DNA of 64,000 nt, from the NCBI RefSeq assembly GCF_001027285.1, contig NZ_CP011509.1:5666501-5730500 (forward strand), written 5' to 3'. Of the stretch, positions 1-64,000 are shown piece by piece. Made by a program: the position numbers and the translations under genes. The notes beneath the pieces were generated by a model, which saw only the letters and a list, made by a program, of their open reading frames with translations, ran no database searches and was not told where the DNA came from. Numbering within the stretch: the stretch's first letter is position 1; every line of letters starts with the position of its first letter. Source of the stretch: Archangium gephyra. GTDB lineage: Bacteria; Myxococcota; Myxococcia; Myxococcales; Myxococcaceae.

Positions 1-2326
1 CGCCGCGCCAGGGTTCGTTGGCGGGGGCGAGCCACGCGCCCCGTTCGAGCGTCCGCCGGGAGATCACCCCGCAGGCGGCCCCATCCGGGGGGCTGCGCCG
101 GGACCGCTGGGGAGCGCCCTCCTCGGTGGCGAGGAGCCAGGGGTGGTAGAGGGCCCCGTGGCTCAGGGCGTTCTCCTCCGCGGTGCCCAGCGGGGGGACG
201 CCTTCCTCCTCGGGGGCGAGCGGGGCGCGCAGGGCCGCGGCGTGGGCGATGGCCTTCTCCTCGCGGTAGTGCTCGGGCAGGGAGAGGACGGCGAGCAGAT
301 CCCCCCGAGCGGCGCACATGCGCAGCAGCGCGCGCTGGATGGCCAGCAGGTGGCTGGCCGAGTAGTCCTCCTCGGGGCTCAGCTCCCACCGGGGCCCGGT
401 GGAGACGGACACGGCCAGGCCTGGAGAGTACGCGCTGACGAGGCCACCCAGCTCGGAGCGGACGCGGTAGTAGTACGTCCCCGCGTCCCGGCCGTGGAGG
501 GTGAGCTCACCGGTGGGCCCTTGGTACAGGGTCCTCGCTCCCAGGTAGTCCGCGCGGGTGGCCTCCTCGAGCACATGGGTCGCACCCGGCCCCGTCGGTG
601 TGGTCCACGTCAGGGTGAAGATCGTGTCGGCGGCGGGGGAAGGAGGCGTCGCGACGGGCCTCGAGGGGGGCGGGAGGACGCGGGTGCCACAGTCGAGGAA
701 GGTGCCCCACCCGGGCTCCTTCGCCGGCTCGGGCGGCTTCGGGCTGGCGGCCGGCTCCTGCTCCACGCGCTTCCAGGGCCGATGGGCAGCGTCCGGTATC
801 GCCACGAGGGAGACATCGGCCTTGGAGAGCAGGGCATGGAGGCCCTTCAGCTCGCGGGGCCGTGAGCTCTGGTAGCGGAGGAAGTCCGCGTGTCCGGGCA
901 GGGCGCGGATGCCAATCCCTCGCAGGGCCTCGTCAAGGAAGAGGCGGGAGTGGAACTCCGCGAGCCCATCGCGCTCGAGCGCGTCCAGGGGCGAGGGGAC
1001 ACAGCCCAGGAACCGCTCGGGCAGCGGTCCCACCCCGAGCGGGAGGTAGCAGGCCGGATCATCGTCCTGCTGGCCGGCGAGGGGGAAGCGGGGCTCCAGG
1101 GTCTCCTCGCGAAGGCTCGCGTGGAGCTGGAGCGTGTCCGTCGGGTCGAGGCGCTCCTCGGCCTCGAGACGCTCCCCGGTGGGGAGCTGCCCCTCGGTGA
1201 TGCGGACCCACTCGGCATCCGTGGGCAGCGCGCCCCAGTAGCGGGGGTGCTCGGGGCAGAGGCCCAGCTCCTCCAGCCGCAGCGGCTGTTCCACCCCACT
1301 CCGGATCCAGAGGCCGAGGGTGAGCAGCTCGCAGGTTCCGCTCGTGCCGGGCGGCAGCTCCGCGACGTCCGGGGTGCCGGGTAGCACCTGGACGGCCTCG
1401 CCCCGCACCCGGACGGTGGGGGTCTCCCTTCCTTCCAACGGGAAGCTTTCCCCCACGGTGAACCAGAGCGAAGCCGTGTGGCTCTCCAGGCGCAGCAGCG
1501 AGCCGGGCCGGGGTGCGTCCGCGAAGTCCGTTTCCAGCTCCAGCCCGAGCGCGGAAACCTCGCGGACGTTCAGGAGGCGCTCCGTATCGCCCCGCATCCA
1601 GCGGGCCACCCAGGGGGCCTGCTCTACCGCGGCCGAACGCAGCCACAAGGGGCGCCTGCCCTGTGCGCGGACCCACGTCTGGTGCTCCACCAGACCGGAG
1701 GAGGTGGCTCCCTGGCCAGGTACGATTGCCTTGACGGACTCCACTGGCAGGAGCAACGAGTGGCCCGACGCGGCGAAGCGGACGCGGATCAGCTCTCCGG
1801 GGGAGAGGCCGGCGGGGGCGATCACCGTCAGCTCCACCGGGCCATCCCCGGCGGGGGCGCTCCAGGCGGCCAGCGAGAGCGGCCTGGCGGAGAGGGTGGT
1901 CGCGAGCTGTAGGGAATCCGACCAACTCCCCTCGGAGCGGGCTCGGGCGAAGGCGGGGGAGAGCTGTCCGGATGCGGAGCGGCGGAGCAGCCCGGGCAGG
2001 GGGAAGAGGTTGGAGCGAGCCTCCGCCCCCGCTACCCGCACCACCCAGCAGCGCCGGCCTCCGTTGCGGAAGAAGTCCCGGACCGCGGGCGCCAGCCGTG
2101 CGTGGACGAGCTCCTTGCGCTCGGCGTCCGTGGCCAGCGCCAGATCCTCGCCGAAGAGGGCCTGGAAGCGGGCCACGTCCTCCACGACGACGGGACGGTG
2201 GAGCGGCCCCGAGCTCGCGAAGCCCACGAAGGCCGCCACGTCCATCCGGGGCAGCTCGTCCGGAATGGACGGGGCCTGGACGTCGAAGCGGATGCCGGGC
2301 AGGCGTCTGGCGTCGGGGCGGCGCAC
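1..2326 (-). CDS. Large contractile-tail sheath-like protein with an FN3-like insertion (partial, runs off left edge)
   Basis: Reading the minus strand from a GTG at 2326 gives an open frame with no stop through base 2, so at least 775 residues are visible and the C terminus is outside the window. The N terminus (RRLPGIRFDVQAPSIP, then DVAAFVGFASSGPL) resembles the first domain of contractile tail sheaths. The end of the visible frame (ALYHPWLLATE, then GVISR and GAWLAPANEPWRG) matches the conserved sheath core that normally reads LYYPW, AGVYAR and KAPAN. Between them is a long insertion. Around bases 640-430 it contains a fibronectin-III-like segment (FTLTWTTP to YYYRVRSE). The start is one base past the tube gene stop, with GGAG about 10 nt upstream. 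It is probably an Afp3/Afp4-like second sheath. Family assignment is strong; the role of the insertion is unknown. Confidence 0.82.
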   Translation of the reverse strand, partial: MRRPDARRLPGIRFDVQAPSIPDELPRMDVAAFVGFASSGPLHRPVVVEDVARFQALFGEDLALATDAERKELVHARLAPAVRDFFRNGGRRCWVVRVAGAEARSNLFPLPGLLRRSASGQLSPAFARARSEGSWSDSLQLATTLSARPLSLAAWSAPAGDGPVELTVIAPAGLSPGELIRVRFAASGHSLLLPVESVKAIVPGQGATSSGLVEHQTWVRAQGRRPLWLRSAAVEQAPWVARWMRGDTERLLNVREVSALGLELETDFADAPRPGSLLRLESHTASLWFTVGESFPLEGRETPTVRVRGEAVQVLPGTPDVAELPPGTSGTCELLTLGLWIRSGVEQPLRLEELGLCPEHPRYWGALPTDAEWVRITEGQLPTGERLEAEERLDPTDTLQLHASLREETLEPRFPLAGQQDDDPACYLPLGVGPLPERFLGCVPSPLDALERDGLAEFHSRLFLDEALRGIGIRALPGHADFLRYQSSRPRELKGLHALLSKADVSLVAIPDAAHRPWKRVEQEPAASPKPPEPAKEPGWGTFLDCGTRVLPPPSRPVATPPSPAADTIFTLTWTTPTGPGATHVLEEATRADYLGARTLYQGPTGELTLHGRDAGTYYYRVRSELGGLVSAYSPGLAVSVSTGPRWELSPEEDYSASHLLAIQRALLRMCAARGDLLAVLSLPEHYREEKAIAHAAALRAPLAPEEEGVPPLGTAEENALSHGALYHPWLLATEEGAPQRSRRSPPDGAACGVISRRTLERGAWLAPANEPWRG

Positions 2327-2327
2327 G

Positions 2328-2780
2328 CTATTCCATCTCCAGTCGCTCGTAGGCGATCGTCAGCTCCTCCATCGCCACGTCCGTGCCCTTGGCGTTCAGC
2401 GGGCCACTGACGTGCTTGATGATGCGGGCCCGCAGCAGCTTCCACGTCTGGACGATCTCGGTGTGGTCCTCGTTCTGGAGCTGGATGGTGATGGTGCGGA
2501 GCGCGTTCTGGTCGCCGTTGCGGATCTGGTGGAGCCAGTTGTAGAGCGTCAGCGAGCCGATGACGCCGCGCTTCATGGTGACGTCGGTCGTCTTGTTGAG
2601 GCCGGTGATTTTCCGGACGCTGTTCTCCTTCTCGTTGCCATTGCGGTAATCGACGACGGTGACCTCCATGCCGATGTTGCTGATCTCCTGGAATCCCGCG
2701 TCCGGCCCGTCGGTGTTGCCGGTGCCGAGGTCCACGAGGAAGTTGAACTGCACATAGGGACGATCACGGTAGACGGCCAT
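2328..2780 (-). CDS. Contractile injection system tail tube protein (T4 gp19/Afp1-like)
   Basis: The 150-residue product opens MAVYRDRPYVQFNFLVDLG and ends MEELTIAYERLEME. This is the typical size and pattern of gp19-family tube subunits, in which the protein forms the inner tube propelled through a target envelope by sheath contraction. The N-terminal 'F.V.I....' strand, the central 'YRNGN' loop and the C-terminal 'EELTLAYE..' strand are characteristic. It lies 26 nt after the sheath gene and one base before the second sheath, so all three are almost certainly co-transcribed. No signal peptide or membrane segment is visible, as expected for an intracellularly assembled particle. Confidence 0.88.
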   Translation of the reverse strand: MAVYRDRPYVQFNFLVDLGTGNTDGPDAGFQEISNIGMEVTVVDYRNGNEKENSVRKITGLNKTTDVTMKRGVIGSLTLYNWLHQIRNGDQNALRTITIQLQNEDHTEIVQTWKLLRARIIKHVSGPLNAKGTDVAMEELTIAYERLEME

Positions 2781-2806
2781 GGGAAGGGGCCTCCTGGGCG
2801 AGCGGG

Positions 2807-4780
<1,974 letters not shown>

Positions 4781-4799
4781 CGACAGGTCCTCGCATTCC

Positions 4800-5663
4800 T
4801 CAGGGGAGTGAACCGGTGGGCGTGAGCCTGAGCCGGGAGAGAGAATCGTTCTGGGTGCGCACGACGAGCTCCTGGTCGAAGCGGAGCGTGCGCTCGATGT
4901 GGTCCTGTGCACCGGACAGGTCGGGCCAGAGCCGGGCGGGTGGCTGCCCCAGGGTGTCGTCGAGCTCCGGGAACTCGCGCACGGGCGAGCGGTGCGCGTA
5001 GAAGGCGGAGAGCCGCACCGTCCAGGTCTGGGACAGCAGCGGCGGGCCCTGGGAGAAGGAGGAGCCGGACCCGGCGGTGGCGGGCGCGAAGTCCTCTGGC
5101 GCCGGATACTGGAAGAAGAGGGCGATCCGTCCCTTGTCATCCGCCACGCCGCGAGCCGGAGCGCCGTCGCCCACGGAGAGCTCCAGCCGGGCCCACGAGG
5201 CCGGTGCGTCATGGGTCGTGTCCCACAACTCGGCGCGCAGCACCGCGAGCGTGCGCGAGGCCTGCCGGGTGGGGGCGGAGAAGAGGGGGACGGAGGGCTC
5301 CGCGGAGGGCGGTGACAGGGGCACGGGCGAGAAGAGGCCGTGGGAGGGCAGGTCGGCGTGGAAGGACAGGGGCAGGAAGCGCCCAAGGGTGTCGAGGAGC
5401 TCGACGGTGAAGCGCTTGGGCGAGGCCTTGGGGAGAGCCCCTTCGCCGTTCATCTCGAAGTCACGCAGCCCAGGCAGATCCTGGAGCACCCAGACCTTGC
5501 TGGGGGTGACGAAGGCGTGTCGGCTCAGCGAGGGCCGTGAGGGCGGGAACGCCCGCACCACGAGCCCGTCGCCGATGAAGTGGCCGGTGCTCTCGTCGCG
5601 GAAGCGCATGCCGAAGGGCACCACGCGCGACACCTTCGTCAGGACGTGCACCGGGGGCCTCAT
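4800..5663 (-). CDS. eCIS operon protein of unknown function (287 aa)
   Basis: I do not recognise a named family. The protein starts MRPPVHVLTKVSRVVPFGMRF and lacks a signal peptide or membrane segment. It contains a proline- and serine-rich stretch around residues 105-130 and a beta-rich second half (ARLELSVGDG, RGVADDKGRIALFFQYP) that resembles the small carboxypeptidase-regulatory or SpaA-like sandwich fold. Its ATG overlaps the stop of the DUF4255 gene (ATGA), and it ends 19 nt before the sheath start, so it belongs to the tail operon. By position it could be a tail terminator partner, cap or surface decoration; this is inference. Confidence 0.7.
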   Translation of the reverse strand: MRPPVHVLTKVSRVVPFGMRFRDESTGHFIGDGLVVRAFPPSRPSLSRHAFVTPSKVWVLQDLPGLRDFEMNGEGALPKASPKRFTVELLDTLGRFLPLSFHADLPSHGLFSPVPLSPPSAEPSVPLFSAPTRQASRTLAVLRAELWDTTHDAPASWARLELSVGDGAPARGVADDKGRIALFFQYPAPEDFAPATAGSGSSFSQGPPLLSQTWTVRLSAFYAHRSPVREFPELDDTLGQPPARLWPDLSGAQDHIERTLRFDQELVVRTQNDSLSRLRLTPTGSLP

Positions 5664-6253
5664 GGCTCGGTGTACCTCCCGTGCTGGAGCTCACGGGTCT
5701 GGACGGCCGGAGGCTGCTCGTCGCGGAGGGCCGACTCGAGGACGACCATGCGAGCGACGTAGGTGGCGGAGACCTGGAGATCGGGCTTGCCGACCTCCCA
5801 GACGTTGAGGAGATCCTGGATGGAGAGCGGATCGAAGACGAGGGTGACGGTCTCGTCGGGCAGGAAGGTGTCCGTCTCCGGGCGGCCATAGTGGTTGAGG
5901 AACTGGGCGGTGAGGGTAGGGGTGTCCTCGAGCGTGCGCATGGCCCAGCCGAGCAGTCGGTGCTGGCGCGCGGCGCTTCGGGCCCAGGGCGTGAGGAGGT
6001 AGTGGAGGTCGACCGGAAGCGGTTGCCGGTAACGTCGGCCCTGTGCATCCACGCGTCCAGGCAGGTTGCGGCGGTTGGTGCTGGGCACGACGCGGAAGAG
6101 GAAGAGGGAGATGCCCTCCTCCATGTGCGCCTTGAAGTTACTGGCCTGGTAGAGTTCGAACTTCGCGCCCTGGAACTCGGGCTTGGGACAGGCTTGTTCC
6201 AGCAAGCCGAGGAGGGCCTGTCCAAGGGCCGCGATCGCCGCGTAGGTTGCCAA
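5660..6253 (-). CDS. DUF4255-type tail terminator/cap protein (Afp16-like)
   Basis: The 197-residue product (YAAIAALGQALLGLLEQACP, then FELYQASNFKAHMEEGISLFLFRV and LPVDLHYLLTPWA) matches the DUF4255/Pvc16-like family, which closes the sheath-tube end of extracellular contractile injection systems. It is the first gene of the operon. The start is TTG at 6253, with GGGGAG 8 nt upstream; no ATG fits the conserved N terminus. The sigma54-type promoter begins about 105 nt upstream. A few residues near the C terminus (LQHGRYTEP) run into the next gene through a 4-nt overlap. Family call is good; the structural role comes from characterised Afp/PVC particles. Confidence 0.85.
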   Translation of the reverse strand: MATYAAIAALGQALLGLLEQACPKPEFQGAKFELYQASNFKAHMEEGISLFLFRVVPSTNRRNLPGRVDAQGRRYRQPLPVDLHYLLTPWARSAARQHRLLGWAMRTLEDTPTLTAQFLNHYGRPETDTFLPDETVTLVFDPLSIQDLLNVWEVGKPDLQVSATYVARMVVLESALRDEQPPAVQTRELQHGRYTEP

Positions 6254-6322
6254 CCTGACGTCTCCCCGGTGTCATGGTTTGCGAAGCGCCCGTTTCGCTT
6301 CCACCCCCCCGCCCTCCCCTCG

Positions 6323-6332
6323 CCCGTACGGG
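6323..6332. promoter_or_regulatory. CCCGTACGGG palindrome in the eCIS leader
   Basis: A perfect 10-bp palindrome lies about 15-24 nt downstream of the predicted sigma54 start site. It could be an operator for a repressor or simply a small RNA hairpin; nothing else supports a role. Confidence 0.25.
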
Positions 6333-6357
6333 ATGTCCCGACAGCGCGTGACCGTGG

Positions 6358-6373
6358 AGCAACCGCCGGGCCA
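6358..6373 (-). promoter_or_regulatory. -24/-12 sigma54 promoter of the eCIS operon
   Basis: The minus strand reads TGGCCCGGCGGTTGCT. The consensus TGGCACG-N4-TTGCW is matched at all but one position, with the diagnostic 10-bp spacing between the GG and GC dinucleotides. Transcription would start near 6347, leaving a leader of about 95 nt before the TTG start at 6253. The next gene upstream encodes a sigma54 activator, which independently supports the call. Confidence 0.78.
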
Positions 6374-6445
6374 GCCAGCGGCGGGGCTCAAGGTGTCGTG
6401 ATTTCAAGGGCTTCAGCGCGGCAACGCGGCCGGAGGGCGGCGGGA

Positions 6446-6518
6446 GTGGGACGAATTCCTCCACCCCGTCGTGACAAGTGCCGGTACTTCCCGGGAGGAG
6501 GGTGGACAATTTCGTCCA
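6446..6518. promoter_or_regulatory. Candidate enhancer (UAS) palindromes for the sigma54 activator
   Basis: Two related imperfect palindromes occur: GGACGAATTCCTCC at 6449-6462 and GGACAATTTCGTCC at 6504-6517 (11 of 14 identical). They are centred 55 bp apart, about five helical turns, at roughly -108 and -163 from the predicted start site. A third near-palindrome, AAGTGCCGGTACTT, lies between them at 6476-6489. Position and pairing are what a Fis-type activator would need; binding is inferred. Confidence 0.45.
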
Positions 6519-6573
6519 GGCGTCGGGCGTGAGGAGTCCCGTCCGCTGGGCGTGCGCGAGGGTGGGGTTGTTT

Positions 6574-7542
6574 TCAGCGAGTGAGACCGTGCCGGCGCAT
6601 GAGCTCGAAAAAGGCGCGGCGGTGCTTGCCACTGGCGCGAGCCGCGGCGGCGATGTTGCCATCGTGGGCGCGGAGCGAGGCCTCGAGGTACTGGCGCTCG
6701 AAGGCGGAGACGACGCGGCGCTTGGCGGCCTGAAAGGTCTCGTGAGGCGAGGAGGAGGGGGGCGGCGGAGCGGAGGGCTCGGGAGCGAAGTCCTGGAGGG
6801 TGGGGAGATCCTCGGCCTCGACGACGGAGCCGCCATGGGTGCACAGGAGGTAGCGGGCGCAGTTCTCCAACTCGCGGATGTTGCCGGGCCAGTCGTATTC
6901 CCACAGGCGTTGGAGTGCCGCCTCGGAGAAGGTGAGCAGGGCCTTGCCGTATTCGGAGGCGTAGCGGTGGATGAAGTGTTGGAGCAGGAGGGGGATGTCC
7001 TCGCGGCGCTCCTTGAGGGGCGGGACCCAGATGGGTAGCACGCGCAGGCGGAAGAAGAGATCGAAGCGGAAGCGGCCCTTCTTCACCTCGGCGACCAGGT
7101 CGGCGTTGGTGGCGGCGATGATGCGCACATCCGAGCGGTGCAGGCGGGTATCGCCCAGGGGCCGGTACTCCTTCTGCTGGATGAAGCGCAGCAGCTTGAC
7201 CTGGCCAGCGAGGGGCAGGGAGTCGATCTCGTCCAGGAAGAGGGTGCCCTGGTGGGCCTCGGCGACCAGACCCACGGCGCGGGTACGGGCGCCGGTGAAG
7301 GCGCCACCGGCATGGCCGAAGAGTTCGTTCTCGAAGAGCTCGGGGGGAAGAGCGCCGCAGTTGACGGGGATGAAAGAGGCTCGTGCGCGGGTGCTCAGCT
7401 CGTGGATGCGCCGGGCGTAGAGTTCCTTGCCCACGCCACTGGGTCCATGGATGAGAACCTCCGCGTCGGTACTGGATGCGGAGGTGACCAGCTCCAGCAG
7501 GCGTTCATGGATCCTACTGTTGCCGAGGATCTGCGCGGTCAT
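6574..7542 (-). CDS. Sigma54-dependent activator, PspF-like (AAA+ domain plus Fis-type HTH)
   Basis: The 322-residue product has a Walker A GPSGVGKE (about 33-40), the sigma54-contacting GAFTGA loop (80-85), Walker B LFLDEID (101-107), the DNA-helicase-like FWIVR/R-finger region (RFDLFFRLRVLPIWVPPL) and a C-terminal Fis-like helix-turn-helix (NIAAAARASGKHRR). There is essentially no domain before the AAA+ module, so no receiver, GAF or FHA input. As in PspF, activity would have to be set by a partner protein or by expression level. A longer frame reaches 7674, but the start at 7542 has AGGGGGG just upstream and fits the fold. It reads toward the eCIS operon, whose sigma54 promoter lies 200 bp beyond its stop; control of that operon is the obvious inference. 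Confidence 0.9.
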   Translation of the reverse strand: MTAQILGNSRIHERLLELVTSASSTDAEVLIHGPSGVGKELYARRIHELSTRARASFIPVNCGALPPELFENELFGHAGGAFTGARTRAVGLVAEAHQGTLFLDEIDSLPLAGQVKLLRFIQQKEYRPLGDTRLHRSDVRIIAATNADLVAEVKKGRFRFDLFFRLRVLPIWVPPLKERREDIPLLLQHFIHRYASEYGKALLTFSEAALQRLWEYDWPGNIRELENCARYLLCTHGGSVVEAEDLPTLQDFAPEPSAPPPPSSSPHETFQAAKRRVVSAFERQYLEASLRAHDGNIAAAARASGKHRRAFFELMRRHGLTR

Positions 7543-7855
7543 GGCAAAGCCCCCCCTCGCGGATAGATCACCCCAGTTGCCGCGGCGGGGAGAGAAAGAA
7601 GTGAGCGCGAATGTTTTTTGGGCGACAGGGGGCTGCGGCTCGACGGACTCGAGCGAGACTGCTCGAGCAGCCACCAGTTCCGCCAGACATCGTCGAAAGA
7701 GCGCTCCGCATCACCGTTGCCGCCGAGCGCAGGTTCGAAGCCCGGAGGAACCAGGGTGAGTCAGGGCCGCTCGCAGCCGGACGCAACCGCTCCCTTCTCG
7801 ATAGCCGAGCAGGAGGACGTGGGGAGAGGTTCCTGAGCTGTTCGAACGCAGCGGG
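7543..7855. other. Non-coding stretch between the tRNA unit and the activator gene
   Basis: No credible gene is seen. The small frames here overlap each other on both strands and lack family features or a good ribosome site. The part nearest 7542 must carry the activator's promoter and its AGGGGGG ribosome site; no convincing sigma70 or sigma54 boxes were found. Confidence 0.5.
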
Positions 7856-7897
7856 AAAAAGAAAACCCCGGAATCACTTGGGAAAGTGACTCCGGGG
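7856..7897 (-). terminator. Rho-independent terminator of the tRNA gene
   Basis: On the minus strand, immediately after the tRNA, a hairpin forms between 7866-7879 and 7884-7897: TCACTT/AAGTGA plus CCCCGGA/TCCGGGG around a 4-nt loop, with one mismatch. It is followed by the U-rich tract TTTTCTTTTT (7865-7856). Confidence 0.85.
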
Positions 7898-7900
7898 CCT

Positions 7901-7974
7901 TGGCCAGGGTCGGACTTGAACCGACTACCTGCGGATTATGAGACCGCCGCTCTAACCAGGTGAGCTACCTGGCC
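7901..7974 (-). tRNA. tRNA with CAT anticodon, most likely elongator tRNA-Met
   Basis: The minus strand folds as a 74-nt cloverleaf. It has acceptor GGCCAGG/CCTGGCC with A73, D-arm GCTC/GAGC, anticodon loop CTCATAA (anticodon CAT), and T-arm loop TTCAAGT. No CCA is encoded. A CAT anticodon can also belong to tRNA-Ile2 (lysidine-modified) or initiator Met. The A-T-rich CTCATAA loop and the paired first acceptor position argue against initiator; Met versus Ile2 is not resolved by eye. Confidence 0.88.
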
Positions 7975-8185
7975 AAAAAGTGGTGCCTCTCATAGCGGGA
8001 CTGGTGCCCCACTGCAAGAGGATAGGTGAGCCGAAGTGAGCCCGGCTGCCCTGGGGGCCGCCAGACCGGGCTTGGACCTCGGCTCGAAGCTGGGGCTTCC
8101 CGTGCCACCTGGGACTGGAACACCGGCTCGCGTTGGCTCTAGTCCCGGAATGCTTCGTCGGATTCTCATAAGCCGAACTTCTATG

Positions 8186-8689
8186 TCATGCCGGGAGTTG
8201 AGGGGGCATGAGGCCCTTCCGGCTGACCCGCTGCTTGACGCTGGCAATGGCGGCCAGAGCCTGTTTCCGCACGTGATGCCCTCGGCGCATGCGGCGCAGC
8301 CGACGTTCCGCATCCTCCACCATCGCCCAGCCCAGCCGCGCCTTGGTTGGGTCGTGGTCGGCTGCCCATTCCAGGGTTCCACAGGCGGCATGCATCCGAT
8401 ACTCCAAACTCGGATACCCGAGCCGCCGCACGCGGAGCAGTGCCCCTTGATACTCCGCCCAGGTACGGGCCCTGAAATGCGCGAAGCTCAGGATGTGGTG
8501 GGCAACCAACCGCCGGATGTGTCGGCGCTCCCACTCGGTCTCCGCCTCTCGCAGCAGCTTCTTCTGGAGGGCCAGATACTGTCGGCTCCCCTCCGCGAAA
8601 GGGGCCGACGCATTTTGGAGGAGGGCCACGTTGAGTTTGTCGAAATCCATGGCGGTTCGCCGCCAGAAGAATTCGCGGGAGGGACTCAT
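8186..8689 (-). CDS. Putative immunity protein paired with the upstream lipoprotein (167 aa)
   Basis: This is a cytoplasmic-looking helical protein rich in Arg, Leu and Ala (MDFDKLNVALLQNAS, then ERRHIRRLVAHHILSFAHF and MVEDAERRLRRMRRG), without signal peptide or membrane segment. It starts three bases after the stop of the lipoprotein gene, with GGAG upstream, so the two are translated from one message. I know no functional family. The pairing of a small Cys-rich lipoprotein with a tightly coupled downstream soluble gene is the arrangement of myxobacterial swarm-inhibition (Sit) toxin/immunity cassettes. A second in-frame ATG at 8650 is possible. The immunity role is inferred from arrangement only. 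Confidence 0.55.
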   Translation of the reverse strand: MSPSREFFWRRTAMDFDKLNVALLQNASAPFAEGSRQYLALQKKLLREAETEWERRHIRRLVAHHILSFAHFRARTWAEYQGALLRVRRLGYPSLEYRMHAACGTLEWAADHDPTKARLGWAMVEDAERRLRRMRRGHHVRKQALAAIASVKQRVSRKGLMPPQLPA

Positions 8690-8692
8690 GGC

Positions 8693-9163
8693 TCAGGCTC
8701 CTGGGCACTTCTTCTTGTTCACTCGTTCGGGCCAGAAACCGTGTCGAGAGCAGTAGAGGAAGCAGTCCCGGCACTGGGTGGTTCCATACAGGCTGCCCGG
8801 CTTTTGTCCGATCTCCTCGATACAGCGAGCGTAGTAGCCGGCACACCTTTTCTCCCTGTCCTCTCGGCTCTCCTCGTTGTCCTCCCGGCTCGATTGTATC
8901 TCCCCGTCTTCCGAGGCGTGGAGTTCCGGTAGGCCCACGTTGATGGGTTCCGTGCGCGCTGGAGGAGTCGCAGTGCACCGCTCGTACTGGCCGGGGTTCT
9001 GCTTGAGGCAGCACGAGACGGTACTATCTGTCTGATCGCACTCTCCGTTCACGAGCGCTGCGTCCACACCCGCGCACCCCGAGATCAATACCAGTGCGAG
9101 GACGACGGCTTCCATGAACGGGCCGGGCGAGCTGCCCGAACTGACAGGTCCCAAGAGGCGCAT
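8693..9163 (-). CDS. Cys-rich lipoprotein, Sit-type toxin candidate
   Basis: The product has a type II signal sequence ending in the lipobox ISGC, then a conserved-looking segment (GECDQTDSTVSCCLKQNPG, YERC). A charged Glu/Arg linker (SSREDNEESREDREK) follows, then a compact Cys-rich tail with the pattern C-x5-C, C-x2-C-x3-C, ending WPERVNKKKCPGA. I recall this layout from myxobacterial SitA-family lipoproteins, which are passed between cells by TraA/B-dependent outer-membrane exchange and carry variable C-terminal toxins. No catalytic motif is recognisable in the tail. Starts at 9175, 9163 or 9115 are possible; 9163 has a G-rich ribosome site, while 9115 gives the shortest signal peptide. 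Toxicity is an inference. Confidence 0.6.
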   Translation of the reverse strand: MRLLGPVSSGSSPGPFMEAVVLALVLISGCAGVDAALVNGECDQTDSTVSCCLKQNPGQYERCTATPPARTEPINVGLPELHASEDGEIQSSREDNEESREDREKRCAGYYARCIEEIGQKPGSLYGTTQCRDCFLYCSRHGFWPERVNKKKCPGA

Positions 9164-9317
9164 GCTCCCCCCCATCGTGTGTTGCCATGCGCGTTGTGGA
9201 CCAGGTTGCGAAGGCCTTCAATCCAAGCAAGGCGCTCGTTTTTCGCCGCGTGGGGTGATGAACAAGCTTGGCAGGAACCAGGTGGCTCCATACGAATCAT
9301 GCTCGGCCGGGCTCGTT

Positions 9318-10829
9318 CTACGCCGCCGCGAGGTACACGAGCGAGGCCTCCTCGTGCCGCCGTGCCGGCTCCTGCTTCAGGAGGACCATCTGCGTGGTCT
9401 CCCGGGCCTTCAGCCGGAGCGGCCACCGTGCCTCCAGGAACGTGGAACCCCGCTGGGTCATCACCAGCCCCTCGTGCTCGACATCCACCGTGCCCGACAG
9501 CACGAACAGCTGGGTGCCCGCCTCCAACTCATGCAACTCCCTCGGCGCCAGCTCGCGGTGCTCGCCTTCCCGGAACAGGGCGAGCCGGCCCTTGCGCCCC
9601 AGGTGCCCGTACCGCTCGTTCTCGCGCACCAGGTCATCGAAGCGCCGCTCGGCGAGCGTCTTCCACATTCCCTCCCGCAGACGCTCATTGTCCTGCAGCA
9701 ACGGCAGCAGCGCCGAGCGGGGAATGCGCACCAGCGTCGACGCCGTCGCCGTGCGGATGGACGCCGAGCGGCGCTCACCCGTGAGCAGGGCCCCCTCTCC
9801 GAACACGGTGCCGCTGCCGAGCTCGTCCACGATCTTCTCGCCCTCGGCCAGCACGTAGGCCGCGCCTCGCTCCAGCACGTACAGCTCGTCGCAGGCGCTC
9901 CCCGCGTGGAAGACGTACCGGCCGGCGGGCAGCACGAGGCGCTCCGCCCGTCCGGCCAGGCCGCGCAGGGTGGCCTCGTCGAGGTGGGCGAGGGACGGCA
10001 CCCGGCGCAGCTGCCGCACCACCTGCGAGGCGCTCAGGCGGGCTCCGAGGCGCGTGCGCTGCATCCAGGCCGCCAGCAGCTCCACGGGCTGGCGCAGCCG
10101 CTTCGTCAGCAGGGACCGGGCCATGCTCCGCAGGTTCCCCAGGGTGATGGGTACCAGCGTCACCAGCCCGTGCCCCTCGCCATACCCGGGGTTGGCCTCG
10201 AGGAAGTAGCGCACCTCGGGCTTGTCACAGTGCGCCCAATACTCGCGCTCCACCTCCGTCTCGCGCGTGCGCCAGCCCACCTTGCGCACCAGCGGCCGGG
10301 CCGGGTGCACCTTCTCCAGGCCAAACTCCGTGGCCAGCGTGTCCATGAAGGCCAGCAGCTCCGGGGGCGTCTCCTCCTCCCTCCGGGGCCACACCTCGCC
10401 GCAGTGCCGGGCGAACAGCCAGTAGCTGGAGGGGTGCACCAGCGAGCCCATGTAGAACACGCGCCGGCCCGGGTGCGTCAGCACATAGCGCGCCACCCGC
10501 TCCATCCAGAAGCGCGCGTTGACGTTGCCGCCCCGGTACTCGCGCAGCAGGCCCGCTTCCGCGCGGAACACGGCCAGGGGCTCCTCGCCGAGCTGCTTCT
10601 CGAAGAGGTGCAGGGCGAAGTAGCCGACCACCTCTCCCGCCTCGTTCTTGTGGAGCAGCAGCCACGTGTGCTCCGCCTTGGACTCGACCACGTAGCGGGC
10701 GAAGGACTCCCGGCCCACGCCATCGAAGATGCGCCGGTGGACGGCGTAGAGGGAATCGGTGAGCTGGCGCCGCGCCTCGGCGGACAGGGAGTAGGGGAGG
10801 ATGACCTCGGTGCTCGTGATGCGGGACAT
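9318..10829 (-). CDS. GNAT-like N-terminal domain fused to a cyclic-nucleotide-binding domain (503 aa)
   Basis: Residues about 1-190 look like an acyltransferase-type fold (HTWLLLHKNEAGEVVGYFAL and an aromatic-rich NARFWMERVARY stretch). A basic linker follows (about 215-265). Residues about 265-390 form a cNMP-binding domain with the jelly-roll strands FHAGSACDELYVLERGAAYV and the phosphate-binding-cassette-like FGEGALLTGERRSASI. A further beta-rich region closes the protein. This suggests a cytoplasmic acyltransferase-like enzyme gated by cAMP, c-di-GMP or another nucleotide. The GNAT call is from pattern only and the substrate is unknown. It stands alone on the minus strand, and nothing in its neighbours fixes a pathway. 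Confidence 0.72.
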   Translation of the reverse strand: MSRITSTEVILPYSLSAEARRQLTDSLYAVHRRIFDGVGRESFARYVVESKAEHTWLLLHKNEAGEVVGYFALHLFEKQLGEEPLAVFRAEAGLLREYRGGNVNARFWMERVARYVLTHPGRRVFYMGSLVHPSSYWLFARHCGEVWPRREEETPPELLAFMDTLATEFGLEKVHPARPLVRKVGWRTRETEVEREYWAHCDKPEVRYFLEANPGYGEGHGLVTLVPITLGNLRSMARSLLTKRLRQPVELLAAWMQRTRLGARLSASQVVRQLRRVPSLAHLDEATLRGLAGRAERLVLPAGRYVFHAGSACDELYVLERGAAYVLAEGEKIVDELGSGTVFGEGALLTGERRSASIRTATASTLVRIPRSALLPLLQDNERLREGMWKTLAERRFDDLVRENERYGHLGRKGRLALFREGEHRELAPRELHELEAGTQLFVLSGTVDVEHEGLVMTQRGSTFLEARWPLRLKARETTQMVLLKQEPARRHEEASLVYLAAA

Positions 10830-11104
10830 GGTGGCCTCGACCCAGGGCGTCGTGTCGTCTCAACGGCGTGTTGCGCCCTGACACGAACCACTCTGCCCGG
10901 AAGGCCGCCGAGCGGCTGTGACGGCGCCGACAGCCCGCGTGTGCGCGCCGTCACACTCCCCGCGAGCGGGCACTGTGATGCCCTCCTCGTACCCGGCCAC
11001 CTCCTCCTCGGCACACCCGAGCCGCGGGAACTTCTTCCCGGCGCGCGCGAGGATGCGGCTACGCTCCGTGAGCAGCCGCTCCAGGAGCAGGCGGAGACAG
11101 GGAC
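10830..11104. other. Divergent intergenic region
   Basis: This 275-bp gap lies between two divergently transcribed genes. The only signal I can support is the GGAG-containing ribosome site just before 11105. No hairpin terminator or clear promoter boxes are evident. Confidence 0.4.
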
Positions 11105-11664
11105 ATGAGTCAGGACGCTTCGGAAGCCACGGGCCCGCGGGGGTTCATCGTCTGGTTCACCGGGATGTCGGGGGCGGGCAAGAGCACGCTCTCGCGGGCC
11201 ATCCGCGACCGGTTGCAATCCACCCGCTCGGTGGAGGTGCTGGACGGGGATGAGATCCGGACCTTCCTGTCGCGAGGGTTGGGCTTCACCCGGCCCGACC
11301 GCGAGGAGAACATCCGCCGCATCGGCTACGTGGCGCGGATATTGGCCAGGCACCGGGTGGCCGTCATCTCGGCGGCCATCTCGCCCTACCGCGACTCACG
11401 CAACGAGGTGCGGCGGTTGGCTGCGGAGGAGGGCATCCCCTTCATCGAGGTGTATGCGCGGGCCAGCCTGGAGGTGCTCGTGCAGCGTGACGTGAAGGGG
11501 CTCTACAAGAAGGCGCTGGCGGGGGAGATTCCCCACTTCACCGGCATCTCCGACCCGTACGAATCCCCCGAGTCGCCCGAGGTGACGGTCCGCACCGACT
11601 CGGAGACGGTGGAGGCGGGCGTGGAGCGCGTCCTCGCCACGCTGAGGGCGCGCGGGCTCATCGC

Positions 11665-11668
<4 letters not shown>
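11105..11668 (+). CDS. cysC: Adenylylsulfate kinase (APS kinase)
   Basis: The 187-residue product has the P-loop GMSGAGKST (about 20-28), the DGDEIR motif that binds APS and the invariant GLGFTRPDREENIRRIGYVA segment, followed by the lid (GLYKKALAGEIPHFTGISDPYE shortened to its core YKKAL and TGISDPYE). It phosphorylates adenylylsulfate to PAPS, the sulfate donor and an intermediate of sulfate assimilation. It is a stand-alone kinase without an ATP-sulfurylase domain. It converges on the PAP/PAPS phosphatase gene, and both stop codons lie in one CTAG at 11665-11668. Confidence 0.95.
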
Positions 11669-12468
<800 letters not shown>

Positions 12469-12627
12469 GGGGGGGAAGTACCGGGCGCCGTTCCCCGTGA
12501 CGGCGCTCATCGGTGGGTCCGAGCGGGGGCGCTCGGAAGCCGGCTGGGGACTGACTTCCGGAGACGGACGGTCCAGGGCTCCGGGCGGCGCAGCCGGCAC
12601 GCCGCTTCACTTCACGTCTTCGTCACC

Positions 12628-12840
12628 TCAGGAGGCTCGAGGCAGCTTGCGGCGGCCTATGCCATCCTCCGCGTCGTCCGACTCATAGTAGAGGGTGGCC
12701 CCTCCCTCGTCGTAGACGACCAGCACGCGCTCACTCTGGTCCAGCAGGCCCGTGGCGGCGGCCGCCGCCTTGCGGACCAGGGTCTCGGACCGCGCGGGAT
12801 TCTTCTTGGTGTTGCCTGTACGCGTTGACGCACCGGGCAT
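12628..12840 (-). CDS. Small conserved-looking protein of unknown function (70 aa)
   Basis: The protein has a basic, Thr/Asn-rich start (MPGASTRTGNTKKNPARSE), a short helix with Ala-rich AAAAATGLLDQ, and a strand-turn-strand core ERVLVVYDEGGATLYYESDD ending in KLPRAS. It has no signal peptide and no named family. AAGGAG lies 11 nt before the ATG, and a -35/-10 promoter fits upstream, so it looks real despite its size. It lies upstream of cysQ on the same strand, 159 nt away, and is divergent from the secreted beta-barrel-like protein. Confidence 0.6.
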   Translation of the reverse strand: MPGASTRTGNTKKNPARSETLVRKAAAAATGLLDQSERVLVVYDEGGATLYYESDDAEDGIGRRKLPRAS

Positions 12841-12888
12841 GTGGGAAACGACTCCTTGGAACCCTCCCGTACAGGGTGGGGGTAACGT

Positions 12889-12918
12889 GCTATAGCCAAC
12901 GTAAACCTTCGTTGACAA
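12889..12918 (-). promoter_or_regulatory. Sigma70-type promoter for the 70-aa protein gene
   Basis: The minus strand has TTGTCA (12918-12913), an 18-bp spacer and TATAGC (12894-12889), placing the start near 12882 and a leader of about 40 nt. On the plus strand the same spot holds two TTGACA hexamers (12912-12917 and 12923-12928) that could serve the divergent gene at 12961, though no good -10 was found for them. Confidence 0.45.
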
Positions 12919-12960
12919 GCGCTTGACAAGCCCTGCCTGGAAGCGAGGTAAGGAAGCGTC

Positions 12961-13566
12961 ATGAATCGTCGCTTGCTCCCCTGCGTCCTGTTCACCCTGT
13001 GTCTCGCCTCGGCCGCACTGGCCCAGCCCCCGCCCCAGCCGGCCTCGCCCACGCCGCCCTGGCTCCCCCGGGGGGCCTACCTGGGGACCTTCATCCGCGA
13101 TGGGGTCATCGCCCCCCAGGCCCGCCTGCAGTGGCAGCTCGTCTTCTTCCAGGGCCGTACGGACACCCTCGGGCTGCTCATCGAGCCCCTGGCGGCCCTC
13201 GCCGTGGCCCGGCCGGGCACCGTCGTCGAGGGGGAGGACGTCCCCATGACGTCCTTCCAGTACTACTCGCTGATGTTCGCCCTGGGGTACACCAGCCGCC
13301 GGGGCCCCGGCTGGGAGTGGGGCTTCCAGGTGGGCACCGGCCCCGCCTGGCTCCACGCCCGCTTCCAGAATGCCCCCAACGACAAGGACGAGGAGTCCTA
13401 CCTGGGTGGCCTGCTGGATGGGCGGGCTCGCATCGGCTACCGCTTCGACTCCGTTTCCCTCGGCTTCACCGTGGGATATGGTGATCCCTACAACTACAGG
13501 CGGTCGAGTCTGGCCCGGTCCTATGTGGGCGGACTGCAACTGGGATTCTATGCGGACTGGCGCTAG
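12961..13566 (+). CDS. Secreted or outer-membrane beta-barrel-like protein of unknown function (201 aa)
   Basis: A Sec signal peptide (MNRRLLPCVLFTLCLASAALA, cut before QPPP) is followed by a proline-rich linker and then alternating hydrophobic/aromatic strands (LQWQLVFFQG, YYSLMFALGYTSR, WEWGFQVGTGPAWLHARF, ARIGYRF, VSLGFTVGYG, GLQLGFYADWR). The terminal aromatic-rich strand ending in Trp-Arg is typical of small outer-membrane barrels. There is no enzyme motif. It stands alone, and its function is not known. Confidence 0.7.
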   Translation: MNRRLLPCVLFTLCLASAALAQPPPQPASPTPPWLPRGAYLGTFIRDGVIAPQARLQWQLVFFQGRTDTLGLLIEPLAALAVARPGTVVEGEDVPMTSFQYYSLMFALGYTSRRGPGWEWGFQVGTGPAWLHARFQNAPNDKDEESYLGGLLDGRARIGYRFDSVSLGFTVGYGDPYNYRRSSLARSYVGGLQLGFYADWR

Positions 13567-13612
13567 GCGCCTCTGGACCCTGACCCCCCGGGTGGGGTGA
13601 AGTGTGTAGCGA

Positions 13613-14137
13613 ATGGTCGAGCTTCTCAGCCTCCATATCGGCCGCTTCCAGCGAGAGCGGGCGGACTATGAGCGCACGCTGCCGGCGGCGCTGCTCGTGT
13701 TCTCTCCCGCGCCCTCCATGCTGAGCGCGGCCGAGGGGGACGACGAGGACGAGACGCACCACCACTTCAAGACGCTCACCAACGTGTCCACGCCGATGCT
13801 GGGGGTGGGCGAGCCCATCGTCTTCCCGGTGGTCAAGAACCAGGAGAACGCGTTCGGCCGGGGCATCACCGTGGGGCGCACGGGCAACAACGACGTGGTG
13901 CTGGACGATGGCACCGTGTCGCGCTTCCACGCCTGGTTCCAGCGCGAGACGGATGGCCGTTTCATCCTCACCGACGCGGGCTCGAAGAATGGCTCGTACG
14001 TGGGTGGGGTGCGGTTGACCCCCCGGCGCCCGTCTCCCATCACGGACGGGACGCGCCTGCGCTTCGGACAGGTGGAAGTGACGTTCTACCTGGCCAGTGG
14101 CTTCACGAAGATTCTCTCGCGGCGGGTGGGACCGTGA
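13613..14137 (+). CDS. FHA-domain protein (phosphothreonine reader)
   Basis: Residues about 85-165 form a forkhead-associated domain: FGRGITVGRTGNNDVVLDD, then VSRFHAWFQ, DAGSKNGSYVGGVRL and GTRLRFGQVEVTFY. The Gly-Arg, Ser-Arg-x-His and Ser-x-Asn-Gly positions that contact phosphothreonine are all present. The first 80 residues are acidic and disordered. It sits 72 nt before a PP2C phosphatase gene on the same strand. FHA proteins read Ser/Thr-kinase targets and PP2C enzymes erase them, so the pair forms a plausible signalling module; the kinase is not in this window. Confidence 0.9.
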   Translation: MVELLSLHIGRFQRERADYERTLPAALLVFSPAPSMLSAAEGDDEDETHHHFKTLTNVSTPMLGVGEPIVFPVVKNQENAFGRGITVGRTGNNDVVLDDGTVSRFHAWFQRETDGRFILTDAGSKNGSYVGGVRLTPRRPSPITDGTRLRFGQVEVTFYLASGFTKILSRRVGP

Positions 14138-14209
14138 GCTTGTCAGCCCTTTCGCGGGCTTCGTAACGTGTGATTCACCCCTCTTTCGAGGGAACAGGGA
14201 GCGTTCGCG

Positions 14210-15481
14210 GTGCCATTGATGACAGAGGCGTTCGGCCTGACCGACGTGGGCCGGAAGCGGCAACACAATGAAGATGCGATGCTCGTGGACGCCCCGCTCG
14301 GCCTGTTCATCGTGGCCGATGGCATGGGAGGGCACGCGGCGGGCGAGGTGGCCAGCAACCGCGCCACCGAGGTGGTCCGCCAGCACATGGTGTCCAACCG
14401 GCACCTGCTCAAGGACCTGAGCACCAACACGAGCCAGGACGCGCGCAACGCGGCCCAGGCCCTGATGGAAGTGGCCATCCAGCGGGCGTGCGCGGACATC
14501 TTCCGCATGGCCCTGGCGGACCCCACCAAGCGCGGCATGGGCACCACCTTCGTGTGCCTCGCCGTGAGCGGCAACAAGGGCGTCATCGGCCATGTGGGTG
14601 ACTCGCGCATCTACCTGGTGCGTCACGGCCAGTGTCACCGGCTCACCGAGGATCACACCCTGGTGGCCGCCCAGCTCAAGGCCGGCACCATCACCAAGGA
14701 GCAGGCCGCCACCTCGCAGTACCGCAACGTGATTACGCGCGCGGTGGGCATCCAGGAGTCCGTCCAGGTCGACACGCTGATCGTGGACCTGTTCCCGGGG
14801 GACCTGTTCGTGTTGTGCTCGGACGGCCTGCACGGCTACCTGGACGACGACGAGGTGCTGCCGTTCGTGCAGGGCTCGCAGCCGGCGGAGCTGCCCAAGC
14901 GCTTCATCGACCTGGCCAACGAGCGCGGCGGCAAGGACAACATCACCGCGGTGGTGGTGAAGGTCTCCGGCGAAGGCACCATGGAGGCGGAGACCTCCGA
15001 GGCGCAGAGCCGCATGGAGGCGCTGCGCAAGATTCCGCTCTTCCGCCACCTCACCTACAAGGAGCAGACGGCGGTGCTGTCCATCGCCACCACGCGCACC
15101 TTCCCGGCCGGGAGGGAGATTGTCGTGGAGGGCCAGCCGGGCGAGGAGCTCTTCGTGGTCATCCGGGGACGGGTGGTCATCGAGAAGAGCGGGGTGGAGA
15201 TCGCCGAGCTGCGCCCGGGTGGGCATTTCGGAGAGATGGGGCTCATCGACAACGCCCCCCGCTCGGCCACCGTGCGAGCGGTCGAGCCCACGCGCACCAT
15301 GGTGATTTCACGCTCGGATCTGATGGGACTCATGAAGCGCGAGTCCATCCTGGCGGTGAAGATGCTCTGGAGCTTCGTGCAGGTGCTGTCGGACCGGTTG
15401 AGGGCGACGAACTCGGAGCTGAGCGAGGCGAGGCAGGAGCTGGCCGTGGCGCAGGCCATCCAGCCGTTCGCCGAGGAGTGA
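14210..15481 (+). CDS. PP2C-family Ser/Thr phosphatase fused to a cNMP-binding domain (423 aa)
   Basis: Residues about 5-245 are a PP2C phosphatase with the metal-binding motifs VGRKRQHNEDAM, VADGMGGHAAGE, GDSRIYLVR, CSDGLHGYL and GGKDNITAVVV. Residues about 270-390 are a cyclic-nucleotide-binding jelly roll with FGEMGLIDNAPRSATVRA, a canonical phosphate-binding cassette. It should dephosphorylate Ser/Thr-phosphoproteins under control of cAMP or another nucleotide. The start is GTG at 14210, because GGGAG lies 9 nt upstream; an ATG three codons in has poorer spacing. It follows the FHA gene directly. Confidence 0.92.
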   Translation: MPLMTEAFGLTDVGRKRQHNEDAMLVDAPLGLFIVADGMGGHAAGEVASNRATEVVRQHMVSNRHLLKDLSTNTSQDARNAAQALMEVAIQRACADIFRMALADPTKRGMGTTFVCLAVSGNKGVIGHVGDSRIYLVRHGQCHRLTEDHTLVAAQLKAGTITKEQAATSQYRNVITRAVGIQESVQVDTLIVDLFPGDLFVLCSDGLHGYLDDDEVLPFVQGSQPAELPKRFIDLANERGGKDNITAVVVKVSGEGTMEAETSEAQSRMEALRKIPLFRHLTYKEQTAVLSIATTRTFPAGREIVVEGQPGEELFVVIRGRVVIEKSGVEIAELRPGGHFGEMGLIDNAPRSATVRAVEPTRTMVISRSDLMGLMKRESILAVKMLWSFVQVLSDRLRATNSELSEARQELAVAQAIQPFAEE

Positions 15482-15585
15482 GCACCCGGCGGGAAGAAGA
15501 CGTCGGATGGGCGACCCGGCCGGAATGAAAGGCCGGGAATGTCGGTTGGCAGGCCGGTCGCGGGGGTAACGTCCCGCGCCGTCCC

Positions 15586-18552
15586 ATGCGCAAATGGCTC
15601 GTCATAGGGGCGGCAGCCGCCCTGGTCATCGTGGCGGCGGTGCTGTGGCCTCGTACGCCACCGCCGCCGCCGGTCTCCGCCGTGGACTCGTCCGCGGCGC
15701 GGGTGTTGCCTGACTTCGAAGCGGTGGAGGTGTCCTCCGGGGAAGCGGAGGGCCTCACGCTGACGGGGCGGGTGTTGGACTCCGCGGGCAGGCCCGTGCC
15801 TGGAGCGGAGGTGTTCCTGTCCGCGAGCGCGCAGAAGACGCTCACCTCGGTGCGGTGTGACGAGTGTGGGCAGGCGCTGCTGGCGTGTCCGGCGCGGGAG
15901 AGTGGCCTGCACGCGCTGGCCTTCTTCGAGCAGGCGCGGGGTTTCCTCCAGCCCAAGGCGGCGGCGCGCACGGACGCGCAGGGCCGTTTCCGTTTCGAGC
16001 GCCTGGCCGGGGTGTCCTTCTCCGTGTGGGCGAGGGCGGCGGGCTTTGGCGCGGCCATGCGCGAGCGCGCGGCCCCGGGCGAGCCGGTGGACCTGTACCT
16101 GCCGCCCCTGCGGAGCATTGGCGGGCAGGTGGTGGACGGGGCCGGCCGGGGACTGCCGGGGGCCCGGGTGTACGCGGTGTCGCGCAAGGTGCCGCTGCCG
16201 TCCGAGACGGTGGCGGGGCCGGATGGCGCCTTCACGCTGTCCGGGCTGGGCGAGGGGCCCTTCTACGTGTTGGCCAGCGCGGACGGTTTCCTGCCCGCGG
16301 TGGAGTCGCTGGTGGAGGCGGGCCCGCAGCCGGTGCGGTTGAGGCTGGAGACGTCGCGGACGCTGGAGGTGCGCGTCATGCGGCAGGGCGCGCCGGTGAC
16401 GGCCACGGTGCGGCTGAAGGCGGACCACCTGGCGCGCGAGGCGCGTGCCGAGGGGGGCGTGGCGCGCTTCGAGGGCCTGTACCCGGACGAGCTGGTGGTG
16501 ACGGCCGAGGCGGGGAAGCAGGGCGCCATTCCGCGCACGCTCACGCTGAGCGAGCCGCTCACGCAGGTGACGCTTGAGTTGGAGGACGCGGGGACGCTGC
16601 TCGTCACGGTGGTGGACGAGGCCGGGGAGCCGGTGGCCTCGCCGGAGCTGGTGCTGCGCACGGCGCGGGGCAAGCCCATCCAGTCGGAGAAGGCGTCCAC
16701 GGGAGCGCTGGTGCAGTTCGGCCCGCTGGCGGTGGGCGACTACGTGCTGGAGGGCAAGGCCGAGGGCTACCGGGACGCGCAGCTGCCGGCGCGGGTGAAG
16801 CAGGGCGAGACGACGCTGGAGCTGGAGCTGGCCCGGGCCACGCTGATTCGCGGGCAGGTGTTGGACCAGTACGGCCGGCCGGCGCCCAATGTGTCCGTGC
16901 TGGTGCAGCCCACGGGTGACGCGGTGACGGCGGACGGGGAGGGCCATTTCACGGCGGCGGTGCCCACGCCGGGCCTGTACGAGCTGCATGCGCACCACTC
17001 GGAGTGGGGCGGCGGGCAGGTGAAGGCGACGGCGCCGGCCGAAGGGGTGAAGCTGGAGCTGGAGCCCCGGGCGGCGCTGGAGGTGACGGTGATGGGGGAG
17101 GGGCGCCGGCTGGAGGGCGCGGACGTGGTGCTGTGGGTGGACAACGAGAACATCTTCCGCAGCGACACCTCGTCCGGGCCGGACGGAATGGTGCCCATGC
17201 GCGGGCTGCCGGCGGGGACGTACTCGATGGTGGCCACGCACAAGGACTACCTGCCCTCGGAGCGGCAGAAGGTGGTGGTGGCGGACGGGCAGACGCAGAA
17301 GGTGACGGTGACGCTGGAGCCGGGAGCGGTGATTCGCGGCGAGGTGGTGGACGCGCGGGGCGCGCCGGTGGCGGAGGCCTCGGTGTCGGTGCTGCCGCGC
17401 ATGGCAGAGCCGTCGGTGACGGATGCGCAGGGGCGCTTCGAGGTGCGCGCGCTGAAGCCCGGGCGGCCCTACCTCGTGGAGGCGCGGCACGCGAAGTACG
17501 ACCAGCGCGAGCGCGTGCAGGGCTCTCCCGGGGGCGAGCCGGTGCGGGTGGTGATGGAGGAGCGCGCGACGTTCACGGGCCGGGTGGTGGCGTCCAACGG
17601 AGAGCCGGTGAAGCGCTTCCGGCTGGACGAGCACGACGTGTCGAGCCCGGACGGGCGCTTCGAGGTGGCCCTGCAGACGGCGGGAGATCGCGTCATCGTG
17701 TCGGTGGAGGCGCCGGGCTTCGAGCCCTTGATGGTGGACAAGCCGACGCAGCCGAGCGAGCTGGGAGACCTGGTGCTGGAGCGGGCGCCGTCGGTGACGG
17801 GGCTGGTGCGGGACGAGGGAGGGGGACCGGTGGCGGACGCGGTGGTGGGGTGTGATGCGTGCGAGGACTCGGTGCTGACGGGGCCGGACGGACGCTTCAC
17901 GCTGCCGAGCCCGGCCTTCGTGGCGAGGTTCACGGTGTCGGCGCGCAAGGGGAGGCTGAGCGCGTCGGCGCAGGCCTCGCGCGAGGGGCAGCAGCCGGTG
18001 GAGCTGGTGCTGAAGCCGGCGACGAAGCTGTACGGGACGGTGTACAGGCCGGACGGCACGCCGGCGGCGGGCTTCCAGCTGGAGGGAGTGCACGCGGACC
18101 GGGGCGAGCCGGTGAGCATCGTGACGGGGCCGGACGGGCGGTACAGCGTGGACGTGGCGCCGGGAAACTACCGCTTCGCACTGGGAGTGGCGCGCGAGTT
18201 CTCGGGAGAGCCGGCGCTGCTGGTGCGGGTGGAGGGAGGGGAGAAGCGGTTGGACATCGGACCGGGGCCGGGTTCGGCGTCGGTGACGGTGCAGCTCACG
18301 CCCGAGCGGGGCAACGCGCTGTGGGTGATCGCCGGGGACGTGGGGGCGGTGAGCAGCCCGCCGACGGCGCTGATGAAGGTGGGCTACGGACAACTGCTCT
18401 ACCAGCCGAGGGGCGAGCGAGTGACGCTCCATGGCTTCCCACCGGGGCGCTACACGCTGGTGTGGACGAACTTCCACACGGAGATGGAGGGAGGCCCGGT
18501 CATCCGCACGGTGCAACTCCCGGCCTCGGGAGACATCGTCCTCGGTCCGTGA
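15586..18552 (+). CDS. Membrane-anchored protein with tandem CarboxypepD_reg-like beta-sandwich domains (988 aa)
   Basis: A single N-terminal membrane segment (WLVIGAAAALVIVAAVLWP) is followed by about eight or nine repeats of a transthyretin-like sandwich, each starting with a variant of G-x-V-x-D-x-x-G-x-P-V-x-x-A-x-V: LTGRVLDSAGRPVPGAEV, IGGQVVDGAGRGLPGARV, IRGQVLDQYGRPAPNVSV, IRGEVVDARGAPVAEASV and VTGLVRDEGGGPVADAVV are clear examples. CDECG and LACP near residue 90 give extra cysteines. No catalytic domain is seen. Such proteins are usually periplasmic or surface scaffolds; the exact role is unknown. The coding strand is extremely G-rich. Confidence 0.85.
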   Translation: MRKWLVIGAAAALVIVAAVLWPRTPPPPPVSAVDSSAARVLPDFEAVEVSSGEAEGLTLTGRVLDSAGRPVPGAEVFLSASAQKTLTSVRCDECGQALLACPARESGLHALAFFEQARGFLQPKAAARTDAQGRFRFERLAGVSFSVWARAAGFGAAMRERAAPGEPVDLYLPPLRSIGGQVVDGAGRGLPGARVYAVSRKVPLPSETVAGPDGAFTLSGLGEGPFYVLASADGFLPAVESLVEAGPQPVRLRLETSRTLEVRVMRQGAPVTATVRLKADHLAREARAEGGVARFEGLYPDELVVTAEAGKQGAIPRTLTLSEPLTQVTLELEDAGTLLVTVVDEAGEPVASPELVLRTARGKPIQSEKASTGALVQFGPLAVGDYVLEGKAEGYRDAQLPARVKQGETTLELELARATLIRGQVLDQYGRPAPNVSVLVQPTGDAVTADGEGHFTAAVPTPGLYELHAHHSEWGGGQVKATAPAEGVKLELEPRAALEVTVMGEGRRLEGADVVLWVDNENIFRSDTSSGPDGMVPMRGLPAGTYSMVATHKDYLPSERQKVVVADGQTQKVTVTLEPGAVIRGEVVDARGAPVAEASVSVLPRMAEPSVTDAQGRFEVRALKPGRPYLVEARHAKYDQRERVQGSPGGEPVRVVMEERATFTGRVVASNGEPVKRFRLDEHDVSSPDGRFEVALQTAGDRVIVSVEAPGFEPLMVDKPTQPSELGDLVLERAPSVTGLVRDEGGGPVADAVVGCDACEDSVLTGPDGRFTLPSPAFVARFTVSARKGRLSASAQASREGQQPVELVLKPATKLYGTVYRPDGTPAAGFQLEGVHADRGEPVSIVTGPDGRYSVDVAPGNYRFALGVAREFSGEPALLVRVEGGEKRLDIGPGPGSASVTVQLTPERGNALWVIAGDVGAVSSPPTALMKVGYGQLLYQPRGERVTLHGFPPGRYTLVWTNFHTEMEGGPVIRTVQLPASGDIVLGP

Positions 18553-18565
18553 TCACAACCCGCGT

Positions 18566-18663
18566 GCGCCCCTCGCATGCGCCCCTCGCATGCGCCCCTC
18601 GCATGCGCCCCTCGCATGCGCCCCTCGCATGCGCCCCTCGCATGCGCCCCTCGCGTGCGCCCC
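18566..18663. repeat. 13-bp tandem repeat, seven units plus a partial one
   Basis: The unit GCGCCCCTCGCAT is repeated head to tail from 18566 to 18643 (six identical copies), then once with an A-to-G change (18644-18656), then the partial GCGCCCC. Each junction creates the palindrome GCATGC. It lies just past the stop at 18552 and abuts a copy of the dispersed hairpin element. No spacers of unique sequence are present, so it is not a CRISPR array. Confidence 0.95.
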
Positions 18664-18696
18664 CTCTCCCCTCGGGAGAGGGTCGGGGTGAGGGTA
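18662..18696. repeat. Dispersed hairpin element, copy 1
   Basis: CCCTCTCCC (18662-18670), a 3-nt loop and GGGAGAGGG (18674-18682) are followed by the conserved tail TCGGGGTGAGGGT. Similar copies lie at 19238, 20586, 28080 and, inverted, 46130. It may act as a bidirectional terminator between the genes ending at 18552 and 18753, but it has no U-tract. Confidence 0.85.
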
Positions 18697-18752
18697 TCGA
18701 GGCCCCGGGTTGGATCCGCGTCAGGCCCCCTACAAGCCGGCGGCTCGCGGCC

Positions 18753-19184
18753 TCAGTGAGGCGGAGCCGGGATGTTCTTCGGGAACTTGGGCAGTGCGGG
18801 GTTCATCGTGGTCCAGGGCTGGGCACTCTGCGTCCAGATGTCGAGCGTCGGCACGCACCAGCTGGGGTCATCGAGGCTGCCGACCTTGATGGCCATGAGT
18901 TGAGAGGGGATGCCGCCGCGCGCGAAGAGCGGGGTGCCACAGTCCGGGCAGAACTCCCGCTTCACCTCGTTGCCGCTGTCCGCGGTCGACGTGTGTTGCC
19001 TGGGCGTGCCGCGCAACAGCCGCAGCGAGTCCGTGGGGACGACGGCCACGGTGGTGAAGCCCGTACCGCTGGAGCGCTGGCAGTTGCGGCAGTGGCAGTT
19101 GAGGACGGCGATGGGCGCGGCGGAGCCCTCATAACGAATGGCGCCACAGTCGCAGCCTCCGGTGAAGGGAACAGGCACGGTCAT
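18753..19184 (-). CDS. GFA/CENP-V-family zinc protein (glutathione-dependent formaldehyde-activating-like)
   Basis: The product (about 143 aa) has the GFA zinc motifs GGCDCGAIRY, NCHCRNCQRSSG and REFCPDCGTPLF, the Cys sets that bind two zinc ions. Characterised members act on glutathione adducts of formaldehyde or on other thiols, but most are uncharacterised, so the name should not be over-read. The first ATG (19184) has GGGAGG only one base away, too close for initiation. The GTG at 19178 gives ideal spacing, so the protein may start two residues later. It sits between two hairpin elements. Confidence 0.88.
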   Translation of the reverse strand: MTVPVPFTGGCDCGAIRYEGSAAPIAVLNCHCRNCQRSSGTGFTTVAVVPTDSLRLLRGTPRQHTSTADSGNEVKREFCPDCGTPLFARGGIPSQLMAIKVGSLDDPSWCVPTLDIWTQSAQPWTTMNPALPKFPKNIPAPPH

Positions 19185-19237
19185 ACCTCCCGAGAGTGAG
19201 GAACAAACGGCATCGTAGGCGCATCTGTCGGAGAACT

Positions 19238-19270
19238 CCCTCTCCCTCTGGGAGAGGACGGGGTGAGGGT
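19238..19270. repeat. Dispersed hairpin element, copy 2
   Basis: CCCTCTCCC (19238-19246), loop TCT, GGGAGAGG and tail ACGGGGTGAGGGT. It lies in the divergent gap between the GFA gene and coaBC. Confidence 0.85.
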
Positions 19271-19331
19271 CTTCCCGCCTGTGCGTGCACTGTGGTTGCG
19301 AGCCTGCCCCGGCCCGCGTAATGAAACCGGT

Positions 19332-20555
19332 ATGGTGGCTTTGGCTCTGCAGGGGCGCCGGGTGATCGTCGGAGTGGGTGGCGGCATCGCGGCGTACAAG
19401 GCGTGTGAGCTGGTGCGCGAGCTGGGGCGTGCCGGGGCGCAGGTGCGGGTGGCGATGACGGAGGCGGCGAAGCAGTTCGTCACGCCGCTCACCTTCCAGG
19501 CGCTCAGCGGGCACCCGGTGCTGACGGACTACTTCGATCCGGCGCAGGAGGGGAACTTCGGGCACCTGGACCTGGCGCGCTGGGCGGAGCTGTACGTGGT
19601 GGCGCCGGTGACGGCGGACCTGCTGGCGCGCATCCGGGCGGGGATGGGGAACGACGCGGTGACGACGTCGCTGCTGGCGTTCCGGGGGCCGGTGCTGTTG
19701 GCGCCCGCGATGAACGTGGCGATGTGGGAGAACGAGCGGACGCAGGAGAACGTGGCGGCGCTGCGCGCGGAGCCGCGCTTCCAGTTCGTGGGTCCGGGGG
19801 CGGGGATGCTCGCCTGTGGAGACGTGGGAGCGGGGCGGCTGGCGGAGGTGGGAGCCATCGTGGCGGCGGCGGCGAGCCTCTTCGCGCCAGGACCGCTGGC
19901 GGGCCGGCACGTGCTCATCACGGCGGGGCCCACGCGCGAGTACCTGGATCCGGTGCGTTTCATCTCCAACCCCTCGACGGGGAAGATGGGGCTGGCGCTG
20001 GCGGAGGCAGCGAGGGGGATGGGGGCGAAGGTGACGGTGGTGCTGGGCCCGGTGGGGGCGGTGGAGCGGAGCGGCTACGAGGTGGTGGACGTGGTGAGCG
20101 CGGAGGACATGGCGCGCGAGGTGCTGGCGAGGGTGGACGAGGTGGACTGCTTCATCGCCTCGGCGGCGGTGAGTGACTGGAAGCCGGAGACGCGCGCGGC
20201 GCAGAAGGTGAAGAAGTCGGAGGGGCCGGAGGCGCTGACGCTGGTGCGCACGCCGGACGTGCTGGCCGAGGCGTCGCGGCGGGTGTCGGGGCGGGAGAAG
20301 AGGCCGGTGCTGGTGGGCTTCGCGGCGGAGACGCAGCGGGTGGTGGAGTACGCGCGGGACAAGCTGGAGCGCAAAGGGCTGGACGCGATCGTGGCGAACG
20401 ACGTGACGGCGCCGGGGGCGGGCTTCGGGGTGGACACGAACCAGGTGACGGTGCTGACGCGGGACGGGAAGCAGCGGGAGCTGTCCGGGACGAAGCGCGA
20501 GGTGGCCCGATCCATCCTCGGTCTCATCCAGGAGCTCCTCCCTCCACGACCCTGA
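19332..20555 (+). CDS. coaBC: Phosphopantothenoylcysteine decarboxylase / phosphopantothenate-cysteine ligase
   Basis: The bifunctional enzyme makes 4'-phosphopantetheine for coenzyme A. The N-terminal flavoprotein half (CoaC, about 1-190) has [19 protein letters not shown], the catalytic-His region [30 protein letters not shown] and the substrate-clamp Cys motif [15 protein letters not shown]. The C-terminal half (CoaB) has the dimer/nucleotide motif [31 protein letters not shown] and FAAET. Length (407 aa) is normal for the fused form. The frame is open further upstream, but the ATG at 19332 gives the usual N terminus. Confidence 0.95.
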
Positions 20556-20585
20556 CCACCTGTCGACTCCACTCCGCCCACGCCT

Positions 20586-20634
20586 CCCTCTCCCCTCGGG
20601 AGAGGGTCGGGGTGAGGGTATTGGGGACCCCAAT
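20586..20634. repeat. Dispersed hairpin element, copy 3, with an added ATTGGGG/CCCCAAT hairpin
   Basis: CCCTCTCCC (20586-20594), loop CTC, GGGAGAGGG (20598-20606) and tail TCGGGGTGAGGGTA. A second small inverted repeat, ATTGGGG/CCCCAAT (20620-20634), follows at once. It lies 30 bp after the coaBC stop. Confidence 0.85.
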
Positions 20635-20732
20635 CAGTTCCCCTGGGAGCCCTATCAACCCCCAACGGATTTCCACCATGGCGCCGTACTCGACGCTGGG
20701 GTAAGCGTGCGGGCGCCCTACCCGGTAGGCGG

Positions 20733-21743
20733 TTGAACCGGGGCCCCCGGACCCATAAACCCAGAGTCATCGTGAGCGAAGCCCCCGAGACCTCGCAGGA
20801 GTTGAGCGAAGTGCTGGAGGATCTGCGCCGCCACCTCCTCTGGCAGGAGGAGGACGGTGGCCGGTTCCTTCAGGTAGACGCACGCCTGGCCGCCGAGCTG
20901 CGCGGAGCGGGACTCGCGCGTCTGCGTGCCCAGGCCCAGGCGGCGAAACCCGCCTCGTCCGTGGCCGCGCAGCCCGCGCCCGCCGCCCCCCAGCCGGCCC
21001 CCGCCGCGCGCCCGATGGCCCCGAGAGCCCCGGCTCCCGAGCCCGAGCGCCCGCTGGCCGCCCGAGCGCCGGAAGCCGCGCCCGTGCGGCGCGAGGCCCC
21101 CGTGGCGAGGCCCCTCGAGGCCCCCGCCCAGGCGCGCCCCGCCGCGGGCCCGTTGCCCGGGGTGGTGGAGGGCGAGCGGCCGACGCTGGATGAGATCCGC
21201 CGCGAGCTGGGTGACTGCCGCCGCTGCAAGCTGTGCGACGGGCGCAAGAACATCGTCTTCGGCTCGGGCAACCCGCGTGCGGAGCTGGTCTTCGTGGGCG
21301 AGGGCCCTGGAGCGGACGAGGACGCGCAGGGCGTGCCCTTCGTGGGCGCGGCGGGCCAGCTGCTGACGAAGATGATCGAGGCGATGGGGTACCGGCGCGA
21401 CGACGTCTACATCTGCAACGTGGTGAAGTGCCGTCCGCCCAACAACCGCAACCCGGAGCCGGACGAGGTGACGGCGTGCGAGCCGTTCCTGCGCGCGCAG
21501 CTCCGGGCGGTGCAGCCCAAGGTGATCGTGGCGCTGGGCAAGTTCGCGGCGCAGACGCTGCTGCGCGACACCACGGCCATCACGAAGATGCGGGGCAACT
21601 GGCGCGAGTACGAGGGCATCAAGCTGATGCCCACCTTCCACCCGGCCTATCTGCTGCGCCAACCGGCGGAGAAGAAGAAGGCGTGGGAGGACCTGCAACA
21701 GGTGATGAAGTTCTTCGGCAAGCAACCCGGGCAGCGAGGCTGA
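20733..21743 (+). CDS. Uracil-DNA glycosylase, family 4-like (Fe-S), with long disordered N-terminal extension
   Basis: Residues about 150-336 are a UDG-superfamily domain: VFVGEGPGADEDAQGVPFVG is the uracil/water-activating motif, HPAYLLRQP the C-terminal DNA-binding loop, and CRRCKLC with CNVVKC and TACEPF supply the four cysteines of the iron-sulfur cluster seen in family 4. It removes uracil from DNA in base-excision repair. Residues about 60-150 are an Ala/Pro-rich low-complexity linker, longer than in most members. A GTG at 20772 (VSEAPETSQELSEV) is a possible alternative start; neither start has a clear SD. Confidence 0.92.
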   Translation: MNRGPRTHKPRVIVSEAPETSQELSEVLEDLRRHLLWQEEDGGRFLQVDARLAAELRGAGLARLRAQAQAAKPASSVAAQPAPAAPQPAPAARPMAPRAPAPEPERPLAARAPEAAPVRREAPVARPLEAPAQARPAAGPLPGVVEGERPTLDEIRRELGDCRRCKLCDGRKNIVFGSGNPRAELVFVGEGPGADEDAQGVPFVGAAGQLLTKMIEAMGYRRDDVYICNVVKCRPPNNRNPEPDEVTACEPFLRAQLRAVQPKVIVALGKFAAQTLLRDTTAITKMRGNWREYEGIKLMPTFHPAYLLRQPAEKKKAWEDLQQVMKFFGKQPGQRG

Positions 21744-21771
21744 TCCGGGAGGTCCCTGGAGGGGGAACGCG

Positions 21772-22779
21772 ATGAAGGGAGTCCTCGAGACGCAGGAGAT
21801 GCACTCGCCGGCGCTGGAGTCCAATCCGCTGGGAGATCCATCGCGGCGTCAGCTGCTGGTGTACCTGCCCCCGGGCTACGCGGAGGGCACGCGGCGCTAC
21901 CCGGCGGTGTACTTCCTCAACGCGTTCTCCAACAGCGGCAAGTCGTGGACGAACTTCTCCGCGTTCTCGGTGAGCGTGCCCGAGCGGCTGGACGCGCTGG
22001 TGGCGGCGGGGACGATTCCTCCCGTCATTGGCGTGTTCCCGGACGGGTGGACGTCGCTGGGCGGCAGCCAGTGGGTGAACAGCGACGCCATCGGCCGCTA
22101 CCGCGACTTCCTGGCCAAGGACGTGGTGGGGTGCGTGGATCGCACGTACCGCACGCTGCCCAAGGCGGCCGCGCGCGCGGTGGTGGGGCACAGCTCGGGC
22201 GGCTACGGCGCACTGGTGATGGGGCGCTACCACCCGGAGATCTTCTCGCACCTGAGCGCGCAGTCCCCGGACGCCTACTTCGAGTACTGCTACCTGCCGG
22301 ATCTCCCCAAGGCGGCCTCGGCGCTGCTCAAGGCGGGGGGGGTGGAGGCCTGGTACCAGGACTTCACGCGGCGGGCGCGCGAGACCAAGGCGCGCGGCGA
22401 GGACTTCAGCGTCATCAACGTGCTGGCCATGGCGGCGGCGTACTCGCCCAAGAAGGGCGAGCCGCTCAACCTGGAGCTGCCCTTCGATGCGCAGACGGGC
22501 CGCATGCGGCTGGACGTGTGGAACCGCTGGCTGGTGCATGACCCGGTGCGCTTCGTGCCCAAGTTCCTGGACGCGTTCCGCAAGCTGAAGACCGTCTTCA
22601 TCGACTGCGGCTCGCGCGACGAGTTCAACCTGCGCTGGGGCGCGCGGATGATGGCCGAGGACCTCAAGAACGGCGGCGTCGAGGCCGTGCACGAGGAGTT
22701 CGAGGACGGCCACACGGGCGTGAACTACCGCTTCGAGCGCTCGCTGTCGGTCATCGGTTCGCGGCTCGCGATCGAGTAG
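21772..22779 (+). CDS. Alpha/beta-hydrolase esterase (esterase D-like)
   Basis: The 335-residue product has the nucleophile elbow GHSSGGYGAL, an upstream LLVYLPPGYAEGTRRYP strand typical of the esterase-D/antigen-85 group, a likely acid in DCGSRDEFN and the His in EDGHTGVNYR. No signal peptide is present, so it is cytoplasmic. GGAGGGGG lies 8-10 nt before the ATG. Substrates are probably short acyl or S-acyl esters; the sequence does not say which. The ester hydrolase beginning at 63539 belongs to the same broad group. Confidence 0.87.
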   Translation: MKGVLETQEMHSPALESNPLGDPSRRQLLVYLPPGYAEGTRRYPAVYFLNAFSNSGKSWTNFSAFSVSVPERLDALVAAGTIPPVIGVFPDGWTSLGGSQWVNSDAIGRYRDFLAKDVVGCVDRTYRTLPKAAARAVVGHSSGGYGALVMGRYHPEIFSHLSAQSPDAYFEYCYLPDLPKAASALLKAGGVEAWYQDFTRRARETKARGEDFSVINVLAMAAAYSPKKGEPLNLELPFDAQTGRMRLDVWNRWLVHDPVRFVPKFLDAFRKLKTVFIDCGSRDEFNLRWGARMMAEDLKNGGVEAVHEEFEDGHTGVNYRFERSLSVIGSRLAIE

Positions 22780-22814
22780 GCATCCGGGCGTCTTCTCATC
22801 GCCTGAAACAGGTG

Positions 22815-22841
22815 GCGCGATGACGCGGGGCGTTGTCGCGC
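22815..22841 (+). terminator. GC-rich hairpin after the esterase gene
   Basis: GCGCGA (22815-22820) pairs with TCGCGC (22836-22841), with an inner ACGC/GCGT stem. It starts 35 nt past the esterase stop and lacks a U-tract, so it may be a weak or Rho-assisted terminator, or part of the kdd leader. Confidence 0.4.
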
Positions 22842-22881
22842 CCGTGTCACGTTGCCTCTGGCGCTCCACCGTTCCCCCGGG

Positions 22882-22926
22882 TACACGCTAGCCGTGTATT
22901 CGAACGGGTGGGATACGTGCCCACCC
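22882..22926 (+). promoter_or_regulatory. Two tandem hairpins in the leader of the lysine-degradation operon
   Basis: TACACG/CGTGTA around a 5-nt loop (22882-22898) and GGGTGGG/CCCACCC around a 7-nt loop (22906-22926) lie just before the GGAGGAG ribosome site of kdd. They could modulate translation or stabilise the mRNA. They do not match a cobalamin or lysine riboswitch that I can recognise. Confidence 0.35.
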
Positions 22927-22942
22927 GATGCCTGGAGGAGCC

Positions 22943-23974
22943 ATGAGCATCGACCGTTACGGATTGTCCCGTGTCGTCGGGGAGAAGGGTGTGTTGCCCC
23001 AGCGGGCGCGCAAGCTCGAACCCTCGCTGCCCTGCCGGGAGGCCGAGCTCCTCATCGACGTGGAGAGCCTCAACATCGACGCGGCCTCCTTCAAGCAGAT
23101 CAAGGACGAGGTGGGCGCGGACCCGGCGCGCATCGCCGCCCGTGTGCAGGAGATCGTCCGCGAGCGCGGCAAGATGCAGAACCCGGTGACGGGCTCGGGC
23201 GGCATGCTCATCGGGCGGGTGAAGGAGATCGGCCCGAAGCACCCGGCGCGCGGCGAGCTCCAGCCGGGCGATCGCATCGCCACGCTGGTGAGCCTCAGCC
23301 TGACGCCGCTCGTCATCGACGAGGTGAAGGCCGTGCACCCGTCCATCGATCGGGTGGACATCCGCGGCCATGCCCTCCTCTTCGCCACGGGCCTCTACGC
23401 GAAGCTGCCCACGGACATGCCGGACACGCTGGCGCTGGCGGCGCTGGACGTGGCGGGCGCACCGGCCCTCGTGGCCCGGTGGCTGCGTCCGGGCATGACG
23501 GTGGCGGTGCTCGGCTCGGGCAAGAGCGGGGCGCTGTGCCTCGCGCAGGCGCGGCGCAGCCTGAAGGGCCAGGGCCGGCTGCTGGCGCTCGACATCTCCG
23601 AGCAGGCGCTCGACACCCTGAAAGGCATCGGGCTGTGCGACGTGGGCCTGAAGGTGGATGCCACCCAGGCCGTGGACACCATGGACGCGGTGTCCCGGGC
23701 CACGGACGGCGCGCTGTGTGATCTGGTGATCAATTGTGCCTCGGTGGGGAATACGGAGATGGCCTCCATCCTCAGCGCGAAGGACGGCGGCACGGTCATC
23801 CTCTTCTCCATGGCCACGAGCTTCACCGCGGCGGCGCTGGGCGCCGAGGGCGTGGGCAAGGACGTGACCATGGTGGTGGGCAGTGGCTACGTGCCGGGGC
23901 ACGCGGACTTCACGCTCGAACTGCTGCGGGCCGAGCCGGCCCTGCGCCGCCTCTTCGAAACGCGTTACGTATAG
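22943..23974 (+). CDS. kdd: L-erythro-3,5-diaminohexanoate dehydrogenase
   Basis: The 343-residue product matches Kdd of lysine fermentation, a medium-chain-dehydrogenase-like NAD enzyme: RYGLSRVVGEKGVLPQ at the start, the GSGGMLIGRVKEIG segment and the Rossmann motif VAVLGSGKSGALCLA. It oxidises 3,5-diaminohexanoate to 3-keto-5-aminohexanoate. The ATG at 22943 is preceded by GGAGGAG, which favours it over the one five codons earlier. It is the first gene of a tight operon containing all later steps of the pathway except the CoA-supplying ones. Confidence 0.92.
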   Translation: MSIDRYGLSRVVGEKGVLPQRARKLEPSLPCREAELLIDVESLNIDAASFKQIKDEVGADPARIAARVQEIVRERGKMQNPVTGSGGMLIGRVKEIGPKHPARGELQPGDRIATLVSLSLTPLVIDEVKAVHPSIDRVDIRGHALLFATGLYAKLPTDMPDTLALAALDVAGAPALVARWLRPGMTVAVLGSGKSGALCLAQARRSLKGQGRLLALDISEQALDTLKGIGLCDVGLKVDATQAVDTMDAVSRATDGALCDLVINCASVGNTEMASILSAKDGGTVILFSMATSFTAAALGAEGVGKDVTMVVGSGYVPGHADFTLELLRAEPALRRLFETRYV

Positions 23975-23986
23975 TAAGGTGCCACC

Positions 23987-25537
23987 ATGCCAGGTCCGTT
24001 CATCGATGACGCGCAGATCGCTCGTGCGCGAAAGCTGGCGGAAGACATTACCGAGCCCATCTTCGAGCTCATCCGCCGCAACACCACTGTCTCCGTCGAG
24101 CGCACCGTGCTGCGTTTCTTCGGCATCTCCGACGCGGGAGCCGGAGGTGTGCCGCTCGCCAACCTGATGGTCGACCGGCTCAAGGCCGCCGGAGTCCTCA
24201 ACCGGGGCGCGGCGTACTGGTACGGCCGGGCCCTGCAGATGGGCGCGCGCAGCCCCATGGAGGCCGTGGAACGGCTGACCGCGCTGCCAGCGGAGAAGCT
24301 GGGGCCCCTCTCCCCGGAGATGGAGCAGAACCTCCGCGACGAGGTGCGTGCCGAGGCCCGCTCCGCCATGGACGACTTCAAGTCCCGCATCGCCCAGCGT
24401 GACGCGTTGCGCAAGGAGCTGGGCAGTGGCGCGGCGCCGCACAAGTACGTGATCGTCGCCACGGGCAACATCTACGACGACGTGGATCAGGCCCGCGCGG
24501 CGGCGCAGGCGGGCGCGGACATCATCGCCGTCATCCGCTCCACGGCGCAGTCGCTGCTGGACTACGTGCCCCACGGCGCCACCACCGAGGGCTACGGCGG
24601 CACGTACGCCACCCAGGAGAACTTCCGCATCATGCGCGAGGCCCTGGACGACGAGGGCCGCAAGCTCAAGCGCTACATCCAGCTGACCAACTACTCCTCG
24701 GGCCTGTGCATGGCGGAGATCGCCTTCGCCGCGGCCTACGAGCGGCTGGACATGCTGCTCAACGACGCGATGTACGGAATCCTGTTCCGCGACATCAACA
24801 TGCGGCGCACGTTCATCGACCAGTACTTCAGCCGCCGCATCTGCGCCCAGGCCGGCATCATCATCAACACCGGCGAGGACAACTACATCACCACGGCGGA
24901 CGCGTACGACGCGGCGCACACCGTCATCGCCAGCCAGTTCATCAACGAGAGCTTCGCCAAGCGCGCGGGCCTCAAGGACTGGCAGCTGGGCCTGGGGCAC
25001 TCGTACGAGATCGACCCGTACCGGGCGGACACGCTGCTGTTGGAGCTGTCGCAGGCGATGCTGGTGCGCCGGTGCTTCCCCAACGCGCCGCTCAAGTACA
25101 TGCCGCCCACCAAGCACAAGGAGACGGACATCTTCTTCAGCCACGCGTACGACGTGATGGCGGACCTGGTGGCCATCTGGACGCGGCAGGGCATCCAGCT
25201 GTTGGGGATGATGACGGAGGCCATGCACACGCCGCTCTTGGCGGACCGGTACGTGGCGCTCAAGGCGGCCAGCTACATCCACCGGGCGGCGGCGGGCATC
25301 GACGAGGAGTTCACCGTGCGCGAGGACGGGAAGATCGCCAACCGGGCGCGCGAGGTGTTCGGCAACGCGCTCAAGCTGCTGGAGGAGTGCCAGAAGGACG
25401 GCATGGTGGCGGCCATCGGGCGGGGCCACTTCGGCGACGTGAAGCGCGCGGAGACGGGGGGCAAGGGGCTGGATGGCGTGCTGGAGAAGGCGCCGGACTA
25501 CTTCAACCCGTTCCAGGACATGCTGGAGGCGCCATGA
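23987..25537 (+). CDS. kamD: Lysine 5,6-aminomutase alpha subunit
   Basis: The 516-residue product has the length and sequence of KamD: RNTTVSVERTVLRFFGISDA near the start, then ETDIFFSHAYDVMADLVAIW and LLADRYVALKAASYIHRAA in the barrel. With KamE it uses adenosylcobalamin and PLP to move the terminal amino group of beta-lysine or D-lysine to carbon 5. The alpha chain carries the TIM barrel that holds the radical substrate. Its stop overlaps the ATG of an unexpected small secreted protein (ATGA), not the start of kamE. Confidence 0.95.
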   Translation: MPGPFIDDAQIARARKLAEDITEPIFELIRRNTTVSVERTVLRFFGISDAGAGGVPLANLMVDRLKAAGVLNRGAAYWYGRALQMGARSPMEAVERLTALPAEKLGPLSPEMEQNLRDEVRAEARSAMDDFKSRIAQRDALRKELGSGAAPHKYVIVATGNIYDDVDQARAAAQAGADIIAVIRSTAQSLLDYVPHGATTEGYGGTYATQENFRIMREALDDEGRKLKRYIQLTNYSSGLCMAEIAFAAAYERLDMLLNDAMYGILFRDINMRRTFIDQYFSRRICAQAGIIINTGEDNYITTADAYDAAHTVIASQFINESFAKRAGLKDWQLGLGHSYEIDPYRADTLLLELSQAMLVRRCFPNAPLKYMPPTKHKETDIFFSHAYDVMADLVAIWTRQGIQLLGMMTEAMHTPLLADRYVALKAASYIHRAAAGIDEEFTVREDGKIANRAREVFGNALKLLEECQKDGMVAAIGRGHFGDVKRAETGGKGLDGVLEKAPDYFNPFQDMLEAP

Positions 25538-26028
25538 TGCTCGGCTCATTGCTGGTGATGGTGCTCGCGGCCGGGGAGCCGGCGGCGGAGCTGACGAAGT
25601 ACGAGGTGAAGACGCTCGCCTTGCAGGTGCCCTCCGAGTGGCAGCAGTCCGAGGCGGATGGCACCCAGCGCTTCGATGACCCGACCGGGGACGCGTACCT
25701 GCTGGTGGACGTGGGCACGGTGCAGTCGGCGGGGATGAAGCCGCAGAAGTGCCTGGAGAAGATCCTCACCGCCATGGGGAGCGAGCAGGGCGGCTGGAAG
25801 CAGCTCAAGCTGGGGAAGGCTCCGGCGGCGCGCCGCGTGGACTCGGACACCACGCCGGACGGCGCGGAGTCGGTGCAGACGGTGACGTACGTGGGCTGTG
25901 ACGGGAAGACCACCTGGTCGCTCGTCTTCCACATGGACGCGAAGAAGAAGGACCGCTTCGAGACGCTCGCGGAGAAGGTGGCCGGGAGCGTGGCGTACGC
26001 GAAGTCCTCGGCCAGGAAGGGGAAGTAA
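25534..26028 (+). CDS. Small exported protein inserted between kamD and kamE (164 aa)
   Basis: A short hydrophobic N terminus (MMLGSLLVMVLAAGEPAAE) looks like a Sec signal peptide. The mature part is a soluble alpha/beta domain (LALQVPSEWQQSEADGTQ, RFDDPTGDAYLLVDVG, KTTWSLVFHMDAKKKDRFE) with single cysteines in KCLEK and GCDGK. It resembles the small MOG1/DUF1795-like stress proteins in outline, but I cannot name it. The start codon overlaps the kamD stop, and it ends 5 nt before kamE, so it is translationally embedded. Nothing in the known lysine pathway needs an exported protein here. Confidence 0.75.
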   Translation: MMLGSLLVMVLAAGEPAAELTKYEVKTLALQVPSEWQQSEADGTQRFDDPTGDAYLLVDVGTVQSAGMKPQKCLEKILTAMGSEQGGWKQLKLGKAPAARRVDSDTTPDGAESVQTVTYVGCDGKTTWSLVFHMDAKKKDRFETLAEKVAGSVAYAKSSARKGK

Positions 26029-26033
26029 CGGCC

Positions 26034-26822
26034 ATGGCGACGAAGCCGACGAAGCAGATCATCCGCCCCTACGGCGACCGGCGCGATGACGGCGTGGTGC
26101 AGCTGTCGTTCACGCTGCCGGTGCCGCTGTCGGAGAAGGCCAAGGAAGCCGCGGCGGTGTTCGCGCGGAAGATGGGGTTCTCCGACGTGAAGGTGGCCGC
26201 CGCCGAGCGCGCCGCCGACACGTACACCTTCTTCATCGTGTACGCGCGCACGCAGCACTCGCTGGACTACGCGGAGATCGACGTCCCCGAAGTGGTGGTG
26301 AAGAAGATGGGGTTCGATGATCTCAACGCGCTCATCAAGGAGAAGGTGGGCCGGCGGATCGTCGTGTTCGGCGCGTGCACGGGCACGGACACGCACACGG
26401 TGGGAATCGACGCCATCCTCAACATGAAGGGGTACGCGGGCGACTATGGCCTGGAGCGCTATCCCTGGTTCGAGGCCTTCAACCTGGGCAGCCAGGTGCC
26501 CAACGAGGAGCTCATCAAGAAGGCCATGGCGCGCAACGCGGACGCCATCCTCGTGTCGCAGGTGGTGACGCAGCGGGACGTGCACAAGGACAACTCGCGC
26601 CAGTTCATCGAGGCGGCGAAGGCCGCGGGCATCCACGGCAAGACGCTGCTCTTGCTGGGTGGGCCGCGCGTGGACCTCAAGCTGGCGTTGGAGCTGGGCT
26701 TCGACGTGGGCTTTGGCCCCGGGACGAAGCCCTCGGACGTGGCCAACTACATCGTGCACCAGGTCCTCCAGAAGGAAGGCAAGGAGGAGAAGAACGTGCA
26801 CTGGGAGGGGGAGCCCAAGTGA
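26034..26822 (+). CDS. kamE: Lysine 5,6-aminomutase beta subunit (cobalamin- and PLP-binding)
   Basis: The 262-residue product has an N-terminal dimerisation part and a C-terminal Rossmann-like B12 domain. The base-off/His-on cobalamin motif D-x-H-x-x-G is present as DTHTVG (119-124). K132 in [12 protein letters not shown] is the likely PLP Schiff-base lysine of the family. GSQVPNEEL and LLGGPRVD complete the B12 pocket. It works only with KamD. AAGGGGAAG lies upstream of the ATG, and its stop overlaps the GTG of kal. Confidence 0.95.
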
Positions 26823-27214
26823 GCAACGTGAAGGCGGTCATCCGGCTGCGCATGAGCAGCCACGACGCCCACTACGGTGGGAACCTGGTGGACGGGGCGC
26901 GGATGCTGGGGTTGTTCGGCGACGTGGCCACCGAGCTGTGCATCCGCCTGGACGGGGACGAGGGCCTGTTCCGGGCCTACGACTCGGTGGAGTTCCTGGC
27001 GCCGGTGTACGCCGGGGATTTCATCGAGGCGGAGGGGGAGATCATCCAGACGGGGAACACGTCGAGGAAGATGCGCTTCGAGGCGCGCAAGGTGATCCGC
27101 CCGAGGCCGGACGTGAACGACTCGGCGGCGGACGTGTTGGCGGAGCCGGTGGTGGTGTGCCGGGCGAGCGGAACCTGCGTGGTGCCCAAGGACAAACAGC
27201 GAGGCCAGCGATGA
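26819..27214 (+). CDS. kal: 3-aminobutyryl-CoA ammonia-lyase
   Basis: The 131-residue hotdog-fold protein opens [20 protein letters not shown], the signature of Kal, and continues [17 protein letters not shown] and [18 protein letters not shown]. It removes ammonia from 3-aminobutyryl-CoA to give crotonyl-CoA. The start is GTG, sharing the sequence GTGA with the kamE stop; the ATG alternatives further in would cut the conserved first strand. It overlaps kce by ATGA. Confidence 0.93.
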
Positions 27215-28041
27215 GCAACCCCATGGTCATTACCGCGGCGATGGTGGGGGCGGAGACGACGCGCGAGCAGACGCCGTACCTGCCCATCTCCGCGGAGGAG
27301 ATCGCCGAGGACGCGGCGAAGTGCAGGGAAGCGGGCGCGGCGATGGTGCACCTGCACGTGCGCACGCCGGACGGCAAGCCGTCGCAGGACACGGAGTTGT
27401 TCCGTGCGGCGATCCGGGCCATCCGCAAGCGGACGGACATCCTCATCCAGGTGTCCACGGGTGGAGCGGTGGGGATGGGCGTGGACGAGCGGTGTGGCGG
27501 GCTTCGTCTGACGGGTGAGGATCGGCCGGACATGGCCACGCTGACGACGGGGACGGTGAACTTCGGGGACGAGGTGTTCTGGAACCCGCGTCCCCTGGTC
27601 CGTGACATCGCGAGGCGGATCAAGGCGTTGGGGCTGAGGCCGGAGTTCGAGTGCTTCGACGTGGGGATGGTGGACGAGGCGAGGGCGCTGGCGAAGGAGG
27701 GGGTGGCGGAGTTGCCGGGCCACTTCGACTTCGTGCTGGGGGTGCCGGGGGCGCTGACGGCGAGGGAGGACGCGCTGGACTTCATGATCAAGTCCCTGCC
27801 GGAGGGGAGCACGTGGACGGTGGCGGGGGTGGGGAGGCACCAGTTGCCGTTCGTGGAGCTGGCGGCGGAGCGGGGCGGTAACGCGCGAGTGGGGCTCGAG
27901 GACAACATCTACGTGTCCAAGGGCGTGCTGGCGAAGGGCAACTGGGAGCTGGTGGCGGAGGCGGCGAAGCGAGCGAAGGCGAAGGGCCGGACGCTGGCGA
28001 CGCCGCAGGAAGCGCGCAAGCTGCTGCGCCTGGACGCCTGA
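27211..28041 (+). CDS. kce: 3-keto-5-aminohexanoate cleavage enzyme (BKACE family)
   Basis: The 276-residue TIM-barrel protein has the zinc His pair in [10 protein letters not shown], the N-terminal [31 protein letters not shown] and the catalytic-Glu region [12 protein letters not shown]. It condenses acetyl-CoA with 3-keto-5-aminohexanoate and splits it into acetoacetate and 3-aminobutyryl-CoA, which Kal then deaminates. It is the last gene of the operon and is followed by hairpin element copy 4. BKACE homologues can have other substrates, but the neighbours make the lysine role secure. Confidence 0.93.
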
Positions 28042-28079
28042 AGACCGCCGTCTCTGGAGTTTGATCCCTCGCCCATCTC

Positions 28080-28113
28080 CCCTCTCCCTTCGGGAGAGGG
28101 ACGGGGTGAGGGT
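28080..28113. repeat. Dispersed hairpin element, copy 4
   Basis: CCCTCTCCC (28080-28088), loop TTC, GGGAGAGGG (28092-28100) and tail ACGGGGTGAGGGT. It separates the convergent kce and dioxygenase genes, where it may act as a terminator in both directions. Confidence 0.85.
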
Positions 28114-28137
28114 GCCAGGTCCCCGGGTTGAACCCGT

Positions 28138-28881
28138 TCAACCCCCCGAAGCGGTGGGCCCCTGGAACCCCTTGGAGCGGAAGGTGAGCACCAGCGTGTC
28201 GCGGTGCCCGCGGTCGCCCAGGGGTTGAATCGGGGTGCTCTCGTGAATCACCCGTTCATCATCGAGCAGCAGCGCGGACCACGGCTCGGTGAGCGTGAAC
28301 CGGATGCCATGGGGTCCGGTGGCCTCGAACACACGGGTCTCGCCGCCCTTGATGCCCTCGCGTCCGACGAGCAGCACGGCGACGAAGTCCACGCCGTCCC
28401 GATGTGCCCCCTCGGGAGTCGGCCGGCCAATACCATCCGTGGTGTCGATGCGGAACTGGTGAGCCTCGACGAACCACGGCTGCGCCCCCTTGATCGAGGA
28501 GCAGCACGCGGCGAGCCCGCGCAGCAACTGTGACCAGGCGGGCTGCTCGAGCACGGTGGGCGTCATCGGCTCGAACCAGCGCTCCAGGCCGCCGTGGAGC
28601 GCGTTGTACTCGACGGGCTGCCAGTGGGCGCGGTGTGGCACCTGGCTGACCGTGGTGCCCTCGACGACGAAGCAGGAATGCCGGCGGGAGCGATAGCGGC
28701 CGCCGTCGCGCAGGTAGGCGTCGGGCAGCAGTCCGTCCCAGGTCGAGCGCAGGGCCTCGAGGGCGGGGGCGGGGGTGCCCACCAGCTCGCACAGGCCGGT
28801 ACGGCTGAGGACGGCGTAACCGCGCTCGCGCAGGACGGCGGTGACCTCGGAAGGGGGGGTGAGGGGAGGCGAGAAGCTCAT
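28138..28881 (-). CDS. 2-oxoglutarate/Fe(II)-dependent dioxygenase family protein (2OG-Fe_Oxy_2-like)
   Basis: The product (about 247 aa) has the facial-triad pattern of the family: [17 protein letters not shown] gives H-x-D, and the distal His is in ERVIHESTP, followed by a basic [12 protein letters not shown] end that should bind 2-oxoglutarate. Conserved [12 protein letters not shown] and [10 protein letters not shown] match the group containing BsmA and free-amino-acid hydroxylases such as isoleucine dioxygenase. The substrate may thus be an amino acid, but this is not shown. Starts at 28935, 28896 and 28881 are all possible; none has a clear SD. Confidence 0.8.
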
Positions 28882-28958
28882 GGACGCGCGCACCATGGCC
28901 GGGCGGCGCCTGCTTGGAAAGAGCCTTGGTGCCATCCGTCCTTGCGCCGGGCTCCGTT

Positions 28959-28994
28959 ACGGATTATCCATGTCATATTACATTAATAATCCGT
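28959..28994. promoter_or_regulatory. Perfect 9-bp inverted repeat upstream of the thiolase gene
   Basis: ACGGATTAT (28959-28967) and ATAATCCGT (28986-28994) are separated by 18 bp of AT-rich sequence, which itself looks like a -10 region. The site lies between divergent genes and 20 bp before the thiolase start. It is a likely operator, perhaps for the TetR regulator encoded downstream. Confidence 0.55.
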
Positions 28995-29014
28995 CATCAC
29001 GAAGAGGGGCGCAC

Positions 29015-30250
29015 ATGACCACGAGCTACGTCATCGACGCGGTAAGGACGCCGAGGGGGCGCGGGAAGGCAGGCAAGGGAGCGCTCTCGGGCCTCCACCC
29101 GCAGGAGTTGCTGGCGCAGGTGCTGAAGACGCTCCAGGGGCGCCAGGGTTTCGACGCGCGCGAGGTGGACGACGTGATGGCGGGGTGCGTCTCGCAGATT
29201 GGGGAGCAGGGCGCCAACCTGGCCCGCAACGCGGTGCTGGCGGCGGGGTGGCCCAACGAGGTGCCCGGGGTGTCGCTCAATCGCTTCTGTGCCTCCGGAA
29301 TGCAGGCAGTGCACTTCGGCGCGATGGCGGTGGGCTCCGGGGCGATGGACCTCGTCATCGCCGGTGGCGTGGAGAGCATGTCGCGCGTGCCCATGGGCTC
29401 GGACGGCGGCGGCCAGGACGGCAACAACACGCACCTGCGCGAGCGCGTGTTCCAGGTGCCCCAGGGCATCAGCGCGGACCTCATCGCCACGCTCGAGGGC
29501 TTCTCGCGCGAGGAGCTCGACGCCCTGGCGCTCCGGTCCCAGCGGAACGCGGCCCGGGCCATCGAGGAGGGCCGCTTCGCGAAGTCGCTGTTCCCCGTGA
29601 AGGATCCGCACACGGGGGCGATGGTGCTCGCGCGGGACGAGTTCCCCCGCCCGGACACCACGGCCGAGGGGCTCGCCGCGCTCAAGCCCGCGTTCACCGC
29701 GCTGGGGGAGACGGCCGCCTGGCCGAAGGGGCAGACGCTGGATCAAATCGCGCTCGCGGCGTACCCACGGGCGAAGACGATCCAGCACCTGCACACCGCC
29801 GGCAACTCGAGCGGCATCGTCGACGGAGCCGCCGGGGTGCTGCTCGCCTCGGAGCGCTACGTCCGGGAGAAGGGCCTCAAGCCGCGGGCCCGCATCCGCG
29901 CGATGACGACGCTCGGGACCGAGCCGGTGCTGATGCTCACCGCGCCCGCGCCGGCGAGCCAGAAGGTGCTCCGCCTCGCGGGCATGAAGGCGAGTGACAT
30001 CGACCTGTGGGAGATCAACGAGGCCTTCGCGGGCGTGGTGCTGCAGACGACGCGTGCGCTGGGAATCGACCCGGACCGCGTGAACGTCAACGGAGGCTCC
30101 ATCGCGCTCGGACACCCGCTCGGCGCGACGGGGGCGATGCTGCTCGGAACGGCGCTCGACGAGCTGGAGCGGACTGGCAAGCAGACCGCGCTCATCACCC
30201 TGTGCGTCAGTGGCGGTCAAGGCATCGCCACCGTCCTCGAGCGGCTCTGA
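29015..30250 (+). CDS. Acetyl-CoA C-acyltransferase (thiolase)
   Basis: The 411-residue product has the thiolase catalytic set: nucleophile Cys in [12 protein letters not shown], His in [15 protein letters not shown] and the second Cys in TLCVSGGQG, plus [10 protein letters not shown]. It makes or splits 3-ketoacyl-CoA. The kdd-kce operon 1 kb upstream yields acetoacetate and crotonyl-CoA, so acetoacetyl-CoA cleavage is a reasonable role, though a fatty-acid role is equally possible. GAAGAGGGG precedes the ATG at 29015. The promoter carries an inverted repeat, and a TetR-type gene follows. Confidence 0.93.
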
Positions 30251-30287
30251 GCCCACGGGCCGCTCTCGTCCGGAGCCCGAGCGAGCC

Positions 30288-30315
30288 TTGACCCATTATG
30301 GGTGAAATATTAACT
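30288..30315 (+). promoter_or_regulatory. Promoter of the TetR gene with a palindromic operator
   Basis: TTGACC (30288-30293) and TTAACT (30310-30315) are 16 bp apart and lie in a local AT-rich patch. The perfect palindrome ACCCATTATGGGT (30291-30303) overlaps the -35 box, the classic place for an autorepressor to bind. The centre ATTAT with flanking GC is shared with the thiolase-promoter arm ACGGATTATCC. Confidence 0.5.
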
Positions 30316-30343
30316 CCATGATGAACCGGAGCGAGGTCGAGGC

Positions 30344-30943
30344 ATGAGCCAGAAAGCGGAGCAGAAGCAGAAGTCCCACGAGGCCATCCTCGAGTCCGCC
30401 GCGACGCTGCTGCGCGAGCGGGGGATTCGAGGCAGCTCCGTCATGGACGTGATGAAGGGGGCGGGGCTCACGGTGGGGGGCTTCTACGGGCACTTCGAGT
30501 CCAAGGAGCAGCTCTTCACCGAGACGATCCGGAGCACGGCGCGGGCGATGTGGCGTGCGATGCTCCAGCGGGCGATGAACGACCCCGCGCGCACGCCGAT
30601 GATGAGCGTGCTCGAGCGCTACCTGTCGCGGAAGCACCGGGACAACCCGGAGGTGGGTTGCCCCCTGCCGAGCATCGCGTCCGAGGTCGCGAGGGAAGGG
30701 GATCCGTACCGGGGAGCGCTGGAGAGCGAGCTCAACGGGTTCATCCAGGACTTGAGCGGGATGGTGGGCCAGGGGGAGAGGGCCCGGGAGAAGGCGCTCG
30801 CGTTGCTGGCCCTCATGTACGGGGCGCTGACGTTGTCGCGAGCCGTTCGCGGCACGCGCCTCAGTGACGAGTTCCTCGAAGCGGCCAGGAAGTTCGGAGC
30901 ACAAGCCCTGGAGGGAAGCTCCGCTCCGCCCGAGAGCCGGTGA
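30344..30943 (+). CDS. TetR/AcrR-family transcriptional regulator
   Basis: The 199-residue protein has an N-terminal helix-turn-helix (ILESAATLLRERGIRGSSV, then MKGAGLTVGGFYGHFESKEQL) typical of TetR repressors; the GGFYGHF recognition helix is of the group that often controls oxidoreductase and acyl-CoA genes. The C-terminal ligand domain includes CPLPSIASEVAREG. It follows the thiolase on the same strand after about 90 bp with its own promoter and palindrome, so autoregulation and control of the thiolase are likely. The ligand is unknown. Confidence 0.9.
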   Translation: MSQKAEQKQKSHEAILESAATLLRERGIRGSSVMDVMKGAGLTVGGFYGHFESKEQLFTETIRSTARAMWRAMLQRAMNDPARTPMMSVLERYLSRKHRDNPEVGCPLPSIASEVAREGDPYRGALESELNGFIQDLSGMVGQGERAREKALALLALMYGALTLSRAVRGTRLSDEFLEAARKFGAQALEGSSAPPESR

Positions 30944-31008
30944 AGGCGGGGGTGCTCCCCAGGGCCGCATCGCCGTCCATCGCAGCACGTCCCTGAAGGG
31001 GGGATTAC

Positions 31009-32265
31009 GTGTCACACCGTCGAGTCGTCATCACCGGTACGGGGCTCATCTCGGCCCTGGGCACCGGCACCGAGAAGAACTGGCAGGCGCTGCTCGCCGG
31101 CAGGTCCGGCATCGCGCCCATCACCCGCTTCGAGCCGGGGAAGATCGACACCCGCATCGCGGGCGAGGTGAAGGACTTCCAGCCGGAGCAGTTCATCGAC
31201 AAGCGCGAAGTGCGCCGGATGGACCTGTTCTCGCAGTACGCGCTCGCCGCGACCGAGATGGCCATGCAGGAGAGTGGGCTGCCCATCGGAGAGGACGCGC
31301 CCCATGGCTACGCGCCCGAGAAGGTGGGCGTCATCGTCGGCTCGGGCGTCGGTGGCATCTCCTCCCTCGAGGAGCAGCACCGCAAGGGGCTGGAGAAGGG
31401 ATTCGACCGGCTGTCTCCCTTCTTCATCCTCCAGATGATCATCAACATGGCGCCGGGCCTCATCTCCATCCGCTACGGGTGCAAGGGGCCCAACTGGTCG
31501 CCCGTGTCCGCCTGCGCCACCAGTGCGCACGCCATCGGCGAGGCGTGGAAGTCCATCCGCCTGGGCGAGACGGACGCGGCCATCGCCGGAGGCTCCGAGG
31601 CGGCCATCACTCCGCTGACCATGGGCGGCTTCTCGGTGATGAAGGCGATGTCCACCCGGAACGAGGATCCCACGGCCGCCAGCCGTCCCTTCGACAAGGA
31701 CCGTGACGGCTTCGTGCTGGGCGAGGGCGCGGGCATCGTGGTGCTCGAGGAGCTGGAGCACGCGAAGAAGCGCGGCGCCCGCATCCTGGCGGAGCTGGTG
31801 GGCTACGGGGCCAACTCGGATGCGCACCACGTGACGGCTCCGGCTCCGGAAGGCGAGGGCGCGGCGCGCTGCATGCGCCTAGCGCTGGCATCGGCGGGGA
31901 TGAACCCGGAGGACGTGGGCTACATCAACGCGCACGGCACCTCGACGCCCCTCAATGACGCCAACGAGACGAAGGCCATCAAGACGGTCTTCGGCGCCCA
32001 CGCGCGCAAGCTGGCCGTGTCCTCCACCAAGTCCATGACGGGCCACATGCTGGGCGCGGCCGGTGGCGCGGAGGCGGTGGTGAGCGTGTTGACGCTGCTG
32101 CGCCGTGTCATTCCTCCGACCATCAACCAGACCACGCCGGATCCGGAGTGCGACCTGGACTACGTGCCCAACCAGGCGCGCGAGCAGCGCGTGGACGCGG
32201 TGATGAGCAACTCGTTCGGCTTCGGAGGGACCAACACGGTGTTGGTCTTCAAGCGCTTCGCGTAG
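31009..32265 (+). CDS. fabF: Beta-ketoacyl-ACP synthase II
   Basis: The 418-residue product has the KAS active site: Cys169 in [12 protein letters not shown], first His in [11 protein letters not shown], Lys/His in [14 protein letters not shown], and the closing [11 protein letters not shown]. It elongates acyl-ACP with malonyl-ACP. The start is GTG with AAGGGGGG upstream. No acyl carrier protein or other fab gene sits next to it apart from the SDR 55 bp later, so it may be a second FabF for a special lipid or secondary metabolite; this is inference. Confidence 0.93.
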
Positions 32266-32295
32266 CGGCCCGCGGGTGTCTGGACGCCACCCCCT

Positions 32296-32312
32296 CCCTC
32301 TCTGCTAGAGGG
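32296..32312 (+). promoter_or_regulatory. Hairpin that pairs the ribosome-binding site of the SDR gene
   Basis: CCCTCT (32296-32301) pairs with AGAGGG (32307-32312) around a 5-nt loop. AGAGGG is also the best SD for the ATG at 32320, so the fold would mask it and couple SDR translation to passage of ribosomes or to conditions. Confidence 0.35.
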
Positions 32313-32319
32313 CAGCCCC

Positions 32320-33096
32320 ATGGATACGGATCTTCGAGGCAAGGGAATCCTCGTCACGGGCGGGGCGGGCGGCATCGGGAGCGCGGTGGTGCGGGCCTTC
32401 GCGGAGGAGGGGGCGAAGGTGGCGGTGCACTACCACCAGAGCGCGGACAAGGCGCAGGCCCTGGCCAGGGAGCTGGGCGGCGCGGCGGTGCGGGCGGACC
32501 TGACGTCCGAGGCGGACGTGGACGCGATGGTGCCCGCGGCGGTGAAGGAGCTGGGGCGGCTGGACGTGCTGGTGGCGAACGCGGGCGTGTGGCCGCCGCC
32601 GGACGAGGGCGTGTGGCAGATGTCGCTGGAGCGGTGGCGCCGGACGCTGGCGGAGAACCTGGACAGCGTCTTCCTGAGCTGCCGCGCCTTCCTGCGCCAT
32701 GTGGAGAAGACGGGCACGGGCAACATCATCATCATCGCCTCGACGGCGGGGCTGTTCGGTGAGGCGGGGCACTCGGACTACGCGGCGGCCAAGGGCGCGC
32801 TGGCGAGCGGCTTCCTCAAGAGCCTCAAGAATGAGATCACCCGCATCGCGCCCATGGGCCGGGTGAACACGGTGTGCCCGGGCTGGACGGCGGTGGATCG
32901 CCACAAGGACAAGCTGGAGAACCCGGCGTTCCTCAACCGGGTGACGCGCACCATGCCGCTGCGCAAGGTGGGCCGTCCCGAGGACGTGGCGCGCGTGGTG
33001 GTGACGCTCGCCTCCGACCGCATCTCCGGCCACGTGACGGGTGAGGTCATCACCGTGGCCGGCGGCATGGAAGGCCGCGTCCTGCACGAGACCTGA
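32320..33096 (+). CDS. Short-chain dehydrogenase/reductase (FabG-like)
   Basis: The 258-residue product is a classical SDR: cofactor motif TGGAGGIGSAVV, NAGVWPPP, catalytic Ser in IIIASTAGLFG, catalytic Tyr-x3-Lys as YAAAKGA, and the C-terminal GEVITVAGGM. The lone acidic residue after the second strand is missing, and a basic/His stretch is present, so NADPH is the likely cofactor. It is downstream of fabF and could be a ketoacyl reductase partner, but SDR substrates cannot be read from sequence. Confidence 0.88.
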   Translation: MDTDLRGKGILVTGGAGGIGSAVVRAFAEEGAKVAVHYHQSADKAQALARELGGAAVRADLTSEADVDAMVPAAVKELGRLDVLVANAGVWPPPDEGVWQMSLERWRRTLAENLDSVFLSCRAFLRHVEKTGTGNIIIIASTAGLFGEAGHSDYAAAKGALASGFLKSLKNEITRIAPMGRVNTVCPGWTAVDRHKDKLENPAFLNRVTRTMPLRKVGRPEDVARVVVTLASDRISGHVTGEVITVAGGMEGRVLHET

Positions 33097-33103
33097 GCCC
33101 CGC

Positions 33104-34363
33104 TCAGGGCGCGGGACTCGGAACCGCGGCCTCCTGCTGGCGCGGGCTCGTGGCCCAGCCGGCCAGACCGATCGCGCATGCCAGCATCAGCGCGGCGAGC
33201 AGGAAGGGGGCGCCGGGCAGGTCCCAGCCCAGCCCCGGGCCGATGAAGTACGCGAGCGTCTGCGTGAAGATCGCGGGGCCGATCATCCCCGCGATGCCCA
33301 TGATGCTCGAGAGCGCGCCCTGGAACTGGCCCTGCTCCGAGGGGCTGATGTGGCGGGTCATCAACCCCTGGGCCGCGGGGCCGGTGAGCCCCCACAGCGC
33401 CATCACCGGCACGCCGAACCAGAACACGAGTCCGGTCGGAGCCAGGCCGTAGATGGTGAACCCCACCGCGCCGAAGAACAGCCCCAGCATCAGGGCGCGC
33501 CGTTCCCCGAGCTTCTTCACGGTGGGCCGCACCAGCACTCCCTGGACGAGCCCGGAGCTGAGACCCACGCCCGCCATGGTGAGCCCCACGGTGCGCTCGT
33601 CCCAGCTGAAGCGGTAGCCCGCGTACAGCACGAACACACTGGGCAGGGCGACGTGGGCGAGCTGATAGAGGAAGTGGACGCTCGACAGCCGGAGCACCTC
33701 GATGTTCGAACGCAGCAGCTTCAACGCTCCCACCGGGTTGGCGCGCCGCCACTGGAAGGCCTTGCGCCGCTCGGGAGGCAGGGACTCCGGCAGGACGAAC
33801 AGGCCGTACATCGCGTTGGCCAGGCTCAAGCCCGCGGACACCCAGAAGGGCAGGCGCGAATCCACGCCGCCCAAGACGCCGCCGAGCGCGGGCCCCAGCA
33901 CGAAGCCCACGCCGAACGCGGCGCCAATCAGTCCGAAGCTGGCGGCGCGCTTCTCCGGCGGCGTCACGTCCGCGATGTAGGCGCTGGCCGTGCTGATGCT
34001 CGCCGAGGTGATGCCGGAGATGACCCGGCCCACGAACAGCCAGCCCAGCGTCGGCGCCAGCGCCATGAGGATGTAGTCCAGCCCCAGTCCGAGGTTGGAC
34101 AGGAGGATCACCGGCCGCCTGCCGTAGCGATCCGAGACGGCACCGAGCACCGGCGAGAAGACGAACTGCATCAGCGCCCAGGCCGTGGAGAAGATGCCGA
34201 AGATGCCCGCGGCCCGTGCGGTATCCCCGCCCAGCATGGCGACGACGATCTTCGGCAGCACGGGGATGATCATCCCCATGGCCAGGATGTCGAGCAGGAC
34301 GGTGACGAAGATGAAGGCCAGCGTGGCTCGGCGCGGGCCCGCGGGGACGTTCGTTTCACTCAT
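33104..34363 (-). CDS. MFS transporter, TetA-like drug:proton antiporter
   Basis: The 419-residue protein has 12 predicted membrane helices and the MFS loop motif GAVSDRYGRRPVILLSN between helices 2 and 3, with TetA-like features LDILAMGMIIPVLP in helix 1 and GPALGGVLGG in helix 5. It resembles the TCR/Tet efflux group; tetracycline or another small molecule may be exported, and the sequence cannot tell which. It ends 7 bp after the convergent SDR gene. A Pro-rich C-terminal tail follows the last helix. Confidence 0.9.
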   Translation of the reverse strand: MSETNVPAGPRRATLAFIFVTVLLDILAMGMIIPVLPKIVVAMLGGDTARAAGIFGIFSTAWALMQFVFSPVLGAVSDRYGRRPVILLSNLGLGLDYILMALAPTLGWLFVGRVISGITSASISTASAYIADVTPPEKRAASFGLIGAAFGVGFVLGPALGGVLGGVDSRLPFWVSAGLSLANAMYGLFVLPESLPPERRKAFQWRRANPVGALKLLRSNIEVLRLSSVHFLYQLAHVALPSVFVLYAGYRFSWDERTVGLTMAGVGLSSGLVQGVLVRPTVKKLGERRALMLGLFFGAVGFTIYGLAPTGLVFWFGVPVMALWGLTGPAAQGLMTRHISPSEQGQFQGALSSIMGIAGMIGPAIFTQTLAYFIGPGLGWDLPGAPFLLAALMLACAIGLAGWATSPRQQEAAVPSPAP

Positions 34364-34416
34364 GGCGGCCGACGTCCTAGCACCTTCCCGGGTGAAGGGG
34401 TGAGTCCCCCCACGCG

Positions 34417-36582
34417 TCAGGTCACGTCGCTGGTGCACTGGATGTACGGGCCATAGGGCGCGCAGGTGGCGCTCTTGACCAGGGCCCAGTTGCCCTGCGG
34501 CCAGACGGTCTTGGCCCAGTCGGCGATGGTGTTGACGAGCGTGGCGTCCACCCCGTGGTACTTGAACCGCGGCAGCATGAAGTAGAGCCGGTTGCCCAGG
34601 GTGCCGTCGTAGAAGCCGTTGATGACCTCGGTGGTGGTCGCGCCGCCCCCGTTGAGCCAGTCCGGCACGCTGTACTGGCGGGTCTTGTCCCACCAGGTGG
34701 ACAGGAAGACCTGCAGGATGGCCGTGCGCTCCGCGGGGGTGATGTCGGACCAGCCCGGCATGAGATCCGTCACGACGAAGCGGCTCAGGTCCGCCGAGGT
34801 CCTCGGGCTCCATCCCGCTCCATACGGCGCATTGGGCTTGAGCGTGTTGTCCGCGGTCTGCATCCCCTTGGCCAGGTAGAGCGTGAGCAACCCCTGGACG
34901 GGCGTGGTGCCACCGGGAGTCCGGCTCAGCCCCTTGATGGCGCCGGGCACATAGCCCCAGTCGAGGGGCCGCTGGGCGCTGCGGTCCGCTCCATCCGAAT
35001 GGTTGCCATTGAAGAGGATGAGCGAGAGCTGGTACCAGCCCATCGAGAAGTAGGTGAACATGAACGAGCTGTTGTCCTGGATGCCCGTGTTGGTGGGCGG
35101 CAGCTTGAGCAGGTTGGGCGAGGCGTCGAAGGTGCTGTTGCTCATCCACGCCCGGACGTCTCGCGAGGAGGGGTGCACCAGGCGGGCCTTGTCCTCCAGA
35201 CCGAACTCCTGCATCACCTCCCACGTCTTCACCACGTGCCAGAGCGCGGTGGAGTAGACCTTCTGCGAGTACTCGGCGGTCAGCCCGTTGGTGGTGCTCG
35301 GGAACCTCGGCGAGAGGAACTCGAAGAGGTGCAGGTTCCACTTGCCGTTGGGGTAGTAGAGCAGGCTGCGGTAGTTGGTGTAGCCGCCGGCCTTCACCCT
35401 CGCGGCCAGTTGCCGCATGGATTCGGTGGGCGTCGCGGTGCCCTCGCCGTTGTAGGCCATGTTGAGTCTGTCATTGACGAAGGCATCCCCCCAGGCGTCC
35501 TTGGGATGGATGCCCGGCAGCCAGTGATTCCAGTCGGGAAGCTGGAAGAAGATGGGCACCTCGCGGGCGCTGAGGTTCCTCGCGGTGGAGATGGCTTCCT
35601 TGGTGATCCCCGCCGGGAAGATGTACCGCAGCATGTCGCGGTTCTGCTCCAGGACCGCGTCCACCCCGGCTCCCGCCGCCCATTGCTCGATGGGCTTGGA
35701 ATCCAGTCCCGGCCCGGGTTGATAGGGCGGGTTCCACGGCCGCCCCGGGTTGGCTACGGGCAGGCTCCGGATGTACGAGGCCACCCGCTGGCCCTCCAGC
35801 TCGCTCAGGCCATGGAACTTCGAGCGCTCGATGATGGAGGCATTCGAGTAATTGAAATACTTCAGATCCCTTCCGTCCTGGGCATGGCAGTCCGCGCACC
35901 GGGCCCGGATGGCCGTGGTGTTCTTGTAGGAGCGCACCAGTTGCCGCGTGCGCCAGAGCTTCTGGCCCTCGGCGATGGAGAAGGCATCCGTGAGCGGCGG
36001 CTTCCAGGTGTTGGGATCCTCCTGCACGAAGAGGGAGTCCGGCAGGACGCGGCTGCCATCGGCCCGGAGGAGGTTGAGCTTCAGCACCCGGTAGCCGATG
36101 CTGCGCCCGTTCGAGGTGTTGAAACGGAAGGCAAGCTGGTTCGAGCCAGACACGAGCGCCCCGGCGGGAACGCTCAGGTTCAGCTTGAGCGTCGAGAAGG
36201 CGCCGCCAATGCCTCCGTAGTTCTTCCCGAGTCCCTCCACCGTCACCGTGGTGTTGCTCAGGGGCAGCCAGGCGCCGGAGTTGAACCGGACGCTGCCCTT
36301 GTCCGCGTAGCTCAGGTTGTGCACCTGCAGCCAGAGCCTCAGCGGCTGCTGCGCGTCCTGGGCCGTCAGCTCCACCGTCACGCTCTTCGTGACGCCCTCG
36401 GCCCCGAGCACCTCGAGGGGCAGGGTGATGGCCGGGGCGAGCTCCCGGGCCGACTCCTGGAAGAGTTCCGGCTCCCCCGTCTGCTCCAGCTCCCCGGGGC
36501 CCGCGAGGCAACCCGTGAGCCACAACGTGACACCCGCGAACCAGGAGAGGGCGAGGAACCGGTTGTGTTTTATTCTGGACAT
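34417..36582 (-). CDS. Lipoprotein with a c-type haem motif (about 720 aa)
   Basis: The signal peptide ends in the lipobox LTGC (LALSWFAGVTLWLTGCLAG). After a beta-rich domain (SYADKGSVRFNSGAW, GVEGLGKNYGG-like strand) comes one haem-c site, CADCH, near residue 240, followed by HGLSELEGQRVASYIRSLP as in cytochrome c helices. The remaining 450 residues are aromatic-rich and have no known motif. This suggests an outer-membrane or periplasmic redox protein; a single CxxCH in a large protein is unusual. The frame opens six codons earlier, but 36582 gives the proper signal peptide. Confidence 0.75.
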   Translation of the reverse strand: MSRIKHNRFLALSWFAGVTLWLTGCLAGPGELEQTGEPELFQESARELAPAITLPLEVLGAEGVTKSVTVELTAQDAQQPLRLWLQVHNLSYADKGSVRFNSGAWLPLSNTTVTVEGLGKNYGGIGGAFSTLKLNLSVPAGALVSGSNQLAFRFNTSNGRSIGYRVLKLNLLRADGSRVLPDSLFVQEDPNTWKPPLTDAFSIAEGQKLWRTRQLVRSYKNTTAIRARCADCHAQDGRDLKYFNYSNASIIERSKFHGLSELEGQRVASYIRSLPVANPGRPWNPPYQPGPGLDSKPIEQWAAGAGVDAVLEQNRDMLRYIFPAGITKEAISTARNLSAREVPIFFQLPDWNHWLPGIHPKDAWGDAFVNDRLNMAYNGEGTATPTESMRQLAARVKAGGYTNYRSLLYYPNGKWNLHLFEFLSPRFPSTTNGLTAEYSQKVYSTALWHVVKTWEVMQEFGLEDKARLVHPSSRDVRAWMSNSTFDASPNLLKLPPTNTGIQDNSSFMFTYFSMGWYQLSLILFNGNHSDGADRSAQRPLDWGYVPGAIKGLSRTPGGTTPVQGLLTLYLAKGMQTADNTLKPNAPYGAGWSPRTSADLSRFVVTDLMPGWSDITPAERTAILQVFLSTWWDKTRQYSVPDWLNGGGATTTEVINGFYDGTLGNRLYFMLPRFKYHGVDATLVNTIADWAKTVWPQGNWALVKSATCAPYGPYIQCTSDVT

Positions 36583-36758
36583 TGTTTGAGGCCAAATCAT
36601 CCACCTCTCGCAATGGCTGGCAAGAGCGAGCAGGGGAGCGAGTGCCCTTTCGCCAAACCAGACAGCAAGCCATGTCTGTCTTCAGAAGTGGGGGAGGGGC
36701 CCACCTGTAGGGAAGAGATCTCGCGGAGGAGGGAGGGCAGCGGGTAGCATCGCCCGCG

Positions 36759-38627
36759 ATGGCATTCGAACTGGTTCTGTTGTGGCTCGTGACGGCGGTG
36801 CCGTGCGAGAAGACGCCGCCGCCCGGCATGGTGTGCATCGAGGGCGGAGATGCGATCGTGGGCGCCGACGATCACACGGACGCGGAGAAGCCCCGGCATC
36901 CCGTGTCCGTCGAGACGTTCTACCTGGATGCGAAGGAGGTCACGGTCGGTGACTACAGCCGGTGCGAGCGCGCGGGGGCGTGCACGAAGCTGAAGCGCCC
37001 GCCGTACTACGCGCGCTTCCAGAAGCCCGAGCTGCCAGCCGTACCGGTCACGTGGGAACTGGCGCACCAGTACTGCGTGTTCGCGGGCAAGCGGCTGCCG
37101 ACGGAGGCCGAGTGGGAGAAGGCCGCGCGCGGGCCCGAGGGGAAGACGTACCCATGGGGAGATGCGGCGCCCTCGTGCGACAAGGCGAACTACAAGGGCT
37201 GCCCGGGAGATTCCACGCGGCCGCCCGGCAGCTACCCGCCCGGCGCCTACGGCCTCTACGACATGGCGGGCAACGGGTACGAGTGGGTGAAGGACTGGTG
37301 GACGCCCTGTTACAAGGGCTGTGACAAGGCGTGTGGAGAGGCGTGCCTGCGCGCCAATCCGAAGGGGCCGTGCGACGGCGCGCGCCCGTGCAAGGGCTAC
37401 ACCCAGCGTGTGCTCAAGGGCGGCTCCTGGTACTGGCCCGAGGAGATGCTGCGCGGTTCCTGGCGGCGGGGCGAGCGCCCCACGAGCGGGCTCCACCGCC
37501 TGAGCTTCCGCTGCGCCTCGACGACGCCCCAGCTGTCCGCGTGGCCGCCCCGGTTCATGACGGAGCCCCCGGCCCGGCCGGCGGATCCCAAGCCGCCGAG
37601 CGAGGAGGAGCGGGCCAAGGCGCTCGCGGTCGTCGAGGACACGGACGTCTTCCAGATTCCCCTCTGTGGCCGTGCGGGCAAGGCGCGCGTCGATTGCCGC
37701 GACCCCATGAGCTACATCAAGTCCAACGAGGCGCTCCAATACCTCTTCGGGGATGCCATCAAGAACGTGGGGGGCGGCTACGTCGGGTTGGGAGCCGATC
37801 AGGGCTACTCGTACATCGCGCACGCCCGGAGCCAGTGGGCGTGGGTCTTCGACTATGACCCGACGGTGGTCCGGCTCCACCACGTGCTGAGGGCCGTGGT
37901 GAAGCGGGCGCCGGCCCGCGAGGACTTCGTCACGGCCTTCACCGACAAGCAGGCGAAGGCGACGCGAGCCGCCATCGAGGAGGAGTGGGCGTCCCTTCCC
38001 AGGGAGGAGCGCGCCGCCATCACCGGGGTGTTCGAGCGTGCACGGCGGCAGCTGTGGGCCAACTACACGCGCCAGCTGCGGCCCGCGCGCTGGACGGAGG
38101 GCTTCGGCTGGCTCCAGACGGAGGAGAACTACCGCTACGTGCGCCTGATGTTCGAGCAGGGGCGCATCGTCACCCTCAAGGGCAACATGCTCACGGACAA
38201 GGCGCTGCCGTCCATCGCTCGCGCCGCTCGCTCCCTGGGGGTGCCCATCCGCGTCTACTACCCCTCCAATGCCGAGGAGCAGTGGAAGCAGTTGCCTCCC
38301 CAGTACCGGGAGAACGTGCGCCAGCTTCCCTTCGACGAGCGCAGCGTGATCCTCCGGACGTTGATCACCCACAAGTTCCACAAGTCGGACTCGTACTGGC
38401 ACTACATCGTCCACGGCGGGCTGCATGCGCAGGAGCACCTGGCCCTTCCGGGGTACGCGAACGTCTGGAGCTTCATGGAGGACCGTCAGCAGGTGGGCGC
38501 GTTCCTCGCCACCACCACGGCTGGAGGCGCGGAGAAGGCGCCCAGGCGTGATCGCTACCTCGACTTCCTGAGCTACATCGGCGTGCCCTCGGCCGCGGGC
38601 TCCGTGGTCGCGGAGTCCAAGCCTTGA
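36759..38627 (+). CDS. FGE-sulfatase-type domain fused to a second domain of unknown function (622 aa)
   Basis: A probable signal peptide precedes a formylglycine-generating-enzyme-like domain (about 20-255): MVCIEGGDAIVGADD, VETFYLDAKEVTVGDY, RLPTEAEWEKAARG, YDMAGNGYEWVKDWW and VLKGGSWYW. It lacks an evident copper-binding Cys pair of true FGE, so it is probably structural or binding. The second half (about 290-615) has GGYVGLGADQGYSYIAHARS, FDYDPTVVRLHHVLRAV and IRVYYPSNAEEQW, resembling a poorly characterised family with a methyltransferase-like layout. Its stop overlaps the TTG start of the M14 peptidase gene, so the two products are made together. Confidence 0.78.
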   Translation: MAFELVLLWLVTAVPCEKTPPPGMVCIEGGDAIVGADDHTDAEKPRHPVSVETFYLDAKEVTVGDYSRCERAGACTKLKRPPYYARFQKPELPAVPVTWELAHQYCVFAGKRLPTEAEWEKAARGPEGKTYPWGDAAPSCDKANYKGCPGDSTRPPGSYPPGAYGLYDMAGNGYEWVKDWWTPCYKGCDKACGEACLRANPKGPCDGARPCKGYTQRVLKGGSWYWPEEMLRGSWRRGERPTSGLHRLSFRCASTTPQLSAWPPRFMTEPPARPADPKPPSEEERAKALAVVEDTDVFQIPLCGRAGKARVDCRDPMSYIKSNEALQYLFGDAIKNVGGGYVGLGADQGYSYIAHARSQWAWVFDYDPTVVRLHHVLRAVVKRAPAREDFVTAFTDKQAKATRAAIEEEWASLPREERAAITGVFERARRQLWANYTRQLRPARWTEGFGWLQTEENYRYVRLMFEQGRIVTLKGNMLTDKALPSIARAARSLGVPIRVYYPSNAEEQWKQLPPQYRENVRQLPFDERSVILRTLITHKFHKSDSYWHYIVHGGLHAQEHLALPGYANVWSFMEDRQQVGAFLATTTAGGAEKAPRRDRYLDFLSYIGVPSAAGSVVAESKP

Positions 38628-40678
38628 GGTGCGGCGGGGCGCTCTTCCTCGCCATGCTGCTCGCCGCGGGGCTCGCGCGCGGTGAGGGCTACCCCATTCC
38701 TCGTGGCGAGCACCCGGTCGCGTGGAAGCCGGCGGAGACCGTCGGAGAGTGGAAGGCCGAGGGCGAGGCGCTCGCGCTCACCACGCCCAAGGCGCTCCGC
38801 AACTACTTCATCCAGGAGGAAGAGGCGGCGTCCCCGGCGCCCTTCGTGCGCGCGAGGATCCAGAATCCGGCCCGTGCCGATCTGGCCATCCTCTTCCGCG
38901 CGAAGGTGCGCGCCACCCAGCCCCTGTTCGCGCTCACGGGTTACGGCCTCTACGTGGATGGGCGCCGGGAGACGGTGGGGTTCGTGCGCTATGACGGGAC
39001 GCGCTCGGATGACAGTGGCGCGCGCGCGAAGGTGCCCGGACTCGCGAAGGTGGGGGAGCTCGAGCTCGTGCTCTTCCTCGCCGGGCCGGCCTTCGCCGTC
39101 CACGTGTATGACGCCCGCACCAAGGTGGAGCTCGCGAGCCTCGTCTGGTCCGATGCGGCGTTCGCCGGGGGCTCGCTCGGCGTGTACGCGCACAAGACCC
39201 AGGCCGCGGAGGTGCGGGTGTCCCTGTTCGTGCCGGATCCTCCACCGCAGGAGGCCTCGGCACGTGATGGCCTGACACTCGAGTGGCTCGTGCGCGTGGA
39301 GCGGGGCTTTCAGTTCGCTCCGGAGCTGCGCCGTCACCTGCGCCGCGTGGCGCGCGAGCCGGACGCGGATGTGTACATCGCGAGCGAGCTCGGCGTGCAC
39401 CTGCTGCGCGCGAGCTCCGTCAACGTGCGCGAGCTGCACCCCGGGGTGCCGTACCGCTTCCTGGAATCCACCTTCGAGGAGCGTCTGGCGCGGGCGCGCA
39501 AGGCACCCGTGCGCGAGGCCTTCGTCGAGGGCATCAAGGACCCCGAGCTCATCGAGCGTGCGATGAGGGCACTGGCCGCACGTGCTCCGGAGCGCACGCG
39601 CATCATCGAGCTTGGCCGGACCCACGAGGACCGGCCGCTCCTCGGGCTCGTCATTGGCGACGCGTTGGAGGACCACTCCCGCCCGGCGGTGCTGCTGTGT
39701 GCCGGCACCCACGCCAACGAGGTGGTGACGCCCGAGCTGCCGCTCGACGCGGCGCGCTGGCTGTTGGAGAACGCGAAGGACAAGCGGGTCGCCCGCTGGT
39801 TGAGCACGTTCCATGTGGTCATCGTTCCGCTGGTGAATCCCGACGGGAGCCACGGGTACTGGCACGTCTCCACCGAGCGGGGGCGCACCAACCGGCGCAA
39901 GGACGAGCAGGCGGTGGAGCTGGGGCTGTTCGAGTACGGCGTGGATCTCAACCGCAACTACCCCTTCCAGTGGGGGAGCGTGGAGGATCGCTACAACAGC
40001 GCGGATGCGCGCTCCCCGTTCTATCGAGGGCCGGCGGCGGGCTCGGAGCCCGAGGTGCAGGCGATGATGAAGCTGGGCGAGGCGTGGCGCTTCGTCGCGA
40101 TGGTGTCGTACCACGCGGCGGCGAGCCGGCTGCTCGTGCCGTACACGGTGGAAGGTGCCCGTGAGCCCAAGCCCTCGGCGGCGTGGGCGGTGGCGCCGGG
40201 GATGATCGACGCGGTGGCGCCGTTGCAGGGCGGCAAGCGCTACGAGGCGGTGCGCCACCTCTATCCGGTGGCGGGGACGGATCAGGACTGGTTCTACTGG
40301 AACTTCGGGACGCTGGCGTACCTGGTGGAGCTGCCATTCGTGTCACCGGGGCCGCGACGGCCGCTCGAGCCGATGGTGGAGGGGGCGCGAGGCTTCTGGC
40401 AGGTGTTGATGGACCGCTTCCTGGATGGCCCGGCGCTCACGGTGCGGGTGCCGGAGTCCTTCCGGGAGGAGGGGCCGGTCACGGTGGCGGTGGAAGAGGT
40501 GACGTGGCCGAATGAGGAGCGTTTCACGGCGCACCCGGAGTCCGGAGTGTTCCACACGTACCTCCCAGCGGCCGGGCGTTACACGGTGAAGGCCACGAGC
40601 GTGTCGGGCAGGACGGTGTCCCAAGCTGTCGACGTCGGTACGGGGCTCGTGGTGCTCGCCCTCACCGAAGCCTCCTGA
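38624..40678 (+). CDS. Secreted M14-family zinc carboxypeptidase-like protein (684 aa)
   Basis: The signal peptide (GALFLAMLLAAGLARG) is followed by a laminin/LamG-like beta domain and, from about residue 300, an M14 peptidase: zinc motif GTHANE (H-x-x-E), substrate-site VNPDGSHGYW and DLNRNYPF, third zinc His in SYHAA and the catalytic Glu in YLVELPF. It should remove residues or cleave gamma-linked peptides outside the cell. The start is TTG, sharing TTGA with the previous stop; the first in-frame ATG would cut the signal peptide. A short beta domain closes the protein. Confidence 0.88.
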   Translation: MRCGGALFLAMLLAAGLARGEGYPIPRGEHPVAWKPAETVGEWKAEGEALALTTPKALRNYFIQEEEAASPAPFVRARIQNPARADLAILFRAKVRATQPLFALTGYGLYVDGRRETVGFVRYDGTRSDDSGARAKVPGLAKVGELELVLFLAGPAFAVHVYDARTKVELASLVWSDAAFAGGSLGVYAHKTQAAEVRVSLFVPDPPPQEASARDGLTLEWLVRVERGFQFAPELRRHLRRVAREPDADVYIASELGVHLLRASSVNVRELHPGVPYRFLESTFEERLARARKAPVREAFVEGIKDPELIERAMRALAARAPERTRIIELGRTHEDRPLLGLVIGDALEDHSRPAVLLCAGTHANEVVTPELPLDAARWLLENAKDKRVARWLSTFHVVIVPLVNPDGSHGYWHVSTERGRTNRRKDEQAVELGLFEYGVDLNRNYPFQWGSVEDRYNSADARSPFYRGPAAGSEPEVQAMMKLGEAWRFVAMVSYHAAASRLLVPYTVEGAREPKPSAAWAVAPGMIDAVAPLQGGKRYEAVRHLYPVAGTDQDWFYWNFGTLAYLVELPFVSPGPRRPLEPMVEGARGFWQVLMDRFLDGPALTVRVPESFREEGPVTVAVEEVTWPNEERFTAHPESGVFHTYLPAAGRYTVKATSVSGRTVSQAVDVGTGLVVLALTEAS

Positions 40679-40749
40679 AGCCCGTGTCAGCGGAGATTGC
40701 GCGCCGGAAACCGTGACATCGGGCGCCCCGGGTTCGAGGATTCGACCCG

Positions 40750-41523
40750 ATGAATCCCATTGAACGCTTGCAGTCGTACATGCGCCACAGTGCCGCGGGC
40801 CGCTACGAGTCCATTCCGGTTCCGCCCTTCACGGTGTTCGTCCATCCCCACGATCCACTCATCTACTTCAACTACGCCATCCCGGATGGGCCCATCACGG
40901 GGGACGTGCGCGAGCCCTTGCGGCGGCTCCGGGCCGAGTTCCAGAAGAGGGGCCGCGTGCCCCGCTTCGAGTACGTCTCCGAGCTGGCGCCCACCCTGGC
41001 GGACTCGCTGCTCGCCGAGGGCTTCCAGCTGGAGGCCGAGGCTCGGCTGATGGTCTGCACGCGCGAGCGCTTCACGCCCATGGCGGTACCGGAGGGCGTC
41101 TCGTTCTCGGTGCTCACGTCCGGGTCCTCTCGCGAGGAGGTGCGCACGTACTGCAACACCTCGCGGCGGGCCTTCTCGCCGGGTGAGCCCTACGAGGCCT
41201 CCGAGGAGGATGTCTCCAAGACGCTGGAGGAGCTCCGGGAGGGCGGGGCGGTGGTGGGACACGTGGAGGGACAGCCGGCCGTGGTGGGCATGTTCACCCC
41301 ACCGTCCGAGGGCATCGCCGAGCTCGGCGGAGTGGCGACGTTCGAGCGCTTCCGCAAGCGGGGACTCGGTACCGCGGTGACGTCCCGGGTGGCACAGGAG
41401 GCCTTCGCGCGGGGCGTGGATGTGCTCTTCCTGAGCACCATCACGGAGGAGGCCGGCCGCATCTACGAGCGGGTGGGTTTCCGGTTCGTGACGCGGATGC
41501 TCTTCATGTCCGTCCCGGCCTGA
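40750..41523 (+). CDS. GNAT-family N-acetyltransferase
   Basis: The 257-residue protein has its acetyl-CoA site in the C-terminal half: AELGGVATFERFRKRGLGTAVTSRVAQEA contains the R/Q-x-x-G-x-G/A pyrophosphate loop, and EEAGRIYERVGFRFV the closing helix-strand. The N-terminal half may be a second, degenerate GNAT fold (VFVHPHDPLIYFNYAIPDG). It is cytoplasmic, its substrate is unknown, and it stands 70 bp after the peptidase gene. Confidence 0.85.
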   Translation: MNPIERLQSYMRHSAAGRYESIPVPPFTVFVHPHDPLIYFNYAIPDGPITGDVREPLRRLRAEFQKRGRVPRFEYVSELAPTLADSLLAEGFQLEAEARLMVCTRERFTPMAVPEGVSFSVLTSGSSREEVRTYCNTSRRAFSPGEPYEASEEDVSKTLEELREGGAVVGHVEGQPAVVGMFTPPSEGIAELGGVATFERFRKRGLGTAVTSRVAQEAFARGVDVLFLSTITEEAGRIYERVGFRFVTRMLFMSVPA

Positions 41524-41613
41524 CGCGCCCGGTCTCTCCCCCACCGGGCGGGCAGGGAGGGGTCAGGCCGATTTGTTCTCAGCCGCGCACGGTCGCGGTA
41601 GCTTGCGCGCGAG

Positions 41614-42543
41614 ATGGAGACCCACCTCGCTCGTGTGCTCGTGTGCCTCGCCGTCCTGTCCACTGGAGTGGTGCGGGCGGACCCTGGGACGGACGGAAAG
41701 CCGGAAGCACCTCCGGCCCGGACGGTGCTGCTGCTCGGTGACAGCCTCATCGTCACCAGCTTCGGCGAGTACCTGGAGAAGTCGCTGAACGAGCACCCGG
41801 GCACCCGCGCCATGCGGCGGGCGAAGTCCTCCACGGGGCTCGCCCGCCCGGACTTCTTCGACTGGATGAAGGTGGGCCGCGAAGAGGTCGAGCGCCACCA
41901 GCCCGACGTCGTCGTCGTCATCATGGGCGGCAACGACGGGCAGGGCCTCACGGACGAGAAGGGCAAGGCGAAGATGCAGTGGGGCGCGGCCGGCTGGGCG
42001 GACGCGTACCGTCAGCGTGTCGCGGACTTCCTGGGCGTCCTCCAGGCGCCTGGCCGGAAGATCCTCTGGGTCGAGCTGCCGTACACCGGACTGCCGAACT
42101 TCGAGCGCAAGCTGGGCGTCATCCGGCGCGTCCTGCGCGAGGCGGTGTCGGCGCATGAGGCCTCGAAGTACCTCGAGACGAAGCCGTTCTTCACCGACGC
42201 GAAGGGCGCCATCCTGCGCGAGGCCCAGGTCGAGGGCTTCCGCAAGCCGATGCGGCTGAAGATGGAGGATGGGGTCCACTTCACGTTGGCGGGCGGCCGG
42301 TACTTCGCCACCAAGGTGTATCCCGCGGTCATCGGGCTCCTCGGGCCTGGAGGCGCGGAGCCGCGACCGGACAACCCGAAGCCGGTCCCCGTGGCCGCGG
42401 CCCCGGCTGCCCCCGAGGCTCCGCCCGCCGCCGCGCCGGTGAAGACCGAGGTCCGCAACCGGGAGCCGGCGATCTGCCGCGAGTTCGACGCCGTGTCGGA
42501 AGCCCCGATGACGTCGATGCCCATGGCCCTCTGCTATCCATGA
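41614..42543 (+). CDS. Exported SGNH-hydrolase-like protein (DUF459-type)
   Basis: The signal peptide (VLVCLAVLSTGVVRA) is followed by SGNH motifs: GDSLIVTSFG (nucleophile Ser), VIMGGNDGQGL (block III Asn) and DGVHFTLAGG (block V Asp/His). DUF459 members act on periplasmic or cell-wall acyl groups. The C terminus is a Pro/Ala-rich tail with ICREFD. The stop shares ATGA with the following lipase-like gene, so the two are coupled. Confidence 0.88.
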   Translation: METHLARVLVCLAVLSTGVVRADPGTDGKPEAPPARTVLLLGDSLIVTSFGEYLEKSLNEHPGTRAMRRAKSSTGLARPDFFDWMKVGREEVERHQPDVVVVIMGGNDGQGLTDEKGKAKMQWGAAGWADAYRQRVADFLGVLQAPGRKILWVELPYTGLPNFERKLGVIRRVLREAVSAHEASKYLETKPFFTDAKGAILREAQVEGFRKPMRLKMEDGVHFTLAGGRYFATKVYPAVIGLLGPGGAEPRPDNPKPVPVAAAPAAPEAPPAAAPVKTEVRNREPAICREFDAVSEAPMTSMPMALCYP

Positions 42544-43328
42544 GGATTGCCATGAGCGGCAGCACTCCGTTGCCGCGCCTGGTTGCGTGTCTGCTGGCGA
42601 TGGCGACATGCTCGTGCGGAGCCCTCACCATGACCTCCGCCTCCGCCCGTGTCTCCGCTACCGCTTCATCCCCCGCCGTGGCCTCCGCTCGGGTGCCCGT
42701 GCTGCTGGTGCACGGCATCGATGACGACGCGCGGACCCTGGCGCCGCTCGCGGACGGGCTGGCGCGGGCCGGCTTCCAGGACGTGCGGATCGTCGAGCTG
42801 AAGCCCAACAACGGGGATGCCCCCATCCCGGTGCTGGCGGGGCAGGTGGCCGAGGCGGCCGCGAGCCTGCGCGCGCGGACGGGCAGTGCGCGAGTCGACG
42901 TGGTGGCCTTCAGCATGGGGGCGCTCGTCAGCCGCTACTACCTGCAGCGGTTGGAGGGGCGGAACCACGTGCGCCGCTTCGTGTCCATCTCCGGCCCCCA
43001 CGCGGGAACGCTCACGGGCTGGCTGCGAGCCAATCCTGGCGCGCGCGACATGCGGCCGGGCAGTGAGCTGCTGCGGGGGCTCGCCGCCGATGAAGCCCCG
43101 TTCGGGGAGGTCCAGGTCTTCACCCTCTGGACGCCGCTCGATCTGATGATCATCCCCGCCCGCTCCTCCCAGCTGGCCGGAGCGCGGGAGCGGACCTTCC
43201 CCGTCATCCTCCACCCGCTCATGCTGCGCGACGGGCGGGTCCTCCGCTCGGTGGAGGAGGCCCTCACGGTGGAGCGTCCGGAGGACTTCAAGCCCCTGCC
43301 GGTCGTGCTGCCTCCCGGCGGTCCCTGA
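42540..43328 (+). CDS. Lipase-like alpha/beta hydrolase, probable lipoprotein
   Basis: The N terminus has a hydrophobic stretch ending ATCSCGAL, which may be a lipobox or a plain signal. The hydrolase fold opens RVPVLLVHGIDDDART, and the nucleophile elbow is AFSMGALVSRYY, with the first Gly of G-x-S-x-G replaced by Ala, as in many class-2 lipases of Bacillus type. The oxyanion HGI and a late HPLML His are present. It is translated together with the SGNH protein. Lipid or ester hydrolysis at the envelope is likely; the substrate is unknown. Confidence 0.82.
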   Translation: MRIAMSGSTPLPRLVACLLAMATCSCGALTMTSASARVSATASSPAVASARVPVLLVHGIDDDARTLAPLADGLARAGFQDVRIVELKPNNGDAPIPVLAGQVAEAAASLRARTGSARVDVVAFSMGALVSRYYLQRLEGRNHVRRFVSISGPHAGTLTGWLRANPGARDMRPGSELLRGLAADEAPFGEVQVFTLWTPLDLMIIPARSSQLAGARERTFPVILHPLMLRDGRVLRSVEEALTVERPEDFKPLPVVLPPGGP

Positions 43329-43349
43329 GACCTCCGCTCAAGTGGCGTC

Positions 43350-43577
43350 TCAGGACTGGGTGGGCCCGGAGTTGCCGGGCACGGGGGCGGGCGCGGGCGC
43401 GGGCCTCTTGGGAATCGTCGAGCGGCGCGGGCCCTTGATGGCGTAGTTCAGCAGCATCACCCCCGGCAGGAGCATGGCCAGACCCTGGTTGAGGTTGGCG
43501 GGGGGATGGACCAGGGCCCCGAGGGCCATCGCGGCGAACAGCAGACCACACACCACACGGACGAGGATGGAGCTCAC
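43350..43577 (-). CDS. Small membrane protein of unknown function (75 aa)
   Basis: A GTG start at 43577 (AAGGAA 6-8 nt upstream) gives SSILVRVVCGLLFAAMALGA, a second hydrophobic segment (GLAMLLPGVMLLNYAI) and a Pro/Ala-rich soluble tail with KGPRRSTIPK. It probably sits in the inner membrane with two helices. It has no known family. It is divergent from the DMT transporter gene. Confidence 0.6.
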   Translation of the reverse strand: MSSILVRVVCGLLFAAMALGALVHPPANLNQGLAMLLPGVMLLNYAIKGPRRSTIPKRPAPAPAPVPGNSGPTQS

Positions 43578-43640
43578 GGGGGGTTCCTTGTATCGGGGCG
43601 ACCCATGATAACCAGGGGCCTCCCACGTGCACGTCCCCCC

Positions 43641-44609
43641 ATGAAAAAGTCCTCCACGGCCCTGCTGGCGATCCTGCTCGGACTGGCCTCGGCGCTGTTC
43701 TTCACCATGACCTACGTGCTCAACCGCAACATGGCGGCGGGGGGGGCGTTCTGGGCCTGGAGCGCGTCGCTGCGGTACTTCATCATGTTGCCCCTCATGT
43801 CGGTGTTGGTGGCGGCGCATGGGGGGTTGCGGCCGTTGGGGGCCGAGCTGAGGAGGCATCCGGGCGAGTGGTTGCTCTGGAGCAGCGTGGGTTTCGGCGT
43901 CTTCTACGCCTTCCTCACGGTGTCGGCGGACTACGGGCCCTCGTGGTTGATCGCCGGCTCCTTCCAGCTCACGGTGCTCGCGGGCCCGCTGCTGTCGCCG
44001 TTCATCTACACCGACGCGCGCCGGCGCATCCCCCTCAAGGCCGTGGGCATGGGCTCGTTGATCGTCCTGGGCGTGCTCGTCATGCAACTGGGGCACTTCC
44101 AGCTGGCCATGCCCGCGAGCGCATGGCTGGCGCTGCTCTTCGTGGTGATCTCCGCCGTCGCATACCCGCTGGGCAACCGCCGGGTGATGCTGCACCTGGA
44201 GCGTGAGGGCGTCTCCCTGGATGCGAGCCAGCGCGTGCTGGGCATGACGCTGGGGAGCCTGCCCTTCTGGCTGGGCGTGGCGGCCTATGGCTACACGCGG
44301 GTGGGGTGGCCTCCGGCGGGGCAGGTGCTGCAATCGGCGGGCGTGGCGGTCTCCTCCGGGGTGATCGCCACCACCCTGTTCTTCCGCGCCGCCCAGATGA
44401 CCGCGAACAACCCGGTGGGGCTGTCCGCCGTGGAGGCCACGCAGGCCACCGAGCTGCTCTTCGCGCTGCTGCTGGGCGTGCTCTTCCTGGGCGAGCCGTT
44501 GCCCTCCGCGTTCAGCTTCGTGGGCGCCGGGCTCATCGTGGTGGGCATGGTGCTCTACAGCCGCGTCAGCGTGGCCTCCGAGCTGGAGCCCGCCGCCGTG
44601 CAGACGTGA
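43641..44609 (+). CDS. DMT-superfamily transporter (EmrE-type multidrug resistance efflux family)
   Basis: The 322-residue protein has ten predicted helices in two halves, beginning LLAILLGLASALFFTMTYVLNRN and ending EATQATELLFALLLGVLFLGEPLP, with the EamA-like layout. The sequence suits the PF13536 multidrug-resistance group rather than amino-acid permeases. The exported compound is unknown. No SD is visible before 43641; a start at 43605 would add a hydrophilic extension. Confidence 0.83.
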   Translation: MKKSSTALLAILLGLASALFFTMTYVLNRNMAAGGAFWAWSASLRYFIMLPLMSVLVAAHGGLRPLGAELRRHPGEWLLWSSVGFGVFYAFLTVSADYGPSWLIAGSFQLTVLAGPLLSPFIYTDARRRIPLKAVGMGSLIVLGVLVMQLGHFQLAMPASAWLALLFVVISAVAYPLGNRRVMLHLEREGVSLDASQRVLGMTLGSLPFWLGVAAYGYTRVGWPPAGQVLQSAGVAVSSGVIATTLFFRAAQMTANNPVGLSAVEATQATELLFALLLGVLFLGEPLPSAFSFVGAGLIVVGMVLYSRVSVASELEPAAVQT

Positions 44610-44622
44610 GCGCTCAGGACGC

Positions 44623-46023
44623 TCACGGGGTGGAGGCGGCGAGCGGCCGCGGCCCCGGGGTCTGGGCGGCCTTGTCGGGCCGGACGGCGAGCACCTTGAG
44701 CACCATGCGTGGGGAGAACATGGCGGCGGGTGACTCGATCATGTGCTGCACCCGCGCGAAGAGCGTCATCGCCTCCTCGTCGTAACCCGCGAGCTGCTGG
44801 AACCGGTTGCCGTACCAGGTCATCAGGCCAAACCCCGGCGGGCGCTTCCCCTCCACCTCGGGGAAACCCAGGTCACCGGCCGTCGCGAGGGCCCAGGGCC
44901 CCTGGAGGATCTGACCCGCCCGCTGGCGATAGCGATCGGAAGCCCCGCGCAGGCCCTGGCGCAGGCACTCACCGAGCGCCTCGGCCTGCATCGCGCCCGT
45001 GCTCATGCCCTGGCCGTAGGTGGGGTTGAACGAGCAGAAGGCATCACCCACCACCGCGAGCCCCTCGGGCAAGCGGGGCATGCGCTCGTAGTGGCGGCGC
45101 TGGTGGTGCGGGAAGCGGTAGAGGTGGATGGGCCCGAGCGGCTCGGCGTTCTTGATGGCCTCGTACAGGTGCGGTTGGGGCAGGCCCCGGGCGAACTCGA
45201 GGAACACCGCCTCCTCCGCCGTCGAGGGCGAATCTCCCAGCCAACCGCCCAGTGTCACCAGCCAGCGGTTGTCTTCGATGTCCTGGATGATGCCGAGCCG
45301 CCGTTCCTCCGGCAGCTTGGGCGAGAGCGCCAGGGAGCGCCATCCCGGCTCGAACCCTGGCGGCTTGCGGTAGAGACGGGTGGCGTAACCCACGTCCACG
45401 TGGATGCGCGTCTCCTCCACGCGGGGGTAACCCAGCGCCTCCAGCCACTGGGGCATGCGCGAACCACGGCCGCTGGCGTCCACCACCAGCCCGGCCTCGA
45501 GCGTCTCCTCCTGGCCGCCGCCCGGCGCCTGAACCTGGAGCCCCGTGACGCGTGTCCGGTCCCCGCTCGTCTTCAAGGCCACGGCTTCCCGGCCATCGAG
45601 GATGCGGACGTTGGCGAGGGCCTGGAGACGCTGGCGAACCACCCACTCGAGCAGCAACCGGCTCATGGAGGGAGCACTCACGCCACTGCGAAACCGCGGA
45701 CGCCAGCTACCTGCACCGAACATGGCAACGGACTCGACCACGTCCAGGAACTCACCTCCGGCGGCCACCAGATCCTCCCGGATGCCCGGGAGGAAGCCCG
45801 CGAGGATGTCCATTCCGCGCGTGAGCAGGCCATGAATGTGCTGCGCCTGGGGAACGCCCTTGCGCGGCATCGGCCCGTTCGGGAAGACATCGCGCTCCAC
45901 CAGGGTGACGCGCTCGAAGTGGCGGGACAGCATGGCCGTGGACATCAACCCGGCGATGCTGCCGCCATAAACGATGGCATGCGTACCGGCGGGTGCGGAG
46001 GCAAGGGGCTTCGAAGTGCTCAT
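44623..46023 (-). CDS. FAD-dependent monooxygenase
   Basis: The 466-residue product has the dinucleotide motif AIVYGGSIAGLMSTAMLSR, VVDASGRGSRMPQWLE (a DG-like motif) and the second FAD motif VVGDAFCSFNPTYGQGMSTGA. This pattern is typical of single-component aromatic or lipid hydroxylases and FAD-halogenase relatives; no halogenase WxWxIP motif is present. Because it is divergent from an imine-reductase-like gene, it may act in a small tailoring unit. AAGTGC-free, SD-poor start at 46023; the frame extends upstream but without family sequence. Confidence 0.85.
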   Translation of the reverse strand: MSTSKPLASAPAGTHAIVYGGSIAGLMSTAMLSRHFERVTLVERDVFPNGPMPRKGVPQAQHIHGLLTRGMDILAGFLPGIREDLVAAGGEFLDVVESVAMFGAGSWRPRFRSGVSAPSMSRLLLEWVVRQRLQALANVRILDGREAVALKTSGDRTRVTGLQVQAPGGGQEETLEAGLVVDASGRGSRMPQWLEALGYPRVEETRIHVDVGYATRLYRKPPGFEPGWRSLALSPKLPEERRLGIIQDIEDNRWLVTLGGWLGDSPSTAEEAVFLEFARGLPQPHLYEAIKNAEPLGPIHLYRFPHHQRRHYERMPRLPEGLAVVGDAFCSFNPTYGQGMSTGAMQAEALGECLRQGLRGASDRYRQRAGQILQGPWALATAGDLGFPEVEGKRPPGFGLMTWYGNRFQQLAGYDEEAMTLFARVQHMIESPAAMFSPRMVLKVLAVRPDKAAQTPGPRPLAASTP

Positions 46024-46129
46024 GCGGGGCAGGAGCGTAGGCGACCTCTCTCGGGCAGTCGAATGACAGCCCGGGCCGCTCCTCGCTCGCTCCGCCATGC
46101 CGTGGATACAAACCCGTGTCCTTCCGATA

Positions 46130-46170
46130 CCTTCACCCCGTCCCTCTCCCGGTGGGAGAGGGGAGGGTGT
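46130..46170. repeat. Dispersed hairpin element, copy 5 (inverted)
   Basis: CCCTCTCCC (46142-46150), loop GGT and GGGAGAGGG (46154-46162). Read on the minus strand it carries the same ACGGGGTGA tail as the other copies. Unlike copies 1-4, it lies in a divergent promoter region, so it is not placed as a terminator. Confidence 0.8.
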
Positions 46171-46201
46171 TTGGGTCGCTGGAAACAAAAGGAGATGGAC
46201 G

Positions 46202-47083
46202 ATGGACTCCGGGAGTCCCACGAAAATAGCGGTCATCGGTAGTGGCCTCATGGGAAGCGCACTGGCGCGAGCCTTCGCGGCGGCGGGCCACGACGTCGCG
46301 GTCTGGAACAGGACTCCCAGCAAGGCCAGAGCCGTGGGGGGTGGCACCCTCGCGTTCGACAACCTCATCGAGGCTGTTTCGGGACGAGCGCTCGTCGTCG
46401 TCTCCGTGTCCAACTACGCCGCCTGCGCCGAGCTGCTCTCCTCGGAGGGTGTCGCGCGGGCACTCGCCGGAAAGACGCTCGTTCAGCTCACCAGTGGCTC
46501 ACCCGCGGATGCTCGCACGGGACTGGAGTGGGCGAAGGCACACGGCGTGGACTACCTGGACGCCGCGATCCTCGCCTACCCGGGCTTCGTCGCCACGGAC
46601 TACGCCACGGTCTTCTACGCCGGCTCGCGAGCGGTCTTCGATCGGCACCTCGCCACCCTGCAGGCGATCGCCAGGAACTCGGTCTACGTCGACGAGAAGA
46701 TCGGTTCCGCCGCGACGCTCGACTGCGCGATTCTCGAGGCCTACTACGGCAGCTCCCTGGCGTTCCTGCACGCCGCGGCCATGTGCAAGGCGGAGGGTCT
46801 GGATCCGAAGATCTTCTTCTCCCACAAGAGCTCCTTCCTCGGTCTGGTCTCCGTCACCGCCGACGCCGCGCAGGGCATGGTCGAACGCAACGACTTCTCG
46901 GGCGACCAGTGCAGCCTCAATACCCACGTCGCGGCCATCGAGCACATCGTCCGGTTGAGCAAGGACGCCCGCATCAGCGCGCGCTTCCCGCAGGAGTTGC
47001 TCGAGAACTACAAGCGCGCCCTCAGCGAGGGCCTGGGTCTCCAGGAATTGCCGGCCGTGTTCCGGACCCTGATGAGGGATTGA
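46202..47083 (+). CDS. NAD(P)-dependent imine-reductase-like (beta-hydroxyacid dehydrogenase family) protein
   Basis: The 293-residue product has the Rossmann motif AVIGSGLMGSALARAF and an NADPH-binding VWNRTPSKA motif, followed by the all-helical C-terminal domain with AILAYPGFVATDYATVFYAG, as in imine reductases that dimerise by domain swap. These reduce cyclic imines or 3-hydroxyacids. AAGGAG precedes the ATG at 46202. It is divergent from the FAD monooxygenase gene, but the biological substrate is unknown. Confidence 0.8.
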   Translation: MDSGSPTKIAVIGSGLMGSALARAFAAAGHDVAVWNRTPSKARAVGGGTLAFDNLIEAVSGRALVVVSVSNYAACAELLSSEGVARALAGKTLVQLTSGSPADARTGLEWAKAHGVDYLDAAILAYPGFVATDYATVFYAGSRAVFDRHLATLQAIARNSVYVDEKIGSAATLDCAILEAYYGSSLAFLHAAAMCKAEGLDPKIFFSHKSSFLGLVSVTADAAQGMVERNDFSGDQCSLNTHVAAIEHIVRLSKDARISARFPQELLENYKRALSEGLGLQELPAVFRTLMRD

Positions 47084-47139
47084 CGCGGCTGTCACCCGCC
47101 AGGACTTTGTAGGTTCTGGCCCGATTGGAGGACGTAGCC

Positions 47140-48069
47140 ATGCGTTTCCGAGCATGCATCGCACTTCTGCTCTATGTCTCCGCCTGCGCTACGTCAGCGC
47201 CCAGCCCAAGAGAGCCAGCGGCCCGGGACCCGAGGCTCGCCAACCTCCAGCGGGCGGCGACGCTGCCCTGGACGGACGGGGGGCGTTGCGCCGTTCAGGA
47301 GGCTTCCGAGCCCTGGCCCGTGCTGGCAGAGCGGTGCTTTCATGCCCTGGACCATGACCGGATCGAGTTTCACGACTCCACAGGACGATGCGCGGTGGCC
47401 TCCGCGGCTGCCGTTGCCGTGGGACTCGGGGCCTGCGTCCTGGCGGCACCGGAGATCATCGTGGGAGCGGTGGTCATCACGGGCGTTGTAGTGGTGGGCT
47501 TCACCATCAAAGAAGCGTTGGATACCTACGCGGAGAAGAGGGACCGTCCCCAGGTAAGGCCCATGCCAGAAACGCGCCCCGTGCCTGCGACAAAGCCCGT
47601 TCCGCAGGAGCCCTCGCCGAAAAAAAGGCCCAAGCCGGAGCCAAAAGAGCCGGACTTCCCTCCCATTGGGCCAGTCGAAGTCACGGAGCGAGATCGCCCC
47701 AGGTGCGAGCCCGTCCCAGTGCCGTACCACCTTGGCGGTAATAAACTGCACGACAAGTGCGCCGACAGAATTCCGAACAACAGATTCCCCGGCGGGGATG
47801 TGTTCGTGAATGGGAAGAACTTCGACGCGCTGCAACTGGCCACGCGCACGCTGTGGGAGGTCAAGACCGACAACTTCGACACGTACCCGCCCGACCTTCG
47901 GAGAATTGTGCTTGAGGACCAGGTGCCGGGGCTACTGCACGAGCGCGCTCTCGCTCTTTCTTGTGGATTCAACTTCCGGGTTGGCGTGCGAAGCCCCGCG
48001 CACAAAATCGCGCTGGAACTCGCGGACCCAGAACTCAAGGGTCTTATCGAAGTCATGGAGTGGTGCTGA
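47140..48069 (+). CDS. Lipoprotein toxin candidate with a nuclease-fold C terminus (Sit/DUF6310-like)
   Basis: The signal peptide ends in a lipobox with Cys16 (VSAC). A hydrophobic pair of segments (about 86-125) is followed by a Pro-rich linker and a C-terminal domain, about 185-309, that I recall as DUF6310. It has a PD-(D/E)xK-like set: GGDVFVNG, D229, and E240-V-K242 in TLWEVKTDNF, then LEDQVPGLLHERALALSCG. That is the active-site pattern of restriction-endonuclease-fold nucleases. GGAGGA lies before the ATG at 47140. In myxobacteria such lipoproteins are traded between cells by outer-membrane exchange and kill non-immune partners. The next gene is the presumed immunity protein. Confidence 0.8.
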   Translation: MRFRACIALLLYVSACATSAPSPREPAARDPRLANLQRAATLPWTDGGRCAVQEASEPWPVLAERCFHALDHDRIEFHDSTGRCAVASAAAVAVGLGACVLAAPEIIVGAVVITGVVVVGFTIKEALDTYAEKRDRPQVRPMPETRPVPATKPVPQEPSPKKRPKPEPKEPDFPPIGPVEVTERDRPRCEPVPVPYHLGGNKLHDKCADRIPNNRFPGGDVFVNGKNFDALQLATRTLWEVKTDNFDTYPPDLRRIVLEDQVPGLLHERALALSCGFNFRVGVRSPAHKIALELADPELKGLIEVMEWC

Positions 48070-48070
48070 G

Positions 48071-48835
48071 ATGCCAGCCACACAAGAAAATGAAATTGCC
48101 ATTATTGTCTATGCACCCGCACTCGAGGGCAACGATGGCCGCCCTTTGGCCGTTGTTCATGGAATGGAACGTGCGTTCCCTGGCTTGCGCCTGGAGTGGA
48201 CGATTTCTGGCGAGGGGAAGCTGCTCCGGCTACCGCAGCGCGAGGCATGGCTCGCCCAAGGGAGGCCGACCGGAAGGGGGTTTCGGCTCATTTGCAATGG
48301 CGACGAGAGCTACCGGGTAACCGTTTCTGGATGGGAAAGGCCAGCGGGCCTCTCCCCGGGAGGGCAGGCACAGTTTGAAATCCATGCAGCCCTGCCGCTC
48401 GACGCAACCGGCATCGCGGCGGCAGTGGAGGTGCAAGAAGCCATAGCGGAAGGCGCTCGCGCATTCTGGGGGCACGCGACGCCATTCAACGCGGGCGTGG
48501 ACATCGCGCGCCAGACGAAGAATCGGCCAGACGATCTGGAGCCACCTCCCCGTGGGCTGCCGGTGATCAAGTCCCCGAGTGCCATGCGCTCACCCGAGAT
48601 TCCGCATCGCCTGGGGTGGCTGAACTACTGGTCGGCTGCTGCCGCACGAGCCATCGGTTTCCCGGACCCCACGCGCGACGCGGAGCTGCTGTCGCGCTCA
48701 CGGCGTACCGTGACGGGCGGGTGGGTTGTCAGGCTCACCGATGCGCCGCTCGACCTGGACAACCCCACGCACCTGGACGCGCTTCAACGGGCCTACGAGC
48801 GCTTCCCGGAGATTGGCGGGCGCTCCACCCTTTGA
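48071..48835 (+). CDS. Putative immunity protein of the lipoprotein toxin (DUF5953-like)
   Basis: The 254-residue protein starts one base after the toxin stop. IVYAPALEGNDGRPLAVVHG and FPGLRLEWTISGEGK match a myxobacterial family I recall as DUF5953, which repeatedly sits after DUF6310-type lipoproteins. The fold is mixed alpha/beta with no signal peptide or membrane helix, as expected of a cytoplasmic protein that binds an incoming toxin. The immunity role rests on gene order and family association; no experiment is known to me for this pair. Confidence 0.75.
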   Translation: MPATQENEIAIIVYAPALEGNDGRPLAVVHGMERAFPGLRLEWTISGEGKLLRLPQREAWLAQGRPTGRGFRLICNGDESYRVTVSGWERPAGLSPGGQAQFEIHAALPLDATGIAAAVEVQEAIAEGARAFWGHATPFNAGVDIARQTKNRPDDLEPPPRGLPVIKSPSAMRSPEIPHRLGWLNYWSAAAARAIGFPDPTRDAELLSRSRRTVTGGWVVRLTDAPLDLDNPTHLDALQRAYERFPEIGGRSTL

Positions 48836-48855
48836 GACCGGCCCTGACGTCGTCT

Positions 48856-49239
48856 CTATCCGAGCCAGGAGAGCAGGGCGCGGACAGCCTCCTCGCGGCG
48901 GCGGGAGCTCTCCTGGACGCGCTGGAGTGTCCCCCCGAGCGCGCCCATTCCCTTCGAGGCCCGCTCGGGGGCGGTGCGGTAGTTCTCGGCGAGCTGCTCC
49001 AGTTGCTCGCGCAGCCGCGGGTGGCGCTCACGAACCCGCGTGGGCCCGGTGTCTGGCTTCACCTCCGAGAGCAGCGCCGAGGCGAGCCGTTGCCACTCCT
49101 CGAGGCTCTGGCCGGTGCGTTTGGCGAAGCCGCCGCGCACCATGGGCCTGATGAAGAACGGCATCGACGAGAAGTCGCGCCCCGTGTCCTCGAGGATGTT
49201 GCGGAGCGCGGCGACGAGCGTGACGGGGTCCTGGTTCAT
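48856..49239 (-). CDS. Hypothetical protein (127 aa)
   Basis: A soluble, mostly helical protein (PVTLVAALRNILEDTG, FFIRPMVRGGFAKRTG, SLEEWQRLASALLSEV, then RLREQLEQLAENYRTAPE) with a coiled-coil-like C terminus. It has no recognised family, signal peptide or metal motif. Its stop lies 20 bp from the immunity gene stop (convergent), and it is 35 bp after the glycosyltransferase gene on the same strand, so it may be the last gene of the P450-glycosyltransferase operon. Confidence 0.6.
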   Translation of the reverse strand: MNQDPVTLVAALRNILEDTGRDFSSMPFFIRPMVRGGFAKRTGQSLEEWQRLASALLSEVKPDTGPTRVRERHPRLREQLEQLAENYRTAPERASKGMGALGGTLQRVQESSRRREEAVRALLSWLG

Positions 49240-49273
49240 GGGGCGTGCAGCCTGACCCCACTGGCCCCCGGCC

Positions 49274-50686
49274 TCAAGCGGAACGCGAGGATGCGCCGGC
49301 CGGGGTGTTCTCGAGTGAAGCGAGCAGTGACTCGAGCCCCTCGCGCGTGAGGGTGCGCGGAGCTCCCTCGGGGAGACGCACCGGAGCGCGGCGCTTCGCC
49401 AGCAGGGCGATGAGCGCGGAGGCCGTCCCCGTCCCCTCGGTGTCCGCCAGGTGTTGGCGCAGGGCCTCGGCCCGGGCACGGAAGCCCGGCTCCTCGCGCA
49501 GCCGCGTCACCGCCCGGCGCACCCCGTCCTCGGACAGCGAGCGCATGGGCAGGAACAGTCCGGCGCCGAGGTGCTCCACCCGCCGCGCGTTGTCATGCTG
49601 CTCGCCGCCCACGGGCACCACCAACAGGGGCTTGCCCGCGGCCAGCGTCTCGTTGGTGGTGTTGTTGCCTCCATGGCCGATGACGAGGTCCACCTTCGGC
49701 AGCAGGTCCACCTGGGGCACCCGGCGGAAGAGGAGCACGTTGGAGGGCAGGGGACCGGAGGCGAGCGCCGGGTACGCGGCCCCTCCGCTCACCACCACCT
49801 GGACGCCCGGGACGTCGAGCCCCCGGAGGATGGTGCGGAACACCTCGGGCTTGTCGTTGAAGACGGTGCCGAGCGACACGTAGACCTTGAAGGCGTCCGC
49901 GCGCAGCTTGTCGAACGGGAAGCCCTCGGTGTCGCTGCCCCGCCGCGTGGAGAAGCAGGGGCCGACGTAGAAGGTGCTCGGCCCCAGGCCGGTGCGGGGG
50001 GCCTCGATGGCCTCGTGGCTCACCACCAGGTTGAGCCAGGGCGAAGCGGGCGAGCGCAGCACGTCCTCCGGACCTGGTCCCAGGCCGAACGCGCGCCGGG
50101 CCTTGCCCACCCGCTTCGCCAGCTCCGCGAGCAGCTCCGCCTCCGCCGCTTCGGCGCTCCGCAGCTCGGGACCGTCCGGCGTGCCGATCGGCAGGCCACT
50201 GCCCCAGGGAGGGATGCCCGGACCCCGGAAGGGGAGACCGCTGTGGTAGACGGCCACGAACGGCACGCCCAGCTTCTCGGCGGCGAGCAGGGCCGGGTAG
50301 AAGGCGAAGTCCGCCACGAGCACGTCCGCGGGCTGTCGCTCCAGCCGCCGGAGGATGTCGCGGGTGGTCGCCTCCACCCCGGCGGTGAACAGCTTCAGGG
50401 CGATCCGGCTCTCCTCGTAGCCACTGCTCCGGGCCAGGCGGATGGCGTGGAAGATGACGCCGAGCGCCGGGCGGAGCCGCTCCAGCGGAAGGCCCGCGCG
50501 ATCCACCATCGCGGGCACATCCACCACGTTGTTGAGGATGTCCGGCCGCAACCGGAAGCCGAGCGAGGGCCCACCGGGGATGAAGAAGCGGGTGCGGTGC
50601 CCGTCGTCCTTCATCCGCAGTGCCGTGGACAACAGCGTATTCAGATGGCCCACCGTGGGGTGGCACAGAAAGGCGATGTCACTCAT
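49274..50686 (-). CDS. Glycosyltransferase, GT1/MGT (macrolide-type) family
   Basis: The 470-residue product starts with FLCHPTVGHLNTLLSTALRM, the acceptor-side motif with the catalytic His. It ends with the nucleotide-sugar site VIGHGGNNTTNETLAAGKP, LLVVPVGGEQHDNARRVEHLG. These are the marks of GT1 enzymes that decorate macrolides, flavonoids or lipids. It lies 21 bp after a P450 gene on the same strand. The sugar and acceptor cannot be read from sequence; a secondary metabolite or carotenoid-like lipid is likely. Confidence 0.9.
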   Translation of the reverse strand: MSDIAFLCHPTVGHLNTLLSTALRMKDDGHRTRFFIPGGPSLGFRLRPDILNNVVDVPAMVDRAGLPLERLRPALGVIFHAIRLARSSGYEESRIALKLFTAGVEATTRDILRRLERQPADVLVADFAFYPALLAAEKLGVPFVAVYHSGLPFRGPGIPPWGSGLPIGTPDGPELRSAEAAEAELLAELAKRVGKARRAFGLGPGPEDVLRSPASPWLNLVVSHEAIEAPRTGLGPSTFYVGPCFSTRRGSDTEGFPFDKLRADAFKVYVSLGTVFNDKPEVFRTILRGLDVPGVQVVVSGGAAYPALASGPLPSNVLLFRRVPQVDLLPKVDLVIGHGGNNTTNETLAAGKPLLVVPVGGEQHDNARRVEHLGAGLFLPMRSLSEDGVRRAVTRLREEPGFRARAEALRQHLADTEGTGTASALIALLAKRRAPVRLPEGAPRTLTREGLESLLASLENTPAGASSRSA

Positions 50687-50707
50687 GGGGGCCACATCCT
50701 GGCGCAT

Positions 50708-51883
50708 CTACCGCATGGGCTCCAGGTGGAGCGGCAGGGCGCGGGGCCCCCGGGCGATGATCGACTGGGACCAGTCGAGCTCCTTCCGCTGGAGCGAGAA
50801 GCCGCCGATGCGGGAGAAGAGTGCCTCCAGGCCGAGGCGTGCCTCCAGCCGGGCGAGCATCGCCCCCAGGCAGTAGTGGGGCCCGTGGCCGAAGGCGAGG
50901 CTGCTCTGGCTCTCGCGCTCGAGGAGGAACTGGTCCGCCTGGGGGAAGCGGCTCTCGTCGCGCATGGCCGCGCCCACCAGGGCCACGACGATGGAGCCCC
51001 GGGGAATCCTCACGCCGGAGAGCTCCACGTCCTCGGTGGTCAGCCGGAGGCTGCTCTGTCCCGGTGGCTCGAAGCGGAGCACCTCCTCGATGAGCCGGGG
51101 GATGAGCGCGGGATTCTCGCGCACGCGCTCCAGCTCCCGTGGATGCTCCGAGAGCACCACCATCGTGTTGGCGAGCAGGTACACGGTGGTCTCGACACCG
51201 GCCGGCACCAGGCCGAAGAGGAAGCTCAAGACCTCCTCGTGGGTCAACTCACCGCGGAGCAGCTCGCTCACGAGCTCGTCTCCAGGCCGCGCGCGCCGCT
51301 GTTCGATGAGGGCGTTGAAGCAGCGCTCCATCTCCTGGAGGCTGTGGCGGATCTCCTCCTGGCGCTGGGGCGAGGGCTGACTGGCCGGGATGCTGACCAG
51401 ATCATCTGCCCAGTGCTTCAAGCGCAGGGCCATGGCGGGCTCCAGGCCGAAGAAGAGGTTCAACACGCGGGCCGGGAGGGGCAGGGCGAACTCCGCGATG
51501 AAGTCCACCTCCTGGCGGCGCACGGCGGAGTCGGCGAGCTCCTCGGCGATGGCGCGGATGCTCGGCTCCAACCGGCTGAGCGTCGCGCCGTTGAAGGCCC
51601 GGGTGACGAGGGACCGCAGGCGCGTGTGCTCCGGTGGATCCTTCATGACGAGCGAGTCCGCCGTGGGATTCCTCTCGAGCCAGGGAGGCCGGAAGCTCCG
51701 GCCCAGGCCCTCCGAGGAGAAGCGCCGGGGATCCTTGAGGACGGTCACCACGTCGTCGTAACGGCTGACGGCCCACATGCCGCCCGGCTCTACCTGGCAC
51801 ACCGGCCTTCGCCGGAGCTCCGCGTACAGCGGATAGGGATTGGCTCTCACCTCGGGGGTCATCAGGTTCAGCGGCTGGCTCAT
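50708..51883 (-). CDS. Cytochrome P450
   Basis: The 391-residue product has the haem loop FGHGPHYCLGAMLA, the K-helix E-x-x-R in EEVLRFEPP and the I-helix PAGVETT (a variant of A-G-x-D/E-T). The length and sequence fit soluble bacterial class I P450s, so a ferredoxin and reductase encoded elsewhere are needed. Its neighbour is a GT1 glycosyltransferase, suggesting a hydroxylate-then-glycosylate pair. The ATG at 51883 is preceded by GGAAC; no clear promoter was found. Confidence 0.93.
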   Translation of the reverse strand: MSQPLNLMTPEVRANPYPLYAELRRRPVCQVEPGGMWAVSRYDDVVTVLKDPRRFSSEGLGRSFRPPWLERNPTADSLVMKDPPEHTRLRSLVTRAFNGATLSRLEPSIRAIAEELADSAVRRQEVDFIAEFALPLPARVLNLFFGLEPAMALRLKHWADDLVSIPASQPSPQRQEEIRHSLQEMERCFNALIEQRRARPGDELVSELLRGELTHEEVLSFLFGLVPAGVETTVYLLANTMVVLSEHPRELERVRENPALIPRLIEEVLRFEPPGQSSLRLTTEDVELSGVRIPRGSIVVALVGAAMRDESRFPQADQFLLERESQSSLAFGHGPHYCLGAMLARLEARLGLEALFSRIGGFSLQRKELDWSQSIIARGPRALPLHLEPMR

Positions 51884-52048
51884 GGTTCCGTTCCTCGTGT
51901 GGAGGGTTGTGGGAACCCAAGAGGGCAAACGGCGGGCCAGCCGGTGCCATCCCCGCGTTTCAGAGGAGCGTGAGCTCCGGGAGGTGGGAAACCTCCCGGG
52001 AGCATCGGTCGAATCGACCGGGGTGGTCTTCCAGAATGGAAGAGCGGG

Positions 52049-53515
52049 TCAGAAGACGCGAACGCCGTTGGCAGGGTCCCAGGTCATGTACCCGCCCTGG
52101 AAGTTCTGGCGCGTCCCCGAGCCGTAACCGAACTCGTCGCTGGTGGGGAACTTCAGCCGCGTGTGGTTGGTGCCTTGCAGGTACGTGGTCCAGAAACCGG
52201 AGCGCACCTGGAAGGTTCCCGACGAGCTGCTCATGATGGCGTTGCGGCCGATGGAGCCGCCGTCGAGGTCCTGCACGTAGCCGTAATCCCAATAGTGCAC
52301 CCAGGGCGTGCCCCCGTTGTCATAGGGCGAGCCGTTGGTGGCCATGCCGCCGTGGCTGTTGAAATAACCGTCGATGCCCGTGTGGACCGTCTGGTTGGAA
52401 TAGCGTCCCTGGTAGGTCACCGCGCCGACGTAGTTGCCATATCCCGGCTTCTGGCTCGTGCTGCCCAGACCCGAGGCGCGGTAGAGGCCGTAGTTCAGGC
52501 CGGGCGAGTCCTGCAGGTAGAACCAGATGGCCGAGGCCACGTACGACGTCCCGCGCATCACGTTGTACGCGGTGGTGATGTTGCTGGCCTGCACGCCCTC
52601 GCTGACCGAGTCCGTCGTCCAGCCAAGCTCCGTCTCGAAGATCTTCTTGGGCGTGGCGCTGCCCTCGTAGGCGACGTACGCGTTGTGCACCCACCCCAGA
52701 TACTGGCTGAGCGTGTTGCTGTTCACGTAGCCGCCCTGGTCCACGTACAGGTGGTGGCCGATGTGATCGAGCGGATAGCTCCCGGCGTTCGCGCGAATCC
52801 AATTCCAGGAGCCGACGTTCACGCCCGTCCAGTACGTGTCGGACAGGTAGTTGGCGCCCGCGCTGTCCGCGTTGTTGCCATACAGGTTGTGGCTCAGCAG
52901 CCCGCCGCTGATCACCTGCACGTCATAGCGGTTGTAGTACTTCATCTGCGTATAGGCGTGGCCCAGCAGCGCGGCGAAGTTGGACGGGTAGATGTACGAG
53001 CAGCCCTCGTAGGCTCCCGGCCACGGCGAGGTGGAGTAGCAGTTGGGCTCGTTCCAGATCTCCCAGTGCTTGATGCGCCCGTTGAAGTGGGCGGCGACCC
53101 GGCCCGCCATGTAGCCGAACTGGTCGATGTAGGTGTTGTAGCCGTTGCCTCCGGCGACCTCCCAGCTGTTCTCCTGCCATTGCCACTGCTCGCCGTGCCA
53201 GGACTCGTTGGACAGCAGGCCCACCACCTGCAAGCCCTTGGAGCGTAGCCGGTTCACGATGGTGTCGTACGTGCTGTAGAACTGGGCCGTGTCGGAAGGG
53301 TAGGGCCCGAGCCGGAAGTTGACCCGGACGAACCCGGCTCCGCTGTTGGCCATCGCCGTGGCCACCGCGTCCGTGAGCAGGATGGTGCCGGAGTCATTGA
53401 TGGGTGCCCCGGCCTGGATTCCCTGGGGGCCGGCGGCCACCGAGGGCCCGGCGAGCACCAGCAGCGGCAGCAACAGCAACGTCCGGAGGGCGCCACGCAG
53501 ACGCGAGGGGTGCAT
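52049..53515 (-). CDS. Secreted clan-A glycoside hydrolase with LGFP-like C-terminal repeats (488 aa)
   Basis: The signal peptide (LRTLLLLPLLVLAGPSVAA) leads into a TIM-barrel domain. The clan-A catalytic pair is visible: acid/base Glu in HWEIWNEPN and nucleophile Glu in FETELGWTT, with HIGHHLYVDQGG between. The last 110 residues (YFNSHGGMATNGSP to FQGGYMTWDPANG) resemble LGFP repeats, which bind cell-wall glycans. It probably cuts a polysaccharide outside the cell. The exact GH family (39, 5 or another) is not clear. AGGAAAG precedes the ATG at 53515. Confidence 0.85.
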   Translation of the reverse strand: MHPSRLRGALRTLLLLPLLVLAGPSVAAGPQGIQAGAPINDSGTILLTDAVATAMANSGAGFVRVNFRLGPYPSDTAQFYSTYDTIVNRLRSKGLQVVGLLSNESWHGEQWQWQENSWEVAGGNGYNTYIDQFGYMAGRVAAHFNGRIKHWEIWNEPNCYSTSPWPGAYEGCSYIYPSNFAALLGHAYTQMKYYNRYDVQVISGGLLSHNLYGNNADSAGANYLSDTYWTGVNVGSWNWIRANAGSYPLDHIGHHLYVDQGGYVNSNTLSQYLGWVHNAYVAYEGSATPKKIFETELGWTTDSVSEGVQASNITTAYNVMRGTSYVASAIWFYLQDSPGLNYGLYRASGLGSTSQKPGYGNYVGAVTYQGRYSNQTVHTGIDGYFNSHGGMATNGSPYDNGGTPWVHYWDYGYVQDLDGGSIGRNAIMSSSSGTFQVRSGFWTTYLQGTNHTRLKFPTSDEFGYGSGTRQNFQGGYMTWDPANGVRVF

Positions 53516-53536
53516 GCGGCTCTTTCCTATCTTTTT

Positions 53537-53542
53537 ATTATA
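53537..53542 (-). promoter_or_regulatory. TATAAT -10 element upstream of the glycosidase gene
   Basis: A perfect TATAAT on the minus strand lies 22 bp before the ATG, inside a short AT-rich island that is rare in this GC-rich DNA. No matching -35 box is clear, so an activator may be required. Confidence 0.45.
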
Positions 53543-53608
53543 GGTTGATAAGCCGCTAATACGCGGATTACGGGGAAAGCGCAATGCGCTTGATGCGAGG
53601 CGCCCGGC

Positions 53609-54904
53609 CTAACGCTCGAGAACGAGCAGCTCCACGCGCCGGTTGAGCTCCCGGCCACGAGCGGTGAAGTTGGGCGCCTTGGGCTGCGTGTCGGCGAGGC
53701 CCTCCGTCTCGAGGCGCGACGGCTCCAGGCCCGCGGCCATGAGCAGCTCCGCCACCGCGCGGGCCCGCGCCTCGGAGAGCTGCTTGCGCGCGCCCTCGTC
53801 GCCTTCCTGGTTGTGGGTGTGGCCCTCGATGCGGAGCCGCCAGGTGGGGTTGCGCACGAGCAGGTCCACGAGCTGCGAAAGGCTGGCGCTGTCCGGCAGG
53901 GGGACCGGCTTTGCCTCGGGGAAGCGCAGGGGCGTGGGCAGCTCCACCCGGCCGTTCTTGTCCTTCACCAGCGCCTTCTTGGGCGCGCGCACCAGCGCGA
54001 AGTCCAGGGGCTGCGCGCTGCCTCCCTCGAGCCGCACCCGGCGCGTTTGTGCCAGGAGGCCGGGCGCGAGCACGTCCGCCACGTAGTCACCCGGCGCCAC
54101 CTCCACCTGCACGGGAGCCCGGGCCCCCTTCTTCAGGGACACCTGCTGCGTCGTGGCCCCACGCAGCGAGACCGTGGCCGCCACGGGTTTCAGGCTCGAC
54201 AGCACCCGCACCAGCACCTTCGCCTTCTGCTGCGCCAGGGGGGCTGGAGTGGCCGGAGCGGGCTCCGGATCGCGGGGAGCCTTCGTGGGCGCTGGCTGCG
54301 GTGCCGGGGCCTTCTTCGCCGGGGGCGGAGGCAGCTCGGGGAGCGCGACCTCCTCGAGCTTCGCGATCATCTCCATCGTCACGCCGTGCGTCAGCTTGAC
54401 CTTCCGCCGCGGATCCTTCGCCTCTGGCATCAGCACGGCGGTGGCCGTCACGTCCACGCGCAGCCCGTTCTGCGTCTGGAAGTTGAGCGTGGAGGTGAGG
54501 TTCCACAGCAGGCCGGACGTCGGGCTGAACATGTTCCACGAGGCGTCCATGTAGACGACGTTGGTCACCAGCGTGTGCGGCCCATCCTTGAGCTGCCGTG
54601 TCACCAGCACATGCGGCCCCGGCGAGCCGATCCGCTCCACCGGCGGCGTGGGGAGCGGCTCTCCGTCCAACGTGAAGTGGACCTCGTCGAGCCGGTACTG
54701 CTGCGGATCCAACCCCACGAAGAGCAGCCGCATCTCCGGGGGCGGAGTGTTGACCATCTCACTCAACTGCCGGTCGAGCTCCGCGCGCACCTGTTCGTCG
54801 GAGGGCGGCTCCGCGGCGTGCACCACGCCGACAGAGAGCACCAACGCGACAACACAGGGCTTCAGCAGGGAGTCCAAGGAGGGGGGTCCGGGCCTTTGAC
54901 GCAT
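53609..54904 (-). CDS. Exported OmpA-like protein
   Basis: The signal peptide (VVALVLSVGVVHA) is followed by a beta-rich N-terminal domain, a Pro/Ala/Lys-rich linker (about 200-230), a PEGA-like segment (VEVAPGDYVADVLAPG) and a C-terminal OmpA/MotB domain: LRIEGHTHNQEGDEGARKQLSEARA and GRELNRRVELLVLER. The canonical GHTD is GHTH here, so the peptidoglycan-contact Asp is absent. It likely anchors the envelope in the periplasm. It is the upstream gene on the same strand as the glycosidase, 93 bp apart. Confidence 0.83.
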   Translation of the reverse strand: MRQRPGPPSLDSLLKPCVVALVLSVGVVHAAEPPSDEQVRAELDRQLSEMVNTPPPEMRLLFVGLDPQQYRLDEVHFTLDGEPLPTPPVERIGSPGPHVLVTRQLKDGPHTLVTNVVYMDASWNMFSPTSGLLWNLTSTLNFQTQNGLRVDVTATAVLMPEAKDPRRKVKLTHGVTMEMIAKLEEVALPELPPPPAKKAPAPQPAPTKAPRDPEPAPATPAPLAQQKAKVLVRVLSSLKPVAATVSLRGATTQQVSLKKGARAPVQVEVAPGDYVADVLAPGLLAQTRRVRLEGGSAQPLDFALVRAPKKALVKDKNGRVELPTPLRFPEAKPVPLPDSASLSQLVDLLVRNPTWRLRIEGHTHNQEGDEGARKQLSEARARAVAELLMAAGLEPSRLETEGLADTQPKAPNFTARGRELNRRVELLVLER

Positions 54905-55046
54905 AGCATCTCACGCCGGACGACTCCTCCCCACTTCCCGGGCCAGCCCGGTCGGAGGACAGGCGCCCCATAATCCTGATATGACTTCTTATTCTCGGCT
55001 AGTTTGAGAGGCTCCTTTCCCCCCCCCCGCCTCCAGGAGGCTTTCC

Positions 55047-56429
55047 ATGCACTTGTTTCCCAGGTCCGCCGGGCTGGCCCTCGTGGCCGCCTGCGCCGTG
55101 CTGCTCGGTGTGAGCGGCGAGGCCCATGCCAACGCGGGCGTGGTCTTCGTTCACGGCACCGGCGATCAGTCCGTCAGCTCGGCCCTCAGTGGCTACTGGA
55201 CCCAGAAGTCCGTTGACACGATGCGCAACGGCCGGCCCTACCTCATCGTCGGCTATCCCGGCGCGAGCTGCGCGGGCTTCAGCCAGTGCAGCTGGGGCTC
55301 CATCGTGGATCAGATCGTCCCGTGGGTGAACGCCAACGGCATCTCCAGCTTCACCGTCATCACCCACTCCAACGGCTCGAGCCCGCTGCGCTACATGCTC
55401 GCCCACACCGGTGCGGTGAGCGCCCAGGGCTACCCCGTCAGCCAGGTGACGAGCAAGATCTCCCAGGTCATCTTCTCGGCGCCGGACCTGACGGGCACGC
55501 CGCTGGCGGACCAGGTGACGACGAGCGGCTCGTTCCTCAACATCGCCAACAGCGTCGTCGAGTTCTTCGGTGGCGGCAGCTACAACAACCCGGCCGTCCT
55601 GCAGCAGCGCACGGACAACATGCGCGTGTACAACGGGAACGGCACCTTTGGTGGCACCTATGGCGCCACCTCGGTGGGTGGCAAGCCCATCTACGTGGTG
55701 CGCGGCAACCGCGTCTACGCCAACCTCTTCTCCAGCGACGCGCACTGCGGTGGCTACCTGTACTCCATCGGCCTCAAGGCGGCGGCGCTGCTCGGCTGGG
55801 GCAGCTTCAACGCCGGCACGGACGGCTTCATCGGCAATGACAGCTCCGGCTACTTCGGCAACATCATGATCGACGATGGGCGCCTGAACCACCACCAGTC
55901 GCGCCGCAGCTGCCACAACAGCGGCAACCTCATCGCGCAGAAGGTGGCCAACGCCCCCATCCCCGCGCCCACGTCGCAGACCTACTCGCCCGAGACCGCC
56001 GTGGCGGCCGCCGGCCAGGCCTGCAACAACTACGCGTCCGGCTATGCCTATGACTACATGACGGGCAACACGGTGTGGAAGTACGGCTGCACCACCACCC
56101 AGCTCAACAACGGCAAGGTGGAGCCCGACTGCCTCATCGCCTACGGCTACTCGAGCAGCTACCGGATTCCCAGCACGGCGAGCTGGAACCCGTACATCAA
56201 CCCCGCCTACTACCAGACGTGGTCCGAGGTCTGCCCCGACTCGTGGCAGGGCGACGGCATCTGCGACGCGTGCCTCGTGGCCAAGTATGGCTTCGACGCC
56301 ACCACCGGCTCGTCGGGCGCCAATGACTGCGTGCAGGCGCCTCCGGGTGGCTCCAACTTCTGCGGTGCCCTCTCCTGGGACACCTACTACGGCATCCACA
56401 ACTACTCCGTCGTCGAGGCGCTTCACTAG
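55047..56429 (+). CDS. Secreted lipase-like alpha/beta hydrolase (460 aa)
   Basis: The signal peptide (GLALVAACAVLLGVSGEAHA) is followed by AGVVFVHGTGDQS, an oxyanion-loop HG motif, and the nucleophile elbow ITHSNGSSPLRY, a T-H-S-N-G form of G-x-S-x-G. Many cysteines (CAGFSQCSW, CPDSWQGDGICDACL, ANDCVQ) indicate a disulfide-stabilised extracellular enzyme. Esterase or polyhydroxyalkanoate-depolymerase-like activity is possible. The next gene, 21 nt later, encodes a DUF4785-like protein. Confidence 0.82.
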   Translation: MHLFPRSAGLALVAACAVLLGVSGEAHANAGVVFVHGTGDQSVSSALSGYWTQKSVDTMRNGRPYLIVGYPGASCAGFSQCSWGSIVDQIVPWVNANGISSFTVITHSNGSSPLRYMLAHTGAVSAQGYPVSQVTSKISQVIFSAPDLTGTPLADQVTTSGSFLNIANSVVEFFGGGSYNNPAVLQQRTDNMRVYNGNGTFGGTYGATSVGGKPIYVVRGNRVYANLFSSDAHCGGYLYSIGLKAAALLGWGSFNAGTDGFIGNDSSGYFGNIMIDDGRLNHHQSRRSCHNSGNLIAQKVANAPIPAPTSQTYSPETAVAAAGQACNNYASGYAYDYMTGNTVWKYGCTTTQLNNGKVEPDCLIAYGYSSSYRIPSTASWNPYINPAYYQTWSEVCPDSWQGDGICDACLVAKYGFDATTGSSGANDCVQAPPGGSNFCGALSWDTYYGIHNYSVVEALH

Positions 56430-56450
56430 AAGCCCAGAGAGAGAACGACC

Positions 56451-57833
56451 ATGATCTTCCACCGCTCCATCGTTCAGTCCGCCAGCCTGTCGCTGGCGGT
56501 CCTCCTCCTCGGGGGTTTCACCCAGGGGTCCAACGTGTCCTCCACCCTGCGCAGCGCCTCGGGCGCCACGCTCGCCCCGGGTGACGTCGCCCCGGGCAAG
56601 CTGTACGCGCGCGATGCCACCGAGGCGCTCGGCAAGGGCCTCGTGTCGGTGTCCAACCCGGCCTCGCCCAAGCAGCCGCTCGCCGCGCCGCTCGCGCCCG
56701 AGACGCGCCGCTCCAAGTCCACCGTGCTGCACGTGGCGCCGGGCTCGGCTCCCACCGAGGTCCAGCTCCCCATCACCGCGCCCGAGGAGGCGTGGGTGAT
56801 GTTCATCCCCAAGAGCAACAACCCCAAGCTGGGCGAGGAGGCGCTGTATGACGTGGCGCTCTTCGATCCCCAGGGCCTGCGCGCGGACCAGCGGGCGTCG
56901 CGTGCGGCCCACGCGGCGCTGGGCATGGACGCCGAGCGCATGAAGGCCGAGGGCATCTCCCGGCCCATCTCCCTGCTGCGCCTGGACTCCAAGAACACCC
57001 GCGGCCTCTACAAGGTGCGCGTGGGCGCCAAGGCGGCCGCGCTGGGCCTGGCCATCGAGGTGCGCGAGCCCTCGTCCTCCATCGAGCTGTCGCTCACGGC
57101 CTCGGCGATGCAGCTCTTCCCGGGCAGCGACGGTTACGTGACGGTGGGCGTGACGTCGGCGGAGCCGGTGAAGCACGTGCGCTACGAGGCGTCGCTGTAC
57201 AACCCGCGCTTCGAGCGCGTCCGCACGGTGCCGGTGGTGAAGGTGGGCGGCGAGTACCGCGCCATGGTGTCGCGCGCGATGGACGAGCGCGACGAGCCGG
57301 GCGCGTGGGTGTTGGAGGTGCGCGCGGTGGGCTCTGCCGGTGGGCAGGACTTCGATCGGCTGGGGCAGACGGCGTTCGGCTTCGCGGTGCCCACGGCGCG
57401 CATCGCCTCGGCGGGCAAGGCGCGGCTGGTGCGTGAGGCGGGCGGCAAGGTGACGGCGCTCGAGCTGGACGTGGTGCTCGAGAGCCAGGCGCTGGACCGG
57501 TACGAGGTGACGGGCACGCTCGTGGCGACGGACGCCCAGGGCGTGGAGCGGCCGGTGGCCGAGGCACAGGTGACGGACCTGCTCGGCGCGGGCACGCACA
57601 CGCTGACGCTGCGCTTCGAGGCGGGCCACGCGGGCCTGTCCAAGCTGGACGGCAGCTACTCGCTGCGCGGGCTGCAGCTGTACTCGCTGGGCACCAACAC
57701 CCTGTACCACCGCCTCGCCAAGGGGCTGGACCTGCGCATGCCGGCGGTCCGCGCCTCGGAGCTGGCCGCCGCCGAGGTGACGCCCGCCATCGACAACCTG
57801 CTGCGCGCGGGTGAGTTCGACGTCGGGCAGTAG
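56451..57833 (+). CDS. Secreted DUF4785-like protein (460 aa)
   Basis: The signal peptide (ASLSLAVLLLGGFTQG) is followed by a beta-sandwich protein: VQLPITAPEEAWVMFIPKSN, LYKVRVGAKAAALGLAIEV, LTASAMQLFPGSDGYVTVGV, and a late TLRFEAGHAGLSKLDGSYSL. This resembles DUF4785, found with secreted hydrolases. It is 21 nt downstream of the lipase-like gene and presumably works with it, as inhibitor, foldase or accessory; this is inference. The last codons are duplicated in the DNA just past the stop (57821-57852). Confidence 0.7.
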   Translation: MIFHRSIVQSASLSLAVLLLGGFTQGSNVSSTLRSASGATLAPGDVAPGKLYARDATEALGKGLVSVSNPASPKQPLAAPLAPETRRSKSTVLHVAPGSAPTEVQLPITAPEEAWVMFIPKSNNPKLGEEALYDVALFDPQGLRADQRASRAAHAALGMDAERMKAEGISRPISLLRLDSKNTRGLYKVRVGAKAAALGLAIEVREPSSSIELSLTASAMQLFPGSDGYVTVGVTSAEPVKHVRYEASLYNPRFERVRTVPVVKVGGEYRAMVSRAMDERDEPGAWVLEVRAVGSAGGQDFDRLGQTAFGFAVPTARIASAGKARLVREAGGKVTALELDVVLESQALDRYEVTGTLVATDAQGVERPVAEAQVTDLLGAGTHTLTLRFEAGHAGLSKLDGSYSLRGLQLYSLGTNTLYHRLAKGLDLRMPAVRASELAAAEVTPAIDNLLRAGEFDVGQ

Positions 57834-57852
57834 GCGCCGTCGGGCAGTAGGC
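57821..57852. repeat. Direct duplication across the DUF4785 gene stop
   Basis: CGTCGGGCAGTAGGC occurs at 57821-57835 and again at 57838-57852, separated by 2 bp. The second copy repeats the TAG stop. It looks like a recent slippage duplication. Confidence 0.9.
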
Positions 57853-57886
57853 TAGGGTGGGGGAACACCCCGAGGTGTTTCCCCAC

Positions 57887-59140
57887 ATGGCCCACCGCGA
57901 TTTCAGCCGGGGCGAGTTCCTCGCCCTCTCCGGCCTGCTGGCCGGCTCCACGCTCCTCAAGGGCACGGCGCACGCCGCCGTGCCCAAGTCTCCCCCCGCT
58001 CCGAAGAAGGAGGCCCCGGCGGCCAGCGCGGCTCCAGCCACGCCCCCCGGCCCCACGCGGGAGGACTTCGAGCGCCTGCGCCGGGGGTGCCGTGCTTCGC
58101 TCGTGCTCGGCACGGCTGGGAACGAGGGGGCCGAGCTGGTCCGCATCGGCGAGTGGGTGCAGCGCCAGGGCCTCATGGGGGACGTGTACGGCGGTGGCGA
58201 GCTCGTCCAGTCCCTGGAGAAGCGCGTGGCGGGCCTGCTCGGCTTCGAGGACGCGTGCTTCATGCCCACGGGCACCATGGGCCAGCTCATCGCGCTGCGC
58301 ATGTACGCGGACGCCGGGGGCAGGCGCGCCTTTGGCGTGCACCCCTCGTCCCACCACGTGTTGCACGAGAACGACAGCTACGCCGTGCTGCACGGGCTGC
58401 GCGCGGTGAACCTCTCGCCCTGGACGCGGCCGGTGCTCGCCGGGGACGTGCGCGAGGCCCGCGAGCCGCTGGACGTCGTCAGCGTGGAGCTGCCGGTGCG
58501 GTGGCTGGGCGGACAGCTCCAGACGTGGGAGCAGTTGGAGGAGCTCAAGCGCACCTGCCGCGAGCAGGGCGTGAAGCTCCACATGGACGGCGCGCGCCTG
58601 TGGGAGAGCCAGCCCTTCTACGGGCGCTCCTACGCGGACATCTGCCGCGGCTTCGACTCCGTCTACGTGTCCTTCTACAAGATGGTGGGGGCGCTGGGCG
58701 GGGCCATGGTGGCGGGCAACCGGGACTTCATCCGCACCACGCGCCTGTGGCGGCACCGGCACGGTGGCAACATCTTCCAGATGTGGCCCTACGCGGCCTC
58801 GGCGGCCATGCGCCTGGACGACACGCTGGCCCGCGTTCCCGGCTACGTGCAGCGCGCGAAGTCCCTCACCGAGGCGCTCGCGGCGGACTCCCGGCTCACC
58901 GTGCTGCCCCGGCCCGTGCAGACGAACCTCTTCCGCGTCTTCCTGCGCGGAGACCCGGCGGCGCTGGGCCGTCAGCGCGATCGCATCGCGCGCGAGAACG
59001 GTATCTGGGTGGCCAACGGCTTCAGCCAGACGCGTGTGCCCGGCGTCGTGGAGACGGAGCTGCAGGTGGGCGAGGGGCTCGCCGGTATCGACGACGCGGA
59101 GGCCACGCGGGCCTTCCTCCGGCTGCTCGAACCGGCGTGA
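57887..59140 (+). CDS. Threonine-aldolase-like PLP enzyme with a Tat-like export signal
   Basis: The N terminus, HRDFSRGEFLALSGLLAGSTLL then HAAVPK, looks like a Tat signal with SRGEFL in place of SRRxFLK, so export may be weak or use Sec. After a Pro/Ala linker comes a fold-type I aminotransferase-like enzyme: NEGAELVRIGEWVQRQ, FMPTGTMGQLIAL, VKLHMDGARLWES and the PLP lysine in YVSFYKMVGALGGAM. These are threonine aldolase traits. A PLP enzyme outside the cytoplasm is unusual. The ATG at 57887 is used because it begins the signal; an upstream start adds ten residues. Confidence 0.82.
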   Translation: MAHRDFSRGEFLALSGLLAGSTLLKGTAHAAVPKSPPAPKKEAPAASAAPATPPGPTREDFERLRRGCRASLVLGTAGNEGAELVRIGEWVQRQGLMGDVYGGGELVQSLEKRVAGLLGFEDACFMPTGTMGQLIALRMYADAGGRRAFGVHPSSHHVLHENDSYAVLHGLRAVNLSPWTRPVLAGDVREAREPLDVVSVELPVRWLGGQLQTWEQLEELKRTCREQGVKLHMDGARLWESQPFYGRSYADICRGFDSVYVSFYKMVGALGGAMVAGNRDFIRTTRLWRHRHGGNIFQMWPYAASAAMRLDDTLARVPGYVQRAKSLTEALAADSRLTVLPRPVQTNLFRVFLRGDPAALGRQRDRIARENGIWVANGFSQTRVPGVVETELQVGEGLAGIDDAEATRAFLRLLEPA

Positions 59141-59303
59141 GCGCCGCCAGTGGGGTGCTGAGCGCCTGGATGCACGGACGCTCGGGGCGCCGGGGGGCTG
59201 TTGTGAACTTTCCTGATGCCCGCCGTGCAACCTGTAAGTTGGAATCGCGCCGGGGAGATCGTTTGTGTATCCATCGTCTCTCGGCCGAGTCGCGCCCCCC
59301 TCC

Positions 59304-61850
59304 ATGCCCAACACCCTCGACTTCCAGGCGCTCTTCAGCCTCTCTCCCAACCCCTACATGGTGCTGGACCGCGAGCTCCGGTACGTCGCGGCCAACGAGG
59401 CCTATCTCCGGCTCACGGCAAGCCGGCTCGAGGAGCTCCTGGGGCGCCCCATCTTCGAGGTGTTCCCCCATGATCCCGCGGACCCCAGCAACGCCAGCGC
59501 GCGCCTGCTCCGGACGTCGTTCGAGCGGGTCCTGGCCGGGCGGGTCCCGGACACCCTGGCGCTGATCCCCTACCGGGTTCCCCTCCAGACGGCGGAGGGC
59601 GTGGTCCTCGAGGAGCGCTACTGGAGTGCCACCCACACGCCCATCCTCGACGCACGGGGCGACGTGGCCTTCATCCTCCAGCACACGGTGGACGTGACCG
59701 AGCTGCACCGGCTCAAGCAGGCCATGAGCGCCGCGCCCCTGGATCAGATGCAGGCGGGCGTCCTCCACCGCGCGCGGCTCGTCCAGGAGAAGAACACCCT
59801 CCTGGACAACGAGCGCCGGCTGCTGCTCCAGCTGTTCGAGCAGGCGCCTGGCTTCATGGCCTTCATGCGGGGGCGCGAGCACGTCTTCGAGCTGACCAAC
59901 CCCGCCTATGAGCAGCTCGTCGGCCACCGGGAGGTGCTCGGCAAGTCCGTGCGCGAGGCCCTTCCCGAGGTGGAGGGACAGGGCTTCTTCGAGCTGCTCG
60001 ATCGCGTCTTCACGACGGGGGAGCCGGTCGTCGGCCGTGGACAGCAGCTCTTCGTGCAGCGGGAGCCCGGCGCGCCGCTCACGGAAGCGTACGTGGATTT
60101 CGTGTACCAGCCCGTGCTCGAGCCCGACGGGACGGTCTCGGGCATCTTCTGCCAGGGCCATGACGTCACCGAGCAGAAGCGCGCCCAGGACGAGCTGCGC
60201 AAGCACCGCGAGCACCTCGAGGAGCTGGTCCGCGAGCGCACCCGGGCGCTGCGCGAGAGCGAGGCCGAGCGGCGGCAGACCGAGGTCGCGTTGCGGCAGT
60301 CCCAGAAGATGGAGGCGGTGGGCAAGCTCACCGGTGGCGTGGCGCACGACTTCAACAACCTGCTCCAGGTCATCGGCGGCAACCTCCAGCTGCTGCAGCG
60401 GGACATCGTGGGCAACGAGCGGGCACAGCGGCGGCTGGAGACGGCCGTCGGCGCCGTCGAGCGCGGGGCCCGGCTCGCGGCCCAGCTGCTCGCGTTCGCC
60501 CGGCGGCAGCCGTTGGAGCCCGCGGTCATCAACCTGGGCCGGCTGGTGCGCGGCATGGGAGACCTGTTGCGGCGCGCCCTGGGCGAGGGCATCGAGATCG
60601 AGACCGTCATCGCCGGCGGCCTCTGGAACACGCTCGCGGATCCCAACCAGCTCGAGAACGTCATCCTGAACCTGGCCATCAACGCCCGCGACGCGATGGA
60701 CGGGGAGGGCCGGCTGACCATCGAGGCTGGCAATGCCATGCTCGATGACCATTACGCCCTGCTGCACCAGGACGTCGAGGCCGGCCAGTACGTGCTGCTG
60801 GCCATCTCCGATACCGGCAGCGGCATGAGCCCGGAGGTCCTGGAGCGGGCCTTCGAGCCGTTCTTCACGACCAAGCCCGAGGGCCGCGGCACCGGGCTGG
60901 GCCTGAGCATGGTGTATGGCTTCGTCAAGCAGACGGGCGGCCACATCAAGATCTACAGCGAGGTCGGGCACGGGACGACGATCAAGATCTACCTGCCCCG
61001 CTCGCTCCAGGCGGAGGTGGTGGCCACCGAGCCCGTGACGGGTCCCATCGAGGGAGGCACCGAGACCATCCTGGTGGTGGAGGACGATCCCGAGGTGCGC
61101 GCCACGGTCGTGGAGCTGCTGACCGAGCTTGGCTATCGCGTGCTCAAGGCGGCGGACGGGCAGAGCGCGCTGGCGGTCATCCAGAGCGGCATGCCCGTGG
61201 ATCTGCTGTTCACCGACGTGGTCATGCCCGGCCCGGTCCGCAGTCCGGACCTCGCGCGGCAGGCCAAGGCGCTCCTGCCGGACCTGGAGGTGCTGTTCAC
61301 CTCGGGCTACACGGAGAACGCCATCGTCCATGGTGGACGGCTGGATCCCGGCGTCAGCCTGCTGAGCAAGCCCTACCGCCGGGAGGATCTCGCCCGGAAG
61401 CTGCGCCACCTGCTCCGCGACCGTCAGCAGCGGAGCTCCTCCCGGAGGGTCCTGGCCACCCCGGTGCACGCCGGGCCGGCTCCCGCGAAGGCGGACGGGC
61501 TGCGCATCCTCCTCGTGGAGGACGACGAGGACATCCGCGAGTCCGCCCACGAGCTGTTGGAGGTGCTCGGCCACCAGGTGACGGCCGTGGCGAGCGCGGA
61601 GGCGGCCCAGCAGGCGCTCGAGGCCGGTGGCTTCGACGTGTTGTTCACGGACGTGAGCCTGCCCGGCAGGTCGGGTGTGGAGCTGGCCCGCGAGGCCGTC
61701 CGCCGTCATCCCGGGCTGCGGGTCATCATCGCCTCGGGCCATGGCACCTCGGTGGTCACCGCGGGCGGGGAGGTGGGAGGCGCCGTGCTGCTACCCAAGC
61801 CCTATGCGCTCCCCGAGCTCAAGGGCGCACTGGCCCAGGTGGGCGGATGA
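59304..61850 (+). CDS. Hybrid sensor histidine kinase: two PAS domains, kinase, two receivers (848 aa)
   Basis: The domain order is PAS (about 10-130, NPYMVLDRELRYVAANEAYL), PAS (about 170-310), coiled coil, HisKA with the phospho-His in GVAHDFNNLLQVIGG, and ATPase boxes NLAINARDAM, DTGSGM and GTGLGLSM. Receiver 1 (ILVVEDDPEVR, phospho-Asp in LFTDVVMPG) and receiver 2 (ILLVEDDEDIR, LFTDVSLPG) follow. No membrane helix is present, so the kinase is cytoplasmic. The start at 59304 or the GTG at 59265 is possible. It lies 34 bp before a second PAS kinase on the same strand. Confidence 0.92.
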   Translation: MPNTLDFQALFSLSPNPYMVLDRELRYVAANEAYLRLTASRLEELLGRPIFEVFPHDPADPSNASARLLRTSFERVLAGRVPDTLALIPYRVPLQTAEGVVLEERYWSATHTPILDARGDVAFILQHTVDVTELHRLKQAMSAAPLDQMQAGVLHRARLVQEKNTLLDNERRLLLQLFEQAPGFMAFMRGREHVFELTNPAYEQLVGHREVLGKSVREALPEVEGQGFFELLDRVFTTGEPVVGRGQQLFVQREPGAPLTEAYVDFVYQPVLEPDGTVSGIFCQGHDVTEQKRAQDELRKHREHLEELVRERTRALRESEAERRQTEVALRQSQKMEAVGKLTGGVAHDFNNLLQVIGGNLQLLQRDIVGNERAQRRLETAVGAVERGARLAAQLLAFARRQPLEPAVINLGRLVRGMGDLLRRALGEGIEIETVIAGGLWNTLADPNQLENVILNLAINARDAMDGEGRLTIEAGNAMLDDHYALLHQDVEAGQYVLLAISDTGSGMSPEVLERAFEPFFTTKPEGRGTGLGLSMVYGFVKQTGGHIKIYSEVGHGTTIKIYLPRSLQAEVVATEPVTGPIEGGTETILVVEDDPEVRATVVELLTELGYRVLKAADGQSALAVIQSGMPVDLLFTDVVMPGPVRSPDLARQAKALLPDLEVLFTSGYTENAIVHGGRLDPGVSLLSKPYRREDLARKLRHLLRDRQQRSSSRRVLATPVHAGPAPAKADGLRILLVEDDEDIRESAHELLEVLGHQVTAVASAEAAQQALEAGGFDVLFTDVSLPGRSGVELAREAVRRHPGLRVIIASGHGTSVVTAGGEVGGAVLLPKPYALPELKGALAQVGG

Positions 61851-61884
61851 CACCCCCGCGGGGCCCTCGGTATGATCGCTCCCC

Positions 61885-63471
61885 ATGAGCGCTCGTTCCA
61901 ATCCGGCCCTGCCCCCTGACGAGGTGGCCGAGAGTCTCTTCCAGGCCGAGCACGAGACCCTGTTGCGCGCCATCCTCGGCAACTCCACCGATGGCCTGTT
62001 CGTGGTGGACGCCCAGGGCCACAAGCTCTACGCCAACGACGTGGCCCACGGGATTCTCGGCCACGGCTTCACGCGCTACGACCCCAACGGCTGGAGCGAG
62101 CGGTACGGCCTCTTCTACCCGGACACGCGGACGCTGTACCCCTCCGAGCAGCTCCCGCTCTACCGCAGCCTCCAGGGAGAGGAGCCGCCCGAGGTGGACC
62201 TCTTCATCCGCAATCCCTCCCACCCGGAGGGCCGGCACTTCCGTGTGAAGTCCAGGCCCGTGCGCGACCGCCAGGGCAAGCTGCTGGGGGCCATCACCAA
62301 CCTGAAGGATACCCACGAGCAACGCCAGGCCGAGGCCGTCCAGCGCCGCACCGAGCTGCGCTTCCAGCTCATGCTGGAGACGGCCCAGGAGGGCGTCTGG
62401 ATGATCGACGCCGACAGGCGCACCACCTACGTCAACCAGTACGCGGCCTCGTTGCTCGGCTACACGCCCGAGGAGATCCTGGGCAGGCACCTCTTCGAGT
62501 TCGTCTACCAGGCGGAACACGCCCGCTCCGACCGGGAGCTCGCGACGCAGCAGAACGAGGGACAGGCCGTCCTCGTCAATGACTTCCGGCTGATGCGCAA
62601 GGATGGGACGCCCGTCTGGACCCTGATCGCCGCCTGCCCCGTCCAGGGCGAGAGCGGCGAATACCTGGGCTCGCTGGCCATGATCACCGACATCTCCCAG
62701 CGCCGCGAGAACGAGGAGCAGGTGCGCCGGCTCAACGTGGAGCTGGAGCAGCGCATCCGCGAGCGCACGGCCCAGCTCGAGTTCTCCAACCGCGAGCTGG
62801 AGTCCTTCGCCTACTCGGTGGCCCATGATCTGCGCGTTCCGCTGCGCAGCATCTCCCACTTCACCCAGGCACTGTCCGAGGACTGCGCCACCCCGCTCGA
62901 CGCCACCGGCAGGGATTACCTCCAGCGCATCCGCGCCTCGTCCCAGCGGATGACGGAGCTCATCGACGGCATCCTGGCGATCTCGCGCGTCAACAGCGCC
63001 GAGCTCGTGGAGACGGACGTTGACTTGTCCGGCCTGGCGCAGGCCGTCGCCGAGCAACTCCAGCGCTGGGCGCCCGAGCGCACCATCCGCTTCCAGCTCC
63101 AGGACGGGCTGGTGGATCGCGGGGATGCCCAGTTGCTGCGCCTGGTGCTGGAGAACCTGATGGGCAACGCCTGGAAGTTCACCCGCGAGAAGCCGGTGGC
63201 GGAGATCCAGTTCGGCACGCTGCCGGAGACGGGGAAGGGGCGCGTCTACTTCGTCCGGGACAACGGGGCGGGCTTCGACATGGAGTACCAGAAGAAGCTC
63301 TTCGGCGTCTTCCAGCGGCTGCACACGCAGCAGGAGTTCGAGGGCCACGGGGTGGGGCTGGCCACGGTGCAGCGCATCATCCGCCGCCACAAGGGGCGGG
63401 TGTGGGGCGAGGGCCGGGTCGGGGAGGGCGCCACCTTCTTCTTCACCCTCCACGAGCTCGCCTCGCGCTGA
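61885..63471 (+). CDS. PAS-domain sensor histidine kinase (528 aa)
   Basis: Two PAS domains (LRAILGNSTDGLFVVDAQGH; RFQLMLETAQEGVWMIDADR) precede a phytochrome-like HisKA domain with FAYSVAHDLRVPLRSI, and an ATPase with NLMGNAWKFT, DNGAGFDMEYQKKLFGVF and GHGVGLATVQRI. It has no receiver and no membrane segment. As an orphan kinase it could phosphorylate the receivers of the upstream hybrid kinase. Confidence 0.92.
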   Translation: MSARSNPALPPDEVAESLFQAEHETLLRAILGNSTDGLFVVDAQGHKLYANDVAHGILGHGFTRYDPNGWSERYGLFYPDTRTLYPSEQLPLYRSLQGEEPPEVDLFIRNPSHPEGRHFRVKSRPVRDRQGKLLGAITNLKDTHEQRQAEAVQRRTELRFQLMLETAQEGVWMIDADRRTTYVNQYAASLLGYTPEEILGRHLFEFVYQAEHARSDRELATQQNEGQAVLVNDFRLMRKDGTPVWTLIAACPVQGESGEYLGSLAMITDISQRRENEEQVRRLNVELEQRIRERTAQLEFSNRELESFAYSVAHDLRVPLRSISHFTQALSEDCATPLDATGRDYLQRIRASSQRMTELIDGILAISRVNSAELVETDVDLSGLAQAVAEQLQRWAPERTIRFQLQDGLVDRGDAQLLRLVLENLMGNAWKFTREKPVAEIQFGTLPETGKGRVYFVRDNGAGFDMEYQKKLFGVFQRLHTQQEFEGHGVGLATVQRIIRRHKGRVWGEGRVGEGATFFFTLHELASR

Positions 63472-63538
63472 GCAAGGGTCTCCACGCCCAGAGGAAACGG
63501 CTTTACAGCGGGAGGTTCTTCTGGAATCAGCACCCCCC

Positions 63539-64000
63539 ATGTCAAACGTTGATCCGAACCTGCGCCGTGAGCTCTTCGGTTGGTACAGCCACCGGCTGGG
63601 CATGGACATGCCCATCGTCCGCTACGGCCACTGGGGTCCGGCCCTGCTGCTCTTCCCCACCGCCGGAGGTGACTTCCTCGAGGCCGAGCGCATGGGGCTC
63701 ATCCAGAGCGTGGCCCACCACCTGTTCGCCGGCCGGGTCCAGATCTTCAGCATCAACAGCATCAACCCCTGGGCGTGGATGAACGACGGCATGCCCATCC
63801 ACCAGAAGGCGCACAACCAGGCGCGCTTCTCGGAGTACGTCGAGCACGAGGTCGTCCCGCACATCCGCCGCTGCCTGGGGAATGACGGCGCGCGCATCGG
63901 CGCGGCGGGTGCCAGCTTCGGCGCCTTCCACGCCGCCAATGCCTTCTTCCGGCGCCCGGACCAGTTCGATCTGCTGCTCGGGCTGGGCGGCTTCTACGAT
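63539..64000 (+). CDS. Alpha/beta-hydrolase esterase, partial (runs off right edge)
   Basis: The first 154 residues are in the window. VRYGHWGPALLLFPTAGGD and the nucleophile elbow GAAGASFGAFHAANAFFR identify an esterase-D-like hydrolase; the acid and His are beyond the edge. The ATG at 63539 has GGAGG about 25 nt upstream, too far to be sure of the start. It is similar in type to the esterase at 21772. Confidence 0.8.
   Translation, partial: MSNVDPNLRRELFGWYSHRLGMDMPIVRYGHWGPALLLFPTAGGDFLEAERMGLIQSVAHHLFAGRVQIFSINSINPWAWMNDGMPIHQKAHNQARFSEYVEHEVVPHIRRCLGNDGARIGAAGASFGAFHAANAFFRRPDQFDLLLGLGGFYD

Follow-up and report, generated by a model that had tools for sequence, protein, structure and literature searches.

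A putative dedicated bEBP/sigma54 switch for an eCIS operon in Archangium gephyra, with relatives in about eight phyla

In a 64,000-nucleotide stretch of the Archangium gephyra genome (hereafter, the window: bases 5,666,501-5,730,500 of a single contig of 12,489,432 bp), we found a sigma54 promoter element, two upstream palindromes, and a bEBP gene ahead of an eCIS operon (Table 1), which very probably make up a dedicated bEBP/sigma54 switch for that operon. From the DNA, we can show the parts together with how they are conserved and spaced, and also that the palindromes correspond to the recognition helix of the bEBP. It is also likely that this bEBP belongs to an ancient, previously undescribed group of sigma54 activators in about eight phyla that is mainly dedicated to eCIS operons, with its own 18-bp palindromes, a readable code of helix and half-site (HRRAFFEL-GTGGAY, ERRSFQRL-TGCGGC, SRTALWNL-CGTCAY, and ERRSLGKL-TGGGTT), and several altered contact loops (GAYTSA and GAFTDA).

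Table 1. Promoter features, activator gene, and operon genes in the window.
Feature	Position	Strand	Remarks
sigma54 -24/-12 promoter element TGGCCCGGCGGTTGCT	6373-6358	minus	GG 6372-6371, GC 6360-6359
Proximal activator palindrome (putative) GTGGAGGAATTCGTCCCA	6447-6464	minus	91 bp upstream of -24 element
Distal activator palindrome (putative) CTGGACGAAATTGTCCAC	6502-6519	minus	146 bp upstream of -24 element
bEBP gene, 322 aa	6574-7542	minus	Sigma54_activat PF00158 9e-62; Fis-type HTH PF02954 3.5e-5
Pvc16_N, first operon gene	5660-6253	minus	PF14065 1.9e-33; start conserved
Second operon gene	4800-5663	minus	No Pfam match; kept in orthologous operons (48-52%)
eCIS sheath protein	2807-4789	minus	PF04984, PF17482; coordinates are those of the tested reading frame
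eCIS inner tube protein, gp19 type	2328-2780	minus	PF06841 3.5e-34, TIGR02241
Second sheath-like gene	1-2326	minus	Runs off the left end of the window

Read directly on the minus strand, the promoter element matches the consensus TGGCACGNNNNTTGCW at 11 of 12 positions, with one mismatch (A to C) and exact GG/GC spacing, just as the initial annotation had claimed. It was the sole site of 11/12 or better in the 104 kb scanned (0.005 per kb per strand), and its position predicts a transcription start at ~6347. The genome contains a single sigma54 gene (rpoN; PF04552, 4.4e-66), a gene reported to be essential in Myxococcus xanthus (Keseler and Kaiser 1997, cited in PMC12316311), and a scan for sigma70-type sites, which covers no other sigma factors, returned none in 6200-6700. 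The operon that follows the element is an eCIS operon, because genes for Pvc16_N, sheath, tube, gp25, baseplate J, and Tail_P2_I are clustered downstream of it; the last three, together with a second tube gene, lie beyond the left end of the window, where the operon goes on.

The two similar palindromes that the same annotation had noted are also present: Their cores, GGAGGAATTCGTCC at 6462-6449 and GGACGAAATTGTCC at 6517-6504, lie 55 bp apart and are centered near -108 and -163, within the usual range of sigma54 activator sites (~100-200 bp upstream). Both are imperfect (one has 1 mismatched pair among its 7, the other has 2), and in a sequence-blind palindrome-pair scan of the window alone, the pair was without significance (p = 0.25); the same type of search did succeed for several other loci. 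We therefore regard the palindromes as established by their conservation among relatives, in 13 myxobacterial promoters, which lengthens each of them by 2 bp per side to 18 bp. In pattern searches of the whole genome, a loose version of the paired pattern occurred once in 12,489,432 bp, at the window site, and the reversed-pattern control did not occur. We discarded the idea that the palindromes form an intrinsic terminator, as the sole terminator-like match (6632-6616) lies away from them.

Orthologues of the bEBP (70-75%) occur in 10 other myxobacterial species, and the genera Archangium, Corallococcus, Myxococcus, Pyxidicoccus, and Citreicoccus contain orthologues of both the bEBP and Pvc16 (the latter at 71-78%). 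A search for the same sites in related genomes, as the annotation had suggested, found them at near-fixed spacing: Ahead of Pvc16, 12 other promoters from myxobacteria, all belonging to this eCIS type, contain a -24/-12 element (10-11 of 12), and over all 13 promoters, including that of the window, the proximal palindrome is located 91-94 bp and the distal one 146-150 bp upstream of the -24 element, with the remainder of the promoter region not conserved by eye. A point against the proposed switch is that the -24 element reads GGGCACG in Myxococcus and Pyxidicoccus. In Corallococcus sp. CA053C and C. llansteffanensis, which we left out of the spacing figures, the palindromes are found at the contig end adjoining the bEBP, and Pvc16 starts another contig. 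It also counts against the switch that adjacency of bEBP gene and operon is not constant, since at least 4 of the 10 named orthologous species have the bEBP gene at a place other than immediately ahead of the operon (in others, a contig end interrupts the locus). In Myxococcus eversor, other genes spanning ~5 kb separate the bEBP from Pvc16, and the promoter and palindromes remain with Pvc16, so that a role of these sites at the eCIS promoter can be separated from a role at the bEBP gene.

When matrices built from the 12 other promoters only were run on both strands of 104 kb of the genome, the window site ranked first of 206,860 positions with 55.9 bits, and the next scores were at most 33.4 bits. 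The runners-up reused the same two palindromes with a shifted promoter, and no independent place appeared among the top six. The held-out palindrome matrix likewise picked the two palindromes of the window as its best two matches, the distal one with 23.4 bits and the proximal one with 20.2 bits, versus 14.9 bits. As a control, we surveyed myxobacterial Pvc16 loci by means of PF14065, an eCIS marker present in 66 of 195 Myxococcota genomes. A forward sigma54 element was found in 5 of 45 usable upstream regions and in 0 of the other 40 (reverse-strand matches in 9 of these 40), where the loci are kin to each other and the count of 5 versus 0/40 is not a probability. Four of the five positive loci carry a bEBP like that of the window (P0001-like, 64-73%) within 5.5 kb, these being all the surveyed loci that do, and in the fifth the palindromes and their distances are identical in type to those of the other four. 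Other myxobacterial eCIS types seem to be regulated differently.

The ATG start of the window bEBP is backed by its orthologues, and the protein begins its AAA+ domain at residue 5, displays Walker A (GPSGVGKE) and Walker B (LFLDE) motifs, and can be aligned with bEBPs of solved structure, ZraR and NtrC among them. The GAFTGA loop, which contacts sigma54, is intact in it and in its ten myxobacterial orthologues, and the C-terminal Fis-type HTH scores above the cut-off. Pfam returned no N-terminal regulatory or sensor domain. Such a domain is common yet not obligatory in bEBPs, with PspF as an exception, and its lack therefore does not exclude the protein from the family. The window protein indeed shares the domain plan of PspF and other sensor-less bEBPs (AAA+ plus Fis-type HTH, about 320-330 aa), but the target of PspF is the psp operon, and the NCBIfam PspF equivalog model gave a partial match of 232 bits versus a cut-off of 443.55. 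No copies of the sites that would point to autoregulation were found within 500 bp upstream of the bEBP gene, nor did the window show, ahead of that gene, any conserved gene for a sensor or a partner protein. The Myxococcus, Pyxidicoccus, and Citreicoccus loci (L057-L062) do have a conserved region upstream of the bEBP, missing from the window, that includes an opposite-strand reading frame longer than 1,370 residues. A tRNA-Met gene (7900-7975) is located ~360 bp upstream of the bEBP gene, so that a tRNA locus may be where the cluster resides.

When 84,980 species genomes were scanned with the window bEBP, relatives at 43-57% identity were returned as well, many of them followed immediately by eCIS genes (in Nitrospira, Acidobacteria, Phycisphaerae and Brocadiaceae, Aminicenantes, Calditrichaceae, Syntrophobacter, and Neptunomonas). 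Such pairings span about eight phyla. The initial annotation had framed sigma54 control as a matter of myxobacterial eCIS; the unit is indeed present there, but it is not specific to myxobacteria. At 28 loci, all 83 of 83 CIS reading frames were located downstream of the bEBP and on its strand, and for 24 of these loci the sequence on the opposite flank of the bEBP also extends over 4.5 kb or more. In a quick, midpoint-rooted bEBP tree, where the linkage test covered all rows but 27 paralogue rows with flanks of only 1.5 kb, all eCIS-linked proteins fell within one part of 58 rows (SH-aLRT 99) and none among the 50 others. Counting rows with at least 4.5 kb downstream, 26/40 were linked versus 0/17 (p = 3e-6), or 16/27 after dereplication (p = 5e-5).

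Outside the close orthologues, sigma54 sites of at least 10/12 were observed between bEBP and eCIS genes at 15 of 24 loci in the forward direction and at 0 of 24 in reverse (combined p against shuffles, 5e-5), with 7 of the 24 loci being close Nitrospira relatives. Six loci that belong neither to the myxobacterial orthologues nor to Nitrospira (L071, L072, L076, L078, L079, and L093), three of which adjoin eCIS genes, have their proximal palindrome at a distance of 89-92 bp from the -24 element on its upstream side, in agreement with myxobacteria; in Nitrospira the distance is 76-78 bp. In many eCIS-linked bEBPs outside myxobacteria, GAFTGA is replaced by GAYTSA, GAFTDA, or GAYTDA; such departing loops occur in L065, L072, L078, L094-L100, and related loci. 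The Nitrospira and acidobacterial bEBPs and one of the two from Neptunomonas have an N-terminal extension of 140-195 residues, for which Pfam gave no match in the three bEBPs scanned. By eye, the extension in L098, L097, and L124 resembles a degenerate receiver-type domain.

Across these groups the palindromes vary and yet hold the 18-bp plan, tracking the recognition helix of the bEBP. The helix GKHRRAFFEL goes with GTGGAY-N6-RTCCAC, GK(E/D)RRSFQRL with TGCGGC-N6-GCCGCA, GKSRTALWNL with CGTCAY-N6-RTGACG, and GKERRSLGKL with TGGGTT-N6-AACCCA. Almost no cross matches were seen between the four groups, and three loci that were not used for motif definition (L066, L069, and L110) fit as well. Exceptions are L074, L082, L101, L121, and L128, which lack the site of their own group, and L067, which fits no group; in the window, a single weak match to TGCGGC occurs in addition to the site of its own group. 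The group motifs were first noticed by eye, and the match is a strong correlation, as distinct from a blind test. We infer from this covariation across phyla, the best evidence here, that the window bEBP binds its palindromes. The idea that the adjacent bEBP governs the contractile-particle operon, put forward in the initial annotation, thus gains support at the sequence level from the eCIS genes downstream, the GAFTGA-bearing bEBP, the single rpoN, the unit conserved in 13 promoters, and the covariation of helix and palindrome.

In standard sigma54 activation, dimers at two upstream sites form a hexamer that acts by DNA looping and ATP-driven promoter opening. In the window, the product of 6574-7542 would bind the two palindromes as dimers, ~108 and 163 bp upstream of the start, and assemble into an AAA+ hexamer, which would then reach the RNA polymerase-sigma54 parked at 6373-6358 via looping of the intervening DNA. 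Its GAFTGA loops and ATP hydrolysis would open the promoter, and the Pvc16-sheath-tube-baseplate operon would be transcribed from ~6347 in a sigma54-dependent manner. Particle production would be off by default, because sigma54 promoters are silent without an activator. As the bEBP has no sensor domain, control of the activator itself would probably act on its expression or come from a trans-acting partner protein.

Under one improbable reading, the -24/-12 element is genuine, but some other regulator, for example a repressor, occupies the palindromes, and the neighboring bEBP acts elsewhere. The distance of ~5 kb between bEBP gene and operon in M. eversor would suit this reading, as would the fact that the binding of palindromes by the bEBP is deduced from sequence comparison. 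Against it, the palindrome follows the bEBP helix in four groups, even at the three loci that played no part in defining the motifs, the genome contains no second copy of the paired motif, and M. eversor retains the sites at its operon and the bEBP in its genome. Scarcely credible is a chance match within a GC-rich intergenic region, with the operon using another promoter: The palindrome pair, taken alone in the window, would be compatible with chance, but its conservation and spacing over 13 promoters, the first rank of the window site in the held-out scan, the control loci that lack the motif, and the empty sigma70-type scan (other sigma factors being outside it) all argue for a functional site.

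A variant of the bEBP/sigma54 switch, which differs in its input only, is somewhat unlikely. Here, promoter and sites are as described, but the bEBP would be constitutively active once made, and timing would come mainly from other factors that act on the operon. The missing sensor domain and the lack of a conserved partner gene upstream in the window speak for this variant. However, PspF is also sensor-less and is controlled in trans by PspA, and a partner need not adjoin the activator gene.

The switch proposed here resembles the T6SS with its VasH-type activators in that a contractile injection machine is placed under sigma54 and a bEBP. The T6SS differs in being membrane-anchored and encoded by another gene cluster, whereas the window system is an eCIS of the Pvc16/gp19 type with a bEBP of another lineage, which we take to be distinct from that of the VasH-type activators. 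Nla28-type sigma54 promoters of Myxococcus xanthus (PMC7910581) share the -24/-12 consensus and paired upstream activator sites, but these are tandem 8-bp half sites, CT(C/G)CG(C/G)AG, and they serve natural-product genes. Sigma54 control of the T6SS has been described for RpoN in Pseudomonas aeruginosa (PMC3804575) and reviewed (PMC10482370), and a 2025 survey of the sigma54 regulon (PMC12316311) mentions the T6SS and no contractile or phage-tail terms. The eCIS regulators named so far, by Geller et al. 2021 (PMC8213781), are of the GerE/LuxR, BTAD, and RfaH types; they also have genes adjoining the eCIS cluster, but they are not sigma54 activators, and the main text of that paper mentions neither sigma54 nor PF00158. 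In the literature searched, which covers few subscription papers, we found no report of sigma54/bEBP control of an eCIS, in keeping with the remark in the annotation that none was known for a myxobacterial one. The switch is of a familiar type, in a setting for which it seems to be undescribed, and the evidence points to a recurrent arrangement.

A sigma54 switch predicts that the operon stays silent until a single activator is produced or set free. Since mutations could be confined to one gene and two short DNA sites, it becomes possible to test directly when the particles are made. The match of helix and palindrome makes the targets of such activators predictable from sequence, and the recurrence across several phyla suggests that sigma54 has come to control eCIS as well as the T6SS.

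The activator group is not exclusive to eCIS, because unlinked members of its part of the tree adjoin peptidases, a secretin, and pilus genes, and it may control other exported systems too. At L068, the first gene (2264-6058) after a group bEBP and a strong sigma54 site encodes, in place of eCIS components, a protein of 1265 residues or more that matches CarboxypepD_reg and VRP1. Five further loci (L069, L076, L082, L087, and L093) have a group bEBP and a good sigma54 site downstream, with no eCIS genes found nearby; L076 offers only ~500 bp of downstream sequence, and some of the other four display peptidases or TPR proteins.
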